Shown: positions 1 through 64,000 of the stretch, in pieces
Position numbering within the stretch: the stretch's first letter is position 1
How the letters are laid out: each line of letters opens with the position of its first letter
Origin: Roseateles aquatilis
GTDB lineage: Bacteria; Pseudomonadota; Gammaproteobacteria; Burkholderiales; Burkholderiaceae_C
Direction of reading: 5' to 3'
DNA length: 64,000 bases
Assembly (NCBI RefSeq): GCF_002205645.1
Contig: NZ_NIOF01000011.1
Span: forward strand, 1-64,000
Translations under genes and position numbers: made by a program
The notes under the pieces: generated by a model
What the model was told of the DNA's origin: nothing
Databases searched by the model: none
Seen by the model: the letters and a program-made list of their open reading frames with translations, nothing else

Positions 1-3000
1 AACGCGTCGCCGGCGATGGCGTTGGTCGGACCTTGCGTCGTCACCTGCGCGGTGCGGGTGCCGTCGTAGACCTTGGTGGTCACGCCGACGCCGGCCACGT
101 CGATGACGCGCTGCGTGATCGTGGCCGTGAGGCCGCCGCTGCCGCTGGTGTCCAGCACGTAGTTGCCCGCGTCGGCGCCGGTCAGGGCCAGGCCCGACAC
201 GTTCACCGCCTTGCCCACGCCCGCGTTCTTGTCGACGAAGCTGACCGAGCCGCCGAGCAACGCGTCGTCGCCCAGCACCAGGCCCGACACGCCGCCGGCG
301 GAGACCTGCGCCGTGGTGGTGCCGTCATAGACCTTGTCCTGCACCGCGCCGTTGGCCACGGTCACCGTCTTGGGCGTGACCTGGCCGATCGCGGCGCCGA
401 CGCTGGTCGAGGCCAGCTTGTAGCCGTAGACGGCGGTGGCGCCGTTGGACCCGTCGGTGACGACCAGGCCGTCGACGGTGACCGTCTTGCCGTTGCCGAC
501 GTTCTTCGTGTCGTAATGGGCCGAGCCGCCGCTGCCGATGCCCACGTTCACCACGTCGCCGTCGATCGCGCCGCTGGCGGTCAACTGGCCGCCGGAGACG
601 TTGGCGGTCGTGTCGCCGTCATAGACCTTGGACACGCTGCCGCCCAGGGACACCGTCAGCGTCGGCGCGACCGTGTACAGGAAGCCGTTGCCGGTGCCCA
701 GCACGGTGCTGGCGGTGGTGGCGTCGTACTGCTTGAAGTCGGCCGTCAGGCCGCCACGCGTGTCGTTCAGCGGCGAGGTGGAGTACACCAGCCAGTTGCC
801 GGCGCCCGTCTGCAGAGCGTTCGCACCCGCCGTGTTGACGAAGTTGCGACCGGCGGCCAGCACCAGCGGCGTCGCGGCGTTCGCCGCGTTGTCCGCCACG
901 ACGGCCTGCTGCAGCGTCAGGTCGGCCGTTGCGCCGCGCGCGGTGATCTGCGCGGTGCGCGCCGCATGCACGCCGTTCAGGCCGTCGGCGGTGCCCACGG
1001 CCAGCGAGCCGCCGTTGACCAGCGTCAGCGAGCCGACATCGGCCGCCACGGTGCCCACCTGGTGGACCGTGCCGCTGAGGTCGGCGTCGCCGGCGCCGCG
1101 CAGCGCCAGCGAGCCGGCGGTGATCTTGCCGGTGCTGGTGATACCCACGCCGCCGCGGTCGTCCAGCGAGACGTTGCGCGCCGCGTTGATCGCCTGGGCG
1201 ACCTGCACGCCGCCATGCTGCGTGCGCACCAGCACGCCGCCGGTGTTGACGGTCACGGTGTCGCGCTGCTCCCAGGTGTCGGCGAGCAGCTCCAGGCGGC
1301 CACCCAGCGTCAGCGCCAGGACGTTCGTGATCAGTTGGCGATCCGAGGCGTCCACGCGCAGCGTGTTGATGCCGTTGAAGGCGGCCATCGTGTTCTGCGT
1401 CAGCGCCGAGCCCACGCCGCCGACGTTGGACGTCGAGGCCGAGTCGTTGAAGTCGAACACCGTCGTCGCCAGCGCGCCGTTGCTCACGACCAGGTTGGCG
1501 GTGCTGGCCCACGACGGCGCCTGCAGCGTCAGCGTCGACGCGCCGCCGTTGAAGTTCACGCGGCCGTCCAGCGTCAGCACGCCGGGGCCTGCGTCCACGG
1601 TGGCCGTCGCGCCGTTGCTCAGGTTCAGGCCGTTGATGCCGTCCACCGTGCCGATGGTGTAGCCCGACGCGCTCGACGGACGGATGACGGTGTTGCCGCC
1701 GCCCACGCTCAACGCCAGCTTGCTGAAGTCGAAGGTGTCGTCGGTCAGCGTCGCGCCCTGGCCGGCGGTCACGGCCACGTTGGCCGCGGAGACGCCTCCG
1801 CTCACGCCCAGGACCTGCCCGCCGCTCTTGAGGCTGACGGTCGAGGCATTGGTGCTGATGTCGCTGTCGAAGACCAGGTTGCCGCCGTCGGCGCGGCCGA
1901 TCTCCAGCGTCGCCGCGTTGACCTGGCCGATCGACGCGTTGCTCAGGCCGCCGCCCAGGTGCAGCTCGTTGGCCGCCGTCATCTGGCGGATCGTGACCTT
2001 GCCGGCGCCGCCGTTGGCCGTGACCGCCTTGGACAGGTTGACGTTGTCGCCGGTCAGGATGATGTTGCCGGTGGTGTTGGTCAGCGTGCCGGCGGTGATG
2101 TCGATGTTGCGGTCGACCATCTCGAAGCTGCCCGACGCGTTGAAGCTGAAGTTGCTCGGCACGCTGATCGTGCCGGTGCCGTCGGCGCGGCCGATCGTCA
2201 GGTTCTTGATGCCGGGCAGCTTGGCCAGCGTCGCCGCCGACGCGAAGCCGTTGGCGTCGCCCAGCACCATGTTGGTCGCGGGATCGGCGGGCTCCAGGCG
2301 CAGCGAGGCGGTGCTCAGGTTCTGCAGCGTGGCGCTGCCCCAGTCCACCTTGTCGGCGCGCAGCGTGAGCACGCCGGTGCCGGTGTCCATGGTGACGTTG
2401 ACCGCGCCGAAGCGGATGGTGCCGTCGGTGAAGATGCTGGCGCCGCCCTTCATCGTGAAGGCGGTGTTGATGTCGATGTTGCCGGTGGCGTTGATCTGGC
2501 CGGCCAGGGTCTTGGGACCGATGGGGCCCGTGCCGCCGGGGTAGGTGCCGGTCTCCTGGTCGAAGAACAGCCGGCCGGCGCCCACGTTGATGGCGCCGTT
2601 CATCGTGATGCCGCCGGTGCCGGACGCCAGGTAGACGTTGCCGCCGTTGGACGTGATGGGCGCGTTCAGCGTGAAGGAGCCGCCGGTGCCGGAGTCCGCG
2701 TCCGCCCACAGCCGCACGTAGCCGCCCTGGGTGGCCACGCTGCCGCCGATGGTGATGCCGTTGGCGCCGAAGACGGTGATGGTGCCGCGCTGCACCGCGC
2801 CCGGCGTGGCGGTGGTGAGGTCGTAGGTGGGCAGGGCGCCGGACGGGTTGCTGCCCGTGCCGGTGGCCACCAGGTGGGGCACGTTGATGACGGAGGCGGA
2901 CCCCCCGTTGATGGTGTCCGACGTGCCGGAGCTCCAGTTGGAGGCGATCAGCAGGATGCCGGCATTGCCGTTGACGCGGATGGTGTCGTCCTTCTGCTCG

Positions 3001-4595
3001 AAGCGGATCACGCCGATCTTGTCGCGCGGGTCCGAGCCGCGCTGGCCGCCGCGGCCGGCCACCACGGTGAGGCTGACGCCGTCCTGCAGGTCCAGGATGC
3101 CGTCGGTGCTGCCGGTGGCCTTCAGGTCCTTGAAGGTGACGTTGGTGGTGGCCTCCAGGATGATGTTGGCCAGCTGGGCTTCCAGGTCCTTCTCATAGAC
3201 CGTCGAGCCGTTGATGGCGCCGGTGCCGGAGCCGCCGCCGCGGACTTCCAGCGTGGCGGGGTCCAGCAGCAGGTCGCCGGTGTTGCCCTTGGCCGCGCGG
3301 CCGTCGGCCACGCCGCTGTAGTTCAGTTGCTCCTTGCCCGAGACCTCCATGCGGCCGCCGTTGCCGCCCTGGGCCCCTCCGCGCGCCTCGACGCGGCCGG
3401 CGAACTGGGTGTGGCCGTCCGACCAGGCCACCACCTCGCCGCCGTTGCCGTCGATCGTGGCGTTGGCGCTCAGCCGCGAGGACGCGTCGACGCTGACGCT
3501 CTTCGCGTTGACGAGGCTGGCGTCGTTGCCCTGCCAGCCGCCGCCGACGTGGACCTGGCCGCCGCCGGTGGTGCCGCTGGCGTCCAGCGTCGCGCCGCGC
3601 AGCGCGATGTCGCCGCCGGTGACGCGGATGTCGCCGCCCTGGCCCTGCGCGGATGTGGCGTCCAGCCGGCCGGTGACGTTCACCTGGCCTTGCTCGCCGC
3701 CGTCCAGGACGATGCGGCCGCCTTGCGCGGACAGGCCCTTGGCCTCGATCACGCCGTCCATGTTGATGACGCTGGCGCGCAGCGCGCTGGCGCTGGGGGC
3801 GCTCAACACGACCTTGCCGCCTTGCACCAGGCCTTGCTGGGAGAGCTCGGCATCGAGCGCCGCCTGGTCGACCTGGACCTGCAGCAGGCCGTCGCCGGCG
3901 AAGTCCAGCGCGACCGACTGGCCCGCCGCCATCGCGACCTGGCCGGCGCTGATGGTGCCGGTGTTGACGACGGAGGCGCCCAGCAGCGCGACCACGCCGT
4001 CGGCGTGGATGCTGCCGTCATTGCGGACTTGCGCGGTGCTGGTGCCGGCGAAGCGCGCGCGGCCGGCCAGGAAGTCGGCGTCGCTGACGTTGAGCGTGCT
4101 GGCCACCAGGCCGCCGACGTTGACCGTGGCGCCCTTGCCGAAGACCACGCCGCTGTTGTTGACCAGCCAGACCTGGCCGTTGGCGGACAGGTCGCCGAAG
4201 ATCTGGCTGGCCGCGCCGCCGGTGACGCGGTTCAGCGCGATGGCATCGGCGCCGGACTGGTTGAAGCGCACCGAGGCGCCGCTGCCGATGTCGAAGGTGT
4301 TCCAGTTGACGATCAGCTTGTTGGTGGCCTGGTCGATGCGCAGCTGCGAGCCTTGCTGCGACATCGAAGCCTGGCCGGCGGTCACCTGGGCGCCGGTGGG
4401 CAGGGCGCCGGGGTCCAGCGCGAAGGCCGGGCCGGCCAGCGCCGCCGCGGCGGCGCCGACGATGGCGGCCGCCATCGCGCGGCGGACGGTGCCGCCGGTG
4501 CGCTTGCCGCGGCCGCGGGCGAATTCAGGCACCGCCACGAAGGCGCCGCAGAGCTCGTTCCAGACGAGTCGATAGCTGTGGTTCAACGATCCCAT
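1..4595 (-). CDS. FHA-like two-partner secretion exoprotein (TpsA adhesin), 3' end outside window
   Basis: Large secreted adhesin exported by the transporter encoded just upstream. The frame is open from the ATG at 4595 to the window edge, about 1530 codons, and has no stop here. The N-terminus carries an extended signal peptide (HSYRLVWNELCGAFVAVPE, residues 6-24), an Ala-rich hydrophobic stretch and a likely signal peptidase site after AFA at residue 59. A haemagglutination (TPS) domain follows: IVNWNTFDIG near 95-104 and NGQVWLVNNSGVVFG at 139-153. The middle is Gly/Ala/Thr-rich beta-helix sequence with many dedicated-looking repeats. Three KVYDG units lie near the window edge. Known family biology: the TPS domain is recognised by an FhaC-type pore and the shaft folds at the cell surface. 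The C-terminus, which could hold a toxin tip or maturation domain, is not visible. Confidence in the class is high; the function (adhesion, biofilm or contact inhibition) is open. Confidence 0.93.
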   Translation of the reverse strand, partial: MGSLNHSYRLVWNELCGAFVAVPEFARGRGKRTGGTVRRAMAAAIVGAAAAALAGPAFALDPGALPTGAQVTAGQASMSQQGSQLRIDQATNKLIVNWNTFDIGSGASVRFNQSGADAIALNRVTGGAASQIFGDLSANGQVWLVNNSGVVFGKGATVNVGGLVASTLNVSDADFLAGRARFAGTSTAQVRNDGSIHADGVVALLGASVVNTGTISAGQVAMAAGQSVALDFAGDGLLQVQVDQAALDAELSQQGLVQGGKVVLSAPSASALRASVINMDGVIEAKGLSAQGGRIVLDGGEQGQVNVTGRLDATSAQGQGGDIRVTGGDIALRGATLDASGTTGGGQVHVGGGWQGNDASLVNAKSVSVDASSRLSANATIDGNGGEVVAWSDGHTQFAGRVEARGGAQGGNGGRMEVSGKEQLNYSGVADGRAAKGNTGDLLLDPATLEVRGGGSGTGAINGSTVYEKDLEAQLANIILEATTNVTFKDLKATGSTDGILDLQDGVSLTVVAGRGGQRGSDPRDKIGVIRFEQKDDTIRVNGNAGILLIASNWSSGTSDTINGGSASVINVPHLVATGTGSNPSGALPTYDLTTATPGAVQRGTITVFGANGITIGGSVATQGGYVRLWADADSGTGGSFTLNAPITSNGGNVYLASGTGGITMNGAINVGAGRLFFDQETGTYPGGTGPIGPKTLAGQINATGNIDINTAFTMKGGASIFTDGTIRFGAVNVTMDTGTGVLTLRADKVDWGSATLQNLSTASLRLEPADPATNMVLGDANGFASAATLAKLPGIKNLTIGRADGTGTISVPSNFSFNASGSFEMVDRNIDITAGTLTNTTGNIILTGDNVNLSKAVTANGGAGKVTIRQMTAANELHLGGGLSNASIGQVNAATLEIGRADGGNLVFDSDISTNASTVSLKSGGQVLGVSGGVSAANVAVTAGQGATLTDDTFDFSKLALSVGGGNTVIRPSSASGYTIGTVDGINGLNLSNGATATVDAGPGVLTLDGRVNFNGGASTLTLQAPSWASTANLVVSNGALATTVFDFNDSASTSNVGGVGSALTQNTMAAFNGINTLRVDASDRQLITNVLALTLGGRLELLADTWEQRDTVTVNTGGVLVRTQHGGVQVAQAINAARNVSLDDRGGVGITSTGKITAGSLALRGAGDADLSGTVHQVGTVAADVGSLTLVNGGSLAVGTADGLNGVHAARTAQITARGATADLTLQQAVVADNAANAATPLVLAAGRNFVNTAGANALQTGAGNWLVYSTSPLNDTRGGLTADFKQYDATTASTVLGTGNGFLYTVAPTLTVSLGGSVSKVYDGDTTANVSGGQLTASGAIDGDVVNVGIGSGGSAHYDTKNVGNGKTVTVDGLVVTDGSNGATAVYGYKLASTSVGAAIGQVTPKTVTVANGAVQDKVYDGTTTAQVSAGGVSGLVLGDDALLGGSVSFVDKNAGVGKAVNVSGLALTGADAGNYVLDTSGSGGLTATITQRVIDVAGVGVTTKVYDGTRTAQVTTQGPTNAIAGDA
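60..629 (-). repeat. YDG/MBG-type protein repeats in the adhesin
   Basis: The minus-strand motif KVYDG recurs in one frame at 615-629, 321-335 and 60-74, spaced 294 and 261 nt. The units read SKVYDGDTTANV, DKVYDGTTTAQV and TKVYDGTRTAQV. This matches the YDG domain repeats found toward the C-terminus of large Burkholderiales FHA-type adhesins. More copies probably follow beyond position 1. Confidence 0.8.
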
Positions 4596-4673
4596 GATGT
4601 GTTCTCTTTGCTTGTGCTTGGTCGGTGGGACCGGGCTCGGCGCCACGCGCCGCGCATCCGGTCGCGGCGGCGA

Positions 4674-6407
4674 TCAATAGTGGAAGGAGGCCTGCAGCCA
4701 GAAGCGCTGGCGGTCGGCGCGGCCGTCGGCGTCACGGCCCGCCGCGCTGCGGCCGGCGTTGTGGCCGACCGCGTGGGCCCAGCTGGCGCGCACGGCCCAG
4801 CGCTCGCCGGCCAGGTTGGCGCCGACGCCGGCGCCGCCCAGCGCGTACGAGTTGGGCTGGCCGCCCAGCGCGCCCGCCCACAGGCGCTCGTGCTGCTCGA
4901 CGCGGCCGTAGTCGACGAAGCCGATCAGCTGCGCGGCGATGCCGCTGCCGATGCGCAGCTCGCGGCGCAGTTCGGCGGTGCCGACCCAGCCGTTGTCGCC
5001 GCTGGCCTCGCCGACCGGATAGGCACGCACGCCCGACGGACCGCCGAGCAAGAACTTCTCCGACGAATCGAGGTTGCGCGCGCTCAACTGACCGTAGGCG
5101 CCGACGTACACGCCCCAGCCCGGCAGGGCCTGCGCGGTCTGCAGGCGCGAGACGCGCCAGGTGGCCTTGTCGTAGCTGCCGGCGGTGCGGGCGGTCACGG
5201 CGTCGGCGAACTGGTCGGCGGCGTTGCGCAGCGTGACGGTGCCGGTGGTGACGCCCAGGCCGAAATCGTTCTGCGCGCCGCCCAGCAGGCCGTCCCACGC
5301 GTTGCCGTAGACATTGACCGAGAGCCGGTTGAGGCGGCGGTCGCGCAGCGTCTGGCCCAGCGCGTCGTCGACCAGCGTGCGCTGCTCGGCGTCGGCGGAG
5401 ACCCACAGGTTGCGCTCGCGGCCGCGCAGCAGCGGATAGCTCAGGCCGGCGGACACGGTGCGGGCGGTGCCGCGCAGGTCCAGCGGCTTGAGGTCCTCGC
5501 CGACGCGGTAGTCCATCCAGGTCGTCGCGAGCTGCGCGCGCAGGCCCGACGGGTGCACCGAGAAGCCGTAGGCCAGGGCGGCCTGGCGGCTGCCGTCGGT
5601 GCGCGACACGGTGGCCTGCAGCAGGTCCTCGCGGTTGAGCGGGCGGTACAGCGTGGCGGCGGCGCTGGCGCGCCACTGTCCGGTGTAGCGGTTGTTGAAG
5701 TCGTCGACCGAGGCGTCCAGCGCCCAGGCGCGGCCGGTCTCGGTGCGCACGGCCAGGCGGCTGGTGCCGGGCTCGTCGCCGCGTTCCAGCGTCGCGCGGG
5801 CCTGCACGCCGGGCACGTCGTTGATCAGCAGCAGCGCGCGTTCCAGTTGCTCGTAGCGCACGGGACCCTGTGCCAGCGCGCTGTCGGCGATGGCGCCCAG
5901 GCGCGGCGCGAGCCTGTCGTCGGCGCCCATCACCTGCACGCGGTTCGCGCCGGACTGCAGGCGGCCGGACAGCACGGCGATCTCCAGCTCGCCCTGGGTC
6001 AGGTCTTGCCGGGGCAGGTAGGCGCGGGCCAGCACGAAGCCGCGCTTCTGCAGCGCCGCGGTGACGCGGGCCGCGAGCGATTGCAGCTGGCTGTGGGACA
6101 ACTGCCGGCCCTTGGCGTCGGCCACCAGGGCCTGCAGCTCGGTTTCGGGCAGCAGGTCGTCCGCGCCGGTGAAGCGGATGCGGTCGATGCGGGCGCGCAG
6201 GCCGGCCTGGCCGTCGTCGCCCAGCGGGGCGTTCACGGTGGGCGCCGCCGGCGTGTCGCCGCGTTGCGTGGCAGGGTTGAGGCGGCGTTGCTCGTTGAGC
6301 AGCTGCCCCGCGTCCGGTGCCGCCGCCCAGGCGAGGTTCACCGACAGGCTCATCAGACTCAGACTCAGACCCAGGCCGGCCGCGCCGAGCCGCGTGCTGT
6401 ACTTCAT
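4674..6407 (-). CDS. Two-partner secretion outer-membrane transporter (TpsB, FhaC/ShlB family)
   Basis: 577-residue outer-membrane pore that exports the adjacent adhesin. The ATG at 6407 has GGAG 8 nt upstream, and a signal peptide ends near residue 29 (LAWAAA). An N-terminal plug region and POTRA repeats cover roughly residues 50-210 (for example QALVADAKGRQLSHSQLQ and LLINDVPGVQARATLERG). A 16-strand barrel follows, with the family motif FLLGGPSGVRAYP near residues 450-463. It ends in an aromatic residue (ASFHY), as expected for BAM-dependent insertion. Only 78 nt separate its stop from the adhesin ATG, so the two are probably co-transcribed with the transporter first. Start sites further upstream are possible but would precede the signal peptide and lack a ribosome site. 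Confidence 0.95.
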   Translation of the reverse strand: MKYSTRLGAAGLGLSLSLMSLSVNLAWAAAPDAGQLLNEQRRLNPATQRGDTPAAPTVNAPLGDDGQAGLRARIDRIRFTGADDLLPETELQALVADAKGRQLSHSQLQSLAARVTAALQKRGFVLARAYLPRQDLTQGELEIAVLSGRLQSGANRVQVMGADDRLAPRLGAIADSALAQGPVRYEQLERALLLINDVPGVQARATLERGDEPGTSRLAVRTETGRAWALDASVDDFNNRYTGQWRASAAATLYRPLNREDLLQATVSRTDGSRQAALAYGFSVHPSGLRAQLATTWMDYRVGEDLKPLDLRGTARTVSAGLSYPLLRGRERNLWVSADAEQRTLVDDALGQTLRDRRLNRLSVNVYGNAWDGLLGGAQNDFGLGVTTGTVTLRNAADQFADAVTARTAGSYDKATWRVSRLQTAQALPGWGVYVGAYGQLSARNLDSSEKFLLGGPSGVRAYPVGEASGDNGWVGTAELRRELRIGSGIAAQLIGFVDYGRVEQHERLWAGALGGQPNSYALGGAGVGANLAGERWAVRASWAHAVGHNAGRSAAGRDADGRADRQRFWLQASFHY

Positions 6408-6642
6408 TCCCAATCTCCGGTTGTGTGTAGCAAGGGCGCGGTTATCCCGTGAGCGGACGGTCCGGAGTTCTGGCAAATCGCCGCCGGTGTTTGACGATTC
6501 GTTAACGGCCCCGGACGGCGCGGCCGAGTTGATGTTTTCCGGTACTTTTCCTCCCCCTCGGATGGGCGGTTTGAGCGCAACGCGCCCAATCGTCCGGCCT
6601 GCGCGGACGGTGTACGGAGGCCCCGCGCGGACAATGCCGCGC
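6408..6642. promoter_or_regulatory. Divergent promoter region between the TPS operon and the two-component operon
   Basis: 235 nt with no gene. On the minus strand TACACA (about 6426-6431) is a possible -10 for the transporter gene; no good -35 was found. On the plus strand GACAAT at 6630-6635 sits 7 nt before the response-regulator ATG. A shared regulatory region is inferred from geometry only. Confidence 0.4.
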
Positions 6643-7494
6643 ATGTCCCGTCCCGCGCTCGCCCCAGCGAATCACCGCCCTCTGCTGCTGCTGGTGGACG
6701 ACCAGCCCGAGGACCTGCGCTGGCTGACCGCGCTGCTGCATCCGCACTACCGCCTGGCCTTCGCCGAGAGCGGCCGCGTGGCGTTGCAGAAGGCGCAAGG
6801 CCTGACCCCGGACCTGGCCTTGCTGGACGTGGGCCTGCCGGACATGGACGGCTTCGCGCTGTGCCGGCTGCTCAAGGGCGACCCGGCGACACGCGGCATG
6901 CCGCTGCTGTTCCTGAGCGCCCACAACGACGTCGGCAGCCGCATCGAGGGGCTGTCCCACGGCGCCGTCGACTTCATCAGCAAGCCCTTCCACCCCGAGG
7001 AGGTGCTCGCGCGCGTGCGAGTGCACCTGCGGCTGGCGTCGCCGCGCGCGGAGGCCGTGGCCGAAGCCGTCGTCCAGTCCGGCGCGGAAGAGGCCGGCAC
7101 GCCGGACCAGCGGCTGCTGGCCGCCGCGCGCCAGTACATCGCCGAGCACCTGGGCGAGGCGCTGACGGTCAACCAGATCGGCCGCCAGGTGGGGTTGACC
7201 GGGCGCCGGCTGCTGGCGCTGTTCCGCGAGGAGCTGGGCCAGACGGTGTCCGGCTACATCAGCGACGAGCGCGTGCGCACCGGCCAGCGCCTGCTGGCCG
7301 ACACCGACATGAGCGTGCAGGACGTGGCGTTTCACGCCGGGTACTCCAACGCCGGCAACTTCGCGACCGCGTTCCGCGAGCGTCACGGGCTCAGCCCGCA
7401 GGCGTATCGCGTGGCGTTGCGGGCGCGGGAGCGCGCCGACGGGGCGCCGGGCGTGGATCAGGGGCCGGGCGGCCCCGAGGGCGAAGCGTCCTGA
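6643..7494 (+). CDS. Response regulator with receiver and AraC-type DNA-binding domain
   Basis: 283-residue transcription regulator, presumably phosphorylated by the kinase encoded next. The receiver domain shows the acidic pair (LLVDDQPED), the phospho-acceptor Asp in LALLDVGLPDMDG (residue 62) and the conserved Lys in ISKPF. The C-terminal half is an AraC/XylS double helix-turn-helix, including VNQIGRQVGLTGRRLLALF and the signature VQDVAFHAGYSNAGNFATAF. An in-frame ATG at 6634 overlaps the GACAAT -10-like box, so 6643, exactly 7 nt after that box, is preferred as a leaderless start. A GGAGG at 6616-6620 would instead suit 6634 only at a long 13-nt spacing. Its stop overlaps the kinase start (TGATG). 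It is divergent from the adhesin operon. Confidence 0.88.
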   Translation: MSRPALAPANHRPLLLLVDDQPEDLRWLTALLHPHYRLAFAESGRVALQKAQGLTPDLALLDVGLPDMDGFALCRLLKGDPATRGMPLLFLSAHNDVGSRIEGLSHGAVDFISKPFHPEEVLARVRVHLRLASPRAEAVAEAVVQSGAEEAGTPDQRLLAAARQYIAEHLGEALTVNQIGRQVGLTGRRLLALFREELGQTVSGYISDERVRTGQRLLADTDMSVQDVAFHAGYSNAGNFATAFRERHGLSPQAYRVALRARERADGAPGVDQGPGGPEGEAS

Positions 7495-10010
7495 TGCGGC
7501 CCTGGGGCCGACGGGCCGGAGATCGGGCCAACGAGCGGGCTGGTGGATGGACCGGAGCACGGGCCGGGGGTTGGCTCCGGGCGCTGGCGGCGGCACTGGT
7601 GCTGGCCTTGATGGCGGCGGTCGCGCCGGTGGCCGCGCAAGTGCCGGCCGCGCCGTCGGACGCGCCGGTGGCCGCGCAAGTGCCGGCCGCGCCGTCGGAC
7701 GCGCCGCGGCCGGTGATCGCGTTGCACGGCGCCGAGACCGGCCGGCTCTCGCTGGTCGACCAGGGCCAGTTGTGGATCGAGCGCGCGGAGAAGCCGCCGC
7801 GCGACGGTCCCGCCCGTTGGCGGCCGGTCGATCGCGCGGCGCTGACGCCGGGCTACACCCGCGATACCTACTGGCTGCGCTGGATCCTGCGCCAGGACGG
7901 CGCGACGCCGATGCGCTACGTGCTGATGGTCGACCCGGCGCGGATCGAATCGATCGCGCTGTTCCGGCGCCGGCTGCTGCCGGACGGCAACGCGACGCCG
8001 TGGACGATGGCGCGCGCCGGCACCGATCTGCCCTTCGCCGCGCGCCAGGTGCCGCTGCGCGAAAGCGCCTTCCCGGTGCGGCTCGAACCCGGCGAGGTGT
8101 GGGAGCTGCAACTGCGCGTGGCCAGTCGCAGCTCGTTGGCGATCGAGCCGTCGTTGTGGACGGAGGAGGCCCTGGTCGGCGAGCAGCAATGGCGCGTGTG
8201 GCGCGACGGCATGCTGTCCGCGGTGGGGCTGACGCTGGCGGTCCTGGCGGCGGGGCTGGGCGTGGCCCTGCGTGATCGCGGCTACGGCTGGATCGCGGCC
8301 TTCCTGTCGAGCGCGATGCTTTACGAGATGGCGATGCGCGGCACCGCCTTCGCGCGCTTCTGGCCGAACGCGACCGACTGGGCGCAACGGGCGCTGGGCA
8401 CGACGGGCGCGTTGACCACGGTGTTCCAGCTGCTGGCGCTGGCGACGGTGCTGCGCCTGCGCGTGACGCAACCGCGCCTGAACCGGGTGCTGATGGTCGT
8501 GGTGGGCCTGAGCTTCGCGGCGGTGGCGGCCTGCATCTGGGCCGACTACCAGATCGGCACCCGCCTGGCGGGGCCGACCAACCTGGGGCTGAGCCTGATC
8601 GGCCTGATCGCGAGCGTGCGCGCGGTGCGTCGCGGCGACCCCGTCGGCGGCGTGTGGCTGTGCGCGATCGTGGGCGTGATGCTGGGCATGGCGCCGCGTT
8701 ACTTCAGCCTGATGGGCGTGCTGCCGTATGCGGACTGGGTGGAGCTGGCCCCGTCGGCGGTGGGCACGGCGGGCGCGGCGGCCGTGTTGGTGGCGATGCT
8801 GTTGCTGCTGCAGCGCGAGCGCGTGCAACGCGCCCAGGCCCTGGAGGCGGCGGTGCTGGAGCGCACCGCGGAGCTGGCGCGCGCCAGCGCGCATGCCCAG
8901 GCCAGCGACGCGGCCAAGGGCCGGCTGCTGGGGCATCTGGGCCACGACCTGCGGGCGCCGCTGGCGTCGATGGTGCAGCTCACGCGGCGCCTCGCGCCGG
9001 GCGCGGAGTTCGAGTCCACGCGTCAGGCGCTGGAGCACGGCGGCGTGATGCTGCTGGACACGATCGACGAGCTGCAGCGCTTCGCGCGCCAGCCCGACGC
9101 GGAGGCCGACCTGGAGGTGCTGGCCGCGCCGGTCTACCTTTACGGGCTGCTCAACGAGCTGGCCTTGCAGTCGCAGGCGCTGATGCTGGCGAGCACCAAC
9201 CGGCTGGTGGTGACGGTGGAGCCGACGCTGCCGCCCGTCGTCGAGCTGGATGCGCGCCGGCTGCGGCAGGTGCTGCTGAACCTGCTGTCCAACGCGGCGA
9301 AGTACAGCCGTCCCGGCGAGATCCTGCTGACCGCGCGCGCGATCGAAGGCCGCCTGGTGCTGTCGGTCATCGACCAGGGGCCGGGCATGGCGCCGGAGGA
9401 GCTGGCGCGGGTCTTCGACCCCTTCATGCGCGGCGAGGCAGGGCGCGGCGTGCCCGGCCTGGGCCTGGGGCTGGCGATCGCGCGGCAGACGGTCCGGGCG
9501 ATGGGCGGCGAGCTGGGCGCGTACAGCGTGCACGGCGTGGGCAGCCGTTTCACCGCGGAGCTGCCGCTGGTCGCGGCGGACGAGGGGCAGGTGCAATGGC
9601 CGGCGCTGCTGCCGCAACCCGGGCTGGAATCGATCGGCGAGGGCTGGGCGGCGGTGGTGTGGGACCGCTGCGACACGGTGCGCGAGGCGCTGCTGGAGCG
9701 GTTGTTGCAGTGCGGTTTCGAGGCCGGCGCGGTGGAGCGGATCGAGGATCTGCCGCGGGCGTTGGACGACGCGGCCGCGACCGGCGCGGGGCTGCTGCTG
9801 GTGGCGTCACCGGAGTCGCTGCCATCGATCGACGACTGGCGGCGCTGGCGCGCGCGCTGGCCGGGGATGCGGACGCTGCTGTGCGCCGCGACGTCGAATC
9901 GCGAATGGCCGTCGGAGCCCGGGCTGGCGATGCTGCCCAAGCCGGCACCGCAGGAGCTGTGGGTGCCGGCGCTGAGGATGTTGTGCCTGGGGGTGGATGC
10001 GGGGTCGTGA
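7494..10010 (+). CDS. 7TMR-DISM hybrid-like sensor histidine kinase
   Basis: 838-residue membrane sensor kinase, translationally coupled to the regulator (start overlaps its stop by 1 nt). Order: signal-like hydrophobic segment (about 29-49); a periplasmic 7TMR-DISM extracellular domain with the typical TRDTYWLRW; about seven membrane helices (roughly 240-430); a coiled linker; the HisKA H-box GHDLRAPLASM with His at residue 484; then HATPase motifs NLLSNAAKYS, DQGPGMAPEE and GLGLGLAIA. The last 110 residues resemble a receiver fold (WAAVVWDRCDTVREAL to MLPKPAPQEL) but lack the phospho-Asp (LLLVASPE), so this may be a degenerate receiver. The ligand is unknown; the DISM extracellular domain is often carbohydrate-like. 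A 13-residue tandem duplication lies just after the signal segment. Confidence 0.88.
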   Translation: MRPWGRRAGDRANERAGGWTGARAGGWLRALAAALVLALMAAVAPVAAQVPAAPSDAPVAAQVPAAPSDAPRPVIALHGAETGRLSLVDQGQLWIERAEKPPRDGPARWRPVDRAALTPGYTRDTYWLRWILRQDGATPMRYVLMVDPARIESIALFRRRLLPDGNATPWTMARAGTDLPFAARQVPLRESAFPVRLEPGEVWELQLRVASRSSLAIEPSLWTEEALVGEQQWRVWRDGMLSAVGLTLAVLAAGLGVALRDRGYGWIAAFLSSAMLYEMAMRGTAFARFWPNATDWAQRALGTTGALTTVFQLLALATVLRLRVTQPRLNRVLMVVVGLSFAAVAACIWADYQIGTRLAGPTNLGLSLIGLIASVRAVRRGDPVGGVWLCAIVGVMLGMAPRYFSLMGVLPYADWVELAPSAVGTAGAAAVLVAMLLLLQRERVQRAQALEAAVLERTAELARASAHAQASDAAKGRLLGHLGHDLRAPLASMVQLTRRLAPGAEFESTRQALEHGGVMLLDTIDELQRFARQPDAEADLEVLAAPVYLYGLLNELALQSQALMLASTNRLVVTVEPTLPPVVELDARRLRQVLLNLLSNAAKYSRPGEILLTARAIEGRLVLSVIDQGPGMAPEELARVFDPFMRGEAGRGVPGLGLGLAIARQTVRAMGGELGAYSVHGVGSRFTAELPLVAADEGQVQWPALLPQPGLESIGEGWAAVVWDRCDTVREALLERLLQCGFEAGAVERIEDLPRALDDAAATGAGLLLVASPESLPSIDDWRRWRARWPGMRTLLCAATSNREWPSEPGLAMLPKPAPQELWVPALRMLCLGVDAGS
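7623..7700 (+). repeat. 39-bp perfect tandem duplication inside the kinase gene
   Basis: Two identical 39-bp units (7623-7661 and 7662-7700) encode APVAAQVPAAPSD twice, directly after the N-terminal hydrophobic segment. Perfect identity suggests a recent slippage or duplication event. The length is a multiple of three, so the frame is kept. Confidence 0.9.
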
Positions 10011-10128
10011 GGCCTCGCGCTCCCTGCATCAACCCATTCCAGAAACGCATAACCCCCTGACCTTGGCGAGTTACGGGGTGATTACATCGAGAGCACAATG
10101 GAGACGGGCACCTGCCATGGCACGCGGC

Positions 10129-10197
10129 ATTGGGTCAGCTTCGGGGTCTCTCCTCTGTGGAATGGAGGCGGGGACACCGGGTCGGAGCTGACCCAAT
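10129..10197. repeat. REP-like inverted repeat upstream of pckG
   Basis: Perfect 12-bp arms ATTGGGTCAGCT (10129-10140) and AGCTGACCCAAT (10186-10197) enclose 45 nt. GGGTCAG/CTGACCC palindromes are typical of dispersed REP-type elements associated with REP tyrosine transposases. No transposase gene is adjacent. The element ends 34 nt before the pckG ATG. Confidence 0.55.
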
Positions 10198-10230
10198 TCC
10201 GCTTTTCATATCCTTAGATTGGGAACCGCC

Positions 10231-12102
10231 ATGAACCAGCCCGTAATGGAAGGCTTGCGCCTGAACGTGCCTGCCTACGTCAAGAACCAGCGCCTGGTCG
10301 CCTGGGTCGCCGAGATCGCCGCGCTCACCGAAGCGCGCGACGTGTACTGGTGCGACGGCAGCCAGGCCGAGTACGACCGGCTCTGCCAGCAGCTCGTCGA
10401 CGCCGGCACCTTCAAGAAGCTGAACCCGGCGCTGCGCCCCGGCAGCTACCTGGCCTGCAGCGATCCCAGCGACGTCGCCCGCGTCGAGGACCGCACCTTC
10501 ATCTGCACGAAGGACAAGGCCGACGCCGGCCCGACCAACAACTGGATGAACCCCGCCGAGATGCGCGCCCTGCTGCAGACCGGCGACAAGGCGCTGTTCA
10601 AGGGCGCGATGCGCGGCCGCACGCTGTACGTGGTGCCGTTCTCGATGGGGCCGATCGGCTCCCCGATCGCCCACATCGGTGTCGAGCTGTCCGACAGCCC
10701 GTATGTCGCCGTGAACATGCGCATCATGACCCGCATGGGTCGCGCGGTCCTGGACGTGCTGGGCGACGACGGCGAGTTCGTGCCCTGCGTCCACACCGTC
10801 GGCGCGCCGCTGGCGGCGGGCCAGGCCGACGTCAAGTGGCCTTGCAATTCGACGAAGTACATCGTCCATTACCCCGAGACCCGCGAGATCTGGTCCTACG
10901 GCTCCGGCTACGGCGGCAACGCGCTGCTGGGCAAGAAGTGCTTCGCGCTGCGCATCGCCTCGACCATGGGGCGTGACCAGGGTTGGCTGGCCGAACACAT
11001 GCTGGTGCTGGGCGTCACCTCGCCGGAAGGCAAGAAGCATCACGTCGCCGCCGCCTTCCCGAGCGCCTGCGGCAAGACCAACTTCGCGATGCTGATCCCG
11101 CCGGCCGGCTTCGAGGGCTGGAAGGTCACCACCATCGGCGACGACATCGCCTGGATCAAGCCCGGCAAGGACGGCCGCCTGTACGCGATCAACCCGGAAG
11201 CCGGTTACTTCGGCGTCGCCCCGGGCACGAACGCGCAGACCAACCCGAACTGCATGGCCAGCCTGAACAAGGACGTCATCTTCACCAACGTCGCGCTGAC
11301 CGACGATGGCGACGTCTGGTGGGAAGGCATGACCGACACCCCGCCGGCCCACCTGATCGACTGGCAGGGCAAGGACTGGACGCCCGCGATCGCCAAGGAA
11401 ACCGGTGCCAAGGCCGCCCATCCGAACGCCCGCTTCACCGTCGCCGCGACCAACAACCCCGCGCTGGACGTCGACTGGGACAACCCCGCCGGCGTGGCCA
11501 TCGACGCCTTCATCTTCGGCGGCCGTCGCTCGACGACCGTGCCGCTGGTGACCGAGGCGCGCGATTGGGTGGAGGGCGTCTACATGGCCGCCACGATGGG
11601 CTCCGAGACCACCGCCGCGGCCGCCGGCCAGCAGGGCGTGGTGCGCCGCGACCCGTTCGCGATGCTGCCCTTCATGGGCTACAACATGGCGGACTACTTC
11701 CAGCACTGGCTGGCCCTTGGCGCCAAGCTGCAAGGCGCTGGCGCGACGCTGCCCAAGATCTTCTGCGTCAACTGGTTCCGCAAGGGCGCCGACGGCAAGT
11801 TCGTCTGGCCCGGCTACGGCGAGAACATGCGCGTGCTCAAGTGGATGCTGGAGCGCGTCGAGGGCCAGGGGCAGGGCGTTGAACATGCCTTCGGCACCAG
11901 CCCGCGCTACGAGGACCTGAACTGGCAGGGTCTGGCCTTCACGCCGGAGCAGTACAAGACCGTCACCCACATCTCCAACGAGGACTGGGCGACGGAGCTG
12001 AAACTGCACGACGAGCTGTTCATCCAGCTGGCCCACAACCTGCCCGCCGAGTTGCCCGCCACCAAGGCGAAGATCGAAGGCCGGCTGGCGAGCCAGGCCT
12101 GA
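10231..12102 (+). CDS. pckG: Phosphoenolpyruvate carboxykinase (GTP)
   Basis: 623 residues, the usual length of GTP-dependent PEPCK. It converts oxaloacetate and GTP to phosphoenolpyruvate, GDP and CO2, the first committed step of gluconeogenesis from TCA intermediates. Hallmarks: the kinase-1a P-loop FPSACGKTN (about 276-284, containing the reactive Cys), the metal-binding segment [25 protein letters not shown] and the nucleotide-binding [11 protein letters not shown]. Start chosen at ATG 10231; a TTG four codons upstream is in frame but has no ribosome site. It is monocistronic, preceded by a REP-like palindrome and followed by an intrinsic terminator. Residues fit the cytosolic enzyme, with no signal. 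Confidence 0.97.
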
Positions 12103-12196
12103 TCGGCGCCGCCGACCGGGTGCCCGCCTCGCGCGGGACCTCGGTCGACGAGGCCGCCGGCGACGGACCGCCCAGGTCCCGTCGGCACAAGAGACA

Positions 12197-12225
12197 AAGC
12201 CCGCTCGAAGCGGGCTTTTGTTTTG
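12197..12225 (+). terminator. Intrinsic terminator of pckG
   Basis: Stem AAGCCCGCT / AGCGGGCTT with a CGA loop (12197-12217) followed by TTTTGTTTT. It lies 95 nt after the pckG stop. Confidence 0.9.
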
Positions 12226-12339
12226 GTGACGGCCGATTGATGACGATCTGGTGCGGCTTCTTTTGAAAGCCTGCGCTCACCTTCGCGGAACCGGGGTCAC
12301 CTCGTCGAGCCGTTGGGGCGCTCGACGGATCGGCGGCTT

Positions 12340-12582
12340 TCAGCCGTTGCGGCGGGCGTTCGCGGCGCGGAGCTCGGCGGCGAAGGAGGGCATGCTCTCT
12401 TCGTACTGGGCGGCCAGGGCCAGCAGCTCGCGTTCGGCGCGGGCCATCTTGGCGGCTTCCAGGCGAGCCTTCACGTTGTGGATCGTGCGGGCCCAGACGC
12501 GGGCGCCGATGGTGGCGAACGTGCCGCCACGACGCACCGTGCGGCTCAGGGGAAGACCGAAGGTTTGGGTAGCGACGCTCAT
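12340..12582 (-). CDS. Small basic protein of unknown function
   Basis: 80 codons; not recognised with certainty. The ATG at 12582 has AAGGA about 9 nt upstream, which supports it as a real gene. The protein is basic and mostly helical by composition (KARLEAAKMARAERELLALAAQYEE), with no signal peptide or membrane segment. It is divergent from the downstream LysR gene, and a perfect 14-bp palindrome lies 59-72 nt before its start. It might act with nucleic acid or a partner protein because of its charge, but that is a guess. Confidence 0.6.
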   Translation of the reverse strand: MSVATQTFGLPLSRTVRRGGTFATIGARVWARTIHNVKARLEAAKMARAERELLALAAQYEESMPSFAAELRAANARRNG

Positions 12583-12640
12583 GGCGATTTCCTTTGTTTG
12601 GCTTGTTGCGGCGGCTCTGTAGAACCGACGGAACGAAGTT

Positions 12641-12654
12641 TAGGGTTAACCCTA
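12641..12654. promoter_or_regulatory. 14-bp palindrome TAGGGTTAACCCTA between divergent genes
   Basis: Perfect palindrome in the 282-nt gap between the small gene (minus) and the LysR gene (plus). It resembles a second site at 26724-26738 (AGGGTT, two bases, CCCTAGA), so it may be the operator of a shared regulator. TAGACA at 12653-12658 overlaps its right end and could be a -10 element. Confidence 0.5.
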
Positions 12655-12864
12655 GACATGCCGCCAATGAAAAGAAGGAATCAGATGTATAAGCAACGTG
12701 CATAACATGGGGCGCTGTGCGGCAGGTTCGTGATGGCGGTCACGGTTCGACCGCCCGAAGGCCCGAAATGGCGCAAGAAGTGGCTCGAAAGAGCCCGCCT
12801 GAAGGCGCCCGGATGCCCGAATCCAGCCCGAAAACCGCGTGTTCGCCGTGAAAAAGTGCCAGCC

Positions 12865-13830
12865 ATGAGCTTCCGCAACCTCGATCTGAACCTGCTGAAG
12901 GTGTTCGACGCCGTGATGGCCGAGCGCAACCTGACCCGCGCCGCAGAGCGTCTGTCCATGACGCAGCCGGCGGTCAGCCATGCGCTGAAGCGGCTGCGGG
13001 AGGCGCTCGGTGAGGATCTGTTCGTCAGGCAGGCCTTCGGGATGCGGCCCACGTCGCGGGCCGAGGGGCTGTGGCCGGAGGTCCGCTCGTCGCTGACGCG
13101 CCTGCGCGTGGCGCTGGACCCGGGCGACTACCAGCCGACGTCCGAGGAATACACCTTCCGCCTGGCGATGGCCGACGCCACCGCGGCGCTGATCCTGCCG
13201 CCGCTGATGCAGCAGCTGGAGCGCATGCGGGCGCTGGCCAACGTCCACGTCCTGCCGCTGACGACGCGGGATCCCCGCGGCCTGCTGGAGCAGGGCGAGG
13301 CCGATTTCGCGCTGGGCTACTTCCCGACGGCCGTCGCGGCGCTGAAGGGGCAGGGGGAGATGGCGGCGATCCGGCAGCAGCGGCTGTACGACTCGTACTA
13401 CGTCTGCGTGATGCGCCGCGGCCACCCGCTGGCGCACCAGGAGCTGACGCTCGACGCCTTCTGCCAGGCCCATCACCTGCTGGTGAGCTTCTCGGGCCGG
13501 CCCTACGGCTTTGTCGACGAGGCGCTGGCGGCGCTCAAGCGCAGCCGCCGGATCGCGCTGACGGTCAACCAGTTCTTCACCGCCGGCCGCGTCGTCGCGC
13601 ACAGCGATCTGCTGACGGTGTTGCCGCAGTCCTTCATCACCGCGACCGGCTATCAGGAGTCCCTGATCTACCGCCCGCTGCCGATGCAGTTGTCTCCGGT
13701 GCATGTGGACGTGCTCTGGCACTTGCGCAACGAGGACCGCAGCGCACAGCGCTGGATGCGCGAGCGCCTGATCGAGGCCGGCGCAGCGCCTCACGCCAGC
13801 CCTCCCGCGCCGTCGTCCCCCGCGGCCTGA
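12865..13830 (+). CDS. LysR-family transcriptional regulator (NodD/SyrM-like)
   Basis: 321-residue LTTR. The winged HTH is at the N-terminus ([20 protein letters not shown], then [23 protein letters not shown]), with the opening typical of the NodD/NahR/LinR branch. A periplasmic-binding-protein-like effector domain fills the rest. The ATG at 12865 gives the canonical [11 protein letters not shown] start; longer in-frame versions lack homology-like sequence. No adjacent target operon is evident: it is followed after 50 nt by an unrelated YecA-like gene and is divergent from an unknown small gene. Effector unknown. Confidence 0.88.
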
Positions 13831-13880
13831 GCCGCCCGAGGCATGGGCGGTGCCGGCGCGAGCGGCGACAATCGCGCCCC

Positions 13881-14699
13881 ATGAGCATTGCCCACGACCT
13901 TTCCGATGCCGAGTTCGACGAACTCGACGACCTTCTCGCCGCAACCCCCGCGCCGCTGGAGCCGCTGGACGCCTCCATGCTGGACGGCTACCTCGCCGGC
14001 GTGCTGGTGCAGCCGCGCCTGATCCCGATCGAGGAGTGGTTGCCGCCGGTCTTCGATTACGACGGCCGCCCGTTGCCCGACGACGTCGATCCGGCCTGGC
14101 TGGCGCGGATCCGCTCGCTGGCGGAGCGTCGCCACGCCTCGCTGAACCAGAGCATGCTGGAGCAGGGCTGGTTCTATCCGGTCGTGCTGGACCTGGACGC
14201 CGACGCCGACGCCGACGCGGACGATGACACCGACGGCGCCGAGCCGGCCGCGCAAGCCGATGCGGCGCCCCAGGCGGCCGACGCCCCGGCCGCGGAGGCT
14301 GCCGATGGCGATGCCGTCGAGCTGCCCGACGATCCGATCACCCGCGCGCTGCTGCCGTGGGTGGGCGGCTTCGAGTACGCCGCGGTGACCTTCCCCGACC
14401 TGCACGAGCAGGCCGATGACGAGATCAACACGCTGCTGGCCCGCCTGTATCGCCATCTGCCGGCCGAGACGCCGGAAGAGCGTGAGATCGTCGAGACGCT
14501 GAATCGCGAGCACCCGCTCAAGAACATCGACGAGGCGATCGAGGACCTGATCCTCACCGTGGTCGACCTCCAGGCCGCGACCGAGGCGGAGCGCTTCCAC
14601 GTCGAGCAGGTGCGGCGCGACACGCCCAAGCTGGGCCGCAACGATCCGTGCCATTGCGGCTCGGGCAAGAAGTTCAAGAACTGCCACGGCGCCGCCTGA
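13881..14699 (+). CDS. UPF0149 (YecA-like) protein with C-terminal SEC-C zinc motif
   Basis: 272 residues. The N-terminal UPF0149 domain has the signature [19 protein letters not shown] (about residues 32-50). An acidic, Asp/Ala-rich low-complexity linker follows ([14 protein letters not shown], about 108-121), then WVGGFEYA and a terminal SEC-C motif [19 protein letters not shown] that should bind zinc. SEC-C tails on YecA proteins in other bacteria resemble the zinc tail of SecA and can link the protein to ribosomes; that role here is inferred. GACAAT at 13867-13872 lies 8 nt before the ATG and there is no Shine-Dalgarno, suggesting a leaderless message. A paralogue without the zinc tail lies at 25675-26487. 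Confidence 0.88.
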
Positions 14700-14720
14700 G
14701 CTCGCGTCGTCAGCAATGAG

Positions 14721-14755
14721 AAGGCCGGCGCGCTGGAAGGCGTGCCGGCCTTTTT
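14721..14755 (+). terminator. Intrinsic terminator after the SEC-C gene
   Basis: Stem AAGGCCGGC (14721-14729) pairs with GCCGGCCTT (14744-14752), followed by a T-run (14751-14755). It lies 20 nt after the stop codon. Confidence 0.85.
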
Positions 14756-14806
14756 CATGGAGCGCCTCGTCATGGGCAGCGCCACGGCGCAGCCATGGCG
14801 GCGGCG

Positions 14807-15727
14807 TCAGACCTCGATGATCAGGTCCGGCCGGAAGTCGGCCTGCTCGCCCTTGTGGGCGTAGCCCAGCGGGTTGGAGACGACGCGGCAGCGATGCGGG
14901 ACATCGCCGTGCGGGCCGGTGGCGGACTCGACGACGTAATCGTTCATGCAGTGCAGGTGGCCGTGCAGCCAGAAGTCGGCGAAGGGCAGCAGCTCGTCGA
15001 GCGAATTGCAGAAGCCCGCCGTGCCCGGCGTCAGCCCGTAGCGTGGATCGGCGCTGCGCAGGCTGGGCGCGTAATGGGTGACGACGACCGTCCTGCCGTC
15101 GAAGGGCTGGGCCAGGGCCTCGCGCAGCCAGGCCTGGCAATCGAGCGCCAGGTCGCGTTGCCGCTCGGCGAGCATGTGCTGTCCGTCGATCAGCGTCGAA
15201 TACCGGCGCAGATAGAAGTTGGCGGCGCGGAAGGCCTTCTCACGGGCGGCGAGCTGTTTGGTCGGCGTCGCCTCGCCGGCCGCGAGGCCGTCGAAGTCGC
15301 TCCACAACGTCGTGCCGAGGAAACGCACGTCGCCGATGACGATCTGCGCCCGGTCCAGCCATTCGATGCCGAGCTCCTCGCAGGTGGCGCGCAGCCGGCC
15401 GTGGGCGATGTCGTACTCGATGCCGTCGTACTCGTGATTGCCCGGGACGTAGAGCACGCGCGGCCAGGGCGCGCCGTCGCGCCTGGGCGAGAAGCGGCCC
15501 AGGCCGAAGTCGTCCGTCACCAGACGCGAGCCCGCCTGGTACGAGCCGACGTCGCCCGCCAGCACCAGCAAGTCGGCGCCGGGCACGGCGATGGTCTGGA
15601 GATCGGTCTGGCGCTCCAGATGGAGATCGGAAAGCAGTTGCAGGCGCACGGAAGCAGAAGTGGGAGCAGGGATGCGCCCGATATGTATCACGCCCGTCGG
15701 ACGCCGCCGCGGAGTTGATGCGCCCAT
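14807..15727 (-). CDS. Metallophosphoesterase (calcineurin-like)
   Basis: 306 residues. The five conserved metal-binding blocks are visible: LLSDLHLE, LAGDVGS, YVPGNHEYDG, VVVTHYAPS and LHGHLHC, giving the expected D-x-H, GD, GNHE, H and GHxH ligands for a di-metal centre. Substrate unknown; the family includes phosphodiesterases and protein phosphatases. The core domain starts only at residue 29 or so, so the true start may be a later GTG; ATG 15727 is chosen as the first ATG after the operator repeats, and no good ribosome site was found for any candidate. Convergent with the SEC-C gene and divergent from the acyltransferase. Confidence 0.8.
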   Translation of the reverse strand: MGASTPRRRPTGVIHIGRIPAPTSASVRLQLLSDLHLERQTDLQTIAVPGADLLVLAGDVGSYQAGSRLVTDDFGLGRFSPRRDGAPWPRVLYVPGNHEYDGIEYDIAHGRLRATCEELGIEWLDRAQIVIGDVRFLGTTLWSDFDGLAAGEATPTKQLAAREKAFRAANFYLRRYSTLIDGQHMLAERQRDLALDCQAWLREALAQPFDGRTVVVTHYAPSLRSADPRYGLTPGTAGFCNSLDELLPFADFWLHGHLHCMNDYVVESATGPHGDVPHRCRVVSNPLGYAHKGEQADFRPDLIIEV

Positions 15728-15731
15728 GTCC

Positions 15732-15791
15732 GTTCGGCACCGCACAGGCGCAACGTGCGGAGCCGCACAGATGCTTCGTGCGGCGCCGCAC
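15732..15791. promoter_or_regulatory. Three tandem palindromic operator-like sites, 23-bp period
   Basis: GTTCGGCACCGCAC (15732-15745), GTGCGGAGCCGCAC (15755-15768) and GTGCGGCGCCGCAC (15778-15791) share the consensus GTGCGG-NN-CCGCAC and start exactly 23 bp apart, about two helical turns. The third is a perfect 14-bp palindrome. They lie between the metallophosphoesterase (minus) and the acyltransferase (plus). Such spacing suits cooperative binding of a dimeric regulator. A near-identical copy occurs at 26596-26609. Confidence 0.6.
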
Positions 15792-15956
15792 GGCCATGAC
15801 GGTGTACGTGCGCAGACCGCCTGCCGCGTCGCGCGAGACGGTCGTCCCCCTCGGACCCGCGCCTAAGCTGGATCGCTCGCTCTCGGCGAATGGCCGGCCC
15901 ATGCCATCGGCTCGCGCCATCGTCCGCCGTGACCCACCACGACCAGGGAGAAGCCG

Positions 15957-16976
15957 TTGTCCAGTGGTCTGTCCATCAACACCTTGCGCGGCCTGGCCTG
16001 TCTGCTGCTCGTCGGCTACCACGTGATCGGCGACGACAGCGAGGCGGGCCTGAGACTCGAGCCGGAACATCTGGCCAGTCAGGCGAATCAATGCCTGTCG
16101 CTGATTCGAATGCCGCTGTTCTCGTTCCTGTCCGGCATGGTCTACGCGCTGCGGCCCGCGACCGGCCCGCTGACGCCCTTCGCGGTCGGCAAGACGCGGC
16201 GCCTGCTGGCGCCGATGCTGATCGTGGGCACCGCCTTCGCGCTGCTGCAGACCGTCACCTCCGGAACCAACGGCGGCGACTACGACTGGGCGACGCTGCA
16301 CATCGTGCCGGTCGCGCATTACTGGTTCCTGGAGGCGCTGTTCCTCATCTTCCTGGCCACCGCGCTGCTGGAGCGCGGCGGTTGGCTCGCCACGCCGCGC
16401 GCCTTCCTCGCCGTCGGCGTGGCCGCCGCGTTGCTGCATGTCTGGGCGCCGCTGCCGATGTACCTCGGACTGGCGGGCGCGACCTTCCTGTGGCCCTTCT
16501 TCCTGATGGGCGTCGCCGCGCGACGTTTCCCGGCGCCGATGTCCAGCAACTGGATGCTCGGCGTGATCACCATCCTGCCCGTGGGCATCCTGTCGGCCTG
16601 GGCCGCCACCGCCATGCCGCCGGCCGACGCACCCGGCGCCGATCGGCTCCTGGTCGGCCTGTGCGCCTGCCTGCTGTTGTCGCGTCTGCGGCTGGAGTCT
16701 CGCGGGCTGGCGTGGATCGGCGCCTGGTCCTTCGGCATCTACCTGTTCCATCCCGTGTTCACGGCGGCGGCCCGCATGGGGCTGAAGGCCGCCGGACTCG
16801 ACGACGTCACCACGCTGTTCGTCGCGGGCATGGCGGCGGGGCTGTCGGGGTCCATCGCGCTGACCGCCTCGCTGCGTCGGTTGCCCCTCGGGCACTGGGC
16901 CCTGGGCGAGCGGGCGCGAACATCCAGGACCGCCTCGGGCCGGGCCGGCGACCCGGCGCGCTCCGGCCCTGCCTGA
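15957..16976 (+). CDS. Acyltransferase 3 family membrane protein
   Basis: 339-residue integral membrane protein with about ten hydrophobic helices. The N-terminus INTLRGLACLLLVGYHVIG has the family's first-helix Arg and catalytic-type His (YH), and RMPLFSFLSGMVYAL is the usual second helix. The family O-acylates sugars, lipids or peptidoglycan at the cytoplasmic membrane; the substrate here is unknown. The start is a TTG at 15957 with AGGGAG 6 nt upstream; no ATG lies before the first conserved helix. It has its own promoter region with the tandem operators at 15732-15791. The Pro/Arg-rich C-terminal tail looks disordered. Confidence 0.85.
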   Translation: MSSGLSINTLRGLACLLLVGYHVIGDDSEAGLRLEPEHLASQANQCLSLIRMPLFSFLSGMVYALRPATGPLTPFAVGKTRRLLAPMLIVGTAFALLQTVTSGTNGGDYDWATLHIVPVAHYWFLEALFLIFLATALLERGGWLATPRAFLAVGVAAALLHVWAPLPMYLGLAGATFLWPFFLMGVAARRFPAPMSSNWMLGVITILPVGILSAWAATAMPPADAPGADRLLVGLCACLLLSRLRLESRGLAWIGAWSFGIYLFHPVFTAAARMGLKAAGLDDVTTLFVAGMAAGLSGSIALTASLRRLPLGHWALGERARTSRTASGRAGDPARSGPA

Positions 16977-17095
16977 GCCCGATTCCTCCCGGGATCAACG
17001 CCGTTGAGCCTGCGACGCCGGCGCGGCTTTCCGGGCGGCGTGGCTGTGCCAAACTGATCGAGGCCGGTCGTCGGCCGTCAGAGGAGGAGAACCCG

Positions 17096-17518
17096 ATGAA
17101 GATTCTGGTCGCCGTCGATGGCAGCACCTATTCCAAGCGGATGCTGGCTTATCTCTCCGCGCATGACGAATGGCTGGGCGGGGCGCACGATTACACGGTG
17201 GTGCACGTCGTGCCGGGCGTGCCGCCGCGCGCGGCCGCGGTCATCGACAAGGCCGTGCTGGCCGAGTACTACCAGGACGAGGCCGAGAAGGTGCTCAAGT
17301 CGATCCGCACGTTCATGGACAAGCGCGGCATCAAGGCGCAGTACCTCGTCAAGACCGGCCACGCGTCCGAGGCGATCACCGCCGTCGCCACCAAGGGGCG
17401 TTTCGACCTGCTCATGATGGGCTCGCACGGCCACACCGCGCTGGGCAAGCTGGTGTTGGGATCGGTCGCCACGAAGGTCATGGCCAACTGCGACGTGCCG
17501 GTGCTGCTGATCCGTTGA
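17096..17518 (+). CDS. Universal stress protein (UspA family)
   Basis: 140 residues, a single Usp domain. It begins KILVAVDGSTYSKRML and contains the ATP-binding signature GSHGHTALGKLVLGSVA near the C-terminus, so it is likely of the nucleotide-binding subclass. The ATG at 17096 is preceded by GAGGAGGAG 6 nt upstream, a strong ribosome site. It is single-gene. A hairpin (CGCCCGGC 17537-17544 / GCCGGGCG 17556-17563) follows the stop without a T-run and may stop transcription weakly between this gene and the convergent small gene. Confidence 0.93.
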   Translation: MKILVAVDGSTYSKRMLAYLSAHDEWLGGAHDYTVVHVVPGVPPRAAAVIDKAVLAEYYQDEAEKVLKSIRTFMDKRGIKAQYLVKTGHASEAITAVATKGRFDLLMMGSHGHTALGKLVLGSVATKVMANCDVPVLLIR

Positions 17519-17611
17519 GTGCTTGAGGAAACGCATCGCCCGGCGTGCATGGCAGGCCGGGCGGAAGAAGTCAAGGGCGGGTTCGGGCGTCGGGCGCCCG
17601 ATCTGGCGCGT

Positions 17612-17833
17612 TCAACTGCGCCGAGAGCTCATCCAGGACAGCGGCGATTCGATCGCCGCCTGCGCGGTCGATTCGGACTCCAGCCCGTAATCGCTGCGGC
17701 GGAAGTCCTCGTACTCACTGGCGTCGCCGAAGCTCGCCTCCATGCCGAAGGCGGTGCCCATGTCGGCGGGCTCCGGCTCGTGGGCGCCGGGACTGTTGCG
17801 ACGGAAGATGCGCAGGGCTGAGGCGAATCGCAT
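17612..17833 (-). CDS. Small hypothetical protein
   Basis: 73 codons from ATG 17833, which has GAGG 7 nt upstream (ACGAGGTCCCCC then ATG). The protein starts with a short basic segment (RFASALRIFRRN) and continues as an acidic, Ser/Glu-rich tail (SEYEDFRRSDYGLESES). No known domain. The ribosome site and protein-like composition support it, but it is short and could be spurious. Confidence 0.45.
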   Translation of the reverse strand: MRFASALRIFRRNSPGAHEPEPADMGTAFGMEASFGDASEYEDFRRSDYGLESESTAQAAIESPLSWMSSRRS

Positions 17834-18100
17834 GGGGGACCTCGTCGAAAGCACGGGGTTTGTCTGACACGGCACCGATGCTGCGCCGCGTGCTGTGCCA
17901 CAGTTTGCGCCATCCTGTCTTCAGGCAAATCCCCAGATCGCGGGTAGGTGGAAATCGCGTTCACAAATCCACACAGATTGAGGTAGGCCCGCCACAGTTT
18001 CGGCGGAATAACCACGTCTCCCACTTAGGTAGGATCCCCCCCTTGATGAGGGGTGACTATCCTCACGCCCTCAGCAAATCGCCAAAAGAAGTACGTTTTC

Positions 18101-18328
18101 ATGTCCCCGCTGCTTCACAAGTCCACCACCTGGGCCATCGTCGGTGCCGTCGTCCTGGCGGCTGCCTGGTTGGCCAGCAATGTGCAAGACAAGCACGACC
18201 GCGGCAGCTTCCGCCTGCGCATGGCGCAGCAGAGCGCCGCTCCGGCCTCCGGCTCCGACGTCATGACGCCGGTGCATCTGACGCCTCAGGCGCAGGCCAA
18301 GGTCCAGCTGGCGTCCGCCAAGCGCTGA
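18101..18328 (+). CDS. Small membrane-anchored protein of unknown function
   Basis: 75 codons. One clear N-terminal transmembrane segment (TTWAIVGAVVLAAAWLAS, residues 8-25) is followed by a short polar tail, suggesting a type-II anchored or processed exported peptide. The ATG at 18101 is preferred over a GTG 48 nt upstream because it opens the membrane segment properly; the ribosome site (AAGAAG) is weak. A strong terminator follows, which supports transcription. Function unknown. Confidence 0.6.
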   Translation: MSPLLHKSTTWAIVGAVVLAAAWLASNVQDKHDRGSFRLRMAQQSAAPASGSDVMTPVHLTPQAQAKVQLASAKR

Positions 18329-18348
18329 CACCCCATTCCCCCTCTCCG

Positions 18349-18380
18349 AAAGCCGGCCCGCGTGCCGGCTTCGTTCTTTT
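18349..18380 (+). terminator. Intrinsic terminator of the small membrane protein gene
   Basis: Stem AAGCCGGC (18350-18357) with GCCGGCTT (18364-18371), then CGTTCTTTTC. It starts 21 nt after the stop. Confidence 0.8.
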
Positions 18381-18430
18381 CGGCGTGTTCCGGCGTCGTT
18401 TGGCATCCCCCCGCGACGGCATCGGCCGCT

Positions 18431-19369
18431 TCAGCCGCGCAGCGCCTCCCGCGCGCCGAGCGCGAGCGCCTCGCCGATCTGATCGAGCAGCGCGGGCGGC
18501 GCCCCGCTGTCCGGCGTCACCGCCGACTCGCCGCCCAGCTTCCACTGGTGCCAGTAGAGGGCGACCTCCACCTGCACCTCCGGCCGCAGCACCACCAGAT
18601 CGCCGGCGGCCACCAGCGGCCGCACCTGCAGTTCCGGCGCCACGCCGATGCCCCAGCCCATCCGGACCGCGTTCACGTAGGCCTCGCTGGACGGCACGTA
18701 ACGCGCGTTCAGCCGCGCCGAGCGCAGTCCCATCGCCTGCCTGATCCACTGCTGCTGCGTGTCGTCCTTGCGGTTGAAGACCAGGAACGGCACCTGCGCG
18801 AAGTTGGCCGCGCCCAGGCCCTTCGGCAGCGCGCGCGCGGCGAAGGCCGGGCTGGCCACGGCGATGTAGCGCATCACCCCGAGCGGCTGCGCGATGCAGC
18901 CGCGCAGCGCCTGCGGCACCGTCGTCACGCAGCCCAGCACCTCGCCCTGGCGCAGCCAGTCGTGGGTGAAGTCCTGGTCGTCGACGACCAGCTCCAGCCC
19001 GAAGCCTTCCCGCAGCCCGCGCTGCACCAGCGGGTCCAGCGCCGGCAGCACCCAGGTCGCCAGGCTGTCCGCGTTGACGGCGATCGGCAGCCGCTCCACG
19101 TTGGCGGCCTGCACGCCCAGCTCCCGCACCACGTCCGACCGCAGCGCGGCGAGCTGCCGCGCATAACGCAGCAGCCGCTTGCCCGGCTCCGTCAGCCGCA
19201 GCGGGCGGGAGCGCACCACCAGCAGCTGCCCCACCTGCGCCTCCAGGCTGCGCAGCCGTTGCGACACGGCGCTCTGCGTCACGGCGAGCGTCTCGGCGGC
19301 GCGCTCGAAGCTGCGCTCGTCGGCCAGCGCGGCAAGGCAGTCGAGCCCGGCGGCGTCCAGGTCTTTCAT
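18431..19369 (-). CDS. argP: LysR-family regulator ArgP (IciA)
   Basis: 312-residue LTTR strongly like ArgP/LysG: HTH ERAAETLAVTQSAVSQRLRSLE, then the ArgP-type effector signature AVNADSLATWVLPALDPL (about 96-113), SSEAYVNAVRMG and VALYWHQWKLG. ArgP activates the basic amino-acid exporter gene in response to arginine or lysine. Here the next gene, divergent across 141 nt, is a LysE-family exporter, the classic pairing. The intergenic region contains AT-richer sequence (TGAGATATTAATCC) in which LTTR half-sites would be expected. Start at ATG 19369. Confidence 0.93.
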   Translation of the reverse strand: MKDLDAAGLDCLAALADERSFERAAETLAVTQSAVSQRLRSLEAQVGQLLVVRSRPLRLTEPGKRLLRYARQLAALRSDVVRELGVQAANVERLPIAVNADSLATWVLPALDPLVQRGLREGFGLELVVDDQDFTHDWLRQGEVLGCVTTVPQALRGCIAQPLGVMRYIAVASPAFAARALPKGLGAANFAQVPFLVFNRKDDTQQQWIRQAMGLRSARLNARYVPSSEAYVNAVRMGWGIGVAPELQVRPLVAAGDLVVLRPEVQVEVALYWHQWKLGGESAVTPDSGAPPALLDQIGEALALGAREALRG

Positions 19370-19510
19370 AAGCGTTCCTAATGTCCCTGCTGAGATATTA
19401 ATCCCGCTTCATGGAATGTCGGGCCCTCATGACAATCCGCCGGTTTCCCGCGCCGTTGCGGCGCGGGTGGGATGTCCTCGCCCTGCCGGGTCCGCCGGCT
19501 CCCCATCGCC

Positions 19511-20131
19511 ATGAGCACCCCCAGCACCGCCCTGATGCAAGGCTGGCTCACCGGAGCCGGCTTGATCGTCGCCATCGGCGCGCAGAACGCGCTGGTGCTG
19601 CGGCAGGGCCTGATGCGCCAGCACGTGGCGCCGGTGGTGGCGGTGTGCGCGCTGTCGGACATGCTGCTGATCTGGCTGGGCGTCTTCGGCCTGGGCCGCT
19701 TGATCGCCGCCAGCCCGCTGTTGATGGAGGTGTTCCGCTGGGGCGGCGCGGCCTTCCTGCTGGCCTATGCCGTCAAGGCGGGGCTGCGCGCGTTGTCGCC
19801 CAAGGCCGGCCTGCAGGCGCAGGCGGGCACCGCCTCGCTGGGCGCGGTGATGGGCAGCACGCTGGCGATGACCTACCTCAATCCCCATGTCTATCTGGAC
19901 ACGGTCGTGCTGCTGGGCACCGTCGGCGCGCAGCAGCCGGCCGGGCTGCAGTTGCCGTTCGCGATCGGCGCGTCGGTGTCGTCGTGGATGTGGTTCTCGC
20001 TGCTGGGTTTCGGCGCGGCGGCGGTGGCCGGCCCGTTGCGCCGCCCGGCGGTCTGGCGCAGCATCGACGCCTTGATCGCCCTCGTCATGGTCGTGCTGGG
20101 GCTGCAGCTGATCCTGCGGCCCCTGGCCTGA
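19511..20131 (+). CDS. LysE/ArgO-family basic amino-acid exporter
   Basis: 206-residue inner-membrane protein with about six helices. Family motifs are intact: AIGAQNALVLRQGLMRQH near the N-terminus and YLNPHVYLDTVVLLG in the middle. It should export lysine or arginine to prevent toxic accumulation. ATG 19511 gives the usual short N-terminus; a start 39 nt upstream would only add polar residues. Expected to be under ArgP control. dadA follows 65 nt later with its own strong ribosome site. Confidence 0.92.
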   Translation: MSTPSTALMQGWLTGAGLIVAIGAQNALVLRQGLMRQHVAPVVAVCALSDMLLIWLGVFGLGRLIAASPLLMEVFRWGGAAFLLAYAVKAGLRALSPKAGLQAQAGTASLGAVMGSTLAMTYLNPHVYLDTVVLLGTVGAQQPAGLQLPFAIGASVSSWMWFSLLGFGAAAVAGPLRRPAVWRSIDALIALVMVVLGLQLILRPLA

Positions 20132-20196
20132 CGGCGAGCCGCCATGGCCAGCCCCCACGACCTGCCGCAGAACCACAAGTTCTCTAGGAGCTCCTC

Positions 20197-21522
20197 ATGA
20201 AAGTCATCGTCCTGGGCGCCGGCATCATCGGCATCCACACCGCCTGGTACCTGCTGGACCAGGGCCATGACGTCGTCGTCGTGGACCGCCAGCCCGACGC
20301 GGCGCTGGAGACCAGCTTCGCCAACGGCGCGCAGATCTCGGTCTGCTTCTGCGAGCCCTGGGCCAACGCCGGCGCGCCGTTCAAGGTCGCGAAATGGCTG
20401 CTGCGCGACGACGCGCCGCTGCTGTTCCGCCCGCGGCTGGATCCGGCGCAGTGGCGCTGGGGCCTGTCCTTCCTGGGCCAGTGCACGACCGCCGCGTTCG
20501 AGCGCAACGTCGAGCAGCTGGTGCGCCTGGGCCGCTACAGCCACGAGTCGCTGCGCGCGCTCGTCGATGAGACCGGCATCGAATACAACCGCGTGGAGCG
20601 CGGCATCCTGCATTTCTTCGGCAGCGAGGCCGACTTCGAGGCCGGCGCGCAGGGCGCCGAGATCATGCGCCGCCATGGCGTCGACCGCCGCATCCTGAGC
20701 CGCGACGAAGTGCTGGCGGTCGAGCCCGCGCTGCGCTCCGCCGGCCATGCGGTCTTCGGCGGCACCTACACGCCGAGCGACGAGTCCGGCGACGCGCGCG
20801 TCTTCACGCAGGCGCTGGCCCGCCTGGCGGCCAGGCGCGGCGCGCAGTTCCTCTGGAACCACGACATCGCCACGCTGCAGCCGCAAGGCGGCGCGCAGGG
20901 CACCGAGATCGGCGGCGTGCAGATCAAATCCCGCGAGACCGGGCAGACGCAGTGGCTCAAGGGCGACGCCTACGTGGTCGCGCTGGCCTCGTACGCGCCG
21001 GGCCTGACCAAGCCGCTGGGCGAGCACCTCAACATCTATCCGGCCAAGGGCTACTCGGCCACGCTGCGGCTGAAGAAGCCGGAGCAGGCCAGCACCGTCA
21101 GCCTGCTGGACGACGCGCGCAAGATCGCGATCTCGCGCCTGGGCGACTTCGTCCGCATCGCCGGCACGGCCGAGCTGGCGGGCCTGGACACCAGCCTGGA
21201 CAGCCCCACCTCCAAGGTGCGATGCGAATCGCTGGTGCGTCGCTACGAGGAGCTCTTCCCCGGCGTGGCCGACCTGTCGGAGCCGAATTTCTGGACCGGC
21301 CTGCGCCCGAGCACGCCGACCAACGTGCCCTACATCGGCCGCAGCCAGAAGGCATCCAACCTGTGGATCAACGCTGGCCACGGCACGCTGGGCTGGACCC
21401 ACGGCGCCGGCTCCGGCCGCGCGCTGGCGGAGCTGATGAGCGGCAAGCGCCCCGACCTGGACCTCGCCTTCTACGGCGACGCGCTGCCGGCCCAGGCGGT
21501 GAAGCACCTGCAGACGGCCTGA
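20197..21522 (+). CDS. dadA: D-amino acid dehydrogenase, small subunit type
   Basis: 441 residues. Flavoprotein that oxidises D-amino acids (D-alanine preferred in the family) to 2-oxo acids, feeding electrons to the respiratory chain at the inner membrane face. The FAD Rossmann motif VIVLGAGIIGIHTAWYLL opens the protein and a second FAD-contact region lies near the C-terminus (INAGHGTLGWTHGAGSGRAL). FANGAQIS is characteristic of DadA. The ATG has TAGGAG 7 nt upstream. No alanine racemase gene is adjacent. A GC-rich hairpin at 21574-21600 follows the stop. Confidence 0.95.
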   Translation: MKVIVLGAGIIGIHTAWYLLDQGHDVVVVDRQPDAALETSFANGAQISVCFCEPWANAGAPFKVAKWLLRDDAPLLFRPRLDPAQWRWGLSFLGQCTTAAFERNVEQLVRLGRYSHESLRALVDETGIEYNRVERGILHFFGSEADFEAGAQGAEIMRRHGVDRRILSRDEVLAVEPALRSAGHAVFGGTYTPSDESGDARVFTQALARLAARRGAQFLWNHDIATLQPQGGAQGTEIGGVQIKSRETGQTQWLKGDAYVVALASYAPGLTKPLGEHLNIYPAKGYSATLRLKKPEQASTVSLLDDARKIAISRLGDFVRIAGTAELAGLDTSLDSPTSKVRCESLVRRYEELFPGVADLSEPNFWTGLRPSTPTNVPYIGRSQKASNLWINAGHGTLGWTHGAGSGRALAELMSGKRPDLDLAFYGDALPAQAVKHLQTA

Positions 21523-21573
21523 TCCGCCGGCCTGGTCCGCCGGGGCGGCCTCACCGGGTCATCCCCGCGAAAA

Positions 21574-21604
21574 AGGGGCGCGGCTAGAATCCGCGCCCCT
21601 CTTC
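21574..21604 (+). terminator. GC-rich hairpin after dadA, overlapping a TAGAAT box
   Basis: AGGGGCGCGG (21574-21583) pairs perfectly with CCGCGCCCCT (21591-21600), with a CTAGAAT loop, then CTTC. The T-run is poor, so termination is uncertain. TAGAAT (21585-21590) in the loop resembles a -10 box that could serve the next gene. Confidence 0.45.
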
Positions 21605-21644
21605 ATTTCCTGGCTGGCGTCCGCGCACCGGGCCCGCACGCACC

Positions 21645-22991
21645 ATGGCATCGGCCTCCTCCGCCTCTTCCCCTTCCGACCCGTCGCGCGATTTCTGCGC
21701 GATCGACTTCGGCACCTCCAACTCGGCGGTGGCCGTTCCCGACCTGCGTCCGGACGCGGCGCGCGCCGGCGCGATGCGCCTGGTGCCGCTGGAAGGCGAC
21801 CACCCGACGATGCCCACGGCCATCTTCTACTTCGCCGAAGGCCGCCATGACGCCGACGGCCCGCCGCGCGCCTTCGGGCGCGCCGCGCTGGCCGCCTATG
21901 TCGAGGGTGTCGATGGGCGGCTGATGCGCTCGATGAAGAGCATCCTCGGCTCCAGCCTGATCGACCAGGTGACCGATGTCGGCGGCGGCCGCGGCGTGAA
22001 GTACGCCGACATGCTGGCCGGCTACCTGAAGCGGCTGCGCCGCCAGGCCGCGCTGGGCGGCGCGGAGCCGCGCCGCGTCGTGCTGGGCCGGCCGGTCTAC
22101 TTCGTCGACGGCGAGCCGGAGCGCGACGCCGCGGCGCAGGCCTCGCTGGCGGCGGCCGCGCGGACCGTGGGTTTCGAGGACGTGCACTTCCAGTTCGAGC
22201 CGATCGCCGCGGCCTTCGACTTCGAGCAGCAGGCCGATCGCGAGCAGGTCGTGCTGGTGGCCGACATCGGCGGCGGCACGTCCGACTTCTCGCTGGTGCG
22301 CGTCGGGCCGGAGCGCGCGCGGCGCCTGGACCGTCGCGACGACATCCTGGCCAGCCACGGCGTGCACATCGCCGGTACCGACTTCGACCGCCACATCGAG
22401 CTGACCGGCATCCTGCGCGAATTCGGCTATCGCGCCGCCGGCCCCGCGCGTCCGGGCCAGCCGCCGCGCGAGGTGCCCAGCGGCGTCTACTTCGACCTCG
22501 CCACCTGGCACCTGATCAACACCTGCTACAGCCCGCAGCGCGTCATGGAGCTGCGCAACATGAAGAGCTTCTATGGCGATCCGCGCCATCACCAGCGGCT
22601 CATGACGGTGCTGGAGGAGCGCCTCGGCCATGAGCTGGCCAACCGCGCCGAGGACGCCAAGATCGAGGTCTCGGGCGGCGGCGGCTGCCGCATCGACCTG
22701 GGCCTGATCGAATCCGGCCTGGCGGTCGACCTGTCCGAGGACGCCGCCGTCGGCGCGCTCGCCGGCGACATCGAGCGCATCGCGCAGGCCGGCCGCGAGA
22801 CGGTCGCGCAGGCGGGGCTGAAGCCGGCGGACGTGGACGCGCTGTATTTCACCGGCGGCTCGACCGGCCTGCGCCTGCTGGCCGACCGCATCGCCGCCGA
22901 CTACCCGGCGGCGCGCCAGGTGCGCGGGGACCGCTTCGCGTCCGTCGCGACCGGTTTGGGGCTGCACGCGGCGCGACTGTTCGCATCGTGA
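21645..22991 (+). CDS. yegD: Hsp70-like ATPase (YegD family)
   Basis: 448 residues, an Hsp70/actin-fold ATPase without the usual substrate-binding domain. Phosphate-1 loop FCAIDFGTSNSAVAV, phosphate-2 loop LVADIGGGTSDFSLV and adenosine motif YFTGGSTGLRLL are all present. YegD-type proteins are atypical chaperone-related ATPases of poorly known role. The Ser/Ala-rich first 15 residues look disordered. Transcription probably starts near the TAGAAT box in the preceding hairpin. Single gene, with its own context separate from dnaK. Confidence 0.88.
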   Translation: MASASSASSPSDPSRDFCAIDFGTSNSAVAVPDLRPDAARAGAMRLVPLEGDHPTMPTAIFYFAEGRHDADGPPRAFGRAALAAYVEGVDGRLMRSMKSILGSSLIDQVTDVGGGRGVKYADMLAGYLKRLRRQAALGGAEPRRVVLGRPVYFVDGEPERDAAAQASLAAAARTVGFEDVHFQFEPIAAAFDFEQQADREQVVLVADIGGGTSDFSLVRVGPERARRLDRRDDILASHGVHIAGTDFDRHIELTGILREFGYRAAGPARPGQPPREVPSGVYFDLATWHLINTCYSPQRVMELRNMKSFYGDPRHHQRLMTVLEERLGHELANRAEDAKIEVSGGGGCRIDLGLIESGLAVDLSEDAAVGALAGDIERIAQAGRETVAQAGLKPADVDALYFTGGSTGLRLLADRIAADYPAARQVRGDRFASVATGLGLHAARLFAS

Positions 22992-23154
22992 TTCAACCTC
23001 GGGATGACCCCGAGGGCCGAGGTGGGACGACGGGGAAGGGCGCTGCTAGATTGCGCGGTTTTGCATCACCGCCCTGAGGCGCCCTGACCGGGGCGCGTGG
23101 ACGGTGCTCCCCGGCCTGGCCGGGATCTCTCTCCGGACCCCACGGACACCCACC

Positions 23155-25671
23155 ATGCAGATGCCCCGTCCCCTGTCGCTGATCCTCTCCCTGGCCGCCG
23201 CCTTCGGCGGCTTTTCCGCGATGGCGGCCGGCGCGGGCAGCCCCGCCGATGCGACGACCGCGACGGGCGCCAGGCCGGCGGCCGACGCGCTGGCGCAGGT
23301 CTACCAGCAGCCCTCGGCGGCGATCCGCGCGGTGCTCGATGCCAAGGGCCTGCCGACCTACCAGGTCTCGCCGGACCAGCGCACGCTGGCGATCGTCGAG
23401 AACCGCAAGTACCGCGCCATCGCCGAGCTGGCGCGCCCGGTGCTGCGCCAGGCGGGCCTGCGCTACGACCCGGCCACCGACAGCCCGCAACTGATCAACT
23501 TCATCGAATCGCTGTCGCTGCGCGCGCTGCCCGACGGCGCCGAGCGCCGCATCGCGCTGCCCGCGGGCGGGGCCTTCCATCAACTGCGCTTCTCGCCGGA
23601 CGGCAAGCGCTTCCTGCTGAACCGCCGCACCGACACGGCGATCGAGCTGTGGGTCGGCGACGTCGCCACCGGCCAGCTCAAGGCCGTGCCCAAGCTCAAG
23701 CTGCACACGATGCTCGAGAACGACTTCGTGTGGCTGAACGACCATGAGATCGTCACCCTCGCGGTGCCCGCCAAACGCGGCCCGGCGCCGGTCTTCAGCG
23801 CGCCGCTGGGCCCGTCGATCCAGGAATCGGTGGCCCGCGTCTCGCCGGAGCGCACGCAGCAGGACCTGCTGACCAACCCGCAGGAGTCCGAGGTCTTCGC
23901 CTATCACGCGACCTCGCAACTGGTGCGCGTCGACCTCAACGGCGGCGCCGTCCGCACGGTCGGCGAGCCCGGCCTGTTCACCCGCGTGGAGCCGCTCGGC
24001 ACGTCGGGCCAGTGGCTGACGATGCGCCTGCTGCAGCCGTTCAGCTACCAGGTCGGCTGGGACGAATTCGCGGCGCAGGCCGAGGTGCGCGACGCCACCG
24101 GCAAGGTGCTGCCCGTCGGCCGCGTCAAGCTGAAGGAAGGCGTGCCCGCCGAGGGCGTGATCACCGGCCCGCGTCGCTTCTTCGCCTCGTCCGGCGCGGA
24201 CGCCGCGGTCTATTGGGTCGAGGCGCTGGACGGCGGCGACACGCGCGCGCCGGCGCAGTTCCGCGACCGCCTCATGCGTCTGGACGCGCCGTACACCGGC
24301 ACGCCGCGCGAGGTGCATCGCCTGACGCAGCGCCTGTCGGGCCTGGCGTTCCTGGAAGGCGGCCGGCAGGCGCTGGTGCAGGACTTCGAGGTGGCCAAGC
24401 TGCGCACCTCGACCGAGCTGGTCACCATGGACGGCAGCGCGCCGGCCAGGCGGCTGGTCGAGCGCTCGATGCGCGATCGCTACCGCGACCCCGGCACGCC
24501 GCTGACGCGCATGCAGTCGAACGGGCGCCGCGTGGTGCGCGTCGACGGCGGATCGATCTGGTACTTCGGCACCGGCGCGACGCCCGAGGGCGACAAGCCT
24601 TTCATCGACCGCCTGAGCCTGGCGGACAACAAGACGACGCGCCTGTTCCAGTCCGGCCGCAACGGCGATGCAGTGCACTACGAGCGCCCGCTGGCCGTGC
24701 TCGACGCCGCCGGCGCGCAGGTGCTGACGGTGCGCGAGAGCGCCAACGAGCCGGGCAACGTGATGCTGCGCGGCGGCGCCGCGCTGGCCGACATGAAGCC
24801 GGTCACCGACGTGAAGGACCCGACGCCGCAACTGCGCGACATCAAGCGCGAGTTTGTCCGCTTCAAGCGCGCCGACGGCGTCGAGCTGTCGTTCTGGATG
24901 TACCTGCCGCCGGGCCACAAGGCCGGCGAGCGCCGCCCGACCTTCGTCTGGGCGTACCCGCTGGAGTACACCGACGCGTCCACGGCGGGCCAGGTCAGCG
25001 GCTCGGGCAACCGCTTCAACACCTTCGCCGGCATGAGCCCGCTGATGCTGCTGCTGGACGGCTACGTGGTGCTGATGGACGCGACGATGCCGGTGGTGGG
25101 CGACCCCAAGACGGTCAACGACAGCTTCATCGCGCAGATCACCGCCAACGCGCAGGCCATCATCGACAAGGCGGTGGACCTGGGCGTCAGCGACCGCGAG
25201 AAGATGGTCGTGGGCGGCCACAGCTACGGCGCGTTCATGACGGCCAACCTGCTGGCCCACACCGACCTGTTCAAGGCCGGCATCGCGCGCAGCGGCGCCT
25301 ACAACCGCAGCCTGACGCCGTTCGGCTTCCAGAGCGAGCGCCGCACCTACTGGGAGGCGCAGGACGTTTACCAGAAGCTCTCGCCGTTCAACTACGCCGA
25401 CAAGCTGAAGGAGCCGCTGCTGCTGATCCACGGCGAGGCGGACAACAACTCCGGCACCTTCCCGATCCAGAGCGCGCGCCTGTACCAGGCGCTGGCGGGC
25501 ACGGGCGGCACGGTGCGCTACGTCTCGCTGCCGTTCGAGTCGCACGGCTACTCGGCGCGCGAGTCGCTCGGCCACACACTGTGGGAGATGAGCGAGTGGA
25601 TGAAGCGCCAGGTCGGTCCGGGCGCCCCGGTGGCGGGCGCCGCCGACGCCAAGGCGCCGGCCGCGCGCTGA
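23155..25671 (+). CDS. S9-family serine peptidase (glutamyl endopeptidase-like), exported
   Basis: 838 residues. The signal peptide (MPRPLSLILSLAAAFGGF to AMAAG) predicts export. A beta-propeller region (about 60-590) is followed by an alpha/beta-hydrolase domain with the triad Ser690 in GGHSYGAF, Asp763 in HGEADNNSG and His797 in FESHGYSARE. GHSYGAF and EADNNSG match the S9D group, which includes the chloroplast glutamyl peptidase, so a preference for Glu is possible but not proven. ATG 23155 is chosen because it starts the signal peptide; the longer in-frame version adds polar residues. Convergent with the next gene, only 3 nt apart. Confidence 0.9.
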   Translation: MQMPRPLSLILSLAAAFGGFSAMAAGAGSPADATTATGARPAADALAQVYQQPSAAIRAVLDAKGLPTYQVSPDQRTLAIVENRKYRAIAELARPVLRQAGLRYDPATDSPQLINFIESLSLRALPDGAERRIALPAGGAFHQLRFSPDGKRFLLNRRTDTAIELWVGDVATGQLKAVPKLKLHTMLENDFVWLNDHEIVTLAVPAKRGPAPVFSAPLGPSIQESVARVSPERTQQDLLTNPQESEVFAYHATSQLVRVDLNGGAVRTVGEPGLFTRVEPLGTSGQWLTMRLLQPFSYQVGWDEFAAQAEVRDATGKVLPVGRVKLKEGVPAEGVITGPRRFFASSGADAAVYWVEALDGGDTRAPAQFRDRLMRLDAPYTGTPREVHRLTQRLSGLAFLEGGRQALVQDFEVAKLRTSTELVTMDGSAPARRLVERSMRDRYRDPGTPLTRMQSNGRRVVRVDGGSIWYFGTGATPEGDKPFIDRLSLADNKTTRLFQSGRNGDAVHYERPLAVLDAAGAQVLTVRESANEPGNVMLRGGAALADMKPVTDVKDPTPQLRDIKREFVRFKRADGVELSFWMYLPPGHKAGERRPTFVWAYPLEYTDASTAGQVSGSGNRFNTFAGMSPLMLLLDGYVVLMDATMPVVGDPKTVNDSFIAQITANAQAIIDKAVDLGVSDREKMVVGGHSYGAFMTANLLAHTDLFKAGIARSGAYNRSLTPFGFQSERRTYWEAQDVYQKLSPFNYADKLKEPLLLIHGEADNNSGTFPIQSARLYQALAGTGGTVRYVSLPFESHGYSARESLGHTLWEMSEWMKRQVGPGAPVAGAADAKAPAAR

Positions 25672-25674
25672 CGC

Positions 25675-26487
25675 TCAGCGGGGGCGGCGCGACGGGGCCG
25701 GTCCGCGGCGCGGGCCGCCCGGCCGCTGCGGCCTGGCCGCCGGCAGCGGGCGCGACACGTCGGCCAGCAGCAGGCTGGCGCGCACGAGGCTCTCGACGGC
25801 CTCCTCCAGATCGGCGGCCGGCTCCAGGCTCTCGATTTCCTCGAGCAGCGCGTCCGCGTCCTCCAGGTCGTCCGGATCCAGGTGCATGTAGAGCTGCGCC
25901 AGCGGCTCGGTAAGCTGCAGTTCGTCCAGCCCCATCAGGCCGGGGAAGATGTCCGCGGCCAGCGCGAAGCCGGCGACCCAGGGCAGCACGGTCTCGGACG
26001 GCGACGCGTCCTCGTCGAGCTCGAACACCCAGGGGTCGAACCACTGCCGGTCGGCGATCGCCTGCTTGAGCTCGCGCTCGCGGCGCTGGACCAGTTGCAG
26101 CAGCGGCGCGGCGTCGAAGCGCGCGGGCGGCGCGCGGCCCTCCTCGCTGTCGAGCACCCAGCGCCACCAGTCCGCCAGCGGCACCGGCTTGGGCTGCAGG
26201 ATCACCGCGACCAGGAAGCCGTCCAGCATCGACGCGTCGAGCGGCTCCAGCGGCGCGGGCACGTCGTCCAGCAGGGCCTGCAGCCGATCGAGGTCCTCGT
26301 CGGCCCACGCCTCGGGCGGTGCCGACGCGGCGGGCTGCGCGGCTGCCGCGGCATGCCCCGGCGCCCGATGCTGCGGCCCATGCGTGGGCGCGCGATGGCC
26401 ATGGGCGGGGCCCGCGCCGCGTCCGGTGCCGGGCTTGGCCGGAGGACGGGGGGCGGACTTCGAGGGAGGCTTTTTGGGCGCGGTCAT
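25675..26487 (-). CDS. UPF0149 (YecA-like) protein without zinc tail
   Basis: 270 residues. A basic, Pro/Ala/His-rich N-terminal extension (about 1-60) precedes the UPF0149 core: [32 protein letters not shown] and PWVAGFALAADIFPGLM. It shares the [12 protein letters not shown] signature with the paralogue at 13881-14699 but ends in a basic PRRGPAPSRRPR tail instead of the SEC-C zinc motif. Function unknown. The stop is 3 nt from that of the convergent peptidase gene. Confidence 0.82.
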   Translation of the reverse strand: MTAPKKPPSKSAPRPPAKPGTGRGAGPAHGHRAPTHGPQHRAPGHAAAAAQPAASAPPEAWADEDLDRLQALLDDVPAPLEPLDASMLDGFLVAVILQPKPVPLADWWRWVLDSEEGRAPPARFDAAPLLQLVQRRERELKQAIADRQWFDPWVFELDEDASPSETVLPWVAGFALAADIFPGLMGLDELQLTEPLAQLYMHLDPDDLEDADALLEEIESLEPAADLEEAVESLVRASLLLADVSRPLPAARPQRPGGPRRGPAPSRRPR

Positions 26488-26595
26488 GGGGCGCGATTAT
26501 CCGGGTCGCGCTTCCGATGGTCGTACTGTCATGACAACCGGCGACGCATGCCGTGCCCAGGCATGCCGAAAGGCACGGTGGGCAGGACAGGCTCT

Positions 26596-26609
26596 GTTCG
26601 GTACCGCAC
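26596..26609. promoter_or_regulatory. Isolated GTTCGG-NN-CCGCAC palindrome
   Basis: GTTCGGTACCGCAC differs from the first of the three tandem sites at 15732 only in the central bases. It lies 109 nt upstream of the YecA-like gene start (minus) and about 110 nt upstream of the candidate small-RNA promoter (plus). Confidence 0.45.
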
Positions 26610-26746
26610 GCAAGGAGCGGTCCGCAGGCGGATTTCCGATTTCATTTCCGCAATGCGGAGCGCTGTTTACACCTGCTGACCATTTATCAGGGGTATCCCA
26701 CCTCCTGGGGATGTCAGACCCTCAGGGTTCGCCCTAGAGTCCACAT

Positions 26747-26850
26747 CACGCGTTCCCAACGAATCCCTTCGACGGAATGCACCGATCCCAACGACGTCCT
26801 TTCTAGGACTTGCAACGCCCGGTCAGCTCGCTGGTCGGGCGTCCTTTTTT
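26747..26850 (+). ncRNA. Candidate small RNA of about 100 nt
   Basis: Predicted from a promoter-like TGTCAG-N17-TAGAGT ending at 26740 and a strong terminator at 26815-26850. No coding frame longer than 9 codons lies between. Visible elements: two direct repeats TCCCAACGA (26754-26762 and 26786-26794), which would be mostly unpaired and could act as antisense seeds, and a small hairpin GTCCT-TTCT-AGGAC (26796-26809). Not matched to any family I recognise. The exact 5' end is a guess from the -10 position. Confidence 0.45.
26815..26850 (+). terminator. Strong intrinsic terminator with no upstream gene
   Basis: A 12-pair stem (26815-26826 with 26831-26842) closes a CUCG tetraloop, followed by CC and six T. 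Two central pairs are G-U only if read as plus-strand RNA, which fixes the orientation. Confidence 0.88.
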
Positions 26851-26908
26851 GTGGGTCGTGTATTGAGCGATCGCATCCGGCGACACAAGGCAGCCCGCTG
26901 CGGGGGGC

Positions 26909-27883
26909 TCAAAATCCCCCGCCCATCGCCCCCTTCAGGTGGTCGACCAACAGCCGCACCCCCTGCGGGGTGTGGCCGCTCCACGGATGGATTGCATAGA
27001 TCGCGTCGCCGAAGAAGCCGACCGCGCGCCACCCCGGCAGCACCTCCACCAGCCGGCCCTCGCGCACCGCGTCGCCGACGCTGAAGTCCGGCAGCAGCGC
27101 CACCCCCAGCCCCGACAGCGCGCCGTCGCGCAGCACCTCGCTGTTGCTGGCGCGAAGAAGCCCCTGCACCGGCACGCGTATCCGCTGCGGCTCCTGCGCG
27201 GCGGGGCGGGCGGACTCGTCGGCGCGGCGCTCGAAGAACCACTGCGCCGGGCCTGGACGCAGATACGGCAGGCAGCGGTGCCGCGCCAGTTCCGCCGGAT
27301 GCTGGGGCATGCCCGCGCGATCGAGGTAGGCCGGGCTCGCCGTCAGCAGCGCGCGTGAGCCGCAGAGCTTGAACGCCACATGCGTCTCCGGCGGTGCGCT
27401 GGTGTGGCGGATGGCGAGGTCGAAACCCTCCTGCGCCAGCGGCACCAGGCGGTCGGACAGGTCCAGCTCGATGCGCAGCTCCGGATATCGCTCGAAGAAG
27501 GCCGGCAGCGCCGGCGCCACGTGCTGCCTGCCCAGCGCCACCGGCGCCGTCACGCGCAGCAGCCCGCGCGGCGCGCCGGCCGCCTCGCGCGCTTCGCTCA
27601 GGCTGCGGGTCAGCAGGGCCAGGCCGGGCTCCGCCTGCTCGACCAGCCGCAGGCCGGCCTCGCTGAGCCGGACCGAACGCGTCGTGCGCTGCACCAGTTG
27701 CTGGTCCAGATGGCGCTCCAGATCCGAGATGCGCTGGCTGACCGCCGCCTTGGACAGCCCCAGCCGCTGCGCCGCCTTCGTGAAGCTGCCCAGCCGCGCG
27801 ACCGCGATCAGCGCCTGCAATTGCGGCCAGAGCAGCTCATCGCGCGCCTCGGCGCGGGGTGGGGAGATCGAGTCGGTGTCCAT
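26909..27883 (-). CDS. LysR-family transcriptional regulator
   Basis: 324-residue LTTR of the large AaeR/DmlR-like group. HTH: FTKAAQRLGLSKAAVSQRISDLERHL; the effector domain shows the frequent GLLRVTAPVALGRQHVAPAL and GLGVALLPDFSV. It is divergent from mmsA across 101 nt, so mmsA is the natural target. A 7-bp inverted repeat (ATTGTTC / GAACAAT) sits 2 nt upstream of its ATG at 27883, where binding would block its own transcription or translation. No Shine-Dalgarno is visible before the ATG. Confidence 0.87.
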   Translation of the reverse strand: MDTDSISPPRAEARDELLWPQLQALIAVARLGSFTKAAQRLGLSKAAVSQRISDLERHLDQQLVQRTTRSVRLSEAGLRLVEQAEPGLALLTRSLSEAREAAGAPRGLLRVTAPVALGRQHVAPALPAFFERYPELRIELDLSDRLVPLAQEGFDLAIRHTSAPPETHVAFKLCGSRALLTASPAYLDRAGMPQHPAELARHRCLPYLRPGPAQWFFERRADESARPAAQEPQRIRVPVQGLLRASNSEVLRDGALSGLGVALLPDFSVGDAVREGRLVEVLPGWRAVGFFGDAIYAIHPWSGHTPQGVRLLVDHLKGAMGGGF

Positions 27884-27884
27884 G

Positions 27885-27906
27885 ATTGTTCAGTCTATCG
27901 AACAAT
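27885..27906. promoter_or_regulatory. Inverted repeat operator between lysR and mmsA
   Basis: ATTGTTC (27885-27891), 8 nt, GAACAAT (27900-27906). Location directly before the LysR start codon and about 80 nt before mmsA fits an LTTR autoregulatory site. Confidence 0.6.
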
Positions 27907-27984
27907 CTGGTCAGCGATCTGGCCTAGGCAGGTGGGGAGGCGATGCCTAGACTCGCTGGATCCCAAGAGATTCCGGAGACTGCC

Positions 27985-29523
27985 GTGAGCCCCTCGAGCA
28001 ACCTGCCTTCGACCCCCGCCTTCACCGACGGCGCGGACGTCACGCACTTCATCGGCGGCGAGCGCCGCGCGGCGACGTCGGGGCGCAGCCAGTCGGTCTT
28101 CAATCCCGCCACCGGGCAGGTGGCGCGGCAGGTGCAGCTGGGCAACGTCGAGGACGTGGACAGCGCCGTCGCGGCCGCGCAGGCCGCGTTCCCCGCGTGG
28201 GCCGATGCGTCGCCGCTGCGGCGCGCGCGGGTGATGTTCAAGTTCCTGGAGCTGCTGAACCAGCACCGCGACCGCATCGCCGCGATGATCACCGCCGAGC
28301 ACGGCAAGGTCTTCACCGACGCGCAGGGCGAGGTGACCCGCGGCATCGACATCGTCGAGTTCGCCTGCGGCGTGCCGCAGTTGCTCAAGGGCGACTACAC
28401 CGAGCAGGTCTCCACCGGCATCGACAACTGGACCACGCGGCAGGCGCTGGGTGTCGTGGTCGGCATCACGCCGTTCAACTTCCCCTTCATGGTCCCGATG
28501 TGGATGGCGCCGCTGGCCATCGCCACCGGCAACGCCTTCATCCTCAAGCCGAGCGAGCGCGACCCGTCGCCCAGCCTGCTGGTGGCCGAGCTCTTCAAGC
28601 AGGCCGGCCTGCCCGACGGCATCTTCAGCGTCGTGCAGGGCGACAAGCAGGTCGTCGACGCGCTGCTGCACCACCCCGACGTGCGGGCGCTGAGCTTCGT
28701 CGGCTCGACGCCGATCGCGCAGTACATCTACGAGACCGGCGCCCGCAACGGCAAGCGCGTGCAGGCGCTGGGCGGGGCGAAGAACCACATGGTCGTGATG
28801 CCCGACGCGGACATCGAGCAGTCCGTCGACGCGCTCATCGGCGCGGCCTACGGCTCGGCGGGCGAGCGCTGCATGGCGATCTCGGTGGCGGTGCTGGTCG
28901 GCGACGTGGCCGACCAGATCGTGCCCCGGTTGGCCGAGCGCGCCAGGACGCTGAAGATCGGCGACGGCATGCGGCTGGACGCCGAGATGGGCCCCATCGT
29001 CACGCGCGAGGCGCGCGACCGCATCGAGGGCTACATCGGCCTGGGCGTCGAGGAGGGCGCGACGCTCGTCGCCGACGGCCGCGGCCACGCGGTCGACGGG
29101 CATGCCGACGGCTTCTTCACCGGCGGCACCTTGTTCGATCACGTCCAGCCCACCATGCGCATCTACAGGGAAGAGATCTTCGGCCCGGTGCTGGTCTGCG
29201 TGCGGGTCAAGGATTTCGCCGAGGCGCTGGCGCTGGTCAACGCGCATGAATTCGGCAACGGCGTCGCCTGCTTCACCAGCGACGGCAACGTGGCCCGCGA
29301 GTTCGCGCGGCGCGTGCAGGTCGGCATGGTCGGCATCAACGTGCCGATTCCGGTGCCGATGGCGTGGCACGGTTTCGGCGGCTGGAAGAAGAGCCTGTTC
29401 GGCGACATGCACGCCTACGGCGAGGAGGGCGTGCGTTTCTACACCAAGCAGAAGAGCGTCATGCAGCGCTGGCCCGCGAGCATCGCCAAGGGCGCCGAAT
29501 TCGTGATGCCGACCAGCCGCTGA
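27985..29523 (+). CDS. mmsA: Methylmalonate-semialdehyde dehydrogenase (CoA-acylating)
   Basis: 512 residues. Oxidises methylmalonate or malonate semialdehyde with NAD and CoA to propionyl- or acetyl-CoA, in valine, thymine or inositol catabolism. Features of the MMSDH branch: [34 protein letters not shown] (Asn-His in place of the general-base Glu region of other aldehyde dehydrogenases) and the catalytic Cys296 in GSAGERCMA. The start is GTG 27985 with GGAG 6 nt upstream; an ATG 42 nt earlier has its ribosome site too close. TAGACT (27947-27952) may be the -10 box. Divergent LysR is the likely regulator. No other valine-pathway gene is adjacent. Confidence 0.93.
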
Positions 29524-29555
29524 GCGGCGCGCTCAGGTTCGGCTACGCTTGCCGG

Positions 29556-31226
29556 ATGTTTCCAAGCGGTACGTCCTCCCCTGAATCCGACTCGCCCGCG
29601 ACGCTCGACGGCCTGCCGTTGAGCGAGCTGCTGGAGCGCGCGCGCGTGGCGCAAGGCCAGGCGTGGCTCGACGATGGGCTCGCGCTGGCCGATGCGGTCT
29701 GGCGGCGGGCCGAGGCCGAGGGCTTCATCAACGAGCAGGCCGAAGCCGGCAAGCTGCGCAGCTTCTTCCGCCTGCGCAAGGGCGACCTGCGCGGCATGCT
29801 GGAGGCGGGCGAGCGCACGCTGCGGCTGATGCGTCCACTCGGGCCCAGCCCGGCGATGTGCGAGGTGCTGCGCTGGATGAGCCTGGCCGCCTGCGAGCTC
29901 GGCGAGTACGAGCAAGGCCTGGCCTGCGCGCACGAGGCGCTCAAGCTGGCCGGCGAGCTGGCCGACCCCCGACTGCACGCGATCGCGCTGAACGGCCTGG
30001 GCGCCTGCTTCGAACGCATGGGCGATCCCTGGCAGGCCGAGCGCCTGATGAGCGAGTCCGCCGGACTGCTGCGCACCGAGCCCACGGCGTATGAGCGCGT
30101 GGTGACCCTGACCAACCTCTGCACCGTCGCGATCGGCGCCTTTCACTTGCAGCGCGACGGCGCCGCGCCGGAACAGGCGCCGCGCACGCTGGAGCGCGCG
30201 CTGGAACTGGCGCGCGAGGCGCGGCCCCATTCCCTGCAGCTCGGCGACCGCTACGGCATCGCGCTGACCGCGTCCAACTTCGGCGAAGTGCTGCTGCAGA
30301 TGGGGCGCCTGGACGAGGCCGAGCCGCTGCTGCGCGAAGCCCTCGACGAATGCGAGCGGGCCGGCTTCCGCCTGCTCGACTGGCGCCTGCGCTGCATGCT
30401 GGCGGAGCTGCAGCTCGCGCGCGGGCAGGCGTCCGCCGCGTGGCAGGCGCTGGAGGCGCTGCGCGAGCAGATCGACCGCCTCGACGGACCGGGACAGGCG
30501 GCGCCAGGGGTGCTCGCCGACCAGGTGCCGCTGTTCATCCGCCTGCGTCTGCACCAGACCTGCTTCCGCGCGGCCAAGGCGCTGGCGCTGCTCGGGCCGG
30601 CGCTGTTCCACCTGGAGCAGGCCCGGGGGCTGGAGCGGCGCCGGGCGGTGTCCCAGCTGATGGCGCAGTCGCAGTACTTCGTCTCGCGGATGGAGGCCGA
30701 ATTCGCCGCCGACGCCGGGATGGTCGCCGACCGCGATGCCGCCGCCTTCAAGGACCCGCTGACCGGCCTGGGCAATCGCCGCTGCCTCGAAGCCCGCCTG
30801 CCGCCGCTGCTGCGCGCCGCCGAGCAGGAAGCGCGCCCGCTCACCGTCGCGCTGATCGACGCCGACGGCCTGCGCAACATCAACGAGCGCCATGGCAACG
30901 ACATCGGCGACCGCGTGCTGCAGGAGCTGGCGCAGCTGCTGCGCGAGAACACCCGCACCAGCGACCTGCTGCTGCGCTGGAGCGGCGAGGAGTTCCTCGT
31001 CGTGTTTCCCGACACCGTGGCCGATCGCGCCTTCGAGGTCTGCGAGCGCATCCGCGCCAGCGTGTCGGTGCATCCGTGGAGCGAGCTCGCGCCGGGCCTG
31101 GACGTGACGCTGAGCATGGGCCTGGCCAGCGCGCCGCCGTACTCGACGGACCAACTGATCTCGCGAGCCAACGCCGCCGTCGAGCGCGCCAAGCACCTGG
31201 GCCGCAACCGCGTCGCGCTGGCCTGA
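29556..31226 (+). CDS. TPR-repeat protein with GGDEF diguanylate cyclase domain
   Basis: 556 residues, cytosolic, with no signal or membrane helix. TPR-like helical repeats cover about residues 40-370 (for example LNGLGACFERMGDPWQAERL and SNFGEVLLQMGRLDEAEPLL). A C-terminal GGDEF domain starts at DPLTGLGNRR and has the active-site loop RWSGEEFLVVF at about 476, with Ser replacing the first Gly. SGEEF variants can be active in other proteins, so synthesis of c-di-GMP is likely but not certain. No inhibitory RxxD site stands out before the loop. TACGCT at 29544-29549 lies 6 nt before the ATG, with no Shine-Dalgarno. Confidence 0.88.
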   Translation: MFPSGTSSPESDSPATLDGLPLSELLERARVAQGQAWLDDGLALADAVWRRAEAEGFINEQAEAGKLRSFFRLRKGDLRGMLEAGERTLRLMRPLGPSPAMCEVLRWMSLAACELGEYEQGLACAHEALKLAGELADPRLHAIALNGLGACFERMGDPWQAERLMSESAGLLRTEPTAYERVVTLTNLCTVAIGAFHLQRDGAAPEQAPRTLERALELAREARPHSLQLGDRYGIALTASNFGEVLLQMGRLDEAEPLLREALDECERAGFRLLDWRLRCMLAELQLARGQASAAWQALEALREQIDRLDGPGQAAPGVLADQVPLFIRLRLHQTCFRAAKALALLGPALFHLEQARGLERRRAVSQLMAQSQYFVSRMEAEFAADAGMVADRDAAAFKDPLTGLGNRRCLEARLPPLLRAAEQEARPLTVALIDADGLRNINERHGNDIGDRVLQELAQLLRENTRTSDLLLRWSGEEFLVVFPDTVADRAFEVCERIRASVSVHPWSELAPGLDVTLSMGLASAPPYSTDQLISRANAAVERAKHLGRNRVALA

Positions 31227-31665
31227 AGCGGCGCCGCGTCGACACGGCGCGGCGCCATCGCCGTGCAACGACGGGATACCGCGAGAAACACCACGAGAGC
31301 CCGTGACGGAGCGAGCGACGTGCTCCCGTCGGGGCGCGGGCACCACACCTGATCCGCCCTTCGCCCGTTGCCCTTACGAGGGGCCAGGTTTTGCCTGCGG
31401 CGCGGTGCCGGCTGTTTCTACAATGAGAACAGTTCTCATCTGGAAGGTAAATCCTCCGATGGGTCTCGGTCCTGACTGCCTGCTGCGAGATCCGCGCGCG
31501 GGCGCCGGCCTCCCCGTGCCAGCCTGATTTCCAGCCCCACCGCGTCCCACGGCGATTCGTCGCCGCGAGCGTCACGCGGACCCCGGGCAGGACGCCGCAA
31601 GCCCTTCTCCTTCACCAGCCCCTTGGGGCGCGGTGCGCCTGCGCGCGCCGGTACGCGATCCCTCC
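31227..31665. other. 439-nt leader/promoter region of the iron operon
   Basis: No convincing gene. It holds the Fur-box palindrome at 31423-31439, then about 225 nt of leader before the receptor ATG. A 22-codon plus-strand frame (ATG 31459 to TGA 31527) with AAGG upstream could be a leader peptide, but its composition is not distinctive. No cobalamin or other known riboswitch core was recognised. Confidence 0.5.
31423..31439. promoter_or_regulatory. Fur box
   Basis: ATGAGAAC-A-GTTCTCAT is a perfect 8-1-8 palindrome close to the Fur consensus (GATAATGATAATCATTATC). It lies 227 nt upstream of the TonB-dependent receptor and predicts iron repression of the four-gene operon. Confidence 0.8.
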
Positions 31666-33906
31666 ATGTCTCGCAACCACCTCTCCGTCCTCCCCGTCGC
31701 GGCCGCCGTCGCGTTGCTGCTGTCCGGCTCCGTCCACGCCCAGGCTTCTTCCGCGCCGGGCGCCGCGGCCGCTCGCGCCGACGCGGCCGTCGCCGATGCC
31801 GGCGATGCCACCGATGCCGCGGACTCTGGCGACGCCGGCAAGGCCTCGGCCGCCGATCGTCGGCGCGCGCTGGACCGCGTCACCATCAGCGCCGCGCGCA
31901 AGAAGCTGGAAGGCGCGAGCACGCGCCTGCCGCTGACGGCCCGCGAGACGCCGCAATCGGTCAGCAGCATCGACAGCGAGCGGCTTGAGAACGAGACGCT
32001 GATCAGCATCAACGACGTGATGCAGAACATCACCGGCGTGAACGTGTCCTTCTACGACACGCAGCGCCCGCTGTATTTCGCGCGCGGCTTCCAGATCACC
32101 GACTTCCAGGTCGACGGCATCCCGACCTACAGCGGCGGCACGAACCAGGAGTACGACACCGTCTTCTATTCCCGCATCGACGTCGTGCGTGGCGCCAACG
32201 GCCTGACGACGGGCGCCGGCATTCCGTCCGCGACGGTCAACATGACACGCAAGCGTCCGGAGAAGACCTTCCAGGCCTACGGCGGCTTGATCATGGGCTC
32301 CTGGGACCACCACCGCGTGGAGGTCGACGTCAACACGCCGCTGACCCGCGACGGCCGCGTGCGCGCGCGCTTCATCGCCGCGGCGCAGGAGCGCGACTTC
32401 TTCCGCGACCGCCACAGCGAGACCAAGACCGCCTTCATGGGCACCGTCGAGGCCGACCTGCTGCCGGGCACCACCGTGACCCTGGGTTACCAGGACCAGA
32501 ACAACGTGCCCAAGAGCCCGATCTGGGGCACGATTCCGCGCTTCGCGTCGGATGGCTCGCTGGCCAACCTGCCGCGCTCGACGAGCTTCTCGCCGTCCTG
32601 GACGCGTTGGTCGCGCCAGAGCGGCACGGCCTACGCGTCGCTGGATCACAAGCTCGGCGAGGACTGGTCGCTGAAGGTCATCGCCAATCACAGCGAGGGC
32701 GACTCCTTCAGCCTGCGCACCTACGCCAGCGGCTACGCCAATCCCACCACCGGCGCGGGCCTGAAGCTGCTGGCGGCGGTCGGCAAAAGCTGGGAACGCC
32801 GCGACAGCCTCGATGTCTACGCCTCGGGCACGGTGTCGCTGTTTGGTCGGGCGCATGACCTGGTGATCGGCGCCAACGGCGTGAAGACGCGCACCACGAC
32901 GCCGACGCTGAGCGCCATCAGCGGCTGGAGCTACACCATCCCGGACATCCGCACGTGGGACGGCTCCGCCCCCGCGCCGACCTTCAGCCCCACCGGCGCC
33001 AAGCGCATCGCCACCACCGAGCAGAGCGGCGTCTTCGCCACCGCGCGCTGGCGCGTCACGGAGCCGCTGTCGGTGATCACCGGCGCGCGCGTCAGCAACT
33101 GGAAGACGGGCACCGACGCGTACAACACCGCCGGCAACTTCACCGCCACGACGGGTGCGTACAAGGTCACCGACGAGGTCTCGCCCTACGTCGGCTTCGT
33201 CTACGACCTGGCGGAGTCGGTGTCGCTCTACGCGAGCTACACCGATTTGTTCAAGCCGCAGAACAACAAGGACAAGGACAACAACCTGCTCGCCCCGATC
33301 CGCGGCAGCAACACCGAAGTCGGCCTGAAGGGCGACCTCTTCGACAAGCGCCTGGCGCTGTCCTTCGCCGTCTTCGAGGCCAAGCAGGACAACTACGCGG
33401 TGCGCGACTCGTCGCAGCTCGAGGGCTCGCTGCCGGACGGCAGCTCCGCCTACATCGGCGTCAACGGCACGAAGACCAAGGGCTTCGAGTTCGATGCGGC
33501 CGGCCAGATCGCGCCGGGATGGACCTTGAACGCGGGTTACGCCAACACGCGCATCACCCGCCATCCGTCCGACCTGATCTATGCCAACCTGCCGCGCCAC
33601 ACGCTGCAGCTCAACACCAGCTACCGCATGGGCGGCGCCTGGGAGCGGCTGACGGTGGGCGGGGGCCTGAACTGGCAGAGCAAGGTGACCGGCTACGGCA
33701 TCGCCCATCCGACGCTGGGCACGGTGACGGTCGATCAGGGGGCCTACGTGCTGGTGAACCTGCACGCCAACTACCAGCTGAACGATCACTTCAGCCTGGG
33801 CGTGTCGGTGCGCAACGCGCTGGACAAGACCTACTGGGCCAACCTGGACTACCCCAACTACGGCGACCCGCGCAGCGTGATGGTGAGCCTGCGCGGCCGC
33901 TTCTGA
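31666..33906 (+). CDS. TonB-dependent siderophore receptor
   Basis: 746-residue outer-membrane receptor for a ferric siderophore. Signal peptide ends near AQA (residue 27), followed by an Ala/Asp-rich spacer. A TonB-box-like VTISA precedes the plug (PLTARETPQSVSSIDSERL, RGFQITDFQVDGIP, RIDVVRGANGLTTGAG), and a 22-strand barrel ends in SVMVSLRGRF with the terminal aromatic. Plug motifs match the FhuE/pyoverdine-type family; there is no N-terminal STN signalling domain, so regulation is probably through Fur alone. ATG 31666 is chosen because it opens the signal peptide. First gene of an operon with three membrane proteins. Confidence 0.94.
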   Translation: MSRNHLSVLPVAAAVALLLSGSVHAQASSAPGAAAARADAAVADAGDATDAADSGDAGKASAADRRRALDRVTISAARKKLEGASTRLPLTARETPQSVSSIDSERLENETLISINDVMQNITGVNVSFYDTQRPLYFARGFQITDFQVDGIPTYSGGTNQEYDTVFYSRIDVVRGANGLTTGAGIPSATVNMTRKRPEKTFQAYGGLIMGSWDHHRVEVDVNTPLTRDGRVRARFIAAAQERDFFRDRHSETKTAFMGTVEADLLPGTTVTLGYQDQNNVPKSPIWGTIPRFASDGSLANLPRSTSFSPSWTRWSRQSGTAYASLDHKLGEDWSLKVIANHSEGDSFSLRTYASGYANPTTGAGLKLLAAVGKSWERRDSLDVYASGTVSLFGRAHDLVIGANGVKTRTTTPTLSAISGWSYTIPDIRTWDGSAPAPTFSPTGAKRIATTEQSGVFATARWRVTEPLSVITGARVSNWKTGTDAYNTAGNFTATTGAYKVTDEVSPYVGFVYDLAESVSLYASYTDLFKPQNNKDKDNNLLAPIRGSNTEVGLKGDLFDKRLALSFAVFEAKQDNYAVRDSSQLEGSLPDGSSAYIGVNGTKTKGFEFDAAGQIAPGWTLNAGYANTRITRHPSDLIYANLPRHTLQLNTSYRMGGAWERLTVGGGLNWQSKVTGYGIAHPTLGTVTVDQGAYVLVNLHANYQLNDHFSLGVSVRNALDKTYWANLDYPNYGDPRSVMVSLRGRF

Positions 33907-33908
33907 GC

Positions 33909-34232
33909 ATGGCGGCGACCGGTGCATCCAAGACCGCCGCGGCACTGCCGTGGCGATATCGCGCGGCCGTGGCGTCGCGCGTGATCGCGGCGCTGGGTGG
34001 CGGCTACGCGCTGGCGTCGGCGGTGGCCGCGGCGATCGCGGTGCACGGGCAGCCGTTGCTGTCGGGCAGCCGCTCGGAAGGCGCGATCGCCGGCGCGATG
34101 CTGGGCTTCGTCGCCTACGCCGTCGCGTTCATGACCGCCTTCGCCGCGCGCAGCGCGTGGCGCGCGTGGGCCTGGGTGCTCGGGCCGGCGCTGCTGCTCG
34201 GCGCCAGCGTGATGAAGGGGGGATGGACATGA
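33909..34232 (+). CDS. DUF3649 membrane protein of iron-uptake operon
   Basis: 107 residues with three predicted membrane helices (for example VASRVIAALGGGYALASAVAAAIA and GFVAYAVAFMTAFAAR). DUF3649 proteins sit between a TonB-dependent receptor and a PepSY protein in many proteobacterial iron loci; their exact job is unknown. Begins 2 nt after the receptor stop and overlaps the next start by 4 nt (ATGA), so it is translationally coupled. Confidence 0.85.
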   Translation: MAATGASKTAAALPWRYRAAVASRVIAALGGGYALASAVAAAIAVHGQPLLSGSRSEGAIAGAMLGFVAYAVAFMTAFAARSAWRAWAWVLGPALLLGASVMKGGWT

Positions 34233-35869
34233 GGACCGACGGCGCGCGCGAAGGCCTGCGCCAGGCGATGGCCTGGCTCCACACCTGGACCGGGCTGGTG
34301 CTGGGCTGGGTGCTGTTCGCGATCTTCCTGGCCGGCACACTGGCCTTCTTCAAGCAGGAGCTCAACCTGTGGAGCCGGCCCGAGCTGCACGCATTGCCGG
34401 CGGCCGGGCCGCTGACGGCGGAGCAGCTCGCGCGCGTCGAGACGACGATGCGGACACTCGCGCCGGGCGCGGCCAGTTGGCACTTCACCGCGCAGGACGA
34501 GCGCCGTCCGCTGGCGTCGGTCTTCTACCGCGACGCCCCCGCGAAGAAAGGCCAGCGCGCGCGCTTCGAGCAGCGTTGGCTGGATCCCGTCTCCGGCGAG
34601 GCGGTGAAGGCGCGCACCACCTTCGGCGCGGGCGAGTACTTCTATCGCTTCCACTTCGAGCTGCGCTCGGCCCAGCAGAGCCAGTGGATCCTGGAAGGAC
34701 GCTGGGCCGTCGGCCTGGCGACGCTGCTGATGCTGGTCGCGCTGCTGAGCGGCATCGTTACGCACCGGCGCATCTTCAAGGACTTCTTCACCTTCCGCCC
34801 GAAGGCCAAGGCCGCGCAGCGCGCCTGGCTGGACGCGCACAACCTGTGCGGCGTGCTGGCGCTGCCGTTCTACCTGGTCGTGACCTTCAGCGGCCTGATG
34901 ACGATGCACAGCCTGTACCTGCCAGGCGGCATCGCCGCGGCCTATGGGGACCAGTCGTCCGCCTACTTCGGCGAGCTGAGCGGGGACCCCACGCCTCGCG
35001 CCCGCCAACGTGGCGGCGAGGCAGCGGCGGCCCCGCCGCTGCCCACCATCGGCGCCGCCGGCTGGGCGTCGCTGTTGAGGGACTTCCACCGGCGCCTGCC
35101 GAATGGTCGCGTGGAAGGCATCGGCCTGCAGCGCGAAGGCGAGCGCGCGGTGGTGGAGATCGGCCCGCACGACGGCGACCGCTTGCAGTACCGCGGACCG
35201 CGCCTGGTCTACGACGCGCAGACGCTGACGCTGACGCTGATCCGCAAGTCCGACACCGATCGGCCGGCCGCAAAAACCTACGGCGTGCTCTACGGCCTGC
35301 ACGTGGCGCGTTTTGCGGACCTGCCGATGCGCTTCATCCTGGCGGGCCTGGGCCTGCTGGGCACCGCGATGATCGCCACCGGCCTGGTGCTGTGGAGCGT
35401 CAAGCGGCGCGCCGATGCCGAGCGCCGCAAGGTCGCGGTCGGCGCGGGACACAAGCTGGTCGACGCGCTGAACATCGGCGCGATCGCGGGCCTGCCGATC
35501 GCGATGGCGGCGTTCTGCCACGCCACGCGCTGGCTGCCGCTGGACATGGCGCAGCGGCAGGATGCGGAGATCAAGGTCTTCTACGGCGTGCTCGCGCTGG
35601 GCTTCCTGGCGGCGGCGCTGGGCGCGCGCTGGCGGCATCTGTTCGTGGCGGGCGCGATCGCGTGGGCGATGCTGCCGGTGATGGACGTGGTCGGCGGATG
35701 GCCGTTCTGGCGGGCGATGGAGACGGTACAGGCGGTCAATGCCGGCTTCATCGGCATCGCCGCGCTGCTGGCGGTGCTGGCGTGGAAATGCGGTCGGCGG
35801 CGCCAGCCGCCTGCGTTTGCCGCCAAGGTGCCTGGGCCCGCGGCCGTCGTGTCGGGGAAGGGGGCGTGA
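34229..35869 (+). CDS. PepSY-associated transmembrane protein (ferric-siderophore reductase-like)
   Basis: 546-residue inner-membrane protein. The N-terminal HTWTGLVLGWVLFAIFLAGTL helix with its His is typical of PepSY_TM proteins; further helices lie at about 170-190, 215-235, 370-390 and 425-510. Histidines in helices (HRR, DAHN, LHVARF) could bind haem. Family members of this kind sit with siderophore receptors and are thought to reduce iron in the periplasm; this is inference here. The start at 34229 uses the ATGA overlap with DUF3649; an ATG two codons earlier sits directly on the ribosome site. Confidence 0.85.
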   Translation: MRTDGAREGLRQAMAWLHTWTGLVLGWVLFAIFLAGTLAFFKQELNLWSRPELHALPAAGPLTAEQLARVETTMRTLAPGAASWHFTAQDERRPLASVFYRDAPAKKGQRARFEQRWLDPVSGEAVKARTTFGAGEYFYRFHFELRSAQQSQWILEGRWAVGLATLLMLVALLSGIVTHRRIFKDFFTFRPKAKAAQRAWLDAHNLCGVLALPFYLVVTFSGLMTMHSLYLPGGIAAAYGDQSSAYFGELSGDPTPRARQRGGEAAAAPPLPTIGAAGWASLLRDFHRRLPNGRVEGIGLQREGERAVVEIGPHDGDRLQYRGPRLVYDAQTLTLTLIRKSDTDRPAAKTYGVLYGLHVARFADLPMRFILAGLGLLGTAMIATGLVLWSVKRRADAERRKVAVGAGHKLVDALNIGAIAGLPIAMAAFCHATRWLPLDMAQRQDAEIKVFYGVLALGFLAAALGARWRHLFVAGAIAWAMLPVMDVVGGWPFWRAMETVQAVNAGFIGIAALLAVLAWKCGRRRQPPAFAAKVPGPAAVVSGKGA

Positions 35870-36213
35870 TGGACTTGTTGCATCCGATGCTGTGCTCGTT
35901 CGCGGCCTTCGCCGCGCTGTGTCTGGCGATGGAGCGTCATCACGAGGACGCGCTCGACGAGGCGCCCAGCGCGCGGCGCGTGCGGCGATTGAGGACCGTC
36001 GCGGTCGTGGCGTTCATCGCGTCGTGGTGGACGGTGATCCCGCGGACGGATGTCGGGATCGCGTGGGTGATGTGGACCGTGCAGCTCACCGCCGGAGCGA
36101 CTGCCGTGGTGGCGTTGGCGACGTGGTGGCCGAGGCGCTTGCCCGCGGCGGCGATCGCGGTCGGGGCGGCGGGGGTGATGCTGTTGCCGCTCACCGGCAT
36201 CGGCGGGCGGTGA
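35869..36213 (+). CDS. DUF3325 membrane protein
   Basis: 114 residues with three or four membrane helices. Begins LHPMLCSFAAFAALCLAMERHH, typical of DUF3325, which is the usual last gene of receptor/DUF3649/PepSY operons. Its ATG overlaps the PepSY stop by one base (TGATG). The function is unknown; a role with the PepSY protein in iron release is an inference from context. Confidence 0.83.
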   Translation: MDLLHPMLCSFAAFAALCLAMERHHEDALDEAPSARRVRRLRTVAVVAFIASWWTVIPRTDVGIAWVMWTVQLTAGATAVVALATWWPRRLPAAAIAVGAAGVMLLPLTGIGGR

Positions 36214-36326
36214 GGCCTACAAGAAGCAATGTGACGAGCGGGCGTTGCGCTGTCGTGGATCCGACGCACGCCGCCGACCGGGGGCGGTGGCCGCGCGCGT
36301 CGCTCGGCATTGCGCCGCGCCTCGGT

Positions 36327-36944
36327 TCAGTCGAAGGACACGGTCTTCACGATCGCGGCCATGTCCGCCTCCACGGCCGCGTCGCCGGTGCCGTAGCTGC
36401 CTCCAAGCACCACGTAGTGGTCCTTTCGCGGAATCGCCCAAAACTCCGCGGTCGTCGGGAATCGGAATCCTGTCGTGGACACATTGACGTAGTTGAGCTT
36501 GATATAGCCCGCCTTCTGCCCCTTGAGCGACAGGTCGAGCGGGCCCTTCTCGACTTGCATGTCCTTGAAGTTGGCCTTCAGCATGTTTGCCATCGCTTCG
36601 ACGATCGCCGCACCCGAGGCGTTGCTCGGCACCGAGCCATACGGCTTCACGTCGACTCGGAATGCCGGATTGAGACCCTGATGAGCGGCCGGGTACTTGG
36701 CCACCACTACCAGCGGTGCGCGCATGGCATCGCGCCAGCGCCTTTCCGCCTCAGGGTCGCTCGGCTTGAGCATCTTGGCAAGAGCAAGCGTCTCGTTGGA
36801 GGAGCGAATGTGCCAATCCTTCGGTTTGACGATGGAGACGCCCAGCGAGGCGCTTCCGAGTCGCTCTTCGCCAGCGTTCTGCGCGCCCGCCGTCGCGGCG
36901 AACGTCATCATCAGACCGACGATCACGCGGCGTTTTTCAATCAT
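36327..36944 (-). CDS. Secreted protein of unknown function
   Basis: 205 residues with a clear signal peptide (RRVIVGLMMTFAATAGAQNA). The mature part is soluble and mixed alpha/beta (SASLGVSIVKPKDWHI, AEFWAIPRKDHYVVLGGSYG), reminiscent of PsbP/DUF1795-like folds, but not assigned. ATG 36944 has GGGAG about 8 nt upstream. Codon use is less GC-biased than the neighbours, suggesting relatively recent acquisition or a fast-evolving gene. Downstream of the two GGDEF genes on the same strand but 122 nt away. Confidence 0.75.
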   Translation of the reverse strand: MIEKRRVIVGLMMTFAATAGAQNAGEERLGSASLGVSIVKPKDWHIRSSNETLALAKMLKPSDPEAERRWRDAMRAPLVVVAKYPAAHQGLNPAFRVDVKPYGSVPSNASGAAIVEAMANMLKANFKDMQVEKGPLDLSLKGQKAGYIKLNYVNVSTTGFRFPTTAEFWAIPRKDHYVVLGGSYGTGDAAVEADMAAIVKTVSFD

Positions 36945-37066
36945 GTTTGGTTCTCCCTCGCTCGGTGTTGCTGGATTCGTGCTGGATAGAAAGCGCCGGA
37001 TCTTATTCAATGGATGTGAAAAAACGCATCGTGGACAGAAGTGTCGTGCGGCGGGTCTGTGCCGCC

Positions 37067-38254
37067 TCAGGTCCGCCCAGCCGCCTCCTCCACCTCCACC
37101 GCCTGCACCACATTCCTCCCTTGCGCCTTCGCCCGGTAGAGCGCCTGATCCGCGCGCTTGAGCACCTCCGCGGCGCTGATGTCGCGCGCCGATGACTCCG
37201 CGATTCCGAAGCTCGCCGTCAACGCCCAGTCCTGCCCGTTCCATTCGAAGCGATGCGCCTCCAGCAGCGCCCGGATCCGCTCCGCGACCAGCGCCGCGCC
37301 CGCGATGCCGGTGTGGGGCAGCAGCACGCAGAATTCCTCCCCGCCCAGGCGTCCCAGCCGATCCGTCTCGCGCAGGCAAGGCTGCGCGACCATCACCAGC
37401 GTCTTCAACGCCGCGTCACCGGCCGCGTGGCCCAGCGTGTCGTTGAGTTGCTTGAAACGGTCCATGTCCAGCAGCACCAGCGCGTAGCCGTGGCCGCGCA
37501 TCTGGCGCGCGTGCTCCAGGTCCATCGCCTCGGCCAGCGCGCGGCGGTTGAACGCGTCGGTGAGCGGATCGCGCTCGGTGAGGCGGCGGATCTCCAGGAT
37601 CAACTTCATCAGCAGCAGGAAGGCTATCCAGCCGTTGATCAGCAGCGCCAGCACCAGCGAGGCCCACAGCCACGCGATGTTGAAGGTGCTGTCGACATCG
37701 ATGTCCGCTGTGCGGCCCGGCGCCAGCAGCGCTTCCACCGGTCGCGCCAGGATCAGCAGCCCGACCACGATCAGCGGCGACGCCAGCGCCAGCGAGGTGC
37801 GCGACCGCAGGCCGCGCACGCACAGCAGGCGCCCTGCGTCCAGCGCGGCATACAAGGCCATCGCGCCCATCGCGCCGTACAGCAGCGTCTTGTGCAGCAG
37901 CGATTGCTGGCCGGAGGCGAGCAGCGTCGTCGCCGCGCCGATGCCGATCACCGCGCTCAACACGACCACCCACGGTGCCGGCCGCTCGCCGATCAGCGGT
38001 ACCGCCAGCCGGATCAGCCCGATCGCCGCCAGCGACAGCACGTCGGACCACCAGTAGTGCCCGGGCAATGTCAGCCCGAGCGCGCCGTGCAGCAGGAAGG
38101 ACGCGGCGAGCAACGCGTTCGCGCCGGCCAGGCAGGCGCAGGCCCAGGGGGACTCCCGCAGCCCGGCGGCGATCATGAGCCAGACCACCGCGGCGCTGGT
38201 GAACACCGTCACCAGCGCCGCGATCATCGAGACGGGGTCGGTGGCGTCGATCAT
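37067..38254 (-). CDS. Membrane-bound diguanylate cyclase (GGDEF)
   Basis: 395 residues. About seven membrane helices in the first 200 residues (SMIAALVTVFTSAAVVWLMIA onward) form an uncharacterised sensor, followed by GGDEF: DPLTDAFNRRALAE, LLDMDRFKQLNDTLGHAAGD and the intact active site RLGGEEFCVLL. It should make c-di-GMP at the inner membrane. Its ATG overlaps the stop of the upstream GGDEF gene by 4 nt (ATGA), so the pair is co-translated and may form a heterodimer. Confidence 0.9.
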   Translation of the reverse strand: MIDATDPVSMIAALVTVFTSAAVVWLMIAAGLRESPWACACLAGANALLAASFLLHGALGLTLPGHYWWSDVLSLAAIGLIRLAVPLIGERPAPWVVVLSAVIGIGAATTLLASGQQSLLHKTLLYGAMGAMALYAALDAGRLLCVRGLRSRTSLALASPLIVVGLLILARPVEALLAPGRTADIDVDSTFNIAWLWASLVLALLINGWIAFLLLMKLILEIRRLTERDPLTDAFNRRALAEAMDLEHARQMRGHGYALVLLDMDRFKQLNDTLGHAAGDAALKTLVMVAQPCLRETDRLGRLGGEEFCVLLPHTGIAGAALVAERIRALLEAHRFEWNGQDWALTASFGIAESSARDISAAEVLKRADQALYRAKAQGRNVVQAVEVEEAAGRT

Positions 38255-39402
38255 GCGTGCGGCTCCACGTCCTCGGCGCTGCGCAGCACGCGATTGCGCC
38301 CCCGTGCCTTGGCCGCGTACATCGCGGCATCGGCGCGGGCCAGCGCCGCGCGGCCGTGGGGATCGTCGCGCCGCATCAACGTCACGCCGAAGCTGGCGCT
38401 GATCGGCCACACCTTGTCGCCCCAGTCCAGCGGCTGGTCCTGCAACAAGCGCCGCAGCCGCTCCGCGACCAGCATGGCGCCGTCCAGGGGGGTGTCGGGC
38501 AGCAGTAAGGCGAACTCCTCGCCGCCGAGCCGGCCGAAGCCGTCCGTGTCGCGCAGCGTCTCGCCCAGCACGCGGGCCAGGTGCTGCAGCGCGGCGTCGC
38601 CGCCGGCGTGGCCGAGCTCGTCGTTGATGCGCTTGAAGTGATCGACGTCCAGCACCAGCACCGCGTGGCGCCGTCCGCGATCGACCTGCGCCTGCAGGCG
38701 GGACAGGAGCTCCTCGACAGCGCGACGATTCAACAGACCGGTCAGCGCGTCGCGGCGCGTCAGATGGCGCACGCGGGCGATCAGCCGCTGCATGACGAGG
38801 GCCACCAGGCCGGTGGCGATCGCCAGATCCACCGCCAGCCGCAACAGCACCAGCGGCGCGTTGTTGGCGAGGCCCTTCAGTCCGAGGCTCGGCGGCAACC
38901 ATCCGAGCAGCCCACCCGCTCGCCACAGGCAGCCGGCGGCCAGCACGAGATAGGGCAGCACGACCACGCCGGTGAGCCCGATCCGGAAGCCGGCGCCGAG
39001 GGCGATGTCCCACGCGGCCATCAGGGCCAGCAGCGCACCGCAGGCGTTGGCGACGACGCGCGCGCCGTTCAGGTCCGGCAGGACGACGGCGGTGGCCGCG
39101 AGCGCGACCAGCACGATCGCCACCAGGTCCCACGCGGCGTACCGCACGCGCATCAGGCCGCGCACCCCGGCGGTCAACAGGCCGGCGGCCACGATCGTCA
39201 GCGGCAACGCCATCGGCCCCTCCATCGCGGGCGGGATCAGCGGCCACCACGCCAGCGCCAGCAGGCCGTGATACGCCGAGATCCGACGCGACGCGCGCGG
39301 CGCGATCCGCAGCACCTGACCCAGCAGCAGCCAGACCACGCAGGCGACGGCATCGAACACGGCGATCACCATCAGCAGGGTGGCGGCGTCGAGGGACGGC
39401 AT
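38251..39402 (-). CDS. Membrane-bound diguanylate cyclase (GGDEF)
   Basis: 383 residues, same architecture as the following gene: an N-terminal multi-helix membrane domain (about 1-205) and a GGDEF domain with DALTGLLNRRAVEE, VLDVDHFKRINDELGHAGGD and intact FGRLGGEEFALLL. The two genes look like a tandem duplication that has diverged in the sensor. Several in-frame starts exist (39402, 39411, 39414 and a TTG at 39438); 39402 (MPSLDAATLL) is chosen as the one that begins the first helix. Divergent from the SDR gene across 44 nt. Confidence 0.88.
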   Translation of the reverse strand: MPSLDAATLLMVIAVFDAVACVVWLLLGQVLRIAPRASRRISAYHGLLALAWWPLIPPAMEGPMALPLTIVAAGLLTAGVRGLMRVRYAAWDLVAIVLVALAATAVVLPDLNGARVVANACGALLALMAAWDIALGAGFRIGLTGVVVLPYLVLAAGCLWRAGGLLGWLPPSLGLKGLANNAPLVLLRLAVDLAIATGLVALVMQRLIARVRHLTRRDALTGLLNRRAVEELLSRLQAQVDRGRRHAVLVLDVDHFKRINDELGHAGGDAALQHLARVLGETLRDTDGFGRLGGEEFALLLPDTPLDGAMLVAERLRRLLQDQPLDWGDKVWPISASFGVTLMRRDDPHGRAALARADAAMYAAKARGRNRVLRSAEDVEPHA

Positions 39403-39446
39403 GCGGACCATCATCGCAAAGGGCCCGCGAGCGCACAATCGCGCGC

Positions 39447-40358
39447 ATGACCGCCGATGTCCCCGCTTCGCAGGCGGCGCGTGCCGCCGCGCCGTCCGCC
39501 CAGTCGTCCGTCGAAAGGGCCGCCGATCGTGCCTCCGGCGCTCCCGCCGGGCTGGTCGACGGCGACGAGACGCTGCGCGCGGTGCGGGGGCTCGCGCCGC
39601 TGTCCCCGGTCACGCTGATCACCGGCGCGGGGCGCGGCATCGGTGCCGCGACGGCGTTGCTGCTCGCGGAGCGCGGGCACGACGTGGCGCTCAACTACCG
39701 GCAGGACGCGGGCGCCGCCGAGGCGATCGCGGCCAGTGTCCGGGCCATGGGACGGCGCGCGATGACGGTCCGCGCCGATGTCGCCGACCCCGAGCAGGTC
39801 GCGGCGATGTTCGTCGCCGTCGACGAGGGGCTGGGTCGGGTCACGGGATTGGTGAACAACGCGGGCGTCGTCGCGCCGTCGGCCTCGCTGGCCGACCTGT
39901 CGCCGGACCGGATCCGGCGTGTCTTCGACGTCAACGTCTTCGGCCTGATCTACTGCACGCAGCAGGCCGCCGCGCGCATGAGCACCGCCAGCGGCGGTCG
40001 CGGCGGGGCGATCGTGAACCTGTCGTCGCGGGCGGCGCGGCGCGGATCGCCGAACGTGTATTCGGACTACGCCGCCAGCAAGGGCGCGGTGGACACGCTG
40101 ACGCTGAGCCTGGGGCATGAGCTGATCGGGCTGGGGATCCGGGTCAACGGCGTGCGGCCCGGCATCATCGAGACCGACATCCACGCCGACAGCGTGCCGG
40201 CAGATCAGCTGCGGGCGCGTCTGGGCGAGGCGGCAAAGGGCATTCCCATCGGCCGGCTGGGCCGCGCCGAGGAGATCGCGGAGGCGATCGCCTGGCTGAT
40301 GTCTGACGCCGCCAGCTATACCGTCGGCGCGACGCTGGACGTGGGCGGCGGGCGCTGA
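39447..40358 (+). CDS. Short-chain dehydrogenase/reductase
   Basis: 303 residues, classical SDR. Coenzyme motif TLITGAGRGIGAATALLL, structural NNAG, catalytic Ser in VNLSSRAARRG and the YSDYAASKG Tyr/Lys pair. C-terminal RPGIIETDIHAD and GATLDVGGGR are typical of glucose-1-dehydrogenase or FabG-like NAD(P)-dependent enzymes. It has an unusual Ala-rich N-terminal extension of about 54 residues before the Rossmann fold, so a later start is possible. CACAAT at 39434-39439 lies 7 nt before the ATG, suggesting a leaderless transcript from 39447. Substrate unknown. Confidence 0.87.
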   Translation: MTADVPASQAARAAAPSAQSSVERAADRASGAPAGLVDGDETLRAVRGLAPLSPVTLITGAGRGIGAATALLLAERGHDVALNYRQDAGAAEAIAASVRAMGRRAMTVRADVADPEQVAAMFVAVDEGLGRVTGLVNNAGVVAPSASLADLSPDRIRRVFDVNVFGLIYCTQQAAARMSTASGGRGGAIVNLSSRAARRGSPNVYSDYAASKGAVDTLTLSLGHELIGLGIRVNGVRPGIIETDIHADSVPADQLRARLGEAAKGIPIGRLGRAEEIAEAIAWLMSDAASYTVGATLDVGGGR

Positions 40359-40431
40359 GGCGAGCCGCGGGGCGACTGGCGCGGGACCAAGCGCGGGATG
40401 AGGCGCCGCGCCGGGCGGTGGGTCGCGGTGC

Positions 40432-41766
40432 TCAGCGCCGCTCGACCAGCACCGGCGTCAGCGCCATCGCGGTACGCACGCGTTCGGCGGCGGCGCGGGC
40501 GTCCTCGCGGCTGCTGAACGGACCGGCCTGCAGGCGGTGCAGGTTCTTGTCCTTGAAGATGGTCAGCATCGGCGCCAGCGATTCCATGCTGCGCATGAAC
40601 TGCTCGCGCAGCGACTCCGCGCCCTCCAGTCGCGAGAACGCGCCGAACTGCAGCCAGTAGCCGGATGCGGCGGCGATCTTCATCGGGGGCACCGGCGCGC
40701 GCGGGTCCGTGGCAGCGATCGCGCCGGCGGTCGCCGTGGCGACGGCGTCGGCGCGCGATTGACCGGCCGGCGGCAGGTCGCTGCCGGGCGGCAGCGCGGT
40801 GACGGGGATCGGGACCAGGCCGGAGGAGGCGACCGCCGCGGAGGGCGTCGATGACGACGGCGATGTCGCTGCCGTCGATGTCGATGTCGATGTCGATGTC
40901 GATGCGATCGGGGGCGCCGCCGAGGCCGGCGAAGCGGTGAACGTGGGGGAGGCCGCCGACGGCGGGATGGGCGATGCGGCCGGCGGCGTCGTGGCCCGCG
41001 CGGTGCGGGCGGGCACCGGCACCGGCACCGGCACCGGCACGACCGGGGTGATCGGCGGCCGCAGCTGCGCCGTCGTGGTCAGGTCTGGCGCGCCGCTGGG
41101 CGAGGCGGCCGCGTAGACCGGCGTGTCGGGCGGAACCTTTGGATCCGGGGACAGCGTGTCGCGGTCGCGCGTCCAGGCGCCGGTGCGGATGTCCTCGTAG
41201 GTGATGCGCTCGATCTCGACCGGGCTGACGCCGTGCAGCACGTCCAGCTTGAGGGCGGCGGTGTAGCTCAGGTCGATGATCCGGCCCTTGTGGAACGGGC
41301 CGCGATCGTTGATGCGGACGATGATCTCGCGGCCGTTCTTCGGGTTGCGCACGCGCGCGTAGCTCGGGATCGGCATGGTCGCGTGGGCGGCCGTCATCGC
41401 GTACATGTTGTAGACCTCGCCGCTGGAGGTCGGTTTGCCGTGGAACTTGCGGCCGTACCAGGAGGCCAGGCCCTTCTCGACGATCGCCTTGTCGTCGACC
41501 ACGGGCTCGTAGCGCTGGCCCAGGACTTCATAGGGCTTGTTGGGGCCGCCCTTGCGGATCGACTCCAGCCTGGGCATGGCGTCGGGGACGCGCTGCAGAT
41601 CGGGCGGGATGGTGGCCTCGGGGCCGTCCCGGTCGGGCCAGGAGGAGACCTTGGGACCGCCGGGAACGGGACGGCTGGGGGCGGGACCTCGACTGGCGCA
41701 GGCGGCCAGGATCAGGGCACACGTCAGGACGGCCAGGCGCTGGCCGGCGGGGCGGGCTTCAAACAT
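40432..41766 (-). CDS. rlpA: RlpA-like septal lytic transglycosylase lipoprotein with SPOR domain
   Basis: 444 residues. Lipoprotein signal with lipobox ILAACAS; a double-psi beta-barrel domain with GLASWYGRKFHGKPTSSGE and the catalytic-type Asp in RINDRGPFHKGRIIDLSY; a long Pro/Thr/Ser/Ala linker with VPVPVPVP and STSTSTST runs; and a C-terminal SPOR domain (YWLQFGAFSRLEGAESLREQ onward) that binds denuded peptidoglycan at the septum. RlpA cleaves naked glycan strands during daughter-cell separation. The linker runs are encoded by perfect hexanucleotide repeats that could change length. ATG 41766 with AGGG about 9 nt upstream. Confidence 0.92.
   Translation of the reverse strand: MFEARPAGQRLAVLTCALILAACASRGPAPSRPVPGGPKVSSWPDRDGPEATIPPDLQRVPDAMPRLESIRKGGPNKPYEVLGQRYEPVVDDKAIVEKGLASWYGRKFHGKPTSSGEVYNMYAMTAAHATMPIPSYARVRNPKNGREIIVRINDRGPFHKGRIIDLSYTAALKLDVLHGVSPVEIERITYEDIRTGAWTRDRDTLSPDPKVPPDTPVYAAASPSGAPDLTTTAQLRPPITPVVPVPVPVPVPARTARATTPPAASPIPPSAASPTFTASPASAAPPIASTSTSTSTSTAATSPSSSTPSAAVASSGLVPIPVTALPPGSDLPPAGQSRADAVATATAGAIAATDPRAPVPPMKIAAASGYWLQFGAFSRLEGAESLREQFMRSMESLAPMLTIFKDKNLHRLQAGPFSSREDARAAAERVRTAMALTPVLVERR
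40874..40903. repeat. (GTCGAT)5 microsatellite in rlpA
   Basis: Five perfect GTCGAT units on the plus strand encode the Ser-Thr run of the RlpA linker. In-frame length changes would only alter linker length. Confidence 0.9.
41012..41040. repeat. (GGCACC)n microsatellite in rlpA
   Basis: Nearly five GGCACC units on the plus strand encode the VPVPVP run of the RlpA linker. Confidence 0.9.
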
Positions 41767-41796
41767 GGGCGCAACCCTAGCAACGCGGCGCGGTTT

Positions 41797-41970
41797 TGCC
41801 AAGGGAAGGTCTGCACGGCGCCTCGCGGCTGACGCGGCCCCGATCCGGGATGCGCTGCAAGGCGCCGACCGCAGCCATCCGACGCCATGGCGAGGAGCTG
41901 CCGTGCCGCAGAGCGCCCGAAGCGGGGCTGCGGCGGCTGTGGGGCGCCATGCAGACCTTCCCAAGGGTAT
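41797..41970 (+). ncRNA. Long imperfect hairpin, candidate structured RNA
   Basis: Arms 41803-41849 and 41916-41962 can form 43 of 47 pairs as plus-strand RNA: 38 Watson-Crick and 5 G-U, with single mismatches at 41816, 41832, 41843 and 41845. After a 3-nt bulge four more pairs form (41853-41856 with 41912-41915), and weaker pairing continues inward to the palindrome CGCCATGGCG (41883-41892). All five wobble pairs are G-U on the plus strand and would be A-C mismatches on the minus strand, which suggests selection as a plus-strand RNA. It fills most of the 243-nt gap between rlpA and the FAH gene. Could be a regulatory leader, a small RNA or a palindromic mobile element. Confidence 0.6.
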
Positions 41971-42009
41971 GCTCCACGCTCGTTTTTCCGTCGTATCGAC
42001 CGCACCGCC

Positions 42010-42708
42010 ATGAGCACCTACATCTTCCCCCCAGCGCCCCAGGCCGCCGTGGCCGTGCGCGGCACCGACGCGCAGTACGCCGTCAGCCGGATCTTCTGCG
42101 TCGGCCGCAACTACGCCGCCCATGCGCGCGAGATGGGCAGCGACCCCGACCGCGAACCGCCGTTCTACTTCACCAAGCCGGCCAGCGCGCTGGCCCCGTC
42201 GGGCGGCACCATCCCCTACGCGCCCGGCACGAAGAACCTGCATTACGAGATGGAGCTGGTGGTGGCCATCGGCAAGCCGGTCTTCAAGGCCACGCCCGAG
42301 CAGGCCGCCGACGCCGTGTGGGGTTACGCCGCCGGGCTCGACATGACCCGCCGCGACCTGCAGAACGAGGCCAAGGCCATCGGCCGCCCGTGGGACCTGG
42401 GCAAGGGCTTCGAGCATTCGGCCGTGATCACCGCGCTGGTGTCGCGCGCCGAGCTGGGCGAGCTGTCCAAGGGCGCGATCACGCTGTCGGTCAACGGCGT
42501 CGAGAAGCAGCGCGGCGACCTGTCCGACATGATCTGGAGCATCCCCGAGCTGGTGGCCAACCTGTCCCAGTTCTATCACCTGGAGCCGGGCGACCTGATC
42601 TATACCGGCACGCCGGAAGGCGTCGGTCCGGTCAAGCCGGGCGACAAGATCGTCGGCGTGATCGAGGGCTTCGGCGAGCTGACCCTCACGATCGGCGACG
42701 CCGAGTAA
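42010..42708 (+). CDS. Fumarylacetoacetate hydrolase family protein
   Basis: 232 residues, a short single-domain FAH protein. FCVGRNYAAHAREMG and the metal-binding acidic pair in NLHYEMELVVAIGK are present, along with SQFYHLEPGDLIYTGTPEGV. This short type includes fumarylpyruvate hydrolase of the gentisate pathway and acylpyruvases or oxaloacetate-handling enzymes, so hydrolysis or decarboxylation of a 2,4-dioxo or related acid is likely; no pathway partner is adjacent to decide. No Shine-Dalgarno before ATG 42010. nadC follows after 17 nt, so the two probably share a transcript. Confidence 0.87.
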   Translation: MSTYIFPPAPQAAVAVRGTDAQYAVSRIFCVGRNYAAHAREMGSDPDREPPFYFTKPASALAPSGGTIPYAPGTKNLHYEMELVVAIGKPVFKATPEQAADAVWGYAAGLDMTRRDLQNEAKAIGRPWDLGKGFEHSAVITALVSRAELGELSKGAITLSVNGVEKQRGDLSDMIWSIPELVANLSQFYHLEPGDLIYTGTPEGVGPVKPGDKIVGVIEGFGELTLTIGDAE

Positions 42709-42725
42709 GCAGGACGGCGTCGGCG

Positions 42726-43586
42726 ATGTTCGATCACAACGAGACCCTGGACGAGGCTCGCGCGCGCAACATCCGCGACGCGCTGTTCGAGGACATCGGC
42801 GTCAGCGACTGGACCGCGCGGCTGGTGCCCGCGGACCGGCGCGTGAAGGCGTCGGTCCGTGTGCGCGAGGCGGCGGTGCTGTGCGGCCGCGACTGGTTCG
42901 AGGGCGTGTTCAAGGCGCTCGATGCGTCGTCGGCGATCGAGTGGCTGTACGACGAGGGCGCCGACATGGCGGCCGATACCGTTGTCTGCCGCATCGAGGC
43001 CGACGGCCGCGCGCTGCTGTCGGCCGAGCGGCCGGCGCTGAACTTCCTGCAACTGCTGTCGGGCACGGCGTCCGTCACGCGGGCCCATGCGCGCGCGATC
43101 GAGGGCGCCAGTCCCAACCCGAACGGCTGCGCGGTGCTGGACACGCGCAAGACGCTGCCCGGCCTGCGCCTGGCGCAGAAGTACGCGGTGCGCGTGGGCG
43201 GCGGCGCGAATCAGCGCCTGGCGTTGTACGACGGCATCCTGATCAAGGAAAACCACATCGCCGCGGCTGGTGGCGTCACGCAGGCGCTGAAGCAGGCGCA
43301 TGCGCTGAATGCCGGCGTCACCGTCCAGGTGGAGGTCGAGACGCTCGACCAACTCCGCGAGGCATTCGCCGCGGGCGCGGTCAGCGTGCTGCTGGACAAC
43401 TTCACCGAGGCCATGATGCGCGAGGCCGTGGCCGTCACGGCCGGTCGCGCGCTGCTGGAGGTCTCCGGCGGCGTCGCCATCGACCAGCTCCGCTGGATCG
43501 CGGCGACGGGCGTGGACAGGATCTCCGTCGGGCGGCTGACCAAGGACGCGAAGGCGGTGGACTACTCGATGAGGGTCGAAGGCTGA
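42726..43586 (+). CDS. nadC: Nicotinate-nucleotide pyrophosphorylase (quinolinate phosphoribosyltransferase)
   Basis: 286 residues, the normal length. Converts quinolinate and PRPP to nicotinate mononucleotide, the de novo entry to NAD. Signature residues are intact: ERPALNFLQLLSGTASVT, LDTRKTLPGLRLAQKYAV and GGGANQRLALYDGILIKENH, then LEVSGGVAIDQLRWIAATGV and DRISVGRLTKDAKAVDYSM. nadA and nadB are not adjacent. A perfect terminator follows 32 nt after the stop. Confidence 0.96.
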   Translation: MFDHNETLDEARARNIRDALFEDIGVSDWTARLVPADRRVKASVRVREAAVLCGRDWFEGVFKALDASSAIEWLYDEGADMAADTVVCRIEADGRALLSAERPALNFLQLLSGTASVTRAHARAIEGASPNPNGCAVLDTRKTLPGLRLAQKYAVRVGGGANQRLALYDGILIKENHIAAAGGVTQALKQAHALNAGVTVQVEVETLDQLREAFAAGAVSVLLDNFTEAMMREAVAVTAGRALLEVSGGVAIDQLRWIAATGVDRISVGRLTKDAKAVDYSMRVEG

Positions 43587-43618
43587 TCTAAGTCGGTGAC
43601 CCCCGTCGTCTCGGCAAA

Positions 43619-43649
43619 TCGGCGCCATATCTGGCGCCGAACCTTTTTC
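43619..43649 (+). terminator. Intrinsic terminator of nadC
   Basis: Perfect 9-bp stem TCGGCGCCA (43619-43627) / TGGCGCCGA (43632-43640) with a TATC loop, followed by ACC and TTTTT. Confidence 0.92.
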
Positions 43650-43688
43650 TGACACTGGCTGTCTTCTCAATTGCAGGAGTCAGCAAGT

Positions 43689-44453
43689 ATGGAAGCGAGC
43701 AATGATGGAACGGTCCCAGACGCGAACGTGGGAACGCTTCGCGAGATCCTGGATCGATGGACAGTCACCAAAGCCTGTCTCGTCTTGAACGAAGTAGAAA
43801 GCCGCCTTCGGCTCCTGGCCGAGTTGCGGGGAAAACTGGACAAGGTGGGGGCCGACGAGGTCCATGAGCTTCAACCGCTTTTCAAGCGAGGGCTCTGGAT
43901 GCTTGGACCGCAGTTCGAGTCCGCCGAGTTCACGGCCAATCTGGGCATGACGCGTGTGGTCCAGCGCCTGTTCAAGAACCCTCTCGGCGTGGCATCCCGT
44001 CGTCGGCCGGATTTTGTCGTGCTGACCGACAGCAGTGTCGGGCTCTATTCCTGTCCCTCGTTCAATGACGGACACGAAGTGGATGGCTCCGAATGTGTCG
44101 TGGTCATCGAGTTGAAGACCACCGGCCGACGGCTCTGTCGCGATGATCGCGAGCAGGTTTGGAGCTACATCGAAGAACTCATCGCGATTGGCTACATCAA
44201 GCCCAGTACGCGAGTTGATGGCTACATCTTTGGCGACCAAATCGCGCGCGGCGAGGATCGCGTCACTTCCTACACCGACAAGGTGAAGATTCGCCCGATG
44301 CTCTACGACACCATCCTGGCCCGAGCCCAGTCACGGCTGCTGAATCTCTATCGGGAGGTCAAGAACGCGCCGTTTCTGACGGACATGGCACCGGAGAACC
44401 CTCGGCGGCCGGAGTCCGTGACGGCCGCGCGCGCGAGCCTCGAAGCGGCCTGA
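43689..44453 (+). CDS. PD-(D/E)XK nuclease-like protein, orphan
   Basis: 254 residues, not assigned to a named family with certainty. A helical N-terminal third is followed by FTANLGMTRVVQRLF, then RRRPDFVVL and VVVIELKTTGRRL, which match the Asp ... Glu-x-Lys core of PD-(D/E)XK nucleases, and a downstream VWSYIEELIAIGYI helix. A similar domain forms the C-terminal part of some Hsp90-like ATPase proteins of suspected defence function and of Shedu-type nucleases; here it stands alone. ATG 43689 has AGGAG 9 nt upstream. Codon use is noticeably less GC-rich than in nadC, and it lies between a terminator and a stable hairpin, so it may be transferred DNA. Confidence 0.6.
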   Translation: MEASNDGTVPDANVGTLREILDRWTVTKACLVLNEVESRLRLLAELRGKLDKVGADEVHELQPLFKRGLWMLGPQFESAEFTANLGMTRVVQRLFKNPLGVASRRRPDFVVLTDSSVGLYSCPSFNDGHEVDGSECVVVIELKTTGRRLCRDDREQVWSYIEELIAIGYIKPSTRVDGYIFGDQIARGEDRVTSYTDKVKIRPMLYDTILARAQSRLLNLYREVKNAPFLTDMAPENPRRPESVTAARASLEAA

Positions 44454-44472
44454 GCCGATGAACAGGGCCGGC

Positions 44473-44495
44473 GCGGGCACTGGGACAGTGCCCGC
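44473..44495. repeat. Perfect 10-bp hairpin after the orphan nuclease-like gene
   Basis: GCGGGCACTG / CAGTGCCCGC with a GGA loop, 20 nt after the stop. No T-run on either strand, so it is a weak terminator candidate or an RNA-stabilising hairpin. Confidence 0.6.
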
Positions 44496-44546
44496 CACAC
44501 CAATCTTGTGCGCAGACCTGGTGCGTCCTGGTCCTTCTGCCTTGCA

Positions 44547-44561
44547 TACAAGATCGATGTA
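44547..44561. promoter_or_regulatory. TACA-N7-TGTA inverted repeat upstream of GntR gene
   Basis: TACA (44547-44550) and TGTA (44558-44561) lie 54-68 nt before the GntR-type start. Short inverted repeats of this shape are common FadR-type operators; this one is weakly supported. Confidence 0.3.
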
Positions 44562-44614
44562 CCCATGAGGCGGTGGTCCGGCCGCGCTGGCACGGAAGCT
44601 GCAAAGCCTCGTGC

Positions 44615-45388
44615 ATGGGCACCACCGCCACCGACATCAGCCAGCGCATCATCGATGCGGTCCTGGCGCAGAAGCTGGCCCCCGGCACGCGGCTGGGGGA
44701 GCAGCAACTGGCGTTGCTCTTCGACTGCAGCCGCACCGTCGTCCGCGAGGCGCTGACCCGGCTCGCCGCGCGCGGCATCGTGACGGTCAGCGCACGGCGC
44801 GGCTGGTATCTGATCGCGCCCTCCCGCGAAGAAGCCCGCGAGGCCTTCGAGGCGCGCCGGGTCATCGAGCTGGGCCTGCTCCGCGACCGCCGCCCGCTCG
44901 ACAAATCCGCGCTCACGCGCCTGAAGAAGCACCTCGCGCAGGAGAAGGCCGCGGTGCGTGGCGACGATGTCGGTGCGCGCAGCTTCCTGCTCGGCGACTT
45001 CCACGTCTGCCTGGCCGAATGCCTGGGCAACAGCCTGCTCGCCGACACGCTGCGCGACTACACCGCCCGCACCACGCTGATCGCGATGCTCTACCAGTCG
45101 TCCCACGACGCGGCGCAATCCTGCCAGGAGCACGTCGCCATCGTCGCCGCGCTGGAGCAGGGCGACGCCGGGCGGGCCGAGGCGCTGATGGCCGAGCACC
45201 TGGCCAGCGTGCAATCCGCGCTGCAACTGGAAGCACAGGCCGACGACCCGCTGCATCAGTTGCGGCAGGCGCTGACGCCGCTCACCCCGCCGACCCCTTC
45301 CTCGACCGCGCGCCGCGCGCGGGCCTCGCGCCGCGACGGCGCCGAGGCCGACCCTCCCCCCGCCGCCTACCTAGGAGCCTTGTTATGA
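44615..45388 (+). CDS. GntR-family regulator (FadR/FCD type)
   Basis: 257 residues. Winged HTH ISQRIIDAVLAQKLAPGTRLGEQQLALLFDCSRTVVREALTRLAARGIV, then an all-helical FCD ligand domain with metal-type histidines (FHVCLAECLGN, HVAIVAALEQGD, EALMAEHL). A Pro/Arg-rich tail of about 40 residues is unusual. Its stop overlaps the start of the solute-binding protein by 4 nt (ATGA), so it is the first gene of the transporter operon and its likely regulator. ATG 44615 is chosen as the start closest to the HTH. Confidence 0.88.
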   Translation: MGTTATDISQRIIDAVLAQKLAPGTRLGEQQLALLFDCSRTVVREALTRLAARGIVTVSARRGWYLIAPSREEAREAFEARRVIELGLLRDRRPLDKSALTRLKKHLAQEKAAVRGDDVGARSFLLGDFHVCLAECLGNSLLADTLRDYTARTTLIAMLYQSSHDAAQSCQEHVAIVAALEQGDAGRAEALMAEHLASVQSALQLEAQADDPLHQLRQALTPLTPPTPSSTARRARASRRDGAEADPPPAAYLGALL

Positions 45389-46194
45389 GCCACGCCGTCC
45401 GTCAGTCCGTCCATGCCTTGTCGCGCCGCCTGCTGCTGGCCGGCGCCCTCGGTCTCCTCGCGCTCGGCGCGCAGGCGCAGACCGCGCTGGACACGATCAC
45501 CAAGGCCAAGACCATCAAGATCGCGGTCCCGACCGACTACCCGCCCTATGGCTTCGTCGGTCCGGACATGAAGCCGCAAGGCCTGGACGTCGCGATGGCC
45601 GAGCTGATCGCGGCCAAGCTGGGCGTGAAGGTCGAGCTGGTGCCGGTCACCAGCGCCAACCGCATCCCCTACCTGCAGACGAAGAAGGCGGACCTGGTTA
45701 TCTCCACGTTGGGCAAGAACCCGGAGCGCGAGAAGGTGATCAGCTTCAGCTCGGCCTATGCGCCGTTCTACCAGGCGGTCTTCGCGTCCAAGAGCCTGGC
45801 GATCAAGAGCTTCGCCGATCTGGCCGGCAAGTCGGTCGCGGTGACCCGCGGCGCGATGGAGGACCAGGAGCTGGCGAAGGTCGCGCCGACATCGCTCGAG
45901 TTCAAGCGCTTCGAGGACAACAACGCGACGATCGCCGCGTTCGCCGCCGGCCAGACGCAGGTGCTGGCGACCAGCGCCGCCGTGGCCGGCAACCTGATGC
46001 AGCGCCAACCCGGCCTGAACATCGAATACAAGCTGCTGCTCAAGGACAGCCCCTGCTTCGTCGGGGTCGCCAAGGGCGAGGACGCGCTGTTGACCAAGGT
46101 CAACGCGATCATCGCGGCGGCCAAGCAGGCCGGCGAGCTGGAAGCGCTCTCCAGGAAGTGGCTGGGCCGCGGCGCGGGCGACCTGCCGCTCTGA
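45385..46194 (+). CDS. Polar amino-acid ABC transporter substrate-binding protein
   Basis: 269 residues, periplasmic. A signal peptide (SRRLLLAGALGLLALGAQA) precedes an SBP_bac_3 domain: KIAVPTDYPPYGFVGPDMKPQG, LDVAMAELIAAKLGVKVELV and PYLQTKKADLVISTLGKNPE. The bound ligand cannot be read from sequence; the architecture fits glutamate, glutamine, cystine or another polar amino acid. Coupled to the GntR gene by ATGA overlap and followed by two permeases and an ATPase. Confidence 0.92.
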   Translation: MSHAVRQSVHALSRRLLLAGALGLLALGAQAQTALDTITKAKTIKIAVPTDYPPYGFVGPDMKPQGLDVAMAELIAAKLGVKVELVPVTSANRIPYLQTKKADLVISTLGKNPEREKVISFSSAYAPFYQAVFASKSLAIKSFADLAGKSVAVTRGAMEDQELAKVAPTSLEFKRFEDNNATIAAFAAGQTQVLATSAAVAGNLMQRQPGLNIEYKLLLKDSPCFVGVAKGEDALLTKVNAIIAAAKQAGELEALSRKWLGRGAGDLPL

Positions 46195-46292
46195 GCGAAG
46201 CGCCGCCCGTCCGGATGCCTCGCCGCTTCACCCGTGATGCCCTTTCGCCCTGCCATGGCGATGACTGAACACTCGTCCACCGGGAGCCGCCC

Positions 46293-47021
46293 ATGATCGA
46301 GTTCGACTTCGGCGCCGTCCTCGCCGAATGGCCATTGCTGTTGCGCGGCCTGGCGTGGACGGTCGGGCTGACGCTGGTGGCCGTGCCGTTGGGGCTGGTG
46401 ATCGCGACGCTGGGCGCCTGGGCGCGGGCGTGCGGCGCGACCTGGCTGCGACGGCTGGTCGGCGTGTACGTGGAGTTGCTGCGCAACACGCCGTTCATTG
46501 TCCAGCTGTTCTTCGTCTTCTTCGGGCTGCCGTCCCTGGGCGTGAAGCTGTCGCCGCAGACGGCGTCGCTGATCGCGATGACGCTCAACCTCGGCGCCTA
46601 CGGCACCGAGATCCTGCGCGCCGGCATCCAGGCCGCGCCGCGCGGCCAGTGGGAGGCCGCGCGCAGCCTGGCGCTGAGCCCCGCGCAAGCCTTCCTCCGC
46701 GTGATCCTGCCGCCCGCGTTCAAGCGCGTGTGGCCGGCGATGACCAGCCAGATCATCATCGTGATGCTGGGCTCGGCGGTCTGCGGGCAGATCTCCACCG
46801 AGGAGCTCAGCTACGCCGCCAACCTGATCCAGAGCCGCAACTTCCGCGCCTTCGAGGCTTTCATCATCGCGACGCTGATCTACCTCGCGCTGGCCATGCT
46901 GACGCGGCGCGTGCTGCGGTGGGCGGGGCCGCGATGGTTCTTCGGCGCGGGCGCGACGGCGTCGCGGCCCGCGCTGTGGCGGCGTCTGGCCGGCGCCACG
47001 ACGGGAGATCGCCATGGTTGA
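46293..47021 (+). CDS. Polar amino-acid ABC transporter permease
   Basis: 242 residues with about five membrane helices (HisM/GlnP type). VELLRNTPFIVQLFFVFFG and the EAA loop GQWEAARSLALSPAQAFLRV, which docks on the ATPase, are intact. GGGAG lies 7 nt before ATG 46293. Overlaps the second permease by 8 nt. Confidence 0.93.
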   Translation: MIEFDFGAVLAEWPLLLRGLAWTVGLTLVAVPLGLVIATLGAWARACGATWLRRLVGVYVELLRNTPFIVQLFFVFFGLPSLGVKLSPQTASLIAMTLNLGAYGTEILRAGIQAAPRGQWEAARSLALSPAQAFLRVILPPAFKRVWPAMTSQIIIVMLGSAVCGQISTEELSYAANLIQSRNFRAFEAFIIATLIYLALAMLTRRVLRWAGPRWFFGAGATASRPALWRRLAGATTGDRHG

Positions 47022-47667
47022 GTTCACCCTCTGGGACATCCTGCGCAACCTGGCGCTCGCGATGCGCTGGACGGTCGCGCTGTCGCTGATCGCGTTTGTC
47101 GGCGGCGGGCTGGTCGGCGCGGCGCTGCTATGCCTGCGGCTCGGCCTGGGACCGCGCACGCGGTGGGCGATCGGCGCCTACGTGCAGCTCTTCCAGGGCA
47201 CGCCGCTGCTGATGCAGCTGTTCCTCGCCTACTTCGGGCTGGCGCTGCTGGGCATCGAGGTCTCCGCCTGGACGGCGGCGTCGCTGGCGCTGACGCTCTA
47301 CACCAGCGCCTACCTGGTCGAGATCTGGCGCGGCTGCGTCGAGGCGGTGCCGCGCGGCCAGTGGGAGGCGGCGCGCAGCCTGGCCATGAGCTTCGGCGAA
47401 CAACTGCGCCACGTGATCCTGCCGCAGGCGCTGCGCCTGGCGATCGCGCCGACGGTCGGCTTCCTGGTGCAGGTCATCAAGGGGACCGCGCTGGCATCGG
47501 TGATTGGCTTCGTCGAGCTGACCAAGGCGGGCGGGATGATCGCCAACGCGAGCTTCAAGCCCTTCCTCGTCTTCGGCTTCGTGGCCCTGTTCTATTTCGT
47601 CCTGTGCTTTCCCGTGAGCCTGGTCGCCCAACACCTCGAAAGGAAGCAGCATGGCCGCCTTGCCTGA
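47014..47667 (+). CDS. Polar amino-acid ABC transporter permease
   Basis: 217 residues, second HisM/GlnP-type permease. Contains YVQLFQGTPLLMQLFLAYFG and the EAA loop GQWEAARSLAMSFGEQLRHV, matching the partner permease, so the two likely form the heterodimeric channel. Overlaps both neighbours (8 nt upstream, 17 nt downstream). Confidence 0.93.
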   Translation: MVEFTLWDILRNLALAMRWTVALSLIAFVGGGLVGAALLCLRLGLGPRTRWAIGAYVQLFQGTPLLMQLFLAYFGLALLGIEVSAWTAASLALTLYTSAYLVEIWRGCVEAVPRGQWEAARSLAMSFGEQLRHVILPQALRLAIAPTVGFLVQVIKGTALASVIGFVELTKAGGMIANASFKPFLVFGFVALFYFVLCFPVSLVAQHLERKQHGRLA

Positions 47668-48442
47668 AGCCCTCGCGCCGTCCTCCGTTCCCCTGTCCGT
47701 GCCGGGTGTGCCCATCGTGCGCATCACCGCGCTGCGCAAGTCCTATGGCAGCAACGAGGTGCTCAAGGGCATCGACCTGGACGTGATGCGCGGCGAGGTG
47801 ATCGCGCTGATCGGCAAGAGCGGCTCGGGCAAGAGCACGCTGCTGCGTTGCATCAACGGGCTGGAGCAATTCCAGGACGGCTCGCTGCGCGTGGCCGACA
47901 AGCCGCTGCTGCACGAGAGCGCGATGGCGATGCGCGCGCTGCGGCAGCAGGTCGGCATGATCTTCCAGAGCTTCAACCTGTTCCCACACCTGAGCGTGGG
48001 CCGCAACGTGATGCTGGCGCCGACGCTGGTCAAGCGCCGCGGCGAGCGCGAGGCGGCGGAGCAGGCCCGGGCCCTGCTGGCCCGCGTGGGCCTGGCGGAG
48101 AAATTCGATGCGATGCCGGACCAGCTGTCCGGCGGTCAGCAGCAACGCGTCGCCATCGCGCGGGCGCTGGCGATGGAGCCGCAGGTGCTGCTGTGCGACG
48201 AGATCACGTCGGCGCTCGACCCCGAGCTGGTCGGCGAGGTGCTGCGCGTCGTCGAGTCCCTGGCGCAGGAGGGCATGACGCTGCTGATGGTCACGCACGA
48301 GATGAGCTTCGCGCGCAAGGTGGCGGATCGGGTGATCTTCATGCACCAGGGCCGCGTGCACGAGATCGGCCCGCCGGCCGATCTGTTCGGCTCGCCGCGG
48401 ACGCCGGAGTTGAGGCAGTTCCTGTCGTCGTTGCAGGATTGA
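47651..48442 (+). CDS. Polar amino-acid ABC transporter ATP-binding protein
   Basis: 263 residues, HisP/GlnQ type. Walker A IGKSGSGKSTLLRCING, Q-loop MIFQSFNLFPHLSV, signature LSGGQQQRVAIARAL, Walker B VLLCDEITSALDPE and the H-loop VTHEMSFARKVADRV are complete. The first 20 residues form a variable extension before the conserved VRITALRKSYG. Last gene of the GntR-SBP-permease-permease-ATPase operon. No terminator was found directly after it. Confidence 0.95.
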   Translation: MAALPEALAPSSVPLSVPGVPIVRITALRKSYGSNEVLKGIDLDVMRGEVIALIGKSGSGKSTLLRCINGLEQFQDGSLRVADKPLLHESAMAMRALRQQVGMIFQSFNLFPHLSVGRNVMLAPTLVKRRGEREAAEQARALLARVGLAEKFDAMPDQLSGGQQQRVAIARALAMEPQVLLCDEITSALDPELVGEVLRVVESLAQEGMTLLMVTHEMSFARKVADRVIFMHQGRVHEIGPPADLFGSPRTPELRQFLSSLQD

Positions 48443-48644
48443 TTTCCGGATGCGCGCAGGGGCATTGCGGGGGCTCGTATCGTCGTAGCAACGGCAAGTT
48501 TGCGAATGAAAATTGAATGACGCCGTTCAATCCCAGCGAGGATGACGCATTGCTGCAGACCTGATGCAAAGACAAGTTGATTTCGTGAGAGGCCCGTAGG
48601 AATCGGGATCCGAGGGCGCTCGGCGTCGCTAGAGTGACTGCCCT

Positions 48645-49352
48645 ATGACGCAGCGACACTCCCTCATCGGCACCGGTCTCTATCCCCTCACGCGGGCAGC
48701 CCGCATCTTGGGGGCCGACGTGCGTCGCGTGCGACGCTGGCTCAAGGGGTACACCTGCAGGACACGGAATGGCGTGTCGACATCGCCGCCGCTGTGGACG
48801 CTGCAGTACGCCGACGACGAGGAGCTCGGAGACGCCTATGTGCTGGGCTTCAAGGATCTGCTGGAGCTGCGGATGGTCGCGCGTCTGGTGGCGGAAGGCG
48901 TGTCGCTCCAGGCGGTGCGGGCGACCATCAAGGTGGCGCGTGAGCAACTCGGCGACTACCCCTTGCAGTCCAAGCGCTTCCTGAGCGACGGAAAGCGGAT
49001 CTTCATGGAAGCGGTCGGCGGGACGGGGCAACGTCCGCGACTGCTCGACGTGCGTGGCCGCCAGTTCGTGTTCGACGACATCGTTCGGCCCTCCCTGTTC
49101 GAAGACGTCGAGTTCGATCGACACGGCCATGCGGTGCGGTGGTTCCCCGTGCCGCAAAAGCGACTGATCGTGCTCGATCCAGCGCGACGATGTGGGCAGC
49201 CCATCCTGTTGTCGTGCAACGTTGCGACAGACACCCTCTTTTTCTCCTACCTTGCGGAGAAGGGGGCGACCGACTTCGTGGCAGGCATCTGGCATGTGAC
49301 GCCACGTGAAGTGATGGCCGCCGTCGAGTTCGAAAGAAGGATAGCGGCATGA
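48645..49352 (+). CDS. DUF433-type antitoxin with N-terminal HTH (VapB45-like)
   Basis: 235 residues. An N-terminal MerR-like helix-turn-helix (YPLTRAARILGADVRRVRRWL, residues 13-33) is followed by a middle region and a C-terminal DUF433-like domain (FDRHGHAVRWFPVP, IVLDPARRCGQPIL, WHVTPREVMAAVEFE). DUF433 proteins are antitoxins of PIN-like toxins. The stop overlaps the toxin start by 4 nt (ATGA), the usual antitoxin-toxin coupling. TAGAGT at 48630-48635 lies 9 nt before the ATG with no Shine-Dalgarno. Autoregulation through the HTH is likely but no operator was identified. Confidence 0.75.
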   Translation: MTQRHSLIGTGLYPLTRAARILGADVRRVRRWLKGYTCRTRNGVSTSPPLWTLQYADDEELGDAYVLGFKDLLELRMVARLVAEGVSLQAVRATIKVAREQLGDYPLQSKRFLSDGKRIFMEAVGGTGQRPRLLDVRGRQFVFDDIVRPSLFEDVEFDRHGHAVRWFPVPQKRLIVLDPARRCGQPILLSCNVATDTLFFSYLAEKGATDFVAGIWHVTPREVMAAVEFERRIAA

Positions 49353-49759
49353 AGTTCATGTTCGACGCCAACCTCTCGACTGACCTTGCCAAGGCGATCG
49401 GAGCGTTGTCCAGGAAAGAGCATGTCGTGGAACGTGTCATGCACGTCGAAGAGCTCTTCCCGAAGAACACCGACGATGTCGTCTGGATTGGTCGGCTCAA
49501 GGAGCACGGCGCTCACTGGGTTGTCATCACCAATGACAAGCTGAAGAAACAGCAAGGATCTGAGAGGGCGCTGATCAATCGCAGTGAGTTCATTGGCTAT
49601 GTACTTGATCCCCAATGGGGGCATCACGGGTTCTGGTCCATTGCGGAACGACTCGTCGATTGGTGGCCCATCATCCTTGAGCATGTGAAGACGGCGAGGG
49701 CGGGTCTCTATCGGGTGCCATGGAAGACCGGATCCGCGCGTCGACTGACTTCCTTCTGA
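49349..49759 (+). CDS. PIN-like toxin (VapC45-like)
   Basis: 136 residues. MKFMFDANLSTDLAKAI carries the first acidic residue of the PIN-like fold (Asp6), and VVWIGRLKEHGAHWVVITND supplies the later acidic position; FIGYVLDPQWGHHGFWSIAERL is typical of the VapC45 PIN-like group. Expected to be an RNase that inhibits growth when free of its antitoxin. Codon use is less GC-biased than in neighbouring housekeeping genes, consistent with a mobile toxin-antitoxin module. Function is inferred from family and gene order, not shown. Confidence 0.75.
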   Translation: MKFMFDANLSTDLAKAIGALSRKEHVVERVMHVEELFPKNTDDVVWIGRLKEHGAHWVVITNDKLKKQQGSERALINRSEFIGYVLDPQWGHHGFWSIAERLVDWWPIILEHVKTARAGLYRVPWKTGSARRLTSF

Positions 49760-49808
49760 GGCATGACCCCTGGCTAGACTCCAATCGCAAACACGCAGGA
49801 GTCCCGCC

Positions 49809-50273
49809 ATGCCCACCCGCCGCGCCATCCTCCGATCCACGCTTGCGCTGTCCTCCGGCGCGCTGACGGCGACGTCGTCGATGGCGCCGCGGGCCGCCGC
49901 CACCGGCAACCCCGTCCGCGATGCCGAGCTCGCCTTCGCCGCCACGATGGCCACGCGGGACTTCAAGGCCTTCGGTGAATTCGTGGCCGAGGACGCGGTG
50001 TTCATCAGCGGCAACAAGCCCCTGCGTGGACGCACCGCGGTGCTTGCCGAATGGAAGCGCTTCTTCGACGGCCCCGAGGCGCCCTTCGAATGGGCGCCTG
50101 ATCTGGTCGAGGTGCTGCCCGATGGCAAGCTCGGCTACAGCACCGGGCCCGTCCGCGTGAAGGGCAAGCTGGTCGCGCGTTTCGCGTCGACCTGGCGGCG
50201 TGAGGCCGACGGGCGGTGGCGCGTGGTCTTCGACAACGGCAGCGACGTGTGCGATTGCAAGCAGTCCGGCTGA
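49809..50273 (+). CDS. Exported NTF2/SnoaL-like (DUF4440-type) protein
   Basis: 154 residues. The N-terminus TRRAILRSTLALSSGALTA looks like a Tat-type signal (twin Arg). The mature part matches the NTF2-like cone fold: AELAFAATMATRDFKAFGEF, VAEDAVFISGNKPLRGRTAV and STWRREADGRWRVVFDNGSD. Members of this group bind small molecules or have no enzymatic activity; the role is unknown. ATG 49809 has AGGAG 8 nt upstream; TAGACT (about 49773-49778) may be its -10 box. Confidence 0.83.
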   Translation: MPTRRAILRSTLALSSGALTATSSMAPRAAATGNPVRDAELAFAATMATRDFKAFGEFVAEDAVFISGNKPLRGRTAVLAEWKRFFDGPEAPFEWAPDLVEVLPDGKLGYSTGPVRVKGKLVARFASTWRREADGRWRVVFDNGSDVCDCKQSG

Positions 50274-50289
50274 CGCCGAACCCCAGCGC

Positions 50290-51024
50290 TCACTTGAACC
50301 AATCCTCGTCCGGCAACTGCTCGAACACCCGCTTCAGGCCGCCGCCCCAGCCCTGACTGATCGTCGTGAAGTAGGGATCGTCCTTGGTGATGCGGTGCGG
50401 CTCGGCCGGCGCGAAGCTGTCGGTGCGGTAGAGCAGCATGTCGATCGGCAGGCCCACCGACAGGTTGCTGCGGATCGTCGAGTCGAAGGAGATCAGCGCG
50501 CACTTGGTCGCCTCGGCCAGCGAGCTGTCGAAGTCGATGACGCGGTCGATGATGGGCTTGCCGTACTTCGATTCACCGATCTGCAGATAGGGCGTGTCTT
50601 CCGTGGCCTCGATGAAGTTGCCTTGCGGGTAGACGTGGAAGATCCGCGGCACCTCGCCCTTGATCTGGCCGCCGACGATGAAGTTGCCGCCGAAGTCCAC
50701 GCCCTGGTTCAACTGGCCGTTGCCCTCGCTGTCGCGCGCGACGACCTCCTTCAGCGTGCGGCCCACCAGCTCCGCGACGTCGTACATCGATGTCAGGTTC
50801 ATCAGATGTCTTCCTTCCTTCCCCGCGCGCTGGCGCAGCAGGCTGATCACGCTCTGCGTGGTCGCCAGGTTGCCGGCGGTGAGCAGCGTGACGAGGCGCT
50901 CGCCCGGCTGCTCGAAGACATTCATCTTGCGGAACGTGGCGATCTGATCGACGCCCGCGTTGGTCCGGGAGTCCGACGCGAACAGCAGGCCGGCACGCAG
51001 CCGCATGGCAACACAGTAGGTCAT
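50290..51024 (-). CDS. Anbu proteasome-like N-terminal nucleophile peptidase
   Basis: 244 residues. MTYCVAMRLRAGLLFASDSRTNAGVD is the Anbu (ancestral beta subunit) start; after Met removal Thr2 becomes the catalytic nucleophile, so the ATG at 51024 decides the active site and the longer in-frame version is rejected. Other family blocks: LVTLLTAGNLATTQSVISLL and GNFIVGGQIKGEVPRIFHVYP. Anbu proteins assemble into rings related to HslV and the 20S proteasome; in vivo substrates are unknown. Last gene of a four-gene cluster with a transglutaminase, an alpha-E protein and an ATP-grasp protein. Confidence 0.93.
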   Translation of the reverse strand: MTYCVAMRLRAGLLFASDSRTNAGVDQIATFRKMNVFEQPGERLVTLLTAGNLATTQSVISLLRQRAGKEGRHLMNLTSMYDVAELVGRTLKEVVARDSEGNGQLNQGVDFGGNFIVGGQIKGEVPRIFHVYPQGNFIEATEDTPYLQIGESKYGKPIIDRVIDFDSSLAEATKCALISFDSTIRSNLSVGLPIDMLLYRTDSFAPAEPHRITKDDPYFTTISQGWGGGLKRVFEQLPDEDWFK

Positions 51025-51075
51025 GGGGCGAAAGGTTAGCGCATCACTTCGGTGCCGCACCGGCGGTGTGCGCCC

Positions 51076-51945
51076 TCATTGCTGATCGGACGTGCCAGGC
51101 TTCACGAGCACTTCCGCCCGCATCGTCTCCAGCCCGCCTCCCGTGCGCACCCCGCGTACCGGGCACGCGTCCAGGTAATCCGCGCCGATCGCGAGCTTCA
51201 CGTACCGCCCATCCGCGAGGCATTGGTTGCTGATGTCGTATCCCAGCCAGCCGCCCGCCATGCCGCCCGCCGCCTTGCCGGCCATCTCGCCGGCCCTGTC
51301 GCCCGCGACCGACGACGCCTCCGGCAGCCGCACCTCGGCCCAGGCGTGGCTGGCGACATGCGCGAAGTCCGTCGCCAGGTAGCCGGAGACATACCGCGCC
51401 GGCAGCCCCAGCAGCCGAGCGCAGCAGACGAAGACCTGCGCATGGTCCTGACAGACGCCGCGGCCGGTCTCGAAGGCCTCCGCCGCCGGCGTCGCCGCGT
51501 CGGTGTAGCCCTTCAGATAGGGCATGCGGTCGCCGATCGCCGCCATCAGCGCCATCAGCGCGGCATGCGGATCATCGCGCGCCGCATCGGCGAAGGCGGC
51601 GGCGAAGCGGCGCAGCGGCTCGTCGGCACGCGTCAGCGCGCTGTCGCGCAGGAACAGCGGCGCGGGCAATTCGTCCCGTGGGTCGGGCCGCGGCAACGCG
51701 TCGTCGGTGACGACCTCGCCCATGGCCCGCAGCAGGATCTCCCGGCGCGGGCCGTCCAGGCTCAGCACGTGCATGGTGTTGCCGAAGGCGTCCCGGCAGA
51801 CGTTCGCCGGCGCCGGCAGGGCCAGCCCCCAGTGCAGCACCTGCACGCCCCGCGCGGGGCGCGGCGTGAGGCGCAGGTACTGCACGCTGCGGGCAAGCGG
51901 CGCGTCGTAGCGGTAGACGGTCTCGTGGGCAATGTGCAGGTGCAT
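51076..51945 (-). CDS. Transglutaminase-like cysteine protease of the Anbu cluster
   Basis: 289 residues. An N-terminal transglut_N region (HIAHETVYRYDAPLARSVQY) precedes the catalytic core with Cys in GRGVCQDHAQVF, His in VASHAWAEV and Asp in LGYDISNQC, a complete papain-like triad. A Gly/Ala-rich insertion (AGDRAGEMAGKAAGGMAGG) between the His and Asp segments looks like a recent slippage expansion. Such proteins accompany Anbu and the ATP-grasp/alpha-E pair and may act as peptidases or crosslinkers on the same substrate. Confidence 0.9.
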   Translation of the reverse strand: MHLHIAHETVYRYDAPLARSVQYLRLTPRPARGVQVLHWGLALPAPANVCRDAFGNTMHVLSLDGPRREILLRAMGEVVTDDALPRPDPRDELPAPLFLRDSALTRADEPLRRFAAAFADAARDDPHAALMALMAAIGDRMPYLKGYTDAATPAAEAFETGRGVCQDHAQVFVCCARLLGLPARYVSGYLATDFAHVASHAWAEVRLPEASSVAGDRAGEMAGKAAGGMAGGWLGYDISNQCLADGRYVKLAIGADYLDACPVRGVRTGGGLETMRAEVLVKPGTSDQQ

Positions 51946-51957
51946 GGCGGGCCTCGG

Positions 51958-52929
51958 TCACTGGGCCTCGAAGTAGGCGCGCTGGATGTCCAGACCCAGG
52001 CGGGCCGAGTCCTCCAGGAAACCGGTCAGCCACGGATGCAGGCCCGTCTCCAGGATCTCGTCCACCGCGCCGTACTGCAGCTTCAGCGCCAGCTCGCCGG
52101 CGCGCTGCTTGACGCGTCGGCCCGCGTCGGCATCGCCGCCGCGGGCCTCGATCTCCGGGAGGATCTCACGGATCTCGTCGCAGCAGGCGCGCAGCGAGCG
52201 CGGCACGTCCGGGCGCAGGATCAGCAGCTCCGTCACGAGCCGGCCGTTCAGGCTGTCCCGGTACACCGCGTGATACGCCTCGAAGGCCGACAGCGAGCGC
52301 AGCAGCGCGTTCCACGCGTAGAAGTCCGGCGCGCTGTCGCTGGGCACGTCCACCGGCGCCAGCGTGTCCACGGCCGGCGCGATCAGCTGCGACTTCACGT
52401 CCAGCAGCCGCGCGGTGTTGTCCGCGCGCTCGATGAAGGTGCCCAGCCGGATGAAGCTGTAGGCGTCGTTGCGCTGCAGCGTGCCGTAGGTCGCGCCGCG
52501 GAACAGGTGGGAGCGCTCCTTCACCCAGTCGAAGAAGGACGACGGATCGACCACGCCGCGCCGCGCCAGCTCGCGCGCCTCCAGCCAGCTGGTGTTGATG
52601 GCCTCCCACATCTCGGCGGTGATCTGGCCGCGCACCGCGTGCGCGTTCTCCCGCGCCTGCCGGAAGCAGGACAGCACCGAGGCGGGGTTCTCCAGGTCGA
52701 TGCCCATGAAGCGGAACAGCTGCTCGGCGCTCAGCCGCGCGTGGCGCGCCTGATAGGCCTCGAGCGTGCCGGTGATGGCCAGGGGGGCGGCGAGCTCCGT
52801 CGCCGCGCCGCGCGATTGCGGCAGCAACGACAGCGAGTGCGTCACGTCGAGCATGCGCACGAGGTTCTCGGCGCGCTCCAGGTAGCGGCTCATCCAGTAG
52901 AGCTGGGCGGCGGTGCGGCTGAGCATCAT
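51958..52929 (-). CDS. Alpha-E domain protein of the Anbu cluster
   Basis: 323 residues, all-helical. The start LSRTAAQLYWMSRYLERAEN is the signature of the alpha-E (DUF403) family; further conserved pieces are FIRLGTFIERADNTARLLDV and AFEAYHAVYRDSL. The family always accompanies a circularly permuted ATP-grasp protein and may assist in peptide-bond synthesis. Two consecutive ATGs (52929 and 52926) are possible; the first overlaps the upstream stop by one base. Confidence 0.92.
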   Translation of the reverse strand: MMLSRTAAQLYWMSRYLERAENLVRMLDVTHSLSLLPQSRGAATELAAPLAITGTLEAYQARHARLSAEQLFRFMGIDLENPASVLSCFRQARENAHAVRGQITAEMWEAINTSWLEARELARRGVVDPSSFFDWVKERSHLFRGATYGTLQRNDAYSFIRLGTFIERADNTARLLDVKSQLIAPAVDTLAPVDVPSDSAPDFYAWNALLRSLSAFEAYHAVYRDSLNGRLVTELLILRPDVPRSLRACCDEIREILPEIEARGGDADAGRRVKQRAGELALKLQYGAVDEILETGLHPWLTGFLEDSARLGLDIQRAYFEAQ

Positions 52930-54356
52930 CAGTTCTCCAGGATCCAGGTGTCTTTCGTCCCGCCGCCCTGCGACGAATTGACGACCAGCGAGCCCGCCTT
53001 CAACGCCACCCGCGTCAGGCCGCCCGCCACCATGTTGACCTCGCGGCCCGACAGCACGAACGGCCGCAGGTCGATGTGGCGCGGCGCGATGCCGCGCTCG
53101 ACGAAGGTCGGGCAGCTCGACAGGCACAGCGTCGGCTGCGCGATGTAGTTGGACGGGTCGGCCTTGACCCGTTCCTTGAAGGCGGCCACCTCCGCCGCGC
53201 TGGCCGCCGGGCCGACCAGCATCCCGTAGCCGCCGGCGCCGTGCACCTCCTTCACCACCAGCTCGGCCATGTGGTTCAGCACGTGGTCCAGGTCCTGCGG
53301 CTTGCGGCACTGCCAGGTCGGCACGTTGTGCAGGATGGGCTCCTCGCCCAGGTAGAAGCGGATCATGTCCGGCACATACGGGTAGATGGACTTGTCGTCA
53401 GCGACGCCGGTGCCGATCGCGTTGGCCAGCACCACGTGGCCCTGCTTGTAGACCGAGAGCAGCCCCGGCACCCCCAGCATCGAATCGGCCCGGAAGGCCA
53501 GCGGGTCGAGGAAGGCGTCGTCGATGCGGCGGTAGATCACGTCGACGCGCTTGGGCCCGACGGTGGTCCGCATGAAGACGAAGCCGTCCTTGACGAACAG
53601 ATCCTGGCCCTCGACCAGCTCCACGCCCATCTGCTGGGCCAGGAAGGCGTGCTCGAAGTAGGCCGAGTTGAACGGACCCGGCGTCAGCACCACCACGGTC
53701 GGGTTGTCCGCCGGGCTGGCCTGGCGCAACGTGCCCAGCAGCAGCGCCGGGTAATGCGCCACCGGCGCGATCGAGTAGGTCGCGAACAGCTCCGGGAAGA
53801 GCCGCATCATCATCTTGCGGTTCTCCAGCATGTAGCTGACGCCGGAGGGCACGCGCAAGTTGTCCTCCAGCACGTAATAGCCGCCGTCGGAATGGCGGAT
53901 CAGGTCCACGCCGGTGATGTGGGCGTAGATGCCCAGGGGCAGGTCCAGCCCCTGCATGGCGGGCTGGTACTGGGCGTTGGCGAAGACCTGCTCGGCGGGG
54001 ATCAGGCCGGCCTTGACGATCTCGTGGTCGTGGTAGATGTCCCACAGGAAGCGGTTGAGCGCGGTGACGCGCTGGCGCAGGCCGCGCTCCAGCATCCGCC
54101 AGTCGTCGGCCGGCACGATGCGCGGCACGGTGTCGAAGGGGATGAGCCGCTCGGCCCCGGCCTCGTCGCCGTAGACGGCGAAGGTGATGCCGACCTTGTG
54201 GAAGAGCAGGTCGGCTTCGGATCGCTTCTTGGCCAGGGCGTCCGGCGTCTGGGCGTGCAGCCAGTCGGCGAAGGCCTGGTAGCTGGTCCGGATCGCGCCG
54301 CTTTGCAGCAGCATCTCGTCGTAGTGGCCGGTGGCCGGCAGGGTCAACGCATGCAT
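52929..54356 (-). CDS. Circularly permuted ATP-grasp protein of the Anbu cluster
   Basis: 475 residues. A circularly permuted ATP-grasp type-2 protein (DUF404/DUF407 family): HYDEMLLQSGAIRTSYQAF, GIYAHITGVDLIRH, YYVLEDNLRVPSGVSYMLEN and KEVHGAGGYGMLVGP, ending in SLVVNSSQGGGTKDTWIL. ATP-grasp enzymes form carboxylate-amine bonds using acyl phosphates, so a ligase making a peptide-like tag is plausible; the product is unknown. ATG 54356 has GGAG 6 nt upstream. First gene of the cluster; divergent from a GGDEF gene. Confidence 0.92.
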   Translation of the reverse strand: MHALTLPATGHYDEMLLQSGAIRTSYQAFADWLHAQTPDALAKKRSEADLLFHKVGITFAVYGDEAGAERLIPFDTVPRIVPADDWRMLERGLRQRVTALNRFLWDIYHDHEIVKAGLIPAEQVFANAQYQPAMQGLDLPLGIYAHITGVDLIRHSDGGYYVLEDNLRVPSGVSYMLENRKMMMRLFPELFATYSIAPVAHYPALLLGTLRQASPADNPTVVVLTPGPFNSAYFEHAFLAQQMGVELVEGQDLFVKDGFVFMRTTVGPKRVDVIYRRIDDAFLDPLAFRADSMLGVPGLLSVYKQGHVVLANAIGTGVADDKSIYPYVPDMIRFYLGEEPILHNVPTWQCRKPQDLDHVLNHMAELVVKEVHGAGGYGMLVGPAASAAEVAAFKERVKADPSNYIAQPTLCLSSCPTFVERGIAPRHIDLRPFVLSGREVNMVAGGLTRVALKAGSLVVNSSQGGGTKDTWILEN

Positions 54357-54541
54357 GAAGTCTCCAGGGGCGAGCCGCGACATGGGCGGCCGGACGGGGC
54401 GTTGCAAGGCGCGTGCCCAGGGTCGGGGACCGCTGACGCAGGCGTGGGGCTCAGCTTGACCGGTTTTGGTGCGGTTGCAAAGCCCGCCCCGTGCCTGTGC
54501 CTCGGCCGCGCCCGGCCGTGGTGCAGGGGCAATATCCCGCG

Positions 54542-54570
54542 TTGCGCGTCGGCCGGGCAATCGCTACAAA
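54542..54570 (+). promoter_or_regulatory. Sigma70-like promoter of the dCache-GGDEF gene
   Basis: TTGCGC (54542-54547), 17-nt spacer, TACAAA (54565-54570). The ATG at 54578 lies 7 nt after the -10, where transcription would begin, implying a leaderless mRNA. Confidence 0.5.
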
Positions 54571-54577
54571 TGCCGCG

Positions 54578-56716
54578 ATGCACAACGACTCCCAGGCGCT
54601 CCCGCCCCCCGGCTCCGCCCCGTCCGGCCGGCCGGAGCCCACCTCCTCGTCCGACCCGCTCGGCGCCGCGTTGCCGCGGGGCTCGCGCGCGTCGCTCGGC
54701 CGCTGGCTCACCGCGATGGTGCTGGCGGCGGTGGCCGTGGCGCTGCTCAGCTCGGCGCTGCTGATCGAGAACTTCGCCCGCGCCCATGCCGAGCGCCGCG
54801 CGGTGGAGTCCCTGCGGCAGGTCGCCGTCGACTTCCGCGACGCGCTGGACCGCGGCATGGCGCAGCAGTTCAAGGAAGTGAGGGTGCTGGCGCAGCTGGA
54901 GCCCTTCCGGCGCTTCGACGATCCGGAGGCGATGCGCCGCGCGCTCGACCAGGTGCAGATCGGTTTCGACCACTTCGCCTGGCTGGGCGTGACCGATGCG
55001 CAGGGGCGGGTGGTCGCGGCGGCGGGTGGCCTGCTGGACGGCGTGGACGTGTCCCGGCGGCCGTGGTGGCAGGGCGCGCGCAAGGGCGCCCCGTTCGTCG
55101 GCGACGTCCATTCGGCGCTGCTGCTGGAGAAGCTGCTGCCGCGCCAGAGCGAGCCCTGGCGCTTCGTCGACTTCGCGGTGCCGCTGCTGGACGGCCGGGG
55201 GCAGCTGCAGGGCGTGTTCGGCGTCCACCTGAGCTGGAGCTGGGCGCGGCAGATCAAGAGCGAGCTGATCGACGCCACGATGGCCTCGCATCAGGCCGAC
55301 GCGCTGGTGCTGGGCCAGGGTGGGGCGGTGATCCTGGGGCCGTCGGACCTGGAGGGCAAGACCGTGCCGATCCGGCCCGAGGAGGGCGTCGGCCTGCGTC
55401 ACCACGAGGCCGACGGCGTCGAGTACTTCGCCGTCAGCGTGCCCAGCCAGGGCTACGGGCCGTATCCGGGCCTGGGCTGGACGGTGCTGGTGCGGCAGCC
55501 GGTGGCCCTCGCGCTGGAGGACTACTACCAGCTGCGCCGCCAGATCGTGCTGAGCGCCGTGTTGCTGCTGGCGGCGGCGGTGCCGGTCAGCTGGTGGCTG
55601 GCGCGGCGCATGAGCCGCCCGCTGGACGAGCTGAGCCGCGCCATCGCCCGGCGCCACCACCTGGGTGACGATGCGCTGCCGAGCGTCGGCGGCTACCGCG
55701 AGGCGGCGATGCTGTCCAACGCGCTGCAGGAGTTGTCCCGGCGCCAGGCGGCCCAGGACCGATCGCTGGCGGAGCTCAACGCCTCCCTGGAGCAGCGGGT
55801 GGTCGCGCGCACCGAGGAACTGCGCGACGCGCTGCTGCGGCAGGAATCCAGCGAGCGCCGGCTGCGCACGATCACGGACAACCTGCCGGTGCTGATCTCC
55901 TACATCGACGCCGACCAGCGGGTGCGTTTCCTCAACGCGACCTTCCACGGCTGGATGGGCATGGCGCCGGAGCAGGCGCTGGGCCGCACCCTGTCCGAGG
56001 TGATCGGGCCGGTGCTGCACGAGCAGCGCGCCGACTTCCTCAAGGGCGCGCTGGCGGGCGTGCGGCAGCGTTTCGAGACGCGGTCCGAAGCCAACGGCGT
56101 CGCCCGGGACCTGCTGGCCGAGTACGTGCCGGACGTCCGGCCCGACGGCACGGTGGCCGGCGTCTACACGCTCGCGACCGACATCACCGCGTTCAAGCAG
56201 GTCGAGCGGGAGCTGGACCGGCTCAGCCGCGTCGACCCGCTGACCGGCCTGCCGAACCGGCGCCAATTCGAGTCGCGGCTGTCGGAGTCGCTGGCGCGGA
56301 CGCGGCGCGGCGGCCGCACGCTGGGGCTGATGTTCCTGGACCTGGACCACTTCAAGCAGGTCAACGACACGCTCGGACACGCGGCCGGGGACGTGGTGCT
56401 CAAGGTCTTCGCCGACCGCGTGCGCGGGGTGATCCGGGAGACGGACCAGCTCTGCCGGCTGGCCGGCGACGAATTCGTGCTCATCCTGGAGAACCTGGCC
56501 GAGCCGCGCGAGGCCACCCTCGTGGCGCAGAAGGTGGTAGAGGCGGTGCGGGTCCCGCTGGCGCTGTCCGGTACCGAGCTGCGCCTGTCGACCAGCATCG
56601 GCGTGGCCTGCCATGACGGCGGCGACGAAAGCGAGGTCGCGTTGCTGGGCCGTGCCGACGACGCGCTCTACGCGGCCAAGGACGCGGGGCGGGATTGCTG
56701 GCGGTCGGCGGACTGA
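54578..56716 (+). CDS. dCache-PAS-GGDEF diguanylate cyclase
   Basis: 712 residues. A Pro/Ser-rich cytosolic N-terminus, then helix TM1 (WLTAMVLAAVAVALLSSALL, about 43-62), a periplasmic dCache sensor (LGVTDAQGRVVAAAGG, SRRPWWQGARKGAPFVGDV), TM2 (about 323-345), a HAMP-like linker, a coiled coil, a PAS domain (LPVLISYIDADQRVRFLNAT) and a C-terminal GGDEF domain (DPLTGLPNRRQFESRL, LDLDHFKQVNDTLGHAAGD). The active-site loop is LAGDEFVLIL: Ala replaces the first Gly, a substitution compatible with activity in some cyclases. No EAL domain. Senses an extracellular ligand of unknown identity. Confidence 0.9.
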   Translation: MHNDSQALPPPGSAPSGRPEPTSSSDPLGAALPRGSRASLGRWLTAMVLAAVAVALLSSALLIENFARAHAERRAVESLRQVAVDFRDALDRGMAQQFKEVRVLAQLEPFRRFDDPEAMRRALDQVQIGFDHFAWLGVTDAQGRVVAAAGGLLDGVDVSRRPWWQGARKGAPFVGDVHSALLLEKLLPRQSEPWRFVDFAVPLLDGRGQLQGVFGVHLSWSWARQIKSELIDATMASHQADALVLGQGGAVILGPSDLEGKTVPIRPEEGVGLRHHEADGVEYFAVSVPSQGYGPYPGLGWTVLVRQPVALALEDYYQLRRQIVLSAVLLLAAAVPVSWWLARRMSRPLDELSRAIARRHHLGDDALPSVGGYREAAMLSNALQELSRRQAAQDRSLAELNASLEQRVVARTEELRDALLRQESSERRLRTITDNLPVLISYIDADQRVRFLNATFHGWMGMAPEQALGRTLSEVIGPVLHEQRADFLKGALAGVRQRFETRSEANGVARDLLAEYVPDVRPDGTVAGVYTLATDITAFKQVERELDRLSRVDPLTGLPNRRQFESRLSESLARTRRGGRTLGLMFLDLDHFKQVNDTLGHAAGDVVLKVFADRVRGVIRETDQLCRLAGDEFVLILENLAEPREATLVAQKVVEAVRVPLALSGTELRLSTSIGVACHDGGDESEVALLGRADDALYAAKDAGRDCWRSAD

Positions 56717-56750
56717 GCGGAGATCGGAAGATCGGGAGGTCGCGAGCTGC

Positions 56751-56798
56751 GAGCCATGAGCCATGAGCCATGAGCCATGAGCCATGAGCCATGAGCCA
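56751..56798 (+). repeat. (GAGCCAT)6 heptanucleotide tandem repeat
   Basis: Six perfect 7-bp units (56751-56792) plus GAGCCA. It lies between the GGDEF stop and the ModE-like start. Each unit contains an ATG when read across units, and one added unit shifts the reading frame by one. Confidence 0.95.
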
Positions 56799-56879
56799 GA
56801 GTTGCGAGTCGCATGGCCAGAGCAAAGAGCCGAGCGCGATATCGCGTCGGGCCGCCGACGATCGGGTGTAATGCGCGGC

Positions 56880-57263
56880 ATGGCGACTTCCTCTTCTTCC
56901 TCTTCCAGCGCCGCCCGCAAGCCGGAGCTGCGGCTGCGCATGCGGGTCACCGTCGGCGACGTGATCGCGGTCGGGCCGGGCAAGATCGCGCTGCTGGAGG
57001 CGCTCGACGAGACCGGCTCCATCACCGCGGCGGCCAAGTCACTGGACATGTCCTATCGACGCGCCTGGCTGCTGATCGACGAGCTCAACCGCGCGCTGAA
57101 GGAGCCGGCGGTGGCCACCGCGGCCGGCGGCGCCAAGGGCGGCGGCAGCGCGCTGACTGCCAGCGGCCACGCGCTGGTGGCGTTGTACCGGCAGATCGAG
57201 CAGACCGCGCTGCAGGCGTGCAAGCCCGAGATCCGGCAACTCATGAAGCTGCTGGCGCCCTGA
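56880..57263 (+). CDS. ModE-like molybdate-responsive repressor, DNA-binding domain only
   Basis: 127 residues. After a Ser-rich N-terminus comes the ModE N-terminal winged HTH: GKIALLEALDETGSITAAAK and SLDMSYRRAWLLIDELNRAL. It lacks the two C-terminal TOBE/Mop domains that bind molybdate in E. coli ModE, as in many short ModE proteins. TGTAAT at 56867-56872 lies 7 nt before ATG 56880, so that start is chosen; an ATG at 56871 overlaps the box and a much longer version from 56784 would run out of the heptanucleotide repeat. modABC follows, with a ModE-box-like palindrome before modA. Confidence 0.85.
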   Translation: MATSSSSSSSAARKPELRLRMRVTVGDVIAVGPGKIALLEALDETGSITAAAKSLDMSYRRAWLLIDELNRALKEPAVATAAGGAKGGGSALTASGHALVALYRQIEQTALQACKPEIRQLMKLLAP

Positions 57264-57280
57264 GCGGGCCACCATCGCTC

Positions 57281-57330
57281 GCCACCGCCACCGCCACCGC
57301 CACCGCCACCGCCACCGCCACCGCCACCGC
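57281..57330 (+). repeat. (GCCACC)8 microsatellite
   Basis: About 8.3 hexanucleotide units in the ModE-modA gap, starting 18 nt after the ModE stop; non-coding on both strands as far as can be judged. Confidence 0.95.
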
Positions 57331-57349
57331 CTTGCGTCGCGCCGAGACA

Positions 57350-57389
57350 GGGCAGGGCAGGGCAGGGCAGGGCAAGCCAAGGGCTTGCC
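57350..57389 (+). repeat. (GGGCA)5 pentanucleotide repeat running into a hairpin
   Basis: Five GGGCA units (57350-57374) overlap a hairpin GGCAAGCC (57371-57378) / GGCTTGCC (57382-57389). No T-run follows, so termination is doubtful. Confidence 0.85.
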
Positions 57390-57405
57390 TCCCCCAGGCC
57401 ACGCC

Positions 57406-57419
57406 ATATCCTGGGATAT
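57406..57419. promoter_or_regulatory. ModE-box-like palindrome upstream of modA
   Basis: ATATCC-TG-GGATAT, 41 nt before the modA ATG. It overlaps a possible -10 (TATATT 57416-57421), which fits repression by the ModE-like protein encoded upstream. Confidence 0.65.
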
Positions 57420-57460
57420 ATTGCGGACCTCTTTTGCAAGCCGCCTCGGAGGGCCAATCC

Positions 57461-58231
57461 ATGCGTTGGAATCGTTCGATGAATACCGCCCGCCGCGCCG
57501 CCGTGCTGACCCTGGCCCTGATGGCCGCGGGCCTGGCGCAGGCGGCCGACGTCACCGTCTCCGCGGCGGCCAGCCTGACCAACGCGTTCAAGGAGCTGGC
57601 GCCGGCCTTCGAGGCCGCCCATCCCGGCACCAAGCTGCAATTCAACTTCGCCGCGTCGGACGCGCTGCTGGCGCAGATCGCCAAGGGCGCGCCGGTCGAC
57701 GTCTTCGCGTCGGCAGACCAGGAAACGATGGACAAGGCGCAGCAGCAGAAGCTGCTGGTCGACGGCACGCGCCGCAACTTCGTCAGCAATGCGCTGGTGG
57801 TGATCACGCCGCTGGAGGGCGGCGTGGCGCTGAAGGCGCTGGCGGACCTGCAGCAGCCGGCCGTCAAGCGCGTCGCCATCGGCAAGCCCGAGGGCGTGCC
57901 GGCCGGTCGTTACGCCAAGGGCGCGCTGGAGGCGGCCAAGCTCTGGCCCGCCGTCGAGCCCAAGGCCGTCTACGCGCAGAACGTGCGCCAGGCGCTGGAC
58001 TACGTGTCGCGCGGCGAGGTCGAGGCCGGCTTCGTCTACGCCACCGACGCCCTGGTGCTGAAGGACAAGGTCCGCATCCTGTTCAGCGTGCCGACAGAGA
58101 CGCCGATCTCCTACCCCATCGCCGTGACCAACGTCGGCCCGAACGTCGAGGGCGGCAAGGCGTTCCTGACCTTCGTCGCGTCGCCGGCCGGCCAGGCCGT
58201 GCTCGCGAAGTACGGCTTCCAGAAGCCCTGA
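57461..58231 (+). CDS. modA: Molybdate ABC transporter substrate-binding protein
   Basis: 256 residues, periplasmic. Signal peptide ends at LAQAADV; the mature start VTVSAAASLTNAFKELAPAF contains the oxyanion-binding Ser residues, and FNFAASDALLAQIAKGAPVDVFASAD is the typical ModA second block. Binds molybdate or tungstate and delivers it to ModBC. ATG 57461 has GGAGG 8 nt upstream. First gene of modABC, downstream of a ModE-like operator. Confidence 0.95.
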   Translation: MRWNRSMNTARRAAVLTLALMAAGLAQAADVTVSAAASLTNAFKELAPAFEAAHPGTKLQFNFAASDALLAQIAKGAPVDVFASADQETMDKAQQQKLLVDGTRRNFVSNALVVITPLEGGVALKALADLQQPAVKRVAIGKPEGVPAGRYAKGALEAAKLWPAVEPKAVYAQNVRQALDYVSRGEVEAGFVYATDALVLKDKVRILFSVPTETPISYPIAVTNVGPNVEGGKAFLTFVASPAGQAVLAKYGFQKP

Positions 58232-58268
58232 GCGTCGGCTCGACGGCTGAACGGAAACGGCGCGCCAC

Positions 58269-58937
58269 GTGGATCAAGCCTGGATCGCGCTGGCGCTGTC
58301 GTTGAAGGTGGCGGGCTGGGCCACGGCGCTCAATCTGGTGCTGGGCGTGGCCGCCGGCTTCGCGCTGGCGCGTTTCCGCTTTCCGGGACGGGAGCTGCTG
58401 GACGCGATCCTGACGCTGCCCATGGTGCTGCCGCCGACGGTGCTGGGCTACTACCTGCTGGTCGTGATCGGCCGGCGCGGCTGGCTCGGCGCCTGGTTGT
58501 GGGAGCACTTCGGCATCAACCTGATCTTCACCTGGCAGGGCGCGGTGATCGCCGCGACGATCGTCGCCTTCCCGCTGGTGATGAAGTCGGCGCGCGCGGC
58601 CTTCGAGGGCGTCGATCCGCAACTGGAGCGGGCCGGCCGGGTGCTCGGCCTGGGCGAGTGGGCGCTGTTCTTCCGCGTCACGTTGCCGATGGCCTGGCGC
58701 GGCGTGCTGGCCGGCGTGCTGCTGGCCTTCGCCCGCGCGCTCGGTGAATTCGGCGCCACGCTGATGGTCGCCGGCAGCATTCCGGGCAAGACGCAGACGC
58801 TGTCGGTCGCGGTGTACGAGGCGGTGCAGGCCGGCCAGGACGACACCGCCAACCTGCTGGTGTTGATCACGTCGGCGACCTGCGTCGTGGTGCTGTTGCT
58901 GGCGGGCCGGCTGGCCGGATCGAGGCCCGCGACATGA
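58269..58937 (+). CDS. modB: Molybdate ABC transporter permease
   Basis: 222 residues with five membrane helices. ILTLPMVLPPTVLGYYLLV and the EAA loop ERAGRVLGLGEWALFFRVTL, then FARALGEFGATLMVAGSIPG, are ModB hallmarks. Start is GTG 58269; no ATG precedes the first helix. Overlaps modC by 4 nt (ATGA). Confidence 0.95.
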   Translation: MDQAWIALALSLKVAGWATALNLVLGVAAGFALARFRFPGRELLDAILTLPMVLPPTVLGYYLLVVIGRRGWLGAWLWEHFGINLIFTWQGAVIAATIVAFPLVMKSARAAFEGVDPQLERAGRVLGLGEWALFFRVTLPMAWRGVLAGVLLAFARALGEFGATLMVAGSIPGKTQTLSVAVYEAVQAGQDDTANLLVLITSATCVVVLLLAGRLAGSRPAT

Positions 58938-59608
58938 GCTTCGACGTCCGCATCCGCAAGCATGTCGAAGGCGGCGGCCGCCGCTTCGATCTGGTCGTCG
59001 AGTTCCGCACCGACGCCCGGCGCACGGTGGTGCACGGCCCCTCCGGGGCCGGCAAGAGCCTGACGCTGCAGGCGATCGCCGGCCTGCTGCGGCCGGACGA
59101 GGGCACCATCCTGGTCGACGGCCAGCCGGTCTTCGACAGCGCGTCGCGCGTGGACGTGCCGGCGCGGGAGCGGCGGCTCGGCTACCTGTTCCAGGACTAC
59201 GCGCTGTTCCCGCACCTGACGGTGCGGCAGAACATCGCCTTCGGCCTGACGCACGGCTGGCTCAATCCGTCGCGGCGCGACGGCGGCGCCGCGGTCGACC
59301 GCTGGCTGCAGGCCTTCGAGCTGGAACGCGTCGCGCAGCAGCGGCCGCACCAGTTGTCGGGCGGCCAACGGCAGCGCACGGCGCTGGCGCGCGCGCTGGT
59401 CAACGAGCCGCGCGCGCTGCTGCTGGACGAGCCCTTCTCCGCCCTCGATCCGGACCTGCGCGGGCGCATGCGGGCGGAGCTGGACACGCTGCTCGACCGC
59501 ATCGGCATCCCCATGCTCATGATCACGCACGACCCCGAGGACGTGGAGCGTTTCGGGGACCGGCGGATCCGGTTGACCGACGGGCAGGTGACCACGTCCT
59601 CTGTCTGA
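58934..59608 (+). CDS. modC: Molybdate ABC transporter ATP-binding protein, without TOBE domain
   Basis: 224 residues. Walker A VHGPSGAGKSLTLQAIAG, Q-loop YLFQDYALFPHLTV, signature LSGGQRQRTALARAL, Walker B ALLLDEPFSALDPD and the H-loop ITHDPEDVERFGD are intact. It stops straight after the ATPase core, about 120 residues shorter than E. coli ModC, so the C-terminal molybdate-binding TOBE domain is absent. Both regulator and ATPase of this locus therefore lack the molybdate-sensing domain. Confidence 0.93.
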   Translation: MSFDVRIRKHVEGGGRRFDLVVEFRTDARRTVVHGPSGAGKSLTLQAIAGLLRPDEGTILVDGQPVFDSASRVDVPARERRLGYLFQDYALFPHLTVRQNIAFGLTHGWLNPSRRDGGAAVDRWLQAFELERVAQQRPHQLSGGQRQRTALARALVNEPRALLLDEPFSALDPDLRGRMRAELDTLLDRIGIPMLMITHDPEDVERFGDRRIRLTDGQVTTSSV

Positions 59609-59678
59609 AGGACAACGCGGATTGCGTGACGACCCCGTCCCCTCAAGAATCGAGGGCGATAACAAGGGGAACACGCAC

Positions 59679-61859
59679 ATGGCGGAACAACAAGAGCAGC
59701 AGGTCCAACCACCGCTGAACACGCCGCTGTCGCCCGGCGTCAGCCACTGCGACCTGGTGATGAAGGGCGGCATCACCAGCGGCGTGATCTATCCGCGGCT
59801 GGTGTCCGACCTCTCGGCGCAATACGTCTTCAAGAACATCGGCGGCACCTCTGCCGGCGCAATCGCCGCCGGGGCCAGCGCGGCCGCGGAGTATGGGCGG
59901 CAGCACGGCAATGCCGGCGCCTTCGCGGCCCTGGCGAAGCTGCCCGAGATGCTGGGCGAAGCCTTGCCCGGCGGCCGCACCCGCCTGTTCACGCTGTTTC
60001 AGCCGGTGCCGGCGTTGCGGCGCCACTTCGACGTGCTGGTCGGCGCGCTCAACAGGAAGCCGGTGGCGGCCGTGGCCTCGGTGCTGACCGGCATGGTCGC
60101 GATGCAGCTCGGCCTGACGCTGTTGATCGTGCTGGTCGGCGGGCTGTTGCTGGCGCCGTTCCTGCATCTGCTGGTGCCGTCGCTGGGCGGCGTCTGGACG
60201 CTGGTCGCGGGCGTGGCGGCGCAGGCGGCGATCGTCGTGCTGCTCCTGCTGCTGGCGAAGCTGGCCGCGAGCGGGAAGGGCGTATGGTTGCTGAAGCTCG
60301 TCATCCTCGCCGTCGTGATCGCGGCGGTCGGCGCGATCTGGTGCCGACGCGAGGAGGCGCTGCTTCTGATCGGGGCCGCCGCCGGGCTGCTGGCGGTCGC
60401 CGCGTTGATCGTGGCGGTGCTGGTGGTGGCGGTCGCGTGGCTGTTCACCAGCGGCCTGCTCAAGGGCTTGAAGGGCAACGGCTACGGCTTCTGCGGCGGC
60501 CTCACGCAGGCGGACAACGGCGGGCTGAGCGCGCTCACCGACTGGCTCACCGGCTACTTCAACGACCTGGCCGGGCTCAAGCCCACGGACCCGCCGCTGA
60601 GTTTCGGCCAGCTGTGGGGCACCGACGACCCCGCCAAGCCGCGCGAGATCAACCTGGAAGTGATGACCAGCGCGGTCAGCCAGCAGATGGTCTACAGCGT
60701 GCCCTTCCGGCCGGGCACGCCGACGTTCTTCTACGACCCGACGGAATGGGCGCGGCTGTTCCCGAAGACCGTCATGGACGCGCTGGAGCGCGCCATCGTC
60801 GCCGACCCCGAGGGCGACAGCGGCGACAAGCCCGAGCCCGGCACGGTCGTGGTCAACCTGGACGGCCGACCGCTGCGCCGGCTGCCGGGGCGGGCGCATC
60901 TGCCGGTGGTGGTGGCCATCCGCATGAGCCTGAGCTTCCCGGTCCTGCTGTCGGCGGTGCCGCTGTATTCGATCGACTGGTCGCTGAAGGAGAACAACGA
61001 TCGGAAGAAGCAGATCCGCGAGCTCCCGTCCGAGGCCGAGCGCGCGCGCCTGCCGCTGCGCGCGACCAAGATCTGGTTCTCCGACGGCGGCATCGGCAGC
61101 AACATGCCGCTGCACATGTTCGACGCGTTGCTGCCGCGGCACCCCACCTTCGCGGTCAATCTCAAGAAGGAGCACCCGGACTATCCGATCGTCACGCCAG
61201 AGATTCCAGACAACGCCGGCGGCCGGGTCTATCTGGCGGAGAACCCCTCGGCCGGCCGCTTGCGCCATTGGCAGGACCCGGACCTGGAGCGCGAATACAC
61301 CGTCGGCGGGAGCAACCCGCGCAAGTCACCGGGCGGCGGCCTGGTGGGTTTCCTGCTCAGCATCGTCGACACCATGCAGAACTGGCGCGACGAGATCATG
61401 TTCCCGGTGCCCGGCTTCCGCGACCGGATCATCCAGATCAGCCAGAAGCCGTCCGAGGGCGGCCTCAACCTTGACATGCCGCCACCGACGATCGCCGCGC
61501 TGGCCGGGGCGGGCGGCATGGCCGCGCTGCGGCTGGTGAAGCGCTTCCACGCGTTGGGATCGACGCCCGCGCTGGGCTGGGAGCAGCATCGCCGCGACCG
61601 CCTCGCCACCTTCCTGGGGGTCATGCAGCCGGGCTGCGTCTCGCTGGCGACGACGCTCACGCCACCGTCGGGCTGGCTCTACCTGCTGGACCAGTCCAGC
61701 AAGTACGACCCGGCGATGAAGGCCGAGGCGGAGCGATTCGTCCTCGGCGTCATCGATCTGGGCGATCGCGCCCAGGCGCGGCCGAGCGGCGACAAGATCC
61801 TGCTGGACATCGGCGCGCCCAAGCCCATCCCGCAGGTCCGGATCGTGCCGCGCATCTGA
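59679..61859 (+). CDS. Patatin-like phospholipase with inserted multi-helix membrane domain
   Basis: 726 residues. Patatin catalytic elements are complete: oxyanion loop KGGITSGVIYP (about 29-39), nucleophile Ser58 in GGTSAG, and the dyad Asp in FSDGGIGSNMP (about 468-477). Between them residues 128-261 form five or six strongly hydrophobic segments (for example LGLTLLIVLVGGLLLAPFL and AALIVAVLVVAVAWLF), an insertion not found in ordinary bacterial patatins. It should be an acyl-lipid hydrolase fixed in the inner membrane. ATG 59679 has AAGGGG about 9 nt upstream. It is a single gene after modC; no cGAS/DncV-like nucleotidyltransferase or other defence partner is adjacent. Confidence 0.85.
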   Translation: MAEQQEQQVQPPLNTPLSPGVSHCDLVMKGGITSGVIYPRLVSDLSAQYVFKNIGGTSAGAIAAGASAAAEYGRQHGNAGAFAALAKLPEMLGEALPGGRTRLFTLFQPVPALRRHFDVLVGALNRKPVAAVASVLTGMVAMQLGLTLLIVLVGGLLLAPFLHLLVPSLGGVWTLVAGVAAQAAIVVLLLLLAKLAASGKGVWLLKLVILAVVIAAVGAIWCRREEALLLIGAAAGLLAVAALIVAVLVVAVAWLFTSGLLKGLKGNGYGFCGGLTQADNGGLSALTDWLTGYFNDLAGLKPTDPPLSFGQLWGTDDPAKPREINLEVMTSAVSQQMVYSVPFRPGTPTFFYDPTEWARLFPKTVMDALERAIVADPEGDSGDKPEPGTVVVNLDGRPLRRLPGRAHLPVVVAIRMSLSFPVLLSAVPLYSIDWSLKENNDRKKQIRELPSEAERARLPLRATKIWFSDGGIGSNMPLHMFDALLPRHPTFAVNLKKEHPDYPIVTPEIPDNAGGRVYLAENPSAGRLRHWQDPDLEREYTVGGSNPRKSPGGGLVGFLLSIVDTMQNWRDEIMFPVPGFRDRIIQISQKPSEGGLNLDMPPPTIAALAGAGGMAALRLVKRFHALGSTPALGWEQHRRDRLATFLGVMQPGCVSLATTLTPPSGWLYLLDQSSKYDPAMKAEAERFVLGVIDLGDRAQARPSGDKILLDIGAPKPIPQVRIVPRI

Positions 61860-62046
61860 CGGCGCCGGCCCGCTACACCTCCTTCCGCCGGTCCGCGTGA
61901 GCATTTCCACTGAATCGCGTGGCGGCGTTCCCACGCGGCCGTGACGGACGCGCCAGCGCGGTGGCGGCGGACGGGCCGTCGTGCCAATAATCCGCGCACG
62001 CCGAGGCCCGGACTCTCCCGCCGGGCCGGTATCGAAGGAGCCGCCC

Positions 62047-63600
62047 ATGTCTTCCGCCCTGACCTCGCACAGGTCCATCGGTCAGCGCCTGGGCCTCGTC
62101 CAGGCCGTCGTGCTGTTCATCGCGCTGATCGGATCGGCGCTCGGCTACTGGGGTCTGAGCCGCGTCGCGGCGCAGACCGCCGCGATGTACGAGGACTCGA
62201 TCGTCACCGAGCGTGTCGCCGCCGACTGGTACCGCAACGTCTTCAACGGCGCGACGCGCACCACCGCGATCGCCGCCAGCGCCGACGCCGGCCTGGCGAT
62301 CTACTTCGCGCAGCAGGCGGCCGAGTCGACCAAGGCCTCCACCGAGCTGCAGCAGCGGATGGAAAAGCTGCTGACCAGCCCCGAGGAGCGCGCCAACTTC
62401 GAGAAGGTCGTGCAGCTGCGCAAGAACTACATCGCCGCGCGCGACATCATCAGCGACGCGAAGAAGCAGGGCGACATGGCGCGCGCGAAGCAGGTCTTCG
62501 AGCAGCAGTTCCAGGCCGCCGCGAAGGATTACCTGGACGGATTGCGCGTCGTGGTCCAGCAGCAGCGCGACCAGCTCGACGCCGCGCTGGCGGCGCTGCG
62601 CGAGACCAACCAGCGCGCCCGCTGGGCGCTGGTGGCCTTCGGGCTGGTGGCGCTGGTCGTGGGCGGCGCGCTGGCGACATGGCTGTCGCGATCGATCACG
62701 CGCCCGCTGGGCCAGGCGGTGGACGTGGCCGACGCCATCGCGCGTTTCGACCTGACGCACCGCATCGAGACCGGCGGCAACGACGAGACCGGCCAGTTGC
62801 TGCGCTCGCTGGACGTGATGCAGCGCGCGCTGCTGAAGTTGATCGGCGAGGTGCGCGGCTCCACGGACAGCATCAGCACCGCGAGCGCCCAGATCGCCTC
62901 CGGCAACATGGACCTGTCAGCGCGGACCGAGCAGACGGCCTCCAACCTGCAGGAGGCGGCCGCGTCGCTGACCGAGCTGACCGGCACCGTGCGCCAGACC
63001 GCGGACGCGGCGACGACGGCGAATCAACTGGTCAGCTCCGCCTCGTCCACCGCGCAGCGCGGCGGCGCCGTGATGGGGCAGGTGGTGACGACGATGGGCG
63101 ACATCAGCGACAGCTCGCGCCGCATCGCCGACATCATCGGCGTGATCGACGGCATCGCCTTCCAGACCAACATCCTGGCGTTGAACGCCGCGGTGGAAGC
63201 GGCGCGCGCGGGCGAGCAGGGACGAGGCTTCGCGGTCGTCGCGAGCGAGGTGCGCTCGCTGGCGCAACGCAGCGCCGAGGCGGCCAAGCAGATCAAGACG
63301 CTGATCGCCACCAGCGTGGAGCGCGTCGAATCGGGCTCGCGGCTGGTCAGCGACGCCGGCAGCACGATGAACGACATCGTGACCAGCGTGCAGCGGGTCA
63401 CCGACATCATCGCGGAGATCAGCGCCGCGTCGCAGGAGCAGAGCGACGGCATCAACCAGGTCAACGCCGCCGTCGGCCACCTGGACCAGATGACGCAGCA
63501 GAACGCCGCGCTGGTCGAGGAAGCCGCCTCGGCGGCCGAGAGCCTGAAGGATCAGTCGCAGCGGCTGTCGGGGGCGATCGCGGTGTTCAGGCTGGCTTGA
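62047..63600 (+). CDS. Methyl-accepting chemotaxis protein
   Basis: 517 residues. TM1 (LGLVQAVVLFIALIGSALGY, about 15-34), a four-helix-bundle periplasmic sensor (about 35-190), TM2 (WALVAFGLVALVVGGALATWL), HAMP, and a cytoplasmic signalling domain with the conserved hairpin IDGIAFQTNILALNAAVEAA and GFAVVASEVRSLAQRSAEAA. No C-terminal CheR-binding pentapeptide. ATG 62047 has AAGGAG 7 nt upstream. Ligand unknown. A GCCAATAA at 61983-61990 resembles only the -10 half of a flagellar sigma-28 promoter; no TAAA was found at -35. Confidence 0.94.
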   Translation: MSSALTSHRSIGQRLGLVQAVVLFIALIGSALGYWGLSRVAAQTAAMYEDSIVTERVAADWYRNVFNGATRTTAIAASADAGLAIYFAQQAAESTKASTELQQRMEKLLTSPEERANFEKVVQLRKNYIAARDIISDAKKQGDMARAKQVFEQQFQAAAKDYLDGLRVVVQQQRDQLDAALAALRETNQRARWALVAFGLVALVVGGALATWLSRSITRPLGQAVDVADAIARFDLTHRIETGGNDETGQLLRSLDVMQRALLKLIGEVRGSTDSISTASAQIASGNMDLSARTEQTASNLQEAAASLTELTGTVRQTADAATTANQLVSSASSTAQRGGAVMGQVVTTMGDISDSSRRIADIIGVIDGIAFQTNILALNAAVEAARAGEQGRGFAVVASEVRSLAQRSAEAAKQIKTLIATSVERVESGSRLVSDAGSTMNDIVTSVQRVTDIIAEISAASQEQSDGINQVNAAVGHLDQMTQQNAALVEEAASAAESLKDQSQRLSGAIAVFRLA

Positions 63601-63623
63601 GGCCGGCCCGAGGCCGCCGTCGC

Positions 63624-63995
63624 TCAGCCCTGAAGGCTGGGGCCCCAGTACCACCCGGACTGCCGCAGCTTCTGCCACTGCGGTGCCGAGCAACTGCCGT
63701 TGGTGTCGTTGTCGAACCACATCCGCACATGCTTGCGGGTTTGATTCGCCAGCAACAGCGTCGCCAGGATGCCCTTGCATGCGGCCGGCGTCACGTTGAA
63801 GGCCGGGTTCTCATTGAGAGAGCAGACCGCCTGCCAGGACATGCCGCCGCCGTCGAAGGTGAACGACGCGTTCACTTCCCCATTGGGGTCGACGGTGACC
63901 TGGTCGACGCTGCCGGAGCAGTTGTAGCTAGCGGCGTTGGCGAGCACTGGCAGAACCAGCAGCAGCGCGAGGGCACGAGACGGTTTGATGAGCAT
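63624..63995 (-). CDS. Small secreted cysteine-containing protein of unknown function
   Basis: 123 residues. Signal peptide (RALALLLVLPVLANAA) then a mature region with four cysteines (YNCSG, VCSLN, ACKGI, GSCSA) that could form two disulfides, and an aromatic C-terminus (QSGWYWGPSLQG). No domain recognised. ATG 63995 is only 5 nt from the window edge, so its ribosome site cannot be seen. Its stop lies 23 nt from that of the convergent chemoreceptor gene. Confidence 0.75.
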   Translation of the reverse strand: MLIKPSRALALLLVLPVLANAASYNCSGSVDQVTVDPNGEVNASFTFDGGGMSWQAVCSLNENPAFNVTPAACKGILATLLLANQTRKHVRMWFDNDTNGSCSAPQWQKLRQSGWYWGPSLQG

Positions 63996-64000
63996 GAGCT

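Follow-up and report, generated by a model that had tools for sequence, protein, structure and literature searches.

The hairpin that fills the spacer between rlpA and the FAH-family hydrolase gene of Roseateles aquatilis is a MITE-like element and not a conserved leader of the FAH gene. In the stretch of DNA analysed here (64,000 nt of contig NZ_NIOF01000011.1, hereafter the window), we very probably see a 158-bp non-autonomous element with IS5-type ends, which entered the promoter region between the divergent rlpA and FAH genes and left a 4-bp duplication of its target. The locus is an ordinary insertion of this kind; its interest lies in a covarying, strand-polarised hairpin core that occurs with many kinds of ends. 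The best reading of the window copy is a decaying IS5-type MITE belonging to an order-wide family with this core. The features of the locus are listed in Table 1. An open frame downstream of nadC (43671-44453, 260 aa) gave no Pfam match at E 0.001.

Table 1. Features of the inserted element and its neighbours in the window.
Feature	Position	Strand	Basis
rlpA (DPBB and SPOR domains)	40432..41766	-	PF03330, PF05036
Left target-site duplication copy, CAAG	41800..41803	.	Empty site GC-CAAG-GTTATGCT in relatives
5' arm of the long stem	41803..41849	+	38 Watson-Crick and 5 G-U pairs of 47 with the 3' arm
Inserted MITE-like element, 158 bp	41804..41961	+ (orientation set by core)	Absent from 15 other Roseateles species
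Left terminal inverted repeat, GGAAGGTCTGCA	41804..41815	+	Exact reverse complement at the right end
Core hairpin, degenerate copy of the order-wide core	41857..41909	+	R1 match 41834-41932, 54.6 bits, E 2.2e-16
3' arm of the long stem	41916..41962	+	Pairs with the 5' arm
Right terminal inverted repeat, TGCAGACCTTCC	41950..41961	+	Exact partner of GGAAGGTCTGCA
Right target-site duplication copy, CAAG	41962..41965	.	Same comparison with empty sites
FAH-family hydrolase gene	42010..42708	+	PF01557
nadC (quinolinate phosphoribosyltransferase), downstream of FAH	42711..43586	+	PF01729, PF02749

Comparison with related species firmly showed that 158 bp had been inserted, with duplication of 4 bp. 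FAH orthologs were present in all 16 Roseateles genomes examined, including that of the window, and alignment of the upstream regions showed that the rlpA-FAH spacer lacks the element in all 15 other species; one of these spacers (L123) was longer, with an unrelated sequence. The empty site in the relatives reads GCCAAG-GTTATGCT, and the occupied site in the window reads GC-CAAG-[GGAAGG...CCTTCC]-CAAG-GGTATGCT, its right flank being one base off the empty site. Taken by itself, the window site is fitted equally well by a 2-bp duplication and an element 2 bp longer; we prefer the 4-bp duplication because copies in relatives have duplications of 4 bp. A sequence-only reading of this DNA had favoured a leader of the FAH-nadC transcript or an independent small RNA, with a mobile palindromic element as its main alternative. 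The former was not upheld, given the 15 other species without the element, the target-site duplication and the relatives of the element elsewhere in the genome; the latter was borne out by the empty sites, the duplication, the terminal repeats and the related copies. A conserved FAH leader was rejected on the empty sites, and the question of the locus is settled as a lineage-specific transposon insertion. Phage origin was also rejected, since the window copy had no match in phages and the exact core pattern was absent from viral contigs.

We regard the element as MITE-like because an IS5-family element of a sister species (G006) has similar ends, GGAAGCTCTGCA / GGATGCTCTGCA, with one mismatch of 12 at one end and two at the other (L137). 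The G006 element is 1.18 kb long and reads CTAG-GGAAGCTCTGCACAAATC ... GAGTTGTGCAGAGCATCC-TAAG, with differing flanks; its two open frames, searched separately, matched PF05598 (DUF772) and PF01609 (DDE_Tnp_1), and the transposase frame is split by a stop. We take this domain pair, together with a preference for YTAR targets, to be traits of the IS5 family. The window element shows the marks of a MITE, namely 158 bp without a transposase, exact terminal inverted repeats, a duplication with an empty site and dispersed copies, and that of an IS5 derivative, namely ends in common with the IS5-family element of the sister species. When the genome of the window was searched for the longer end motif GGAAGGTCTGMAYRARTC with at most one mismatch, a single lone match was obtained, and no transposase was recognised by eye in the frames surrounding it.

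A sister class of copies was abundant in Tibeticola sediminis, where 137 forward and 149 reverse end-motif matches were found in 2.7 Mb, many of them in pairs 142 bp apart. In the 800 kb examined (40 pieces of 20 kb, L289-L328, picked around end-motif matches), 57 end pairs enclose 161-162 bp, and 40 of these 57 copies have identical 4-bp flanks. Half of the 40 equal duplications (20) were CTAA, TTAG or CTAG, 23 fitted YTAR, and CAAG/CAAG occurred twice. Seven further end pairs enclose 71-86 bp without a core. With respect to an autonomous partner, the 40 pieces contained three far end pairs in which no transposase was recognised by eye, and none was found for the CTAGTGT ends in G042. Several observations count against the reading of the window element as an IS5-type insertion: its target CAAG is one position off the YTAR consensus, its right flank does not fully match the empty site, the G006 element has unequal flanks, and the lone end-motif match in the own genome had no recognisable transposase around it.

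The geometry of the hairpin was recomputed. As RNA of the plus strand, 43 of the 47 positions of the arms are paired, as the sequence-only reading had stated. Its claim that all wobble pairs fall on one strand fails, because two of the four unpaired positions are A-C on the plus strand (41816/41949 and 41845/41920; the other two are A-G) and become G-U on the minus strand, giving five wobble pairs on plus and two on minus. This asymmetry (one-sided binomial about 0.23) carries little weight. The folding free energy of the plus strand was -127.2 kcal/mol, as compared with -85.9 (sd 4.35) in 200 shuffles (z -9.5, no shuffle as low), and that of the minus strand was -111.2 kcal/mol (z -5.6); the minimum free energy fold, to which the earlier reading had pointed as a check, is thus stable well beyond shuffles. 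An ungapped scan of the whole window for 47-nt arms with at least 38 Watson-Crick pairs and a limited spacer returned this hairpin (41803-41849/41916-41962) as its sole match, and the best arms in two mononucleotide shuffles of the window had 30 and 31 such pairs.

A functional RNA of the locus, retained by the host as a FAH-nadC leader or as a separate small RNA, would be in keeping with the very stable plus-strand fold, the plus orientation facing FAH and the family-wide conservation of the structure described below. We nevertheless consider it very unlikely. The 15 other Roseateles species lack the element though rlpA and FAH are adjacent in them, the core in the window is degenerate with a wobble count of just five against two, and the class of copies with the window's kind of ends shows no wobble bias. 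Furthermore, no promoter-like or terminator-like match was found in 41700-42100, and no Rfam family reached its gathering score in the window. An Rfam scan of eight representative loci of the family gave a single match, to an SRP RNA elsewhere in L212.

Copies related to the window element were dispersed in its own genome. A blastn search gave 13 rows, including the window copy and its self-complement, and the copies were diverged (75-90% identity, partial lengths) and hence not recent. The covariance model R1 gave 19 rows in the same genome, corresponding to 12 strong places (E<=1.3e-13), 4 opposite-strand echoes and 3 weak matches; the best score was 107.4 bits, as compared with 54.6 for the window copy. 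On contig 17 (L003/L045, 583-976), three core elements follow one another in tandem at a spacing of about 145 bp, and the linkers between them are similar.

Beyond this genome, blastn matched 18 of 60 genomes of relatives (own included) and 8 of 45 genera. R1, built from the A1 copies and scoring at most 16 candidates per genome, matched 74 of 250 sampled genomes of the order and 48 of 121 genera, again with the own genome included. A core-pattern scan of genome contigs found at least 119 stretches; the pattern fixes most of the core, so that core conservation in A1 is partly due to how the copies were selected, while the arms were left free. Among 80 matches listed, most titles named genera or families of Burkholderiales, and metagenome-assembled genomes titled Desulfovibrionaceae, Proteobacteria or uncultured bacterium also appeared. 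Stretches similar to a Tibeticola copy occurred on plasmids of Cupriavidus, Comamonas, Mitsuaria and, outside the order, Martelella, three of six being conjugative; a Tibeticola copy had no match in E. coli genomes.

The ends of these copies are diverse. Clustering of 175 distinct copies by their outer arms gave 48 clusters, the largest with 60, 18, 16, 12, 8 and 5 members, and the cluster of 16 is the class with the window's kind of ends. Ends in these 175 copies include GGCAACGCTGAATAAGT, GGAAGNTCTGCA, CTAGTACNGCNACCC, CTAGTGTGGTGTTTCATG, CTAGTGTTCTGAGYTGGAGG, GAACCTGTTTACGATCTC and CCTAAATCCGGCAGTTG, and a further 80 copies added GGGGCTGTTTGCAATTGG, CTAGTGTCTAATTGCATAAG, AGTAGTCCGTTCCGCC and others. 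A transposase was tied to one end type only, that of the window; the other types may belong to different IS families. At 11 of the 80 loci, a second core in opposite orientation lay nearby. Elements with two opposite cores (L430-L433, L355, L360, L367, L411-L413, L439) have a BIME-like appearance, several with a short CC..GGG spacer. In G213, a single-contig genome, 14 listed core copies had an identical model score, and the two copies read (L348, L349) sit in a repeat of about 270 bp with ends AGAACCCATTTCATAAATAGG, which looks like a recent amplification.

The core of the family is about 53 nt long, is centred in palindromes with many dissimilar ends, and has the consensus GCNAGGCGCAAACCRNAGCCATAGC-nnn-GCTATGGCGAGGATTTGCAACGNCGC, which is partly fixed by the scan pattern. 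Motifs close to AGGCGCRAA ... TTYGCAACG are retained in distant copies, and in several of 20 such copies the apical stem differs in sequence yet still pairs. In the window, 4 of the 25 R1 pairs are non-standard, two of them lacking a base, and the core of this copy is degenerate; the copy is probably decaying. Covariation, which the earlier reading had named as a mark of an RNA role, was strong for the family core: among 69 copies, 14 of 25 pairs were changed on both sides, and the covariation score was 0.239, as compared with 0.069 in shuffled alignments, with 0 of 500 as high. With shuffles of this kind, relatedness alone may yield a higher score where there is no structure; the slid controls, which retain relatedness, scored at most 0.074.

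Strand asymmetry of the wobble pairs was counted after alignment of the family arms with a G-U-blind score. On the plus strand of the core, 152 copies (23 of the 175, with short arms, were dropped) gave 6664 Watson-Crick, 565 G-U, 135 A-C and 884 other pairs; these cells are not independent events, many of the 565 recurring at a few fixed positions. When the count was restricted to unique events lying beyond about 20 nt from the core, it gave 190 G-U against 61 A-C. A second, non-overlapping set of 80 copies, from which 30 near-duplicates were dropped and two of which gave no arm pairs, showed 80 G-U against 21 A-C outside the model helix in the 50 non-redundant copies. At mostly Watson-Crick positions, G-U exceeded A-C in class 0 (53 vs 7), class 3 (13 vs 2) and class 1 (13 vs 5). 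The same was seen, at 30 vs 3, in the 35 copies that fall outside the end-defined classes (ends were checked for part of the members). These comprise 33 from Roseateles plus L066 and L081 from other genera, and the count was unchanged when those two were left out. In contrast, the class whose ends are of the window's kind, with 16 copies found in G011 and G014, had 6 G-U against 10 A-C; the window copy is outside this class, its core being too degenerate for the filter used. Class 5 had 0 vs 3 and class 4 had 1 vs 1, and classes 6 to 8, with three copies each, had none.

These counts divide the idea that wobble asymmetry marks a structure of one strand. It held for the wider family (565:135 and 80:21, together with the covariation), but not in the class with the window's kind of ends (6:10). 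For much of the family there seems to be constraint on a folded single strand; none was detectable in the class whose ends are closest to those of the window copy. The classes with no G-U excess (6:10, 1:1, 0:3) lend no support to structural selection in the window copy itself. The folded strand would be RNA or single-stranded DNA, either of which gives the same covariation and wobble signal.

Strand-biased mutation is a possible cause of the G-U excess. The unique-event excess among the 57 Tibeticola copies was weaker (27 G-U vs 14 A-C), and changes at their paired sites were mostly C to T (72) as compared with 12 A to G. The usual deamination in replication or transcription would give the opposite sign, an argument that depends on heuristic gene orientation, and class 0 favours G-U by both routes (GC to GU 40 vs GC to AC 7; AT to GU 8 vs AT to AC 0).

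Another explanation of the symmetry of the arms is template switching at the DNA level during replication (a mechanism described in PMC8794818), by which one arm would serve as template for the other without any folded strand being under selection. Nine pairs of copies had matching flanks, and four same-site pairs from different Roseateles species were counted. L003/L071 and L114/L115, in which only one flank matches, were left out, as were L005/L102, L099/L100 and L109/L112, whose shifted arms make a naive alignment read 13, 19 and 5 broken pairs. Most pair changes in the four were double: 8 transitions and 11 transversions from one Watson-Crick pair to another, as compared with 11 one-sided changes. 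L058/L071 contributed 3 transitions and 3 transversions, L097/L107 5 and 5, L063/L064 (one flank 97% identical) 1 transversion and L011/L105 2 transversions; two further double changes involve a non-Watson-Crick pair. Double transversions need no G-U step, and without intermediates they fit template switching as well as selection. On the other hand, the bulges and internal loops of the core recur in many genera (in a sample chosen partly by pattern), although arm copying would erase them, and an excess of G-U over A-C on one strand is unexpected without a strand-specific constraint. We regard template switching as a rather unlikely explanation. It and selection are not exclusive; the double changes may come from template switching and the maintenance of the core from selection, and it is because the unpaired bases of the core persist that selection on it is argued.

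Heuristic gene calls served to examine the contexts of the copies. Of the 35 mainly Roseateles copies, 18 lay between convergent genes, 11 had both neighbours on minus, 3 were plus-plus and 2 divergent, one being undecided. The stop codon of a minus-strand right-hand gene fell within -14 to +13 nt of the stem foot in 20 of 28 copies (19 of 26 without L066 and L081; some copies are orthologous to each other). An annotated plasmid copy from Mitsuaria sp. 7, a strain placed in Roseateles, agrees, with a minus-strand CDS end abutting the match. Tandem contexts in six non-overlapping groups numbered 40 minus-minus against 22 plus-plus by these gene calls, and were reversed in class 0 (7 to 9). The tendency of the plus strand of the core to be antisense to the genes in tandem contexts sits awkwardly with a simple 3'-UTR RNA role on that strand.

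The nearness of minus-strand stop codons, in copies outside the end-defined classes, and the annotated CDS end are what would be expected of a transcription terminator or 3'-end hairpin adopted by the host. For the window copy this is most improbable: rlpA starts at 41766 on the minus strand and FAH at 42010 on the plus strand, placing the element between two 5' ends, a rare, divergent kind of context for the family in which neither neighbour needs a terminator, and a search for a GC-rich stem followed by a T run gave 0 matches in 41700-42100. Insertions near stop codons, imperfect hairpins with conserved unpaired bases and the occasional pair of opposite cores also recall REP or BIME-type repeats moved by a RAYT (Y1) transposase, a reading to which we give almost no credence. 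Two Y1_Tnp genes were found in the genome, and REP/RAYT was rejected on finding no match to the element in either of their loci of about 3.3 kb. The family has terminal inverted repeats with 4-bp duplications, which are not known as features of REPs. In the aligned copies, inspected by eye, there was no head of the GTAG/GTGG type at the stem foot, by which REPs are defined in PMC2817692.

Our preferred account is thus an insertion of the 158-bp element into the rlpA/FAH region of this Roseateles lineage, in which the ends would have been recognised, and the element moved, by an IS5-family DDE transposase supplied in trans, with duplication of the 4-bp target. The long hairpin would be a family trait rather than an adaptation to this locus, with fixed internal loops in a short central core and palindrome arms that extend from it to the transposon ends. 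Compensatory changes keep the pairing across the family, with G-U exceeding A-C on one strand, so that the folded strand, more likely RNA than single-stranded DNA, was probably important for the survival of the element. Our best guess is that run-in transcripts fold and then stop or are processed at the element, which might make insertions near gene ends tolerable.

We propose tentatively, with somewhat less than even confidence, that a portable structured core, kept as a folded single strand, is common to MITEs with a dozen or more dissimilar ends across Burkholderiales. If so, the core would be the thing selected, the ends being swapped around it and the palindromes growing or being re-copied, and this structural cargo would unite otherwise unrelated MITEs as one functional superfamily. 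The naming and explanation of MITEs usually start from their ends and from the transposase that mobilises them. A core that covaries while the ends differ implies that the central part of the element serves a selected function, and the question of why strong hairpins form in many bacterial MITEs becomes testable. A search of literature that lacked most subscription journals found no description of a shared hairpin-core family.

The window element resembles prokaryotic MITEs in its size class of 100-200 bp, the lack of a protein, terminal inverted repeats, target duplication, an intergenic position and a transcript that would form a stable stem-loop. The accounts of these elements drawn on from PMC10969869 and PMC2229807 do not mention one structured core across many dissimilar ends. 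REP/BIME repeats with RAYT (PMC2817692) are similar in being imperfect palindromes near gene ends, sometimes in inverted pairs. They differ in their RAYT link and GTAG head, neither of which was found here, and the present family has terminal inverted repeats and target duplications. ERIC and Correia/NEMIS are likewise short palindromic mobile repeats with a folding RNA. Each of them has a single kind of end, whereas the core of the present family, compared by description, has conserved internal loops and many kinds of ends. According to the part of PMC2229807 that treats them, their RNA can influence adjacent mRNA, with an effect that for ERIC depends on orientation, and its table gives TA as the termini of ERIC and Correia/NEMIS. 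With IS5-family derivatives, the window element shares GGAAGNTCTGCA-type ends, a 4-bp target (often YTAR in the sister class) and a full element in a sister species; no full matching IS was found in its own genome by the end-motif search with at most one mismatch. It differs from them in its arms, whose complementarity extends far beyond the repeats of about 12 bp to take in the entire arm, and which enclose the core.
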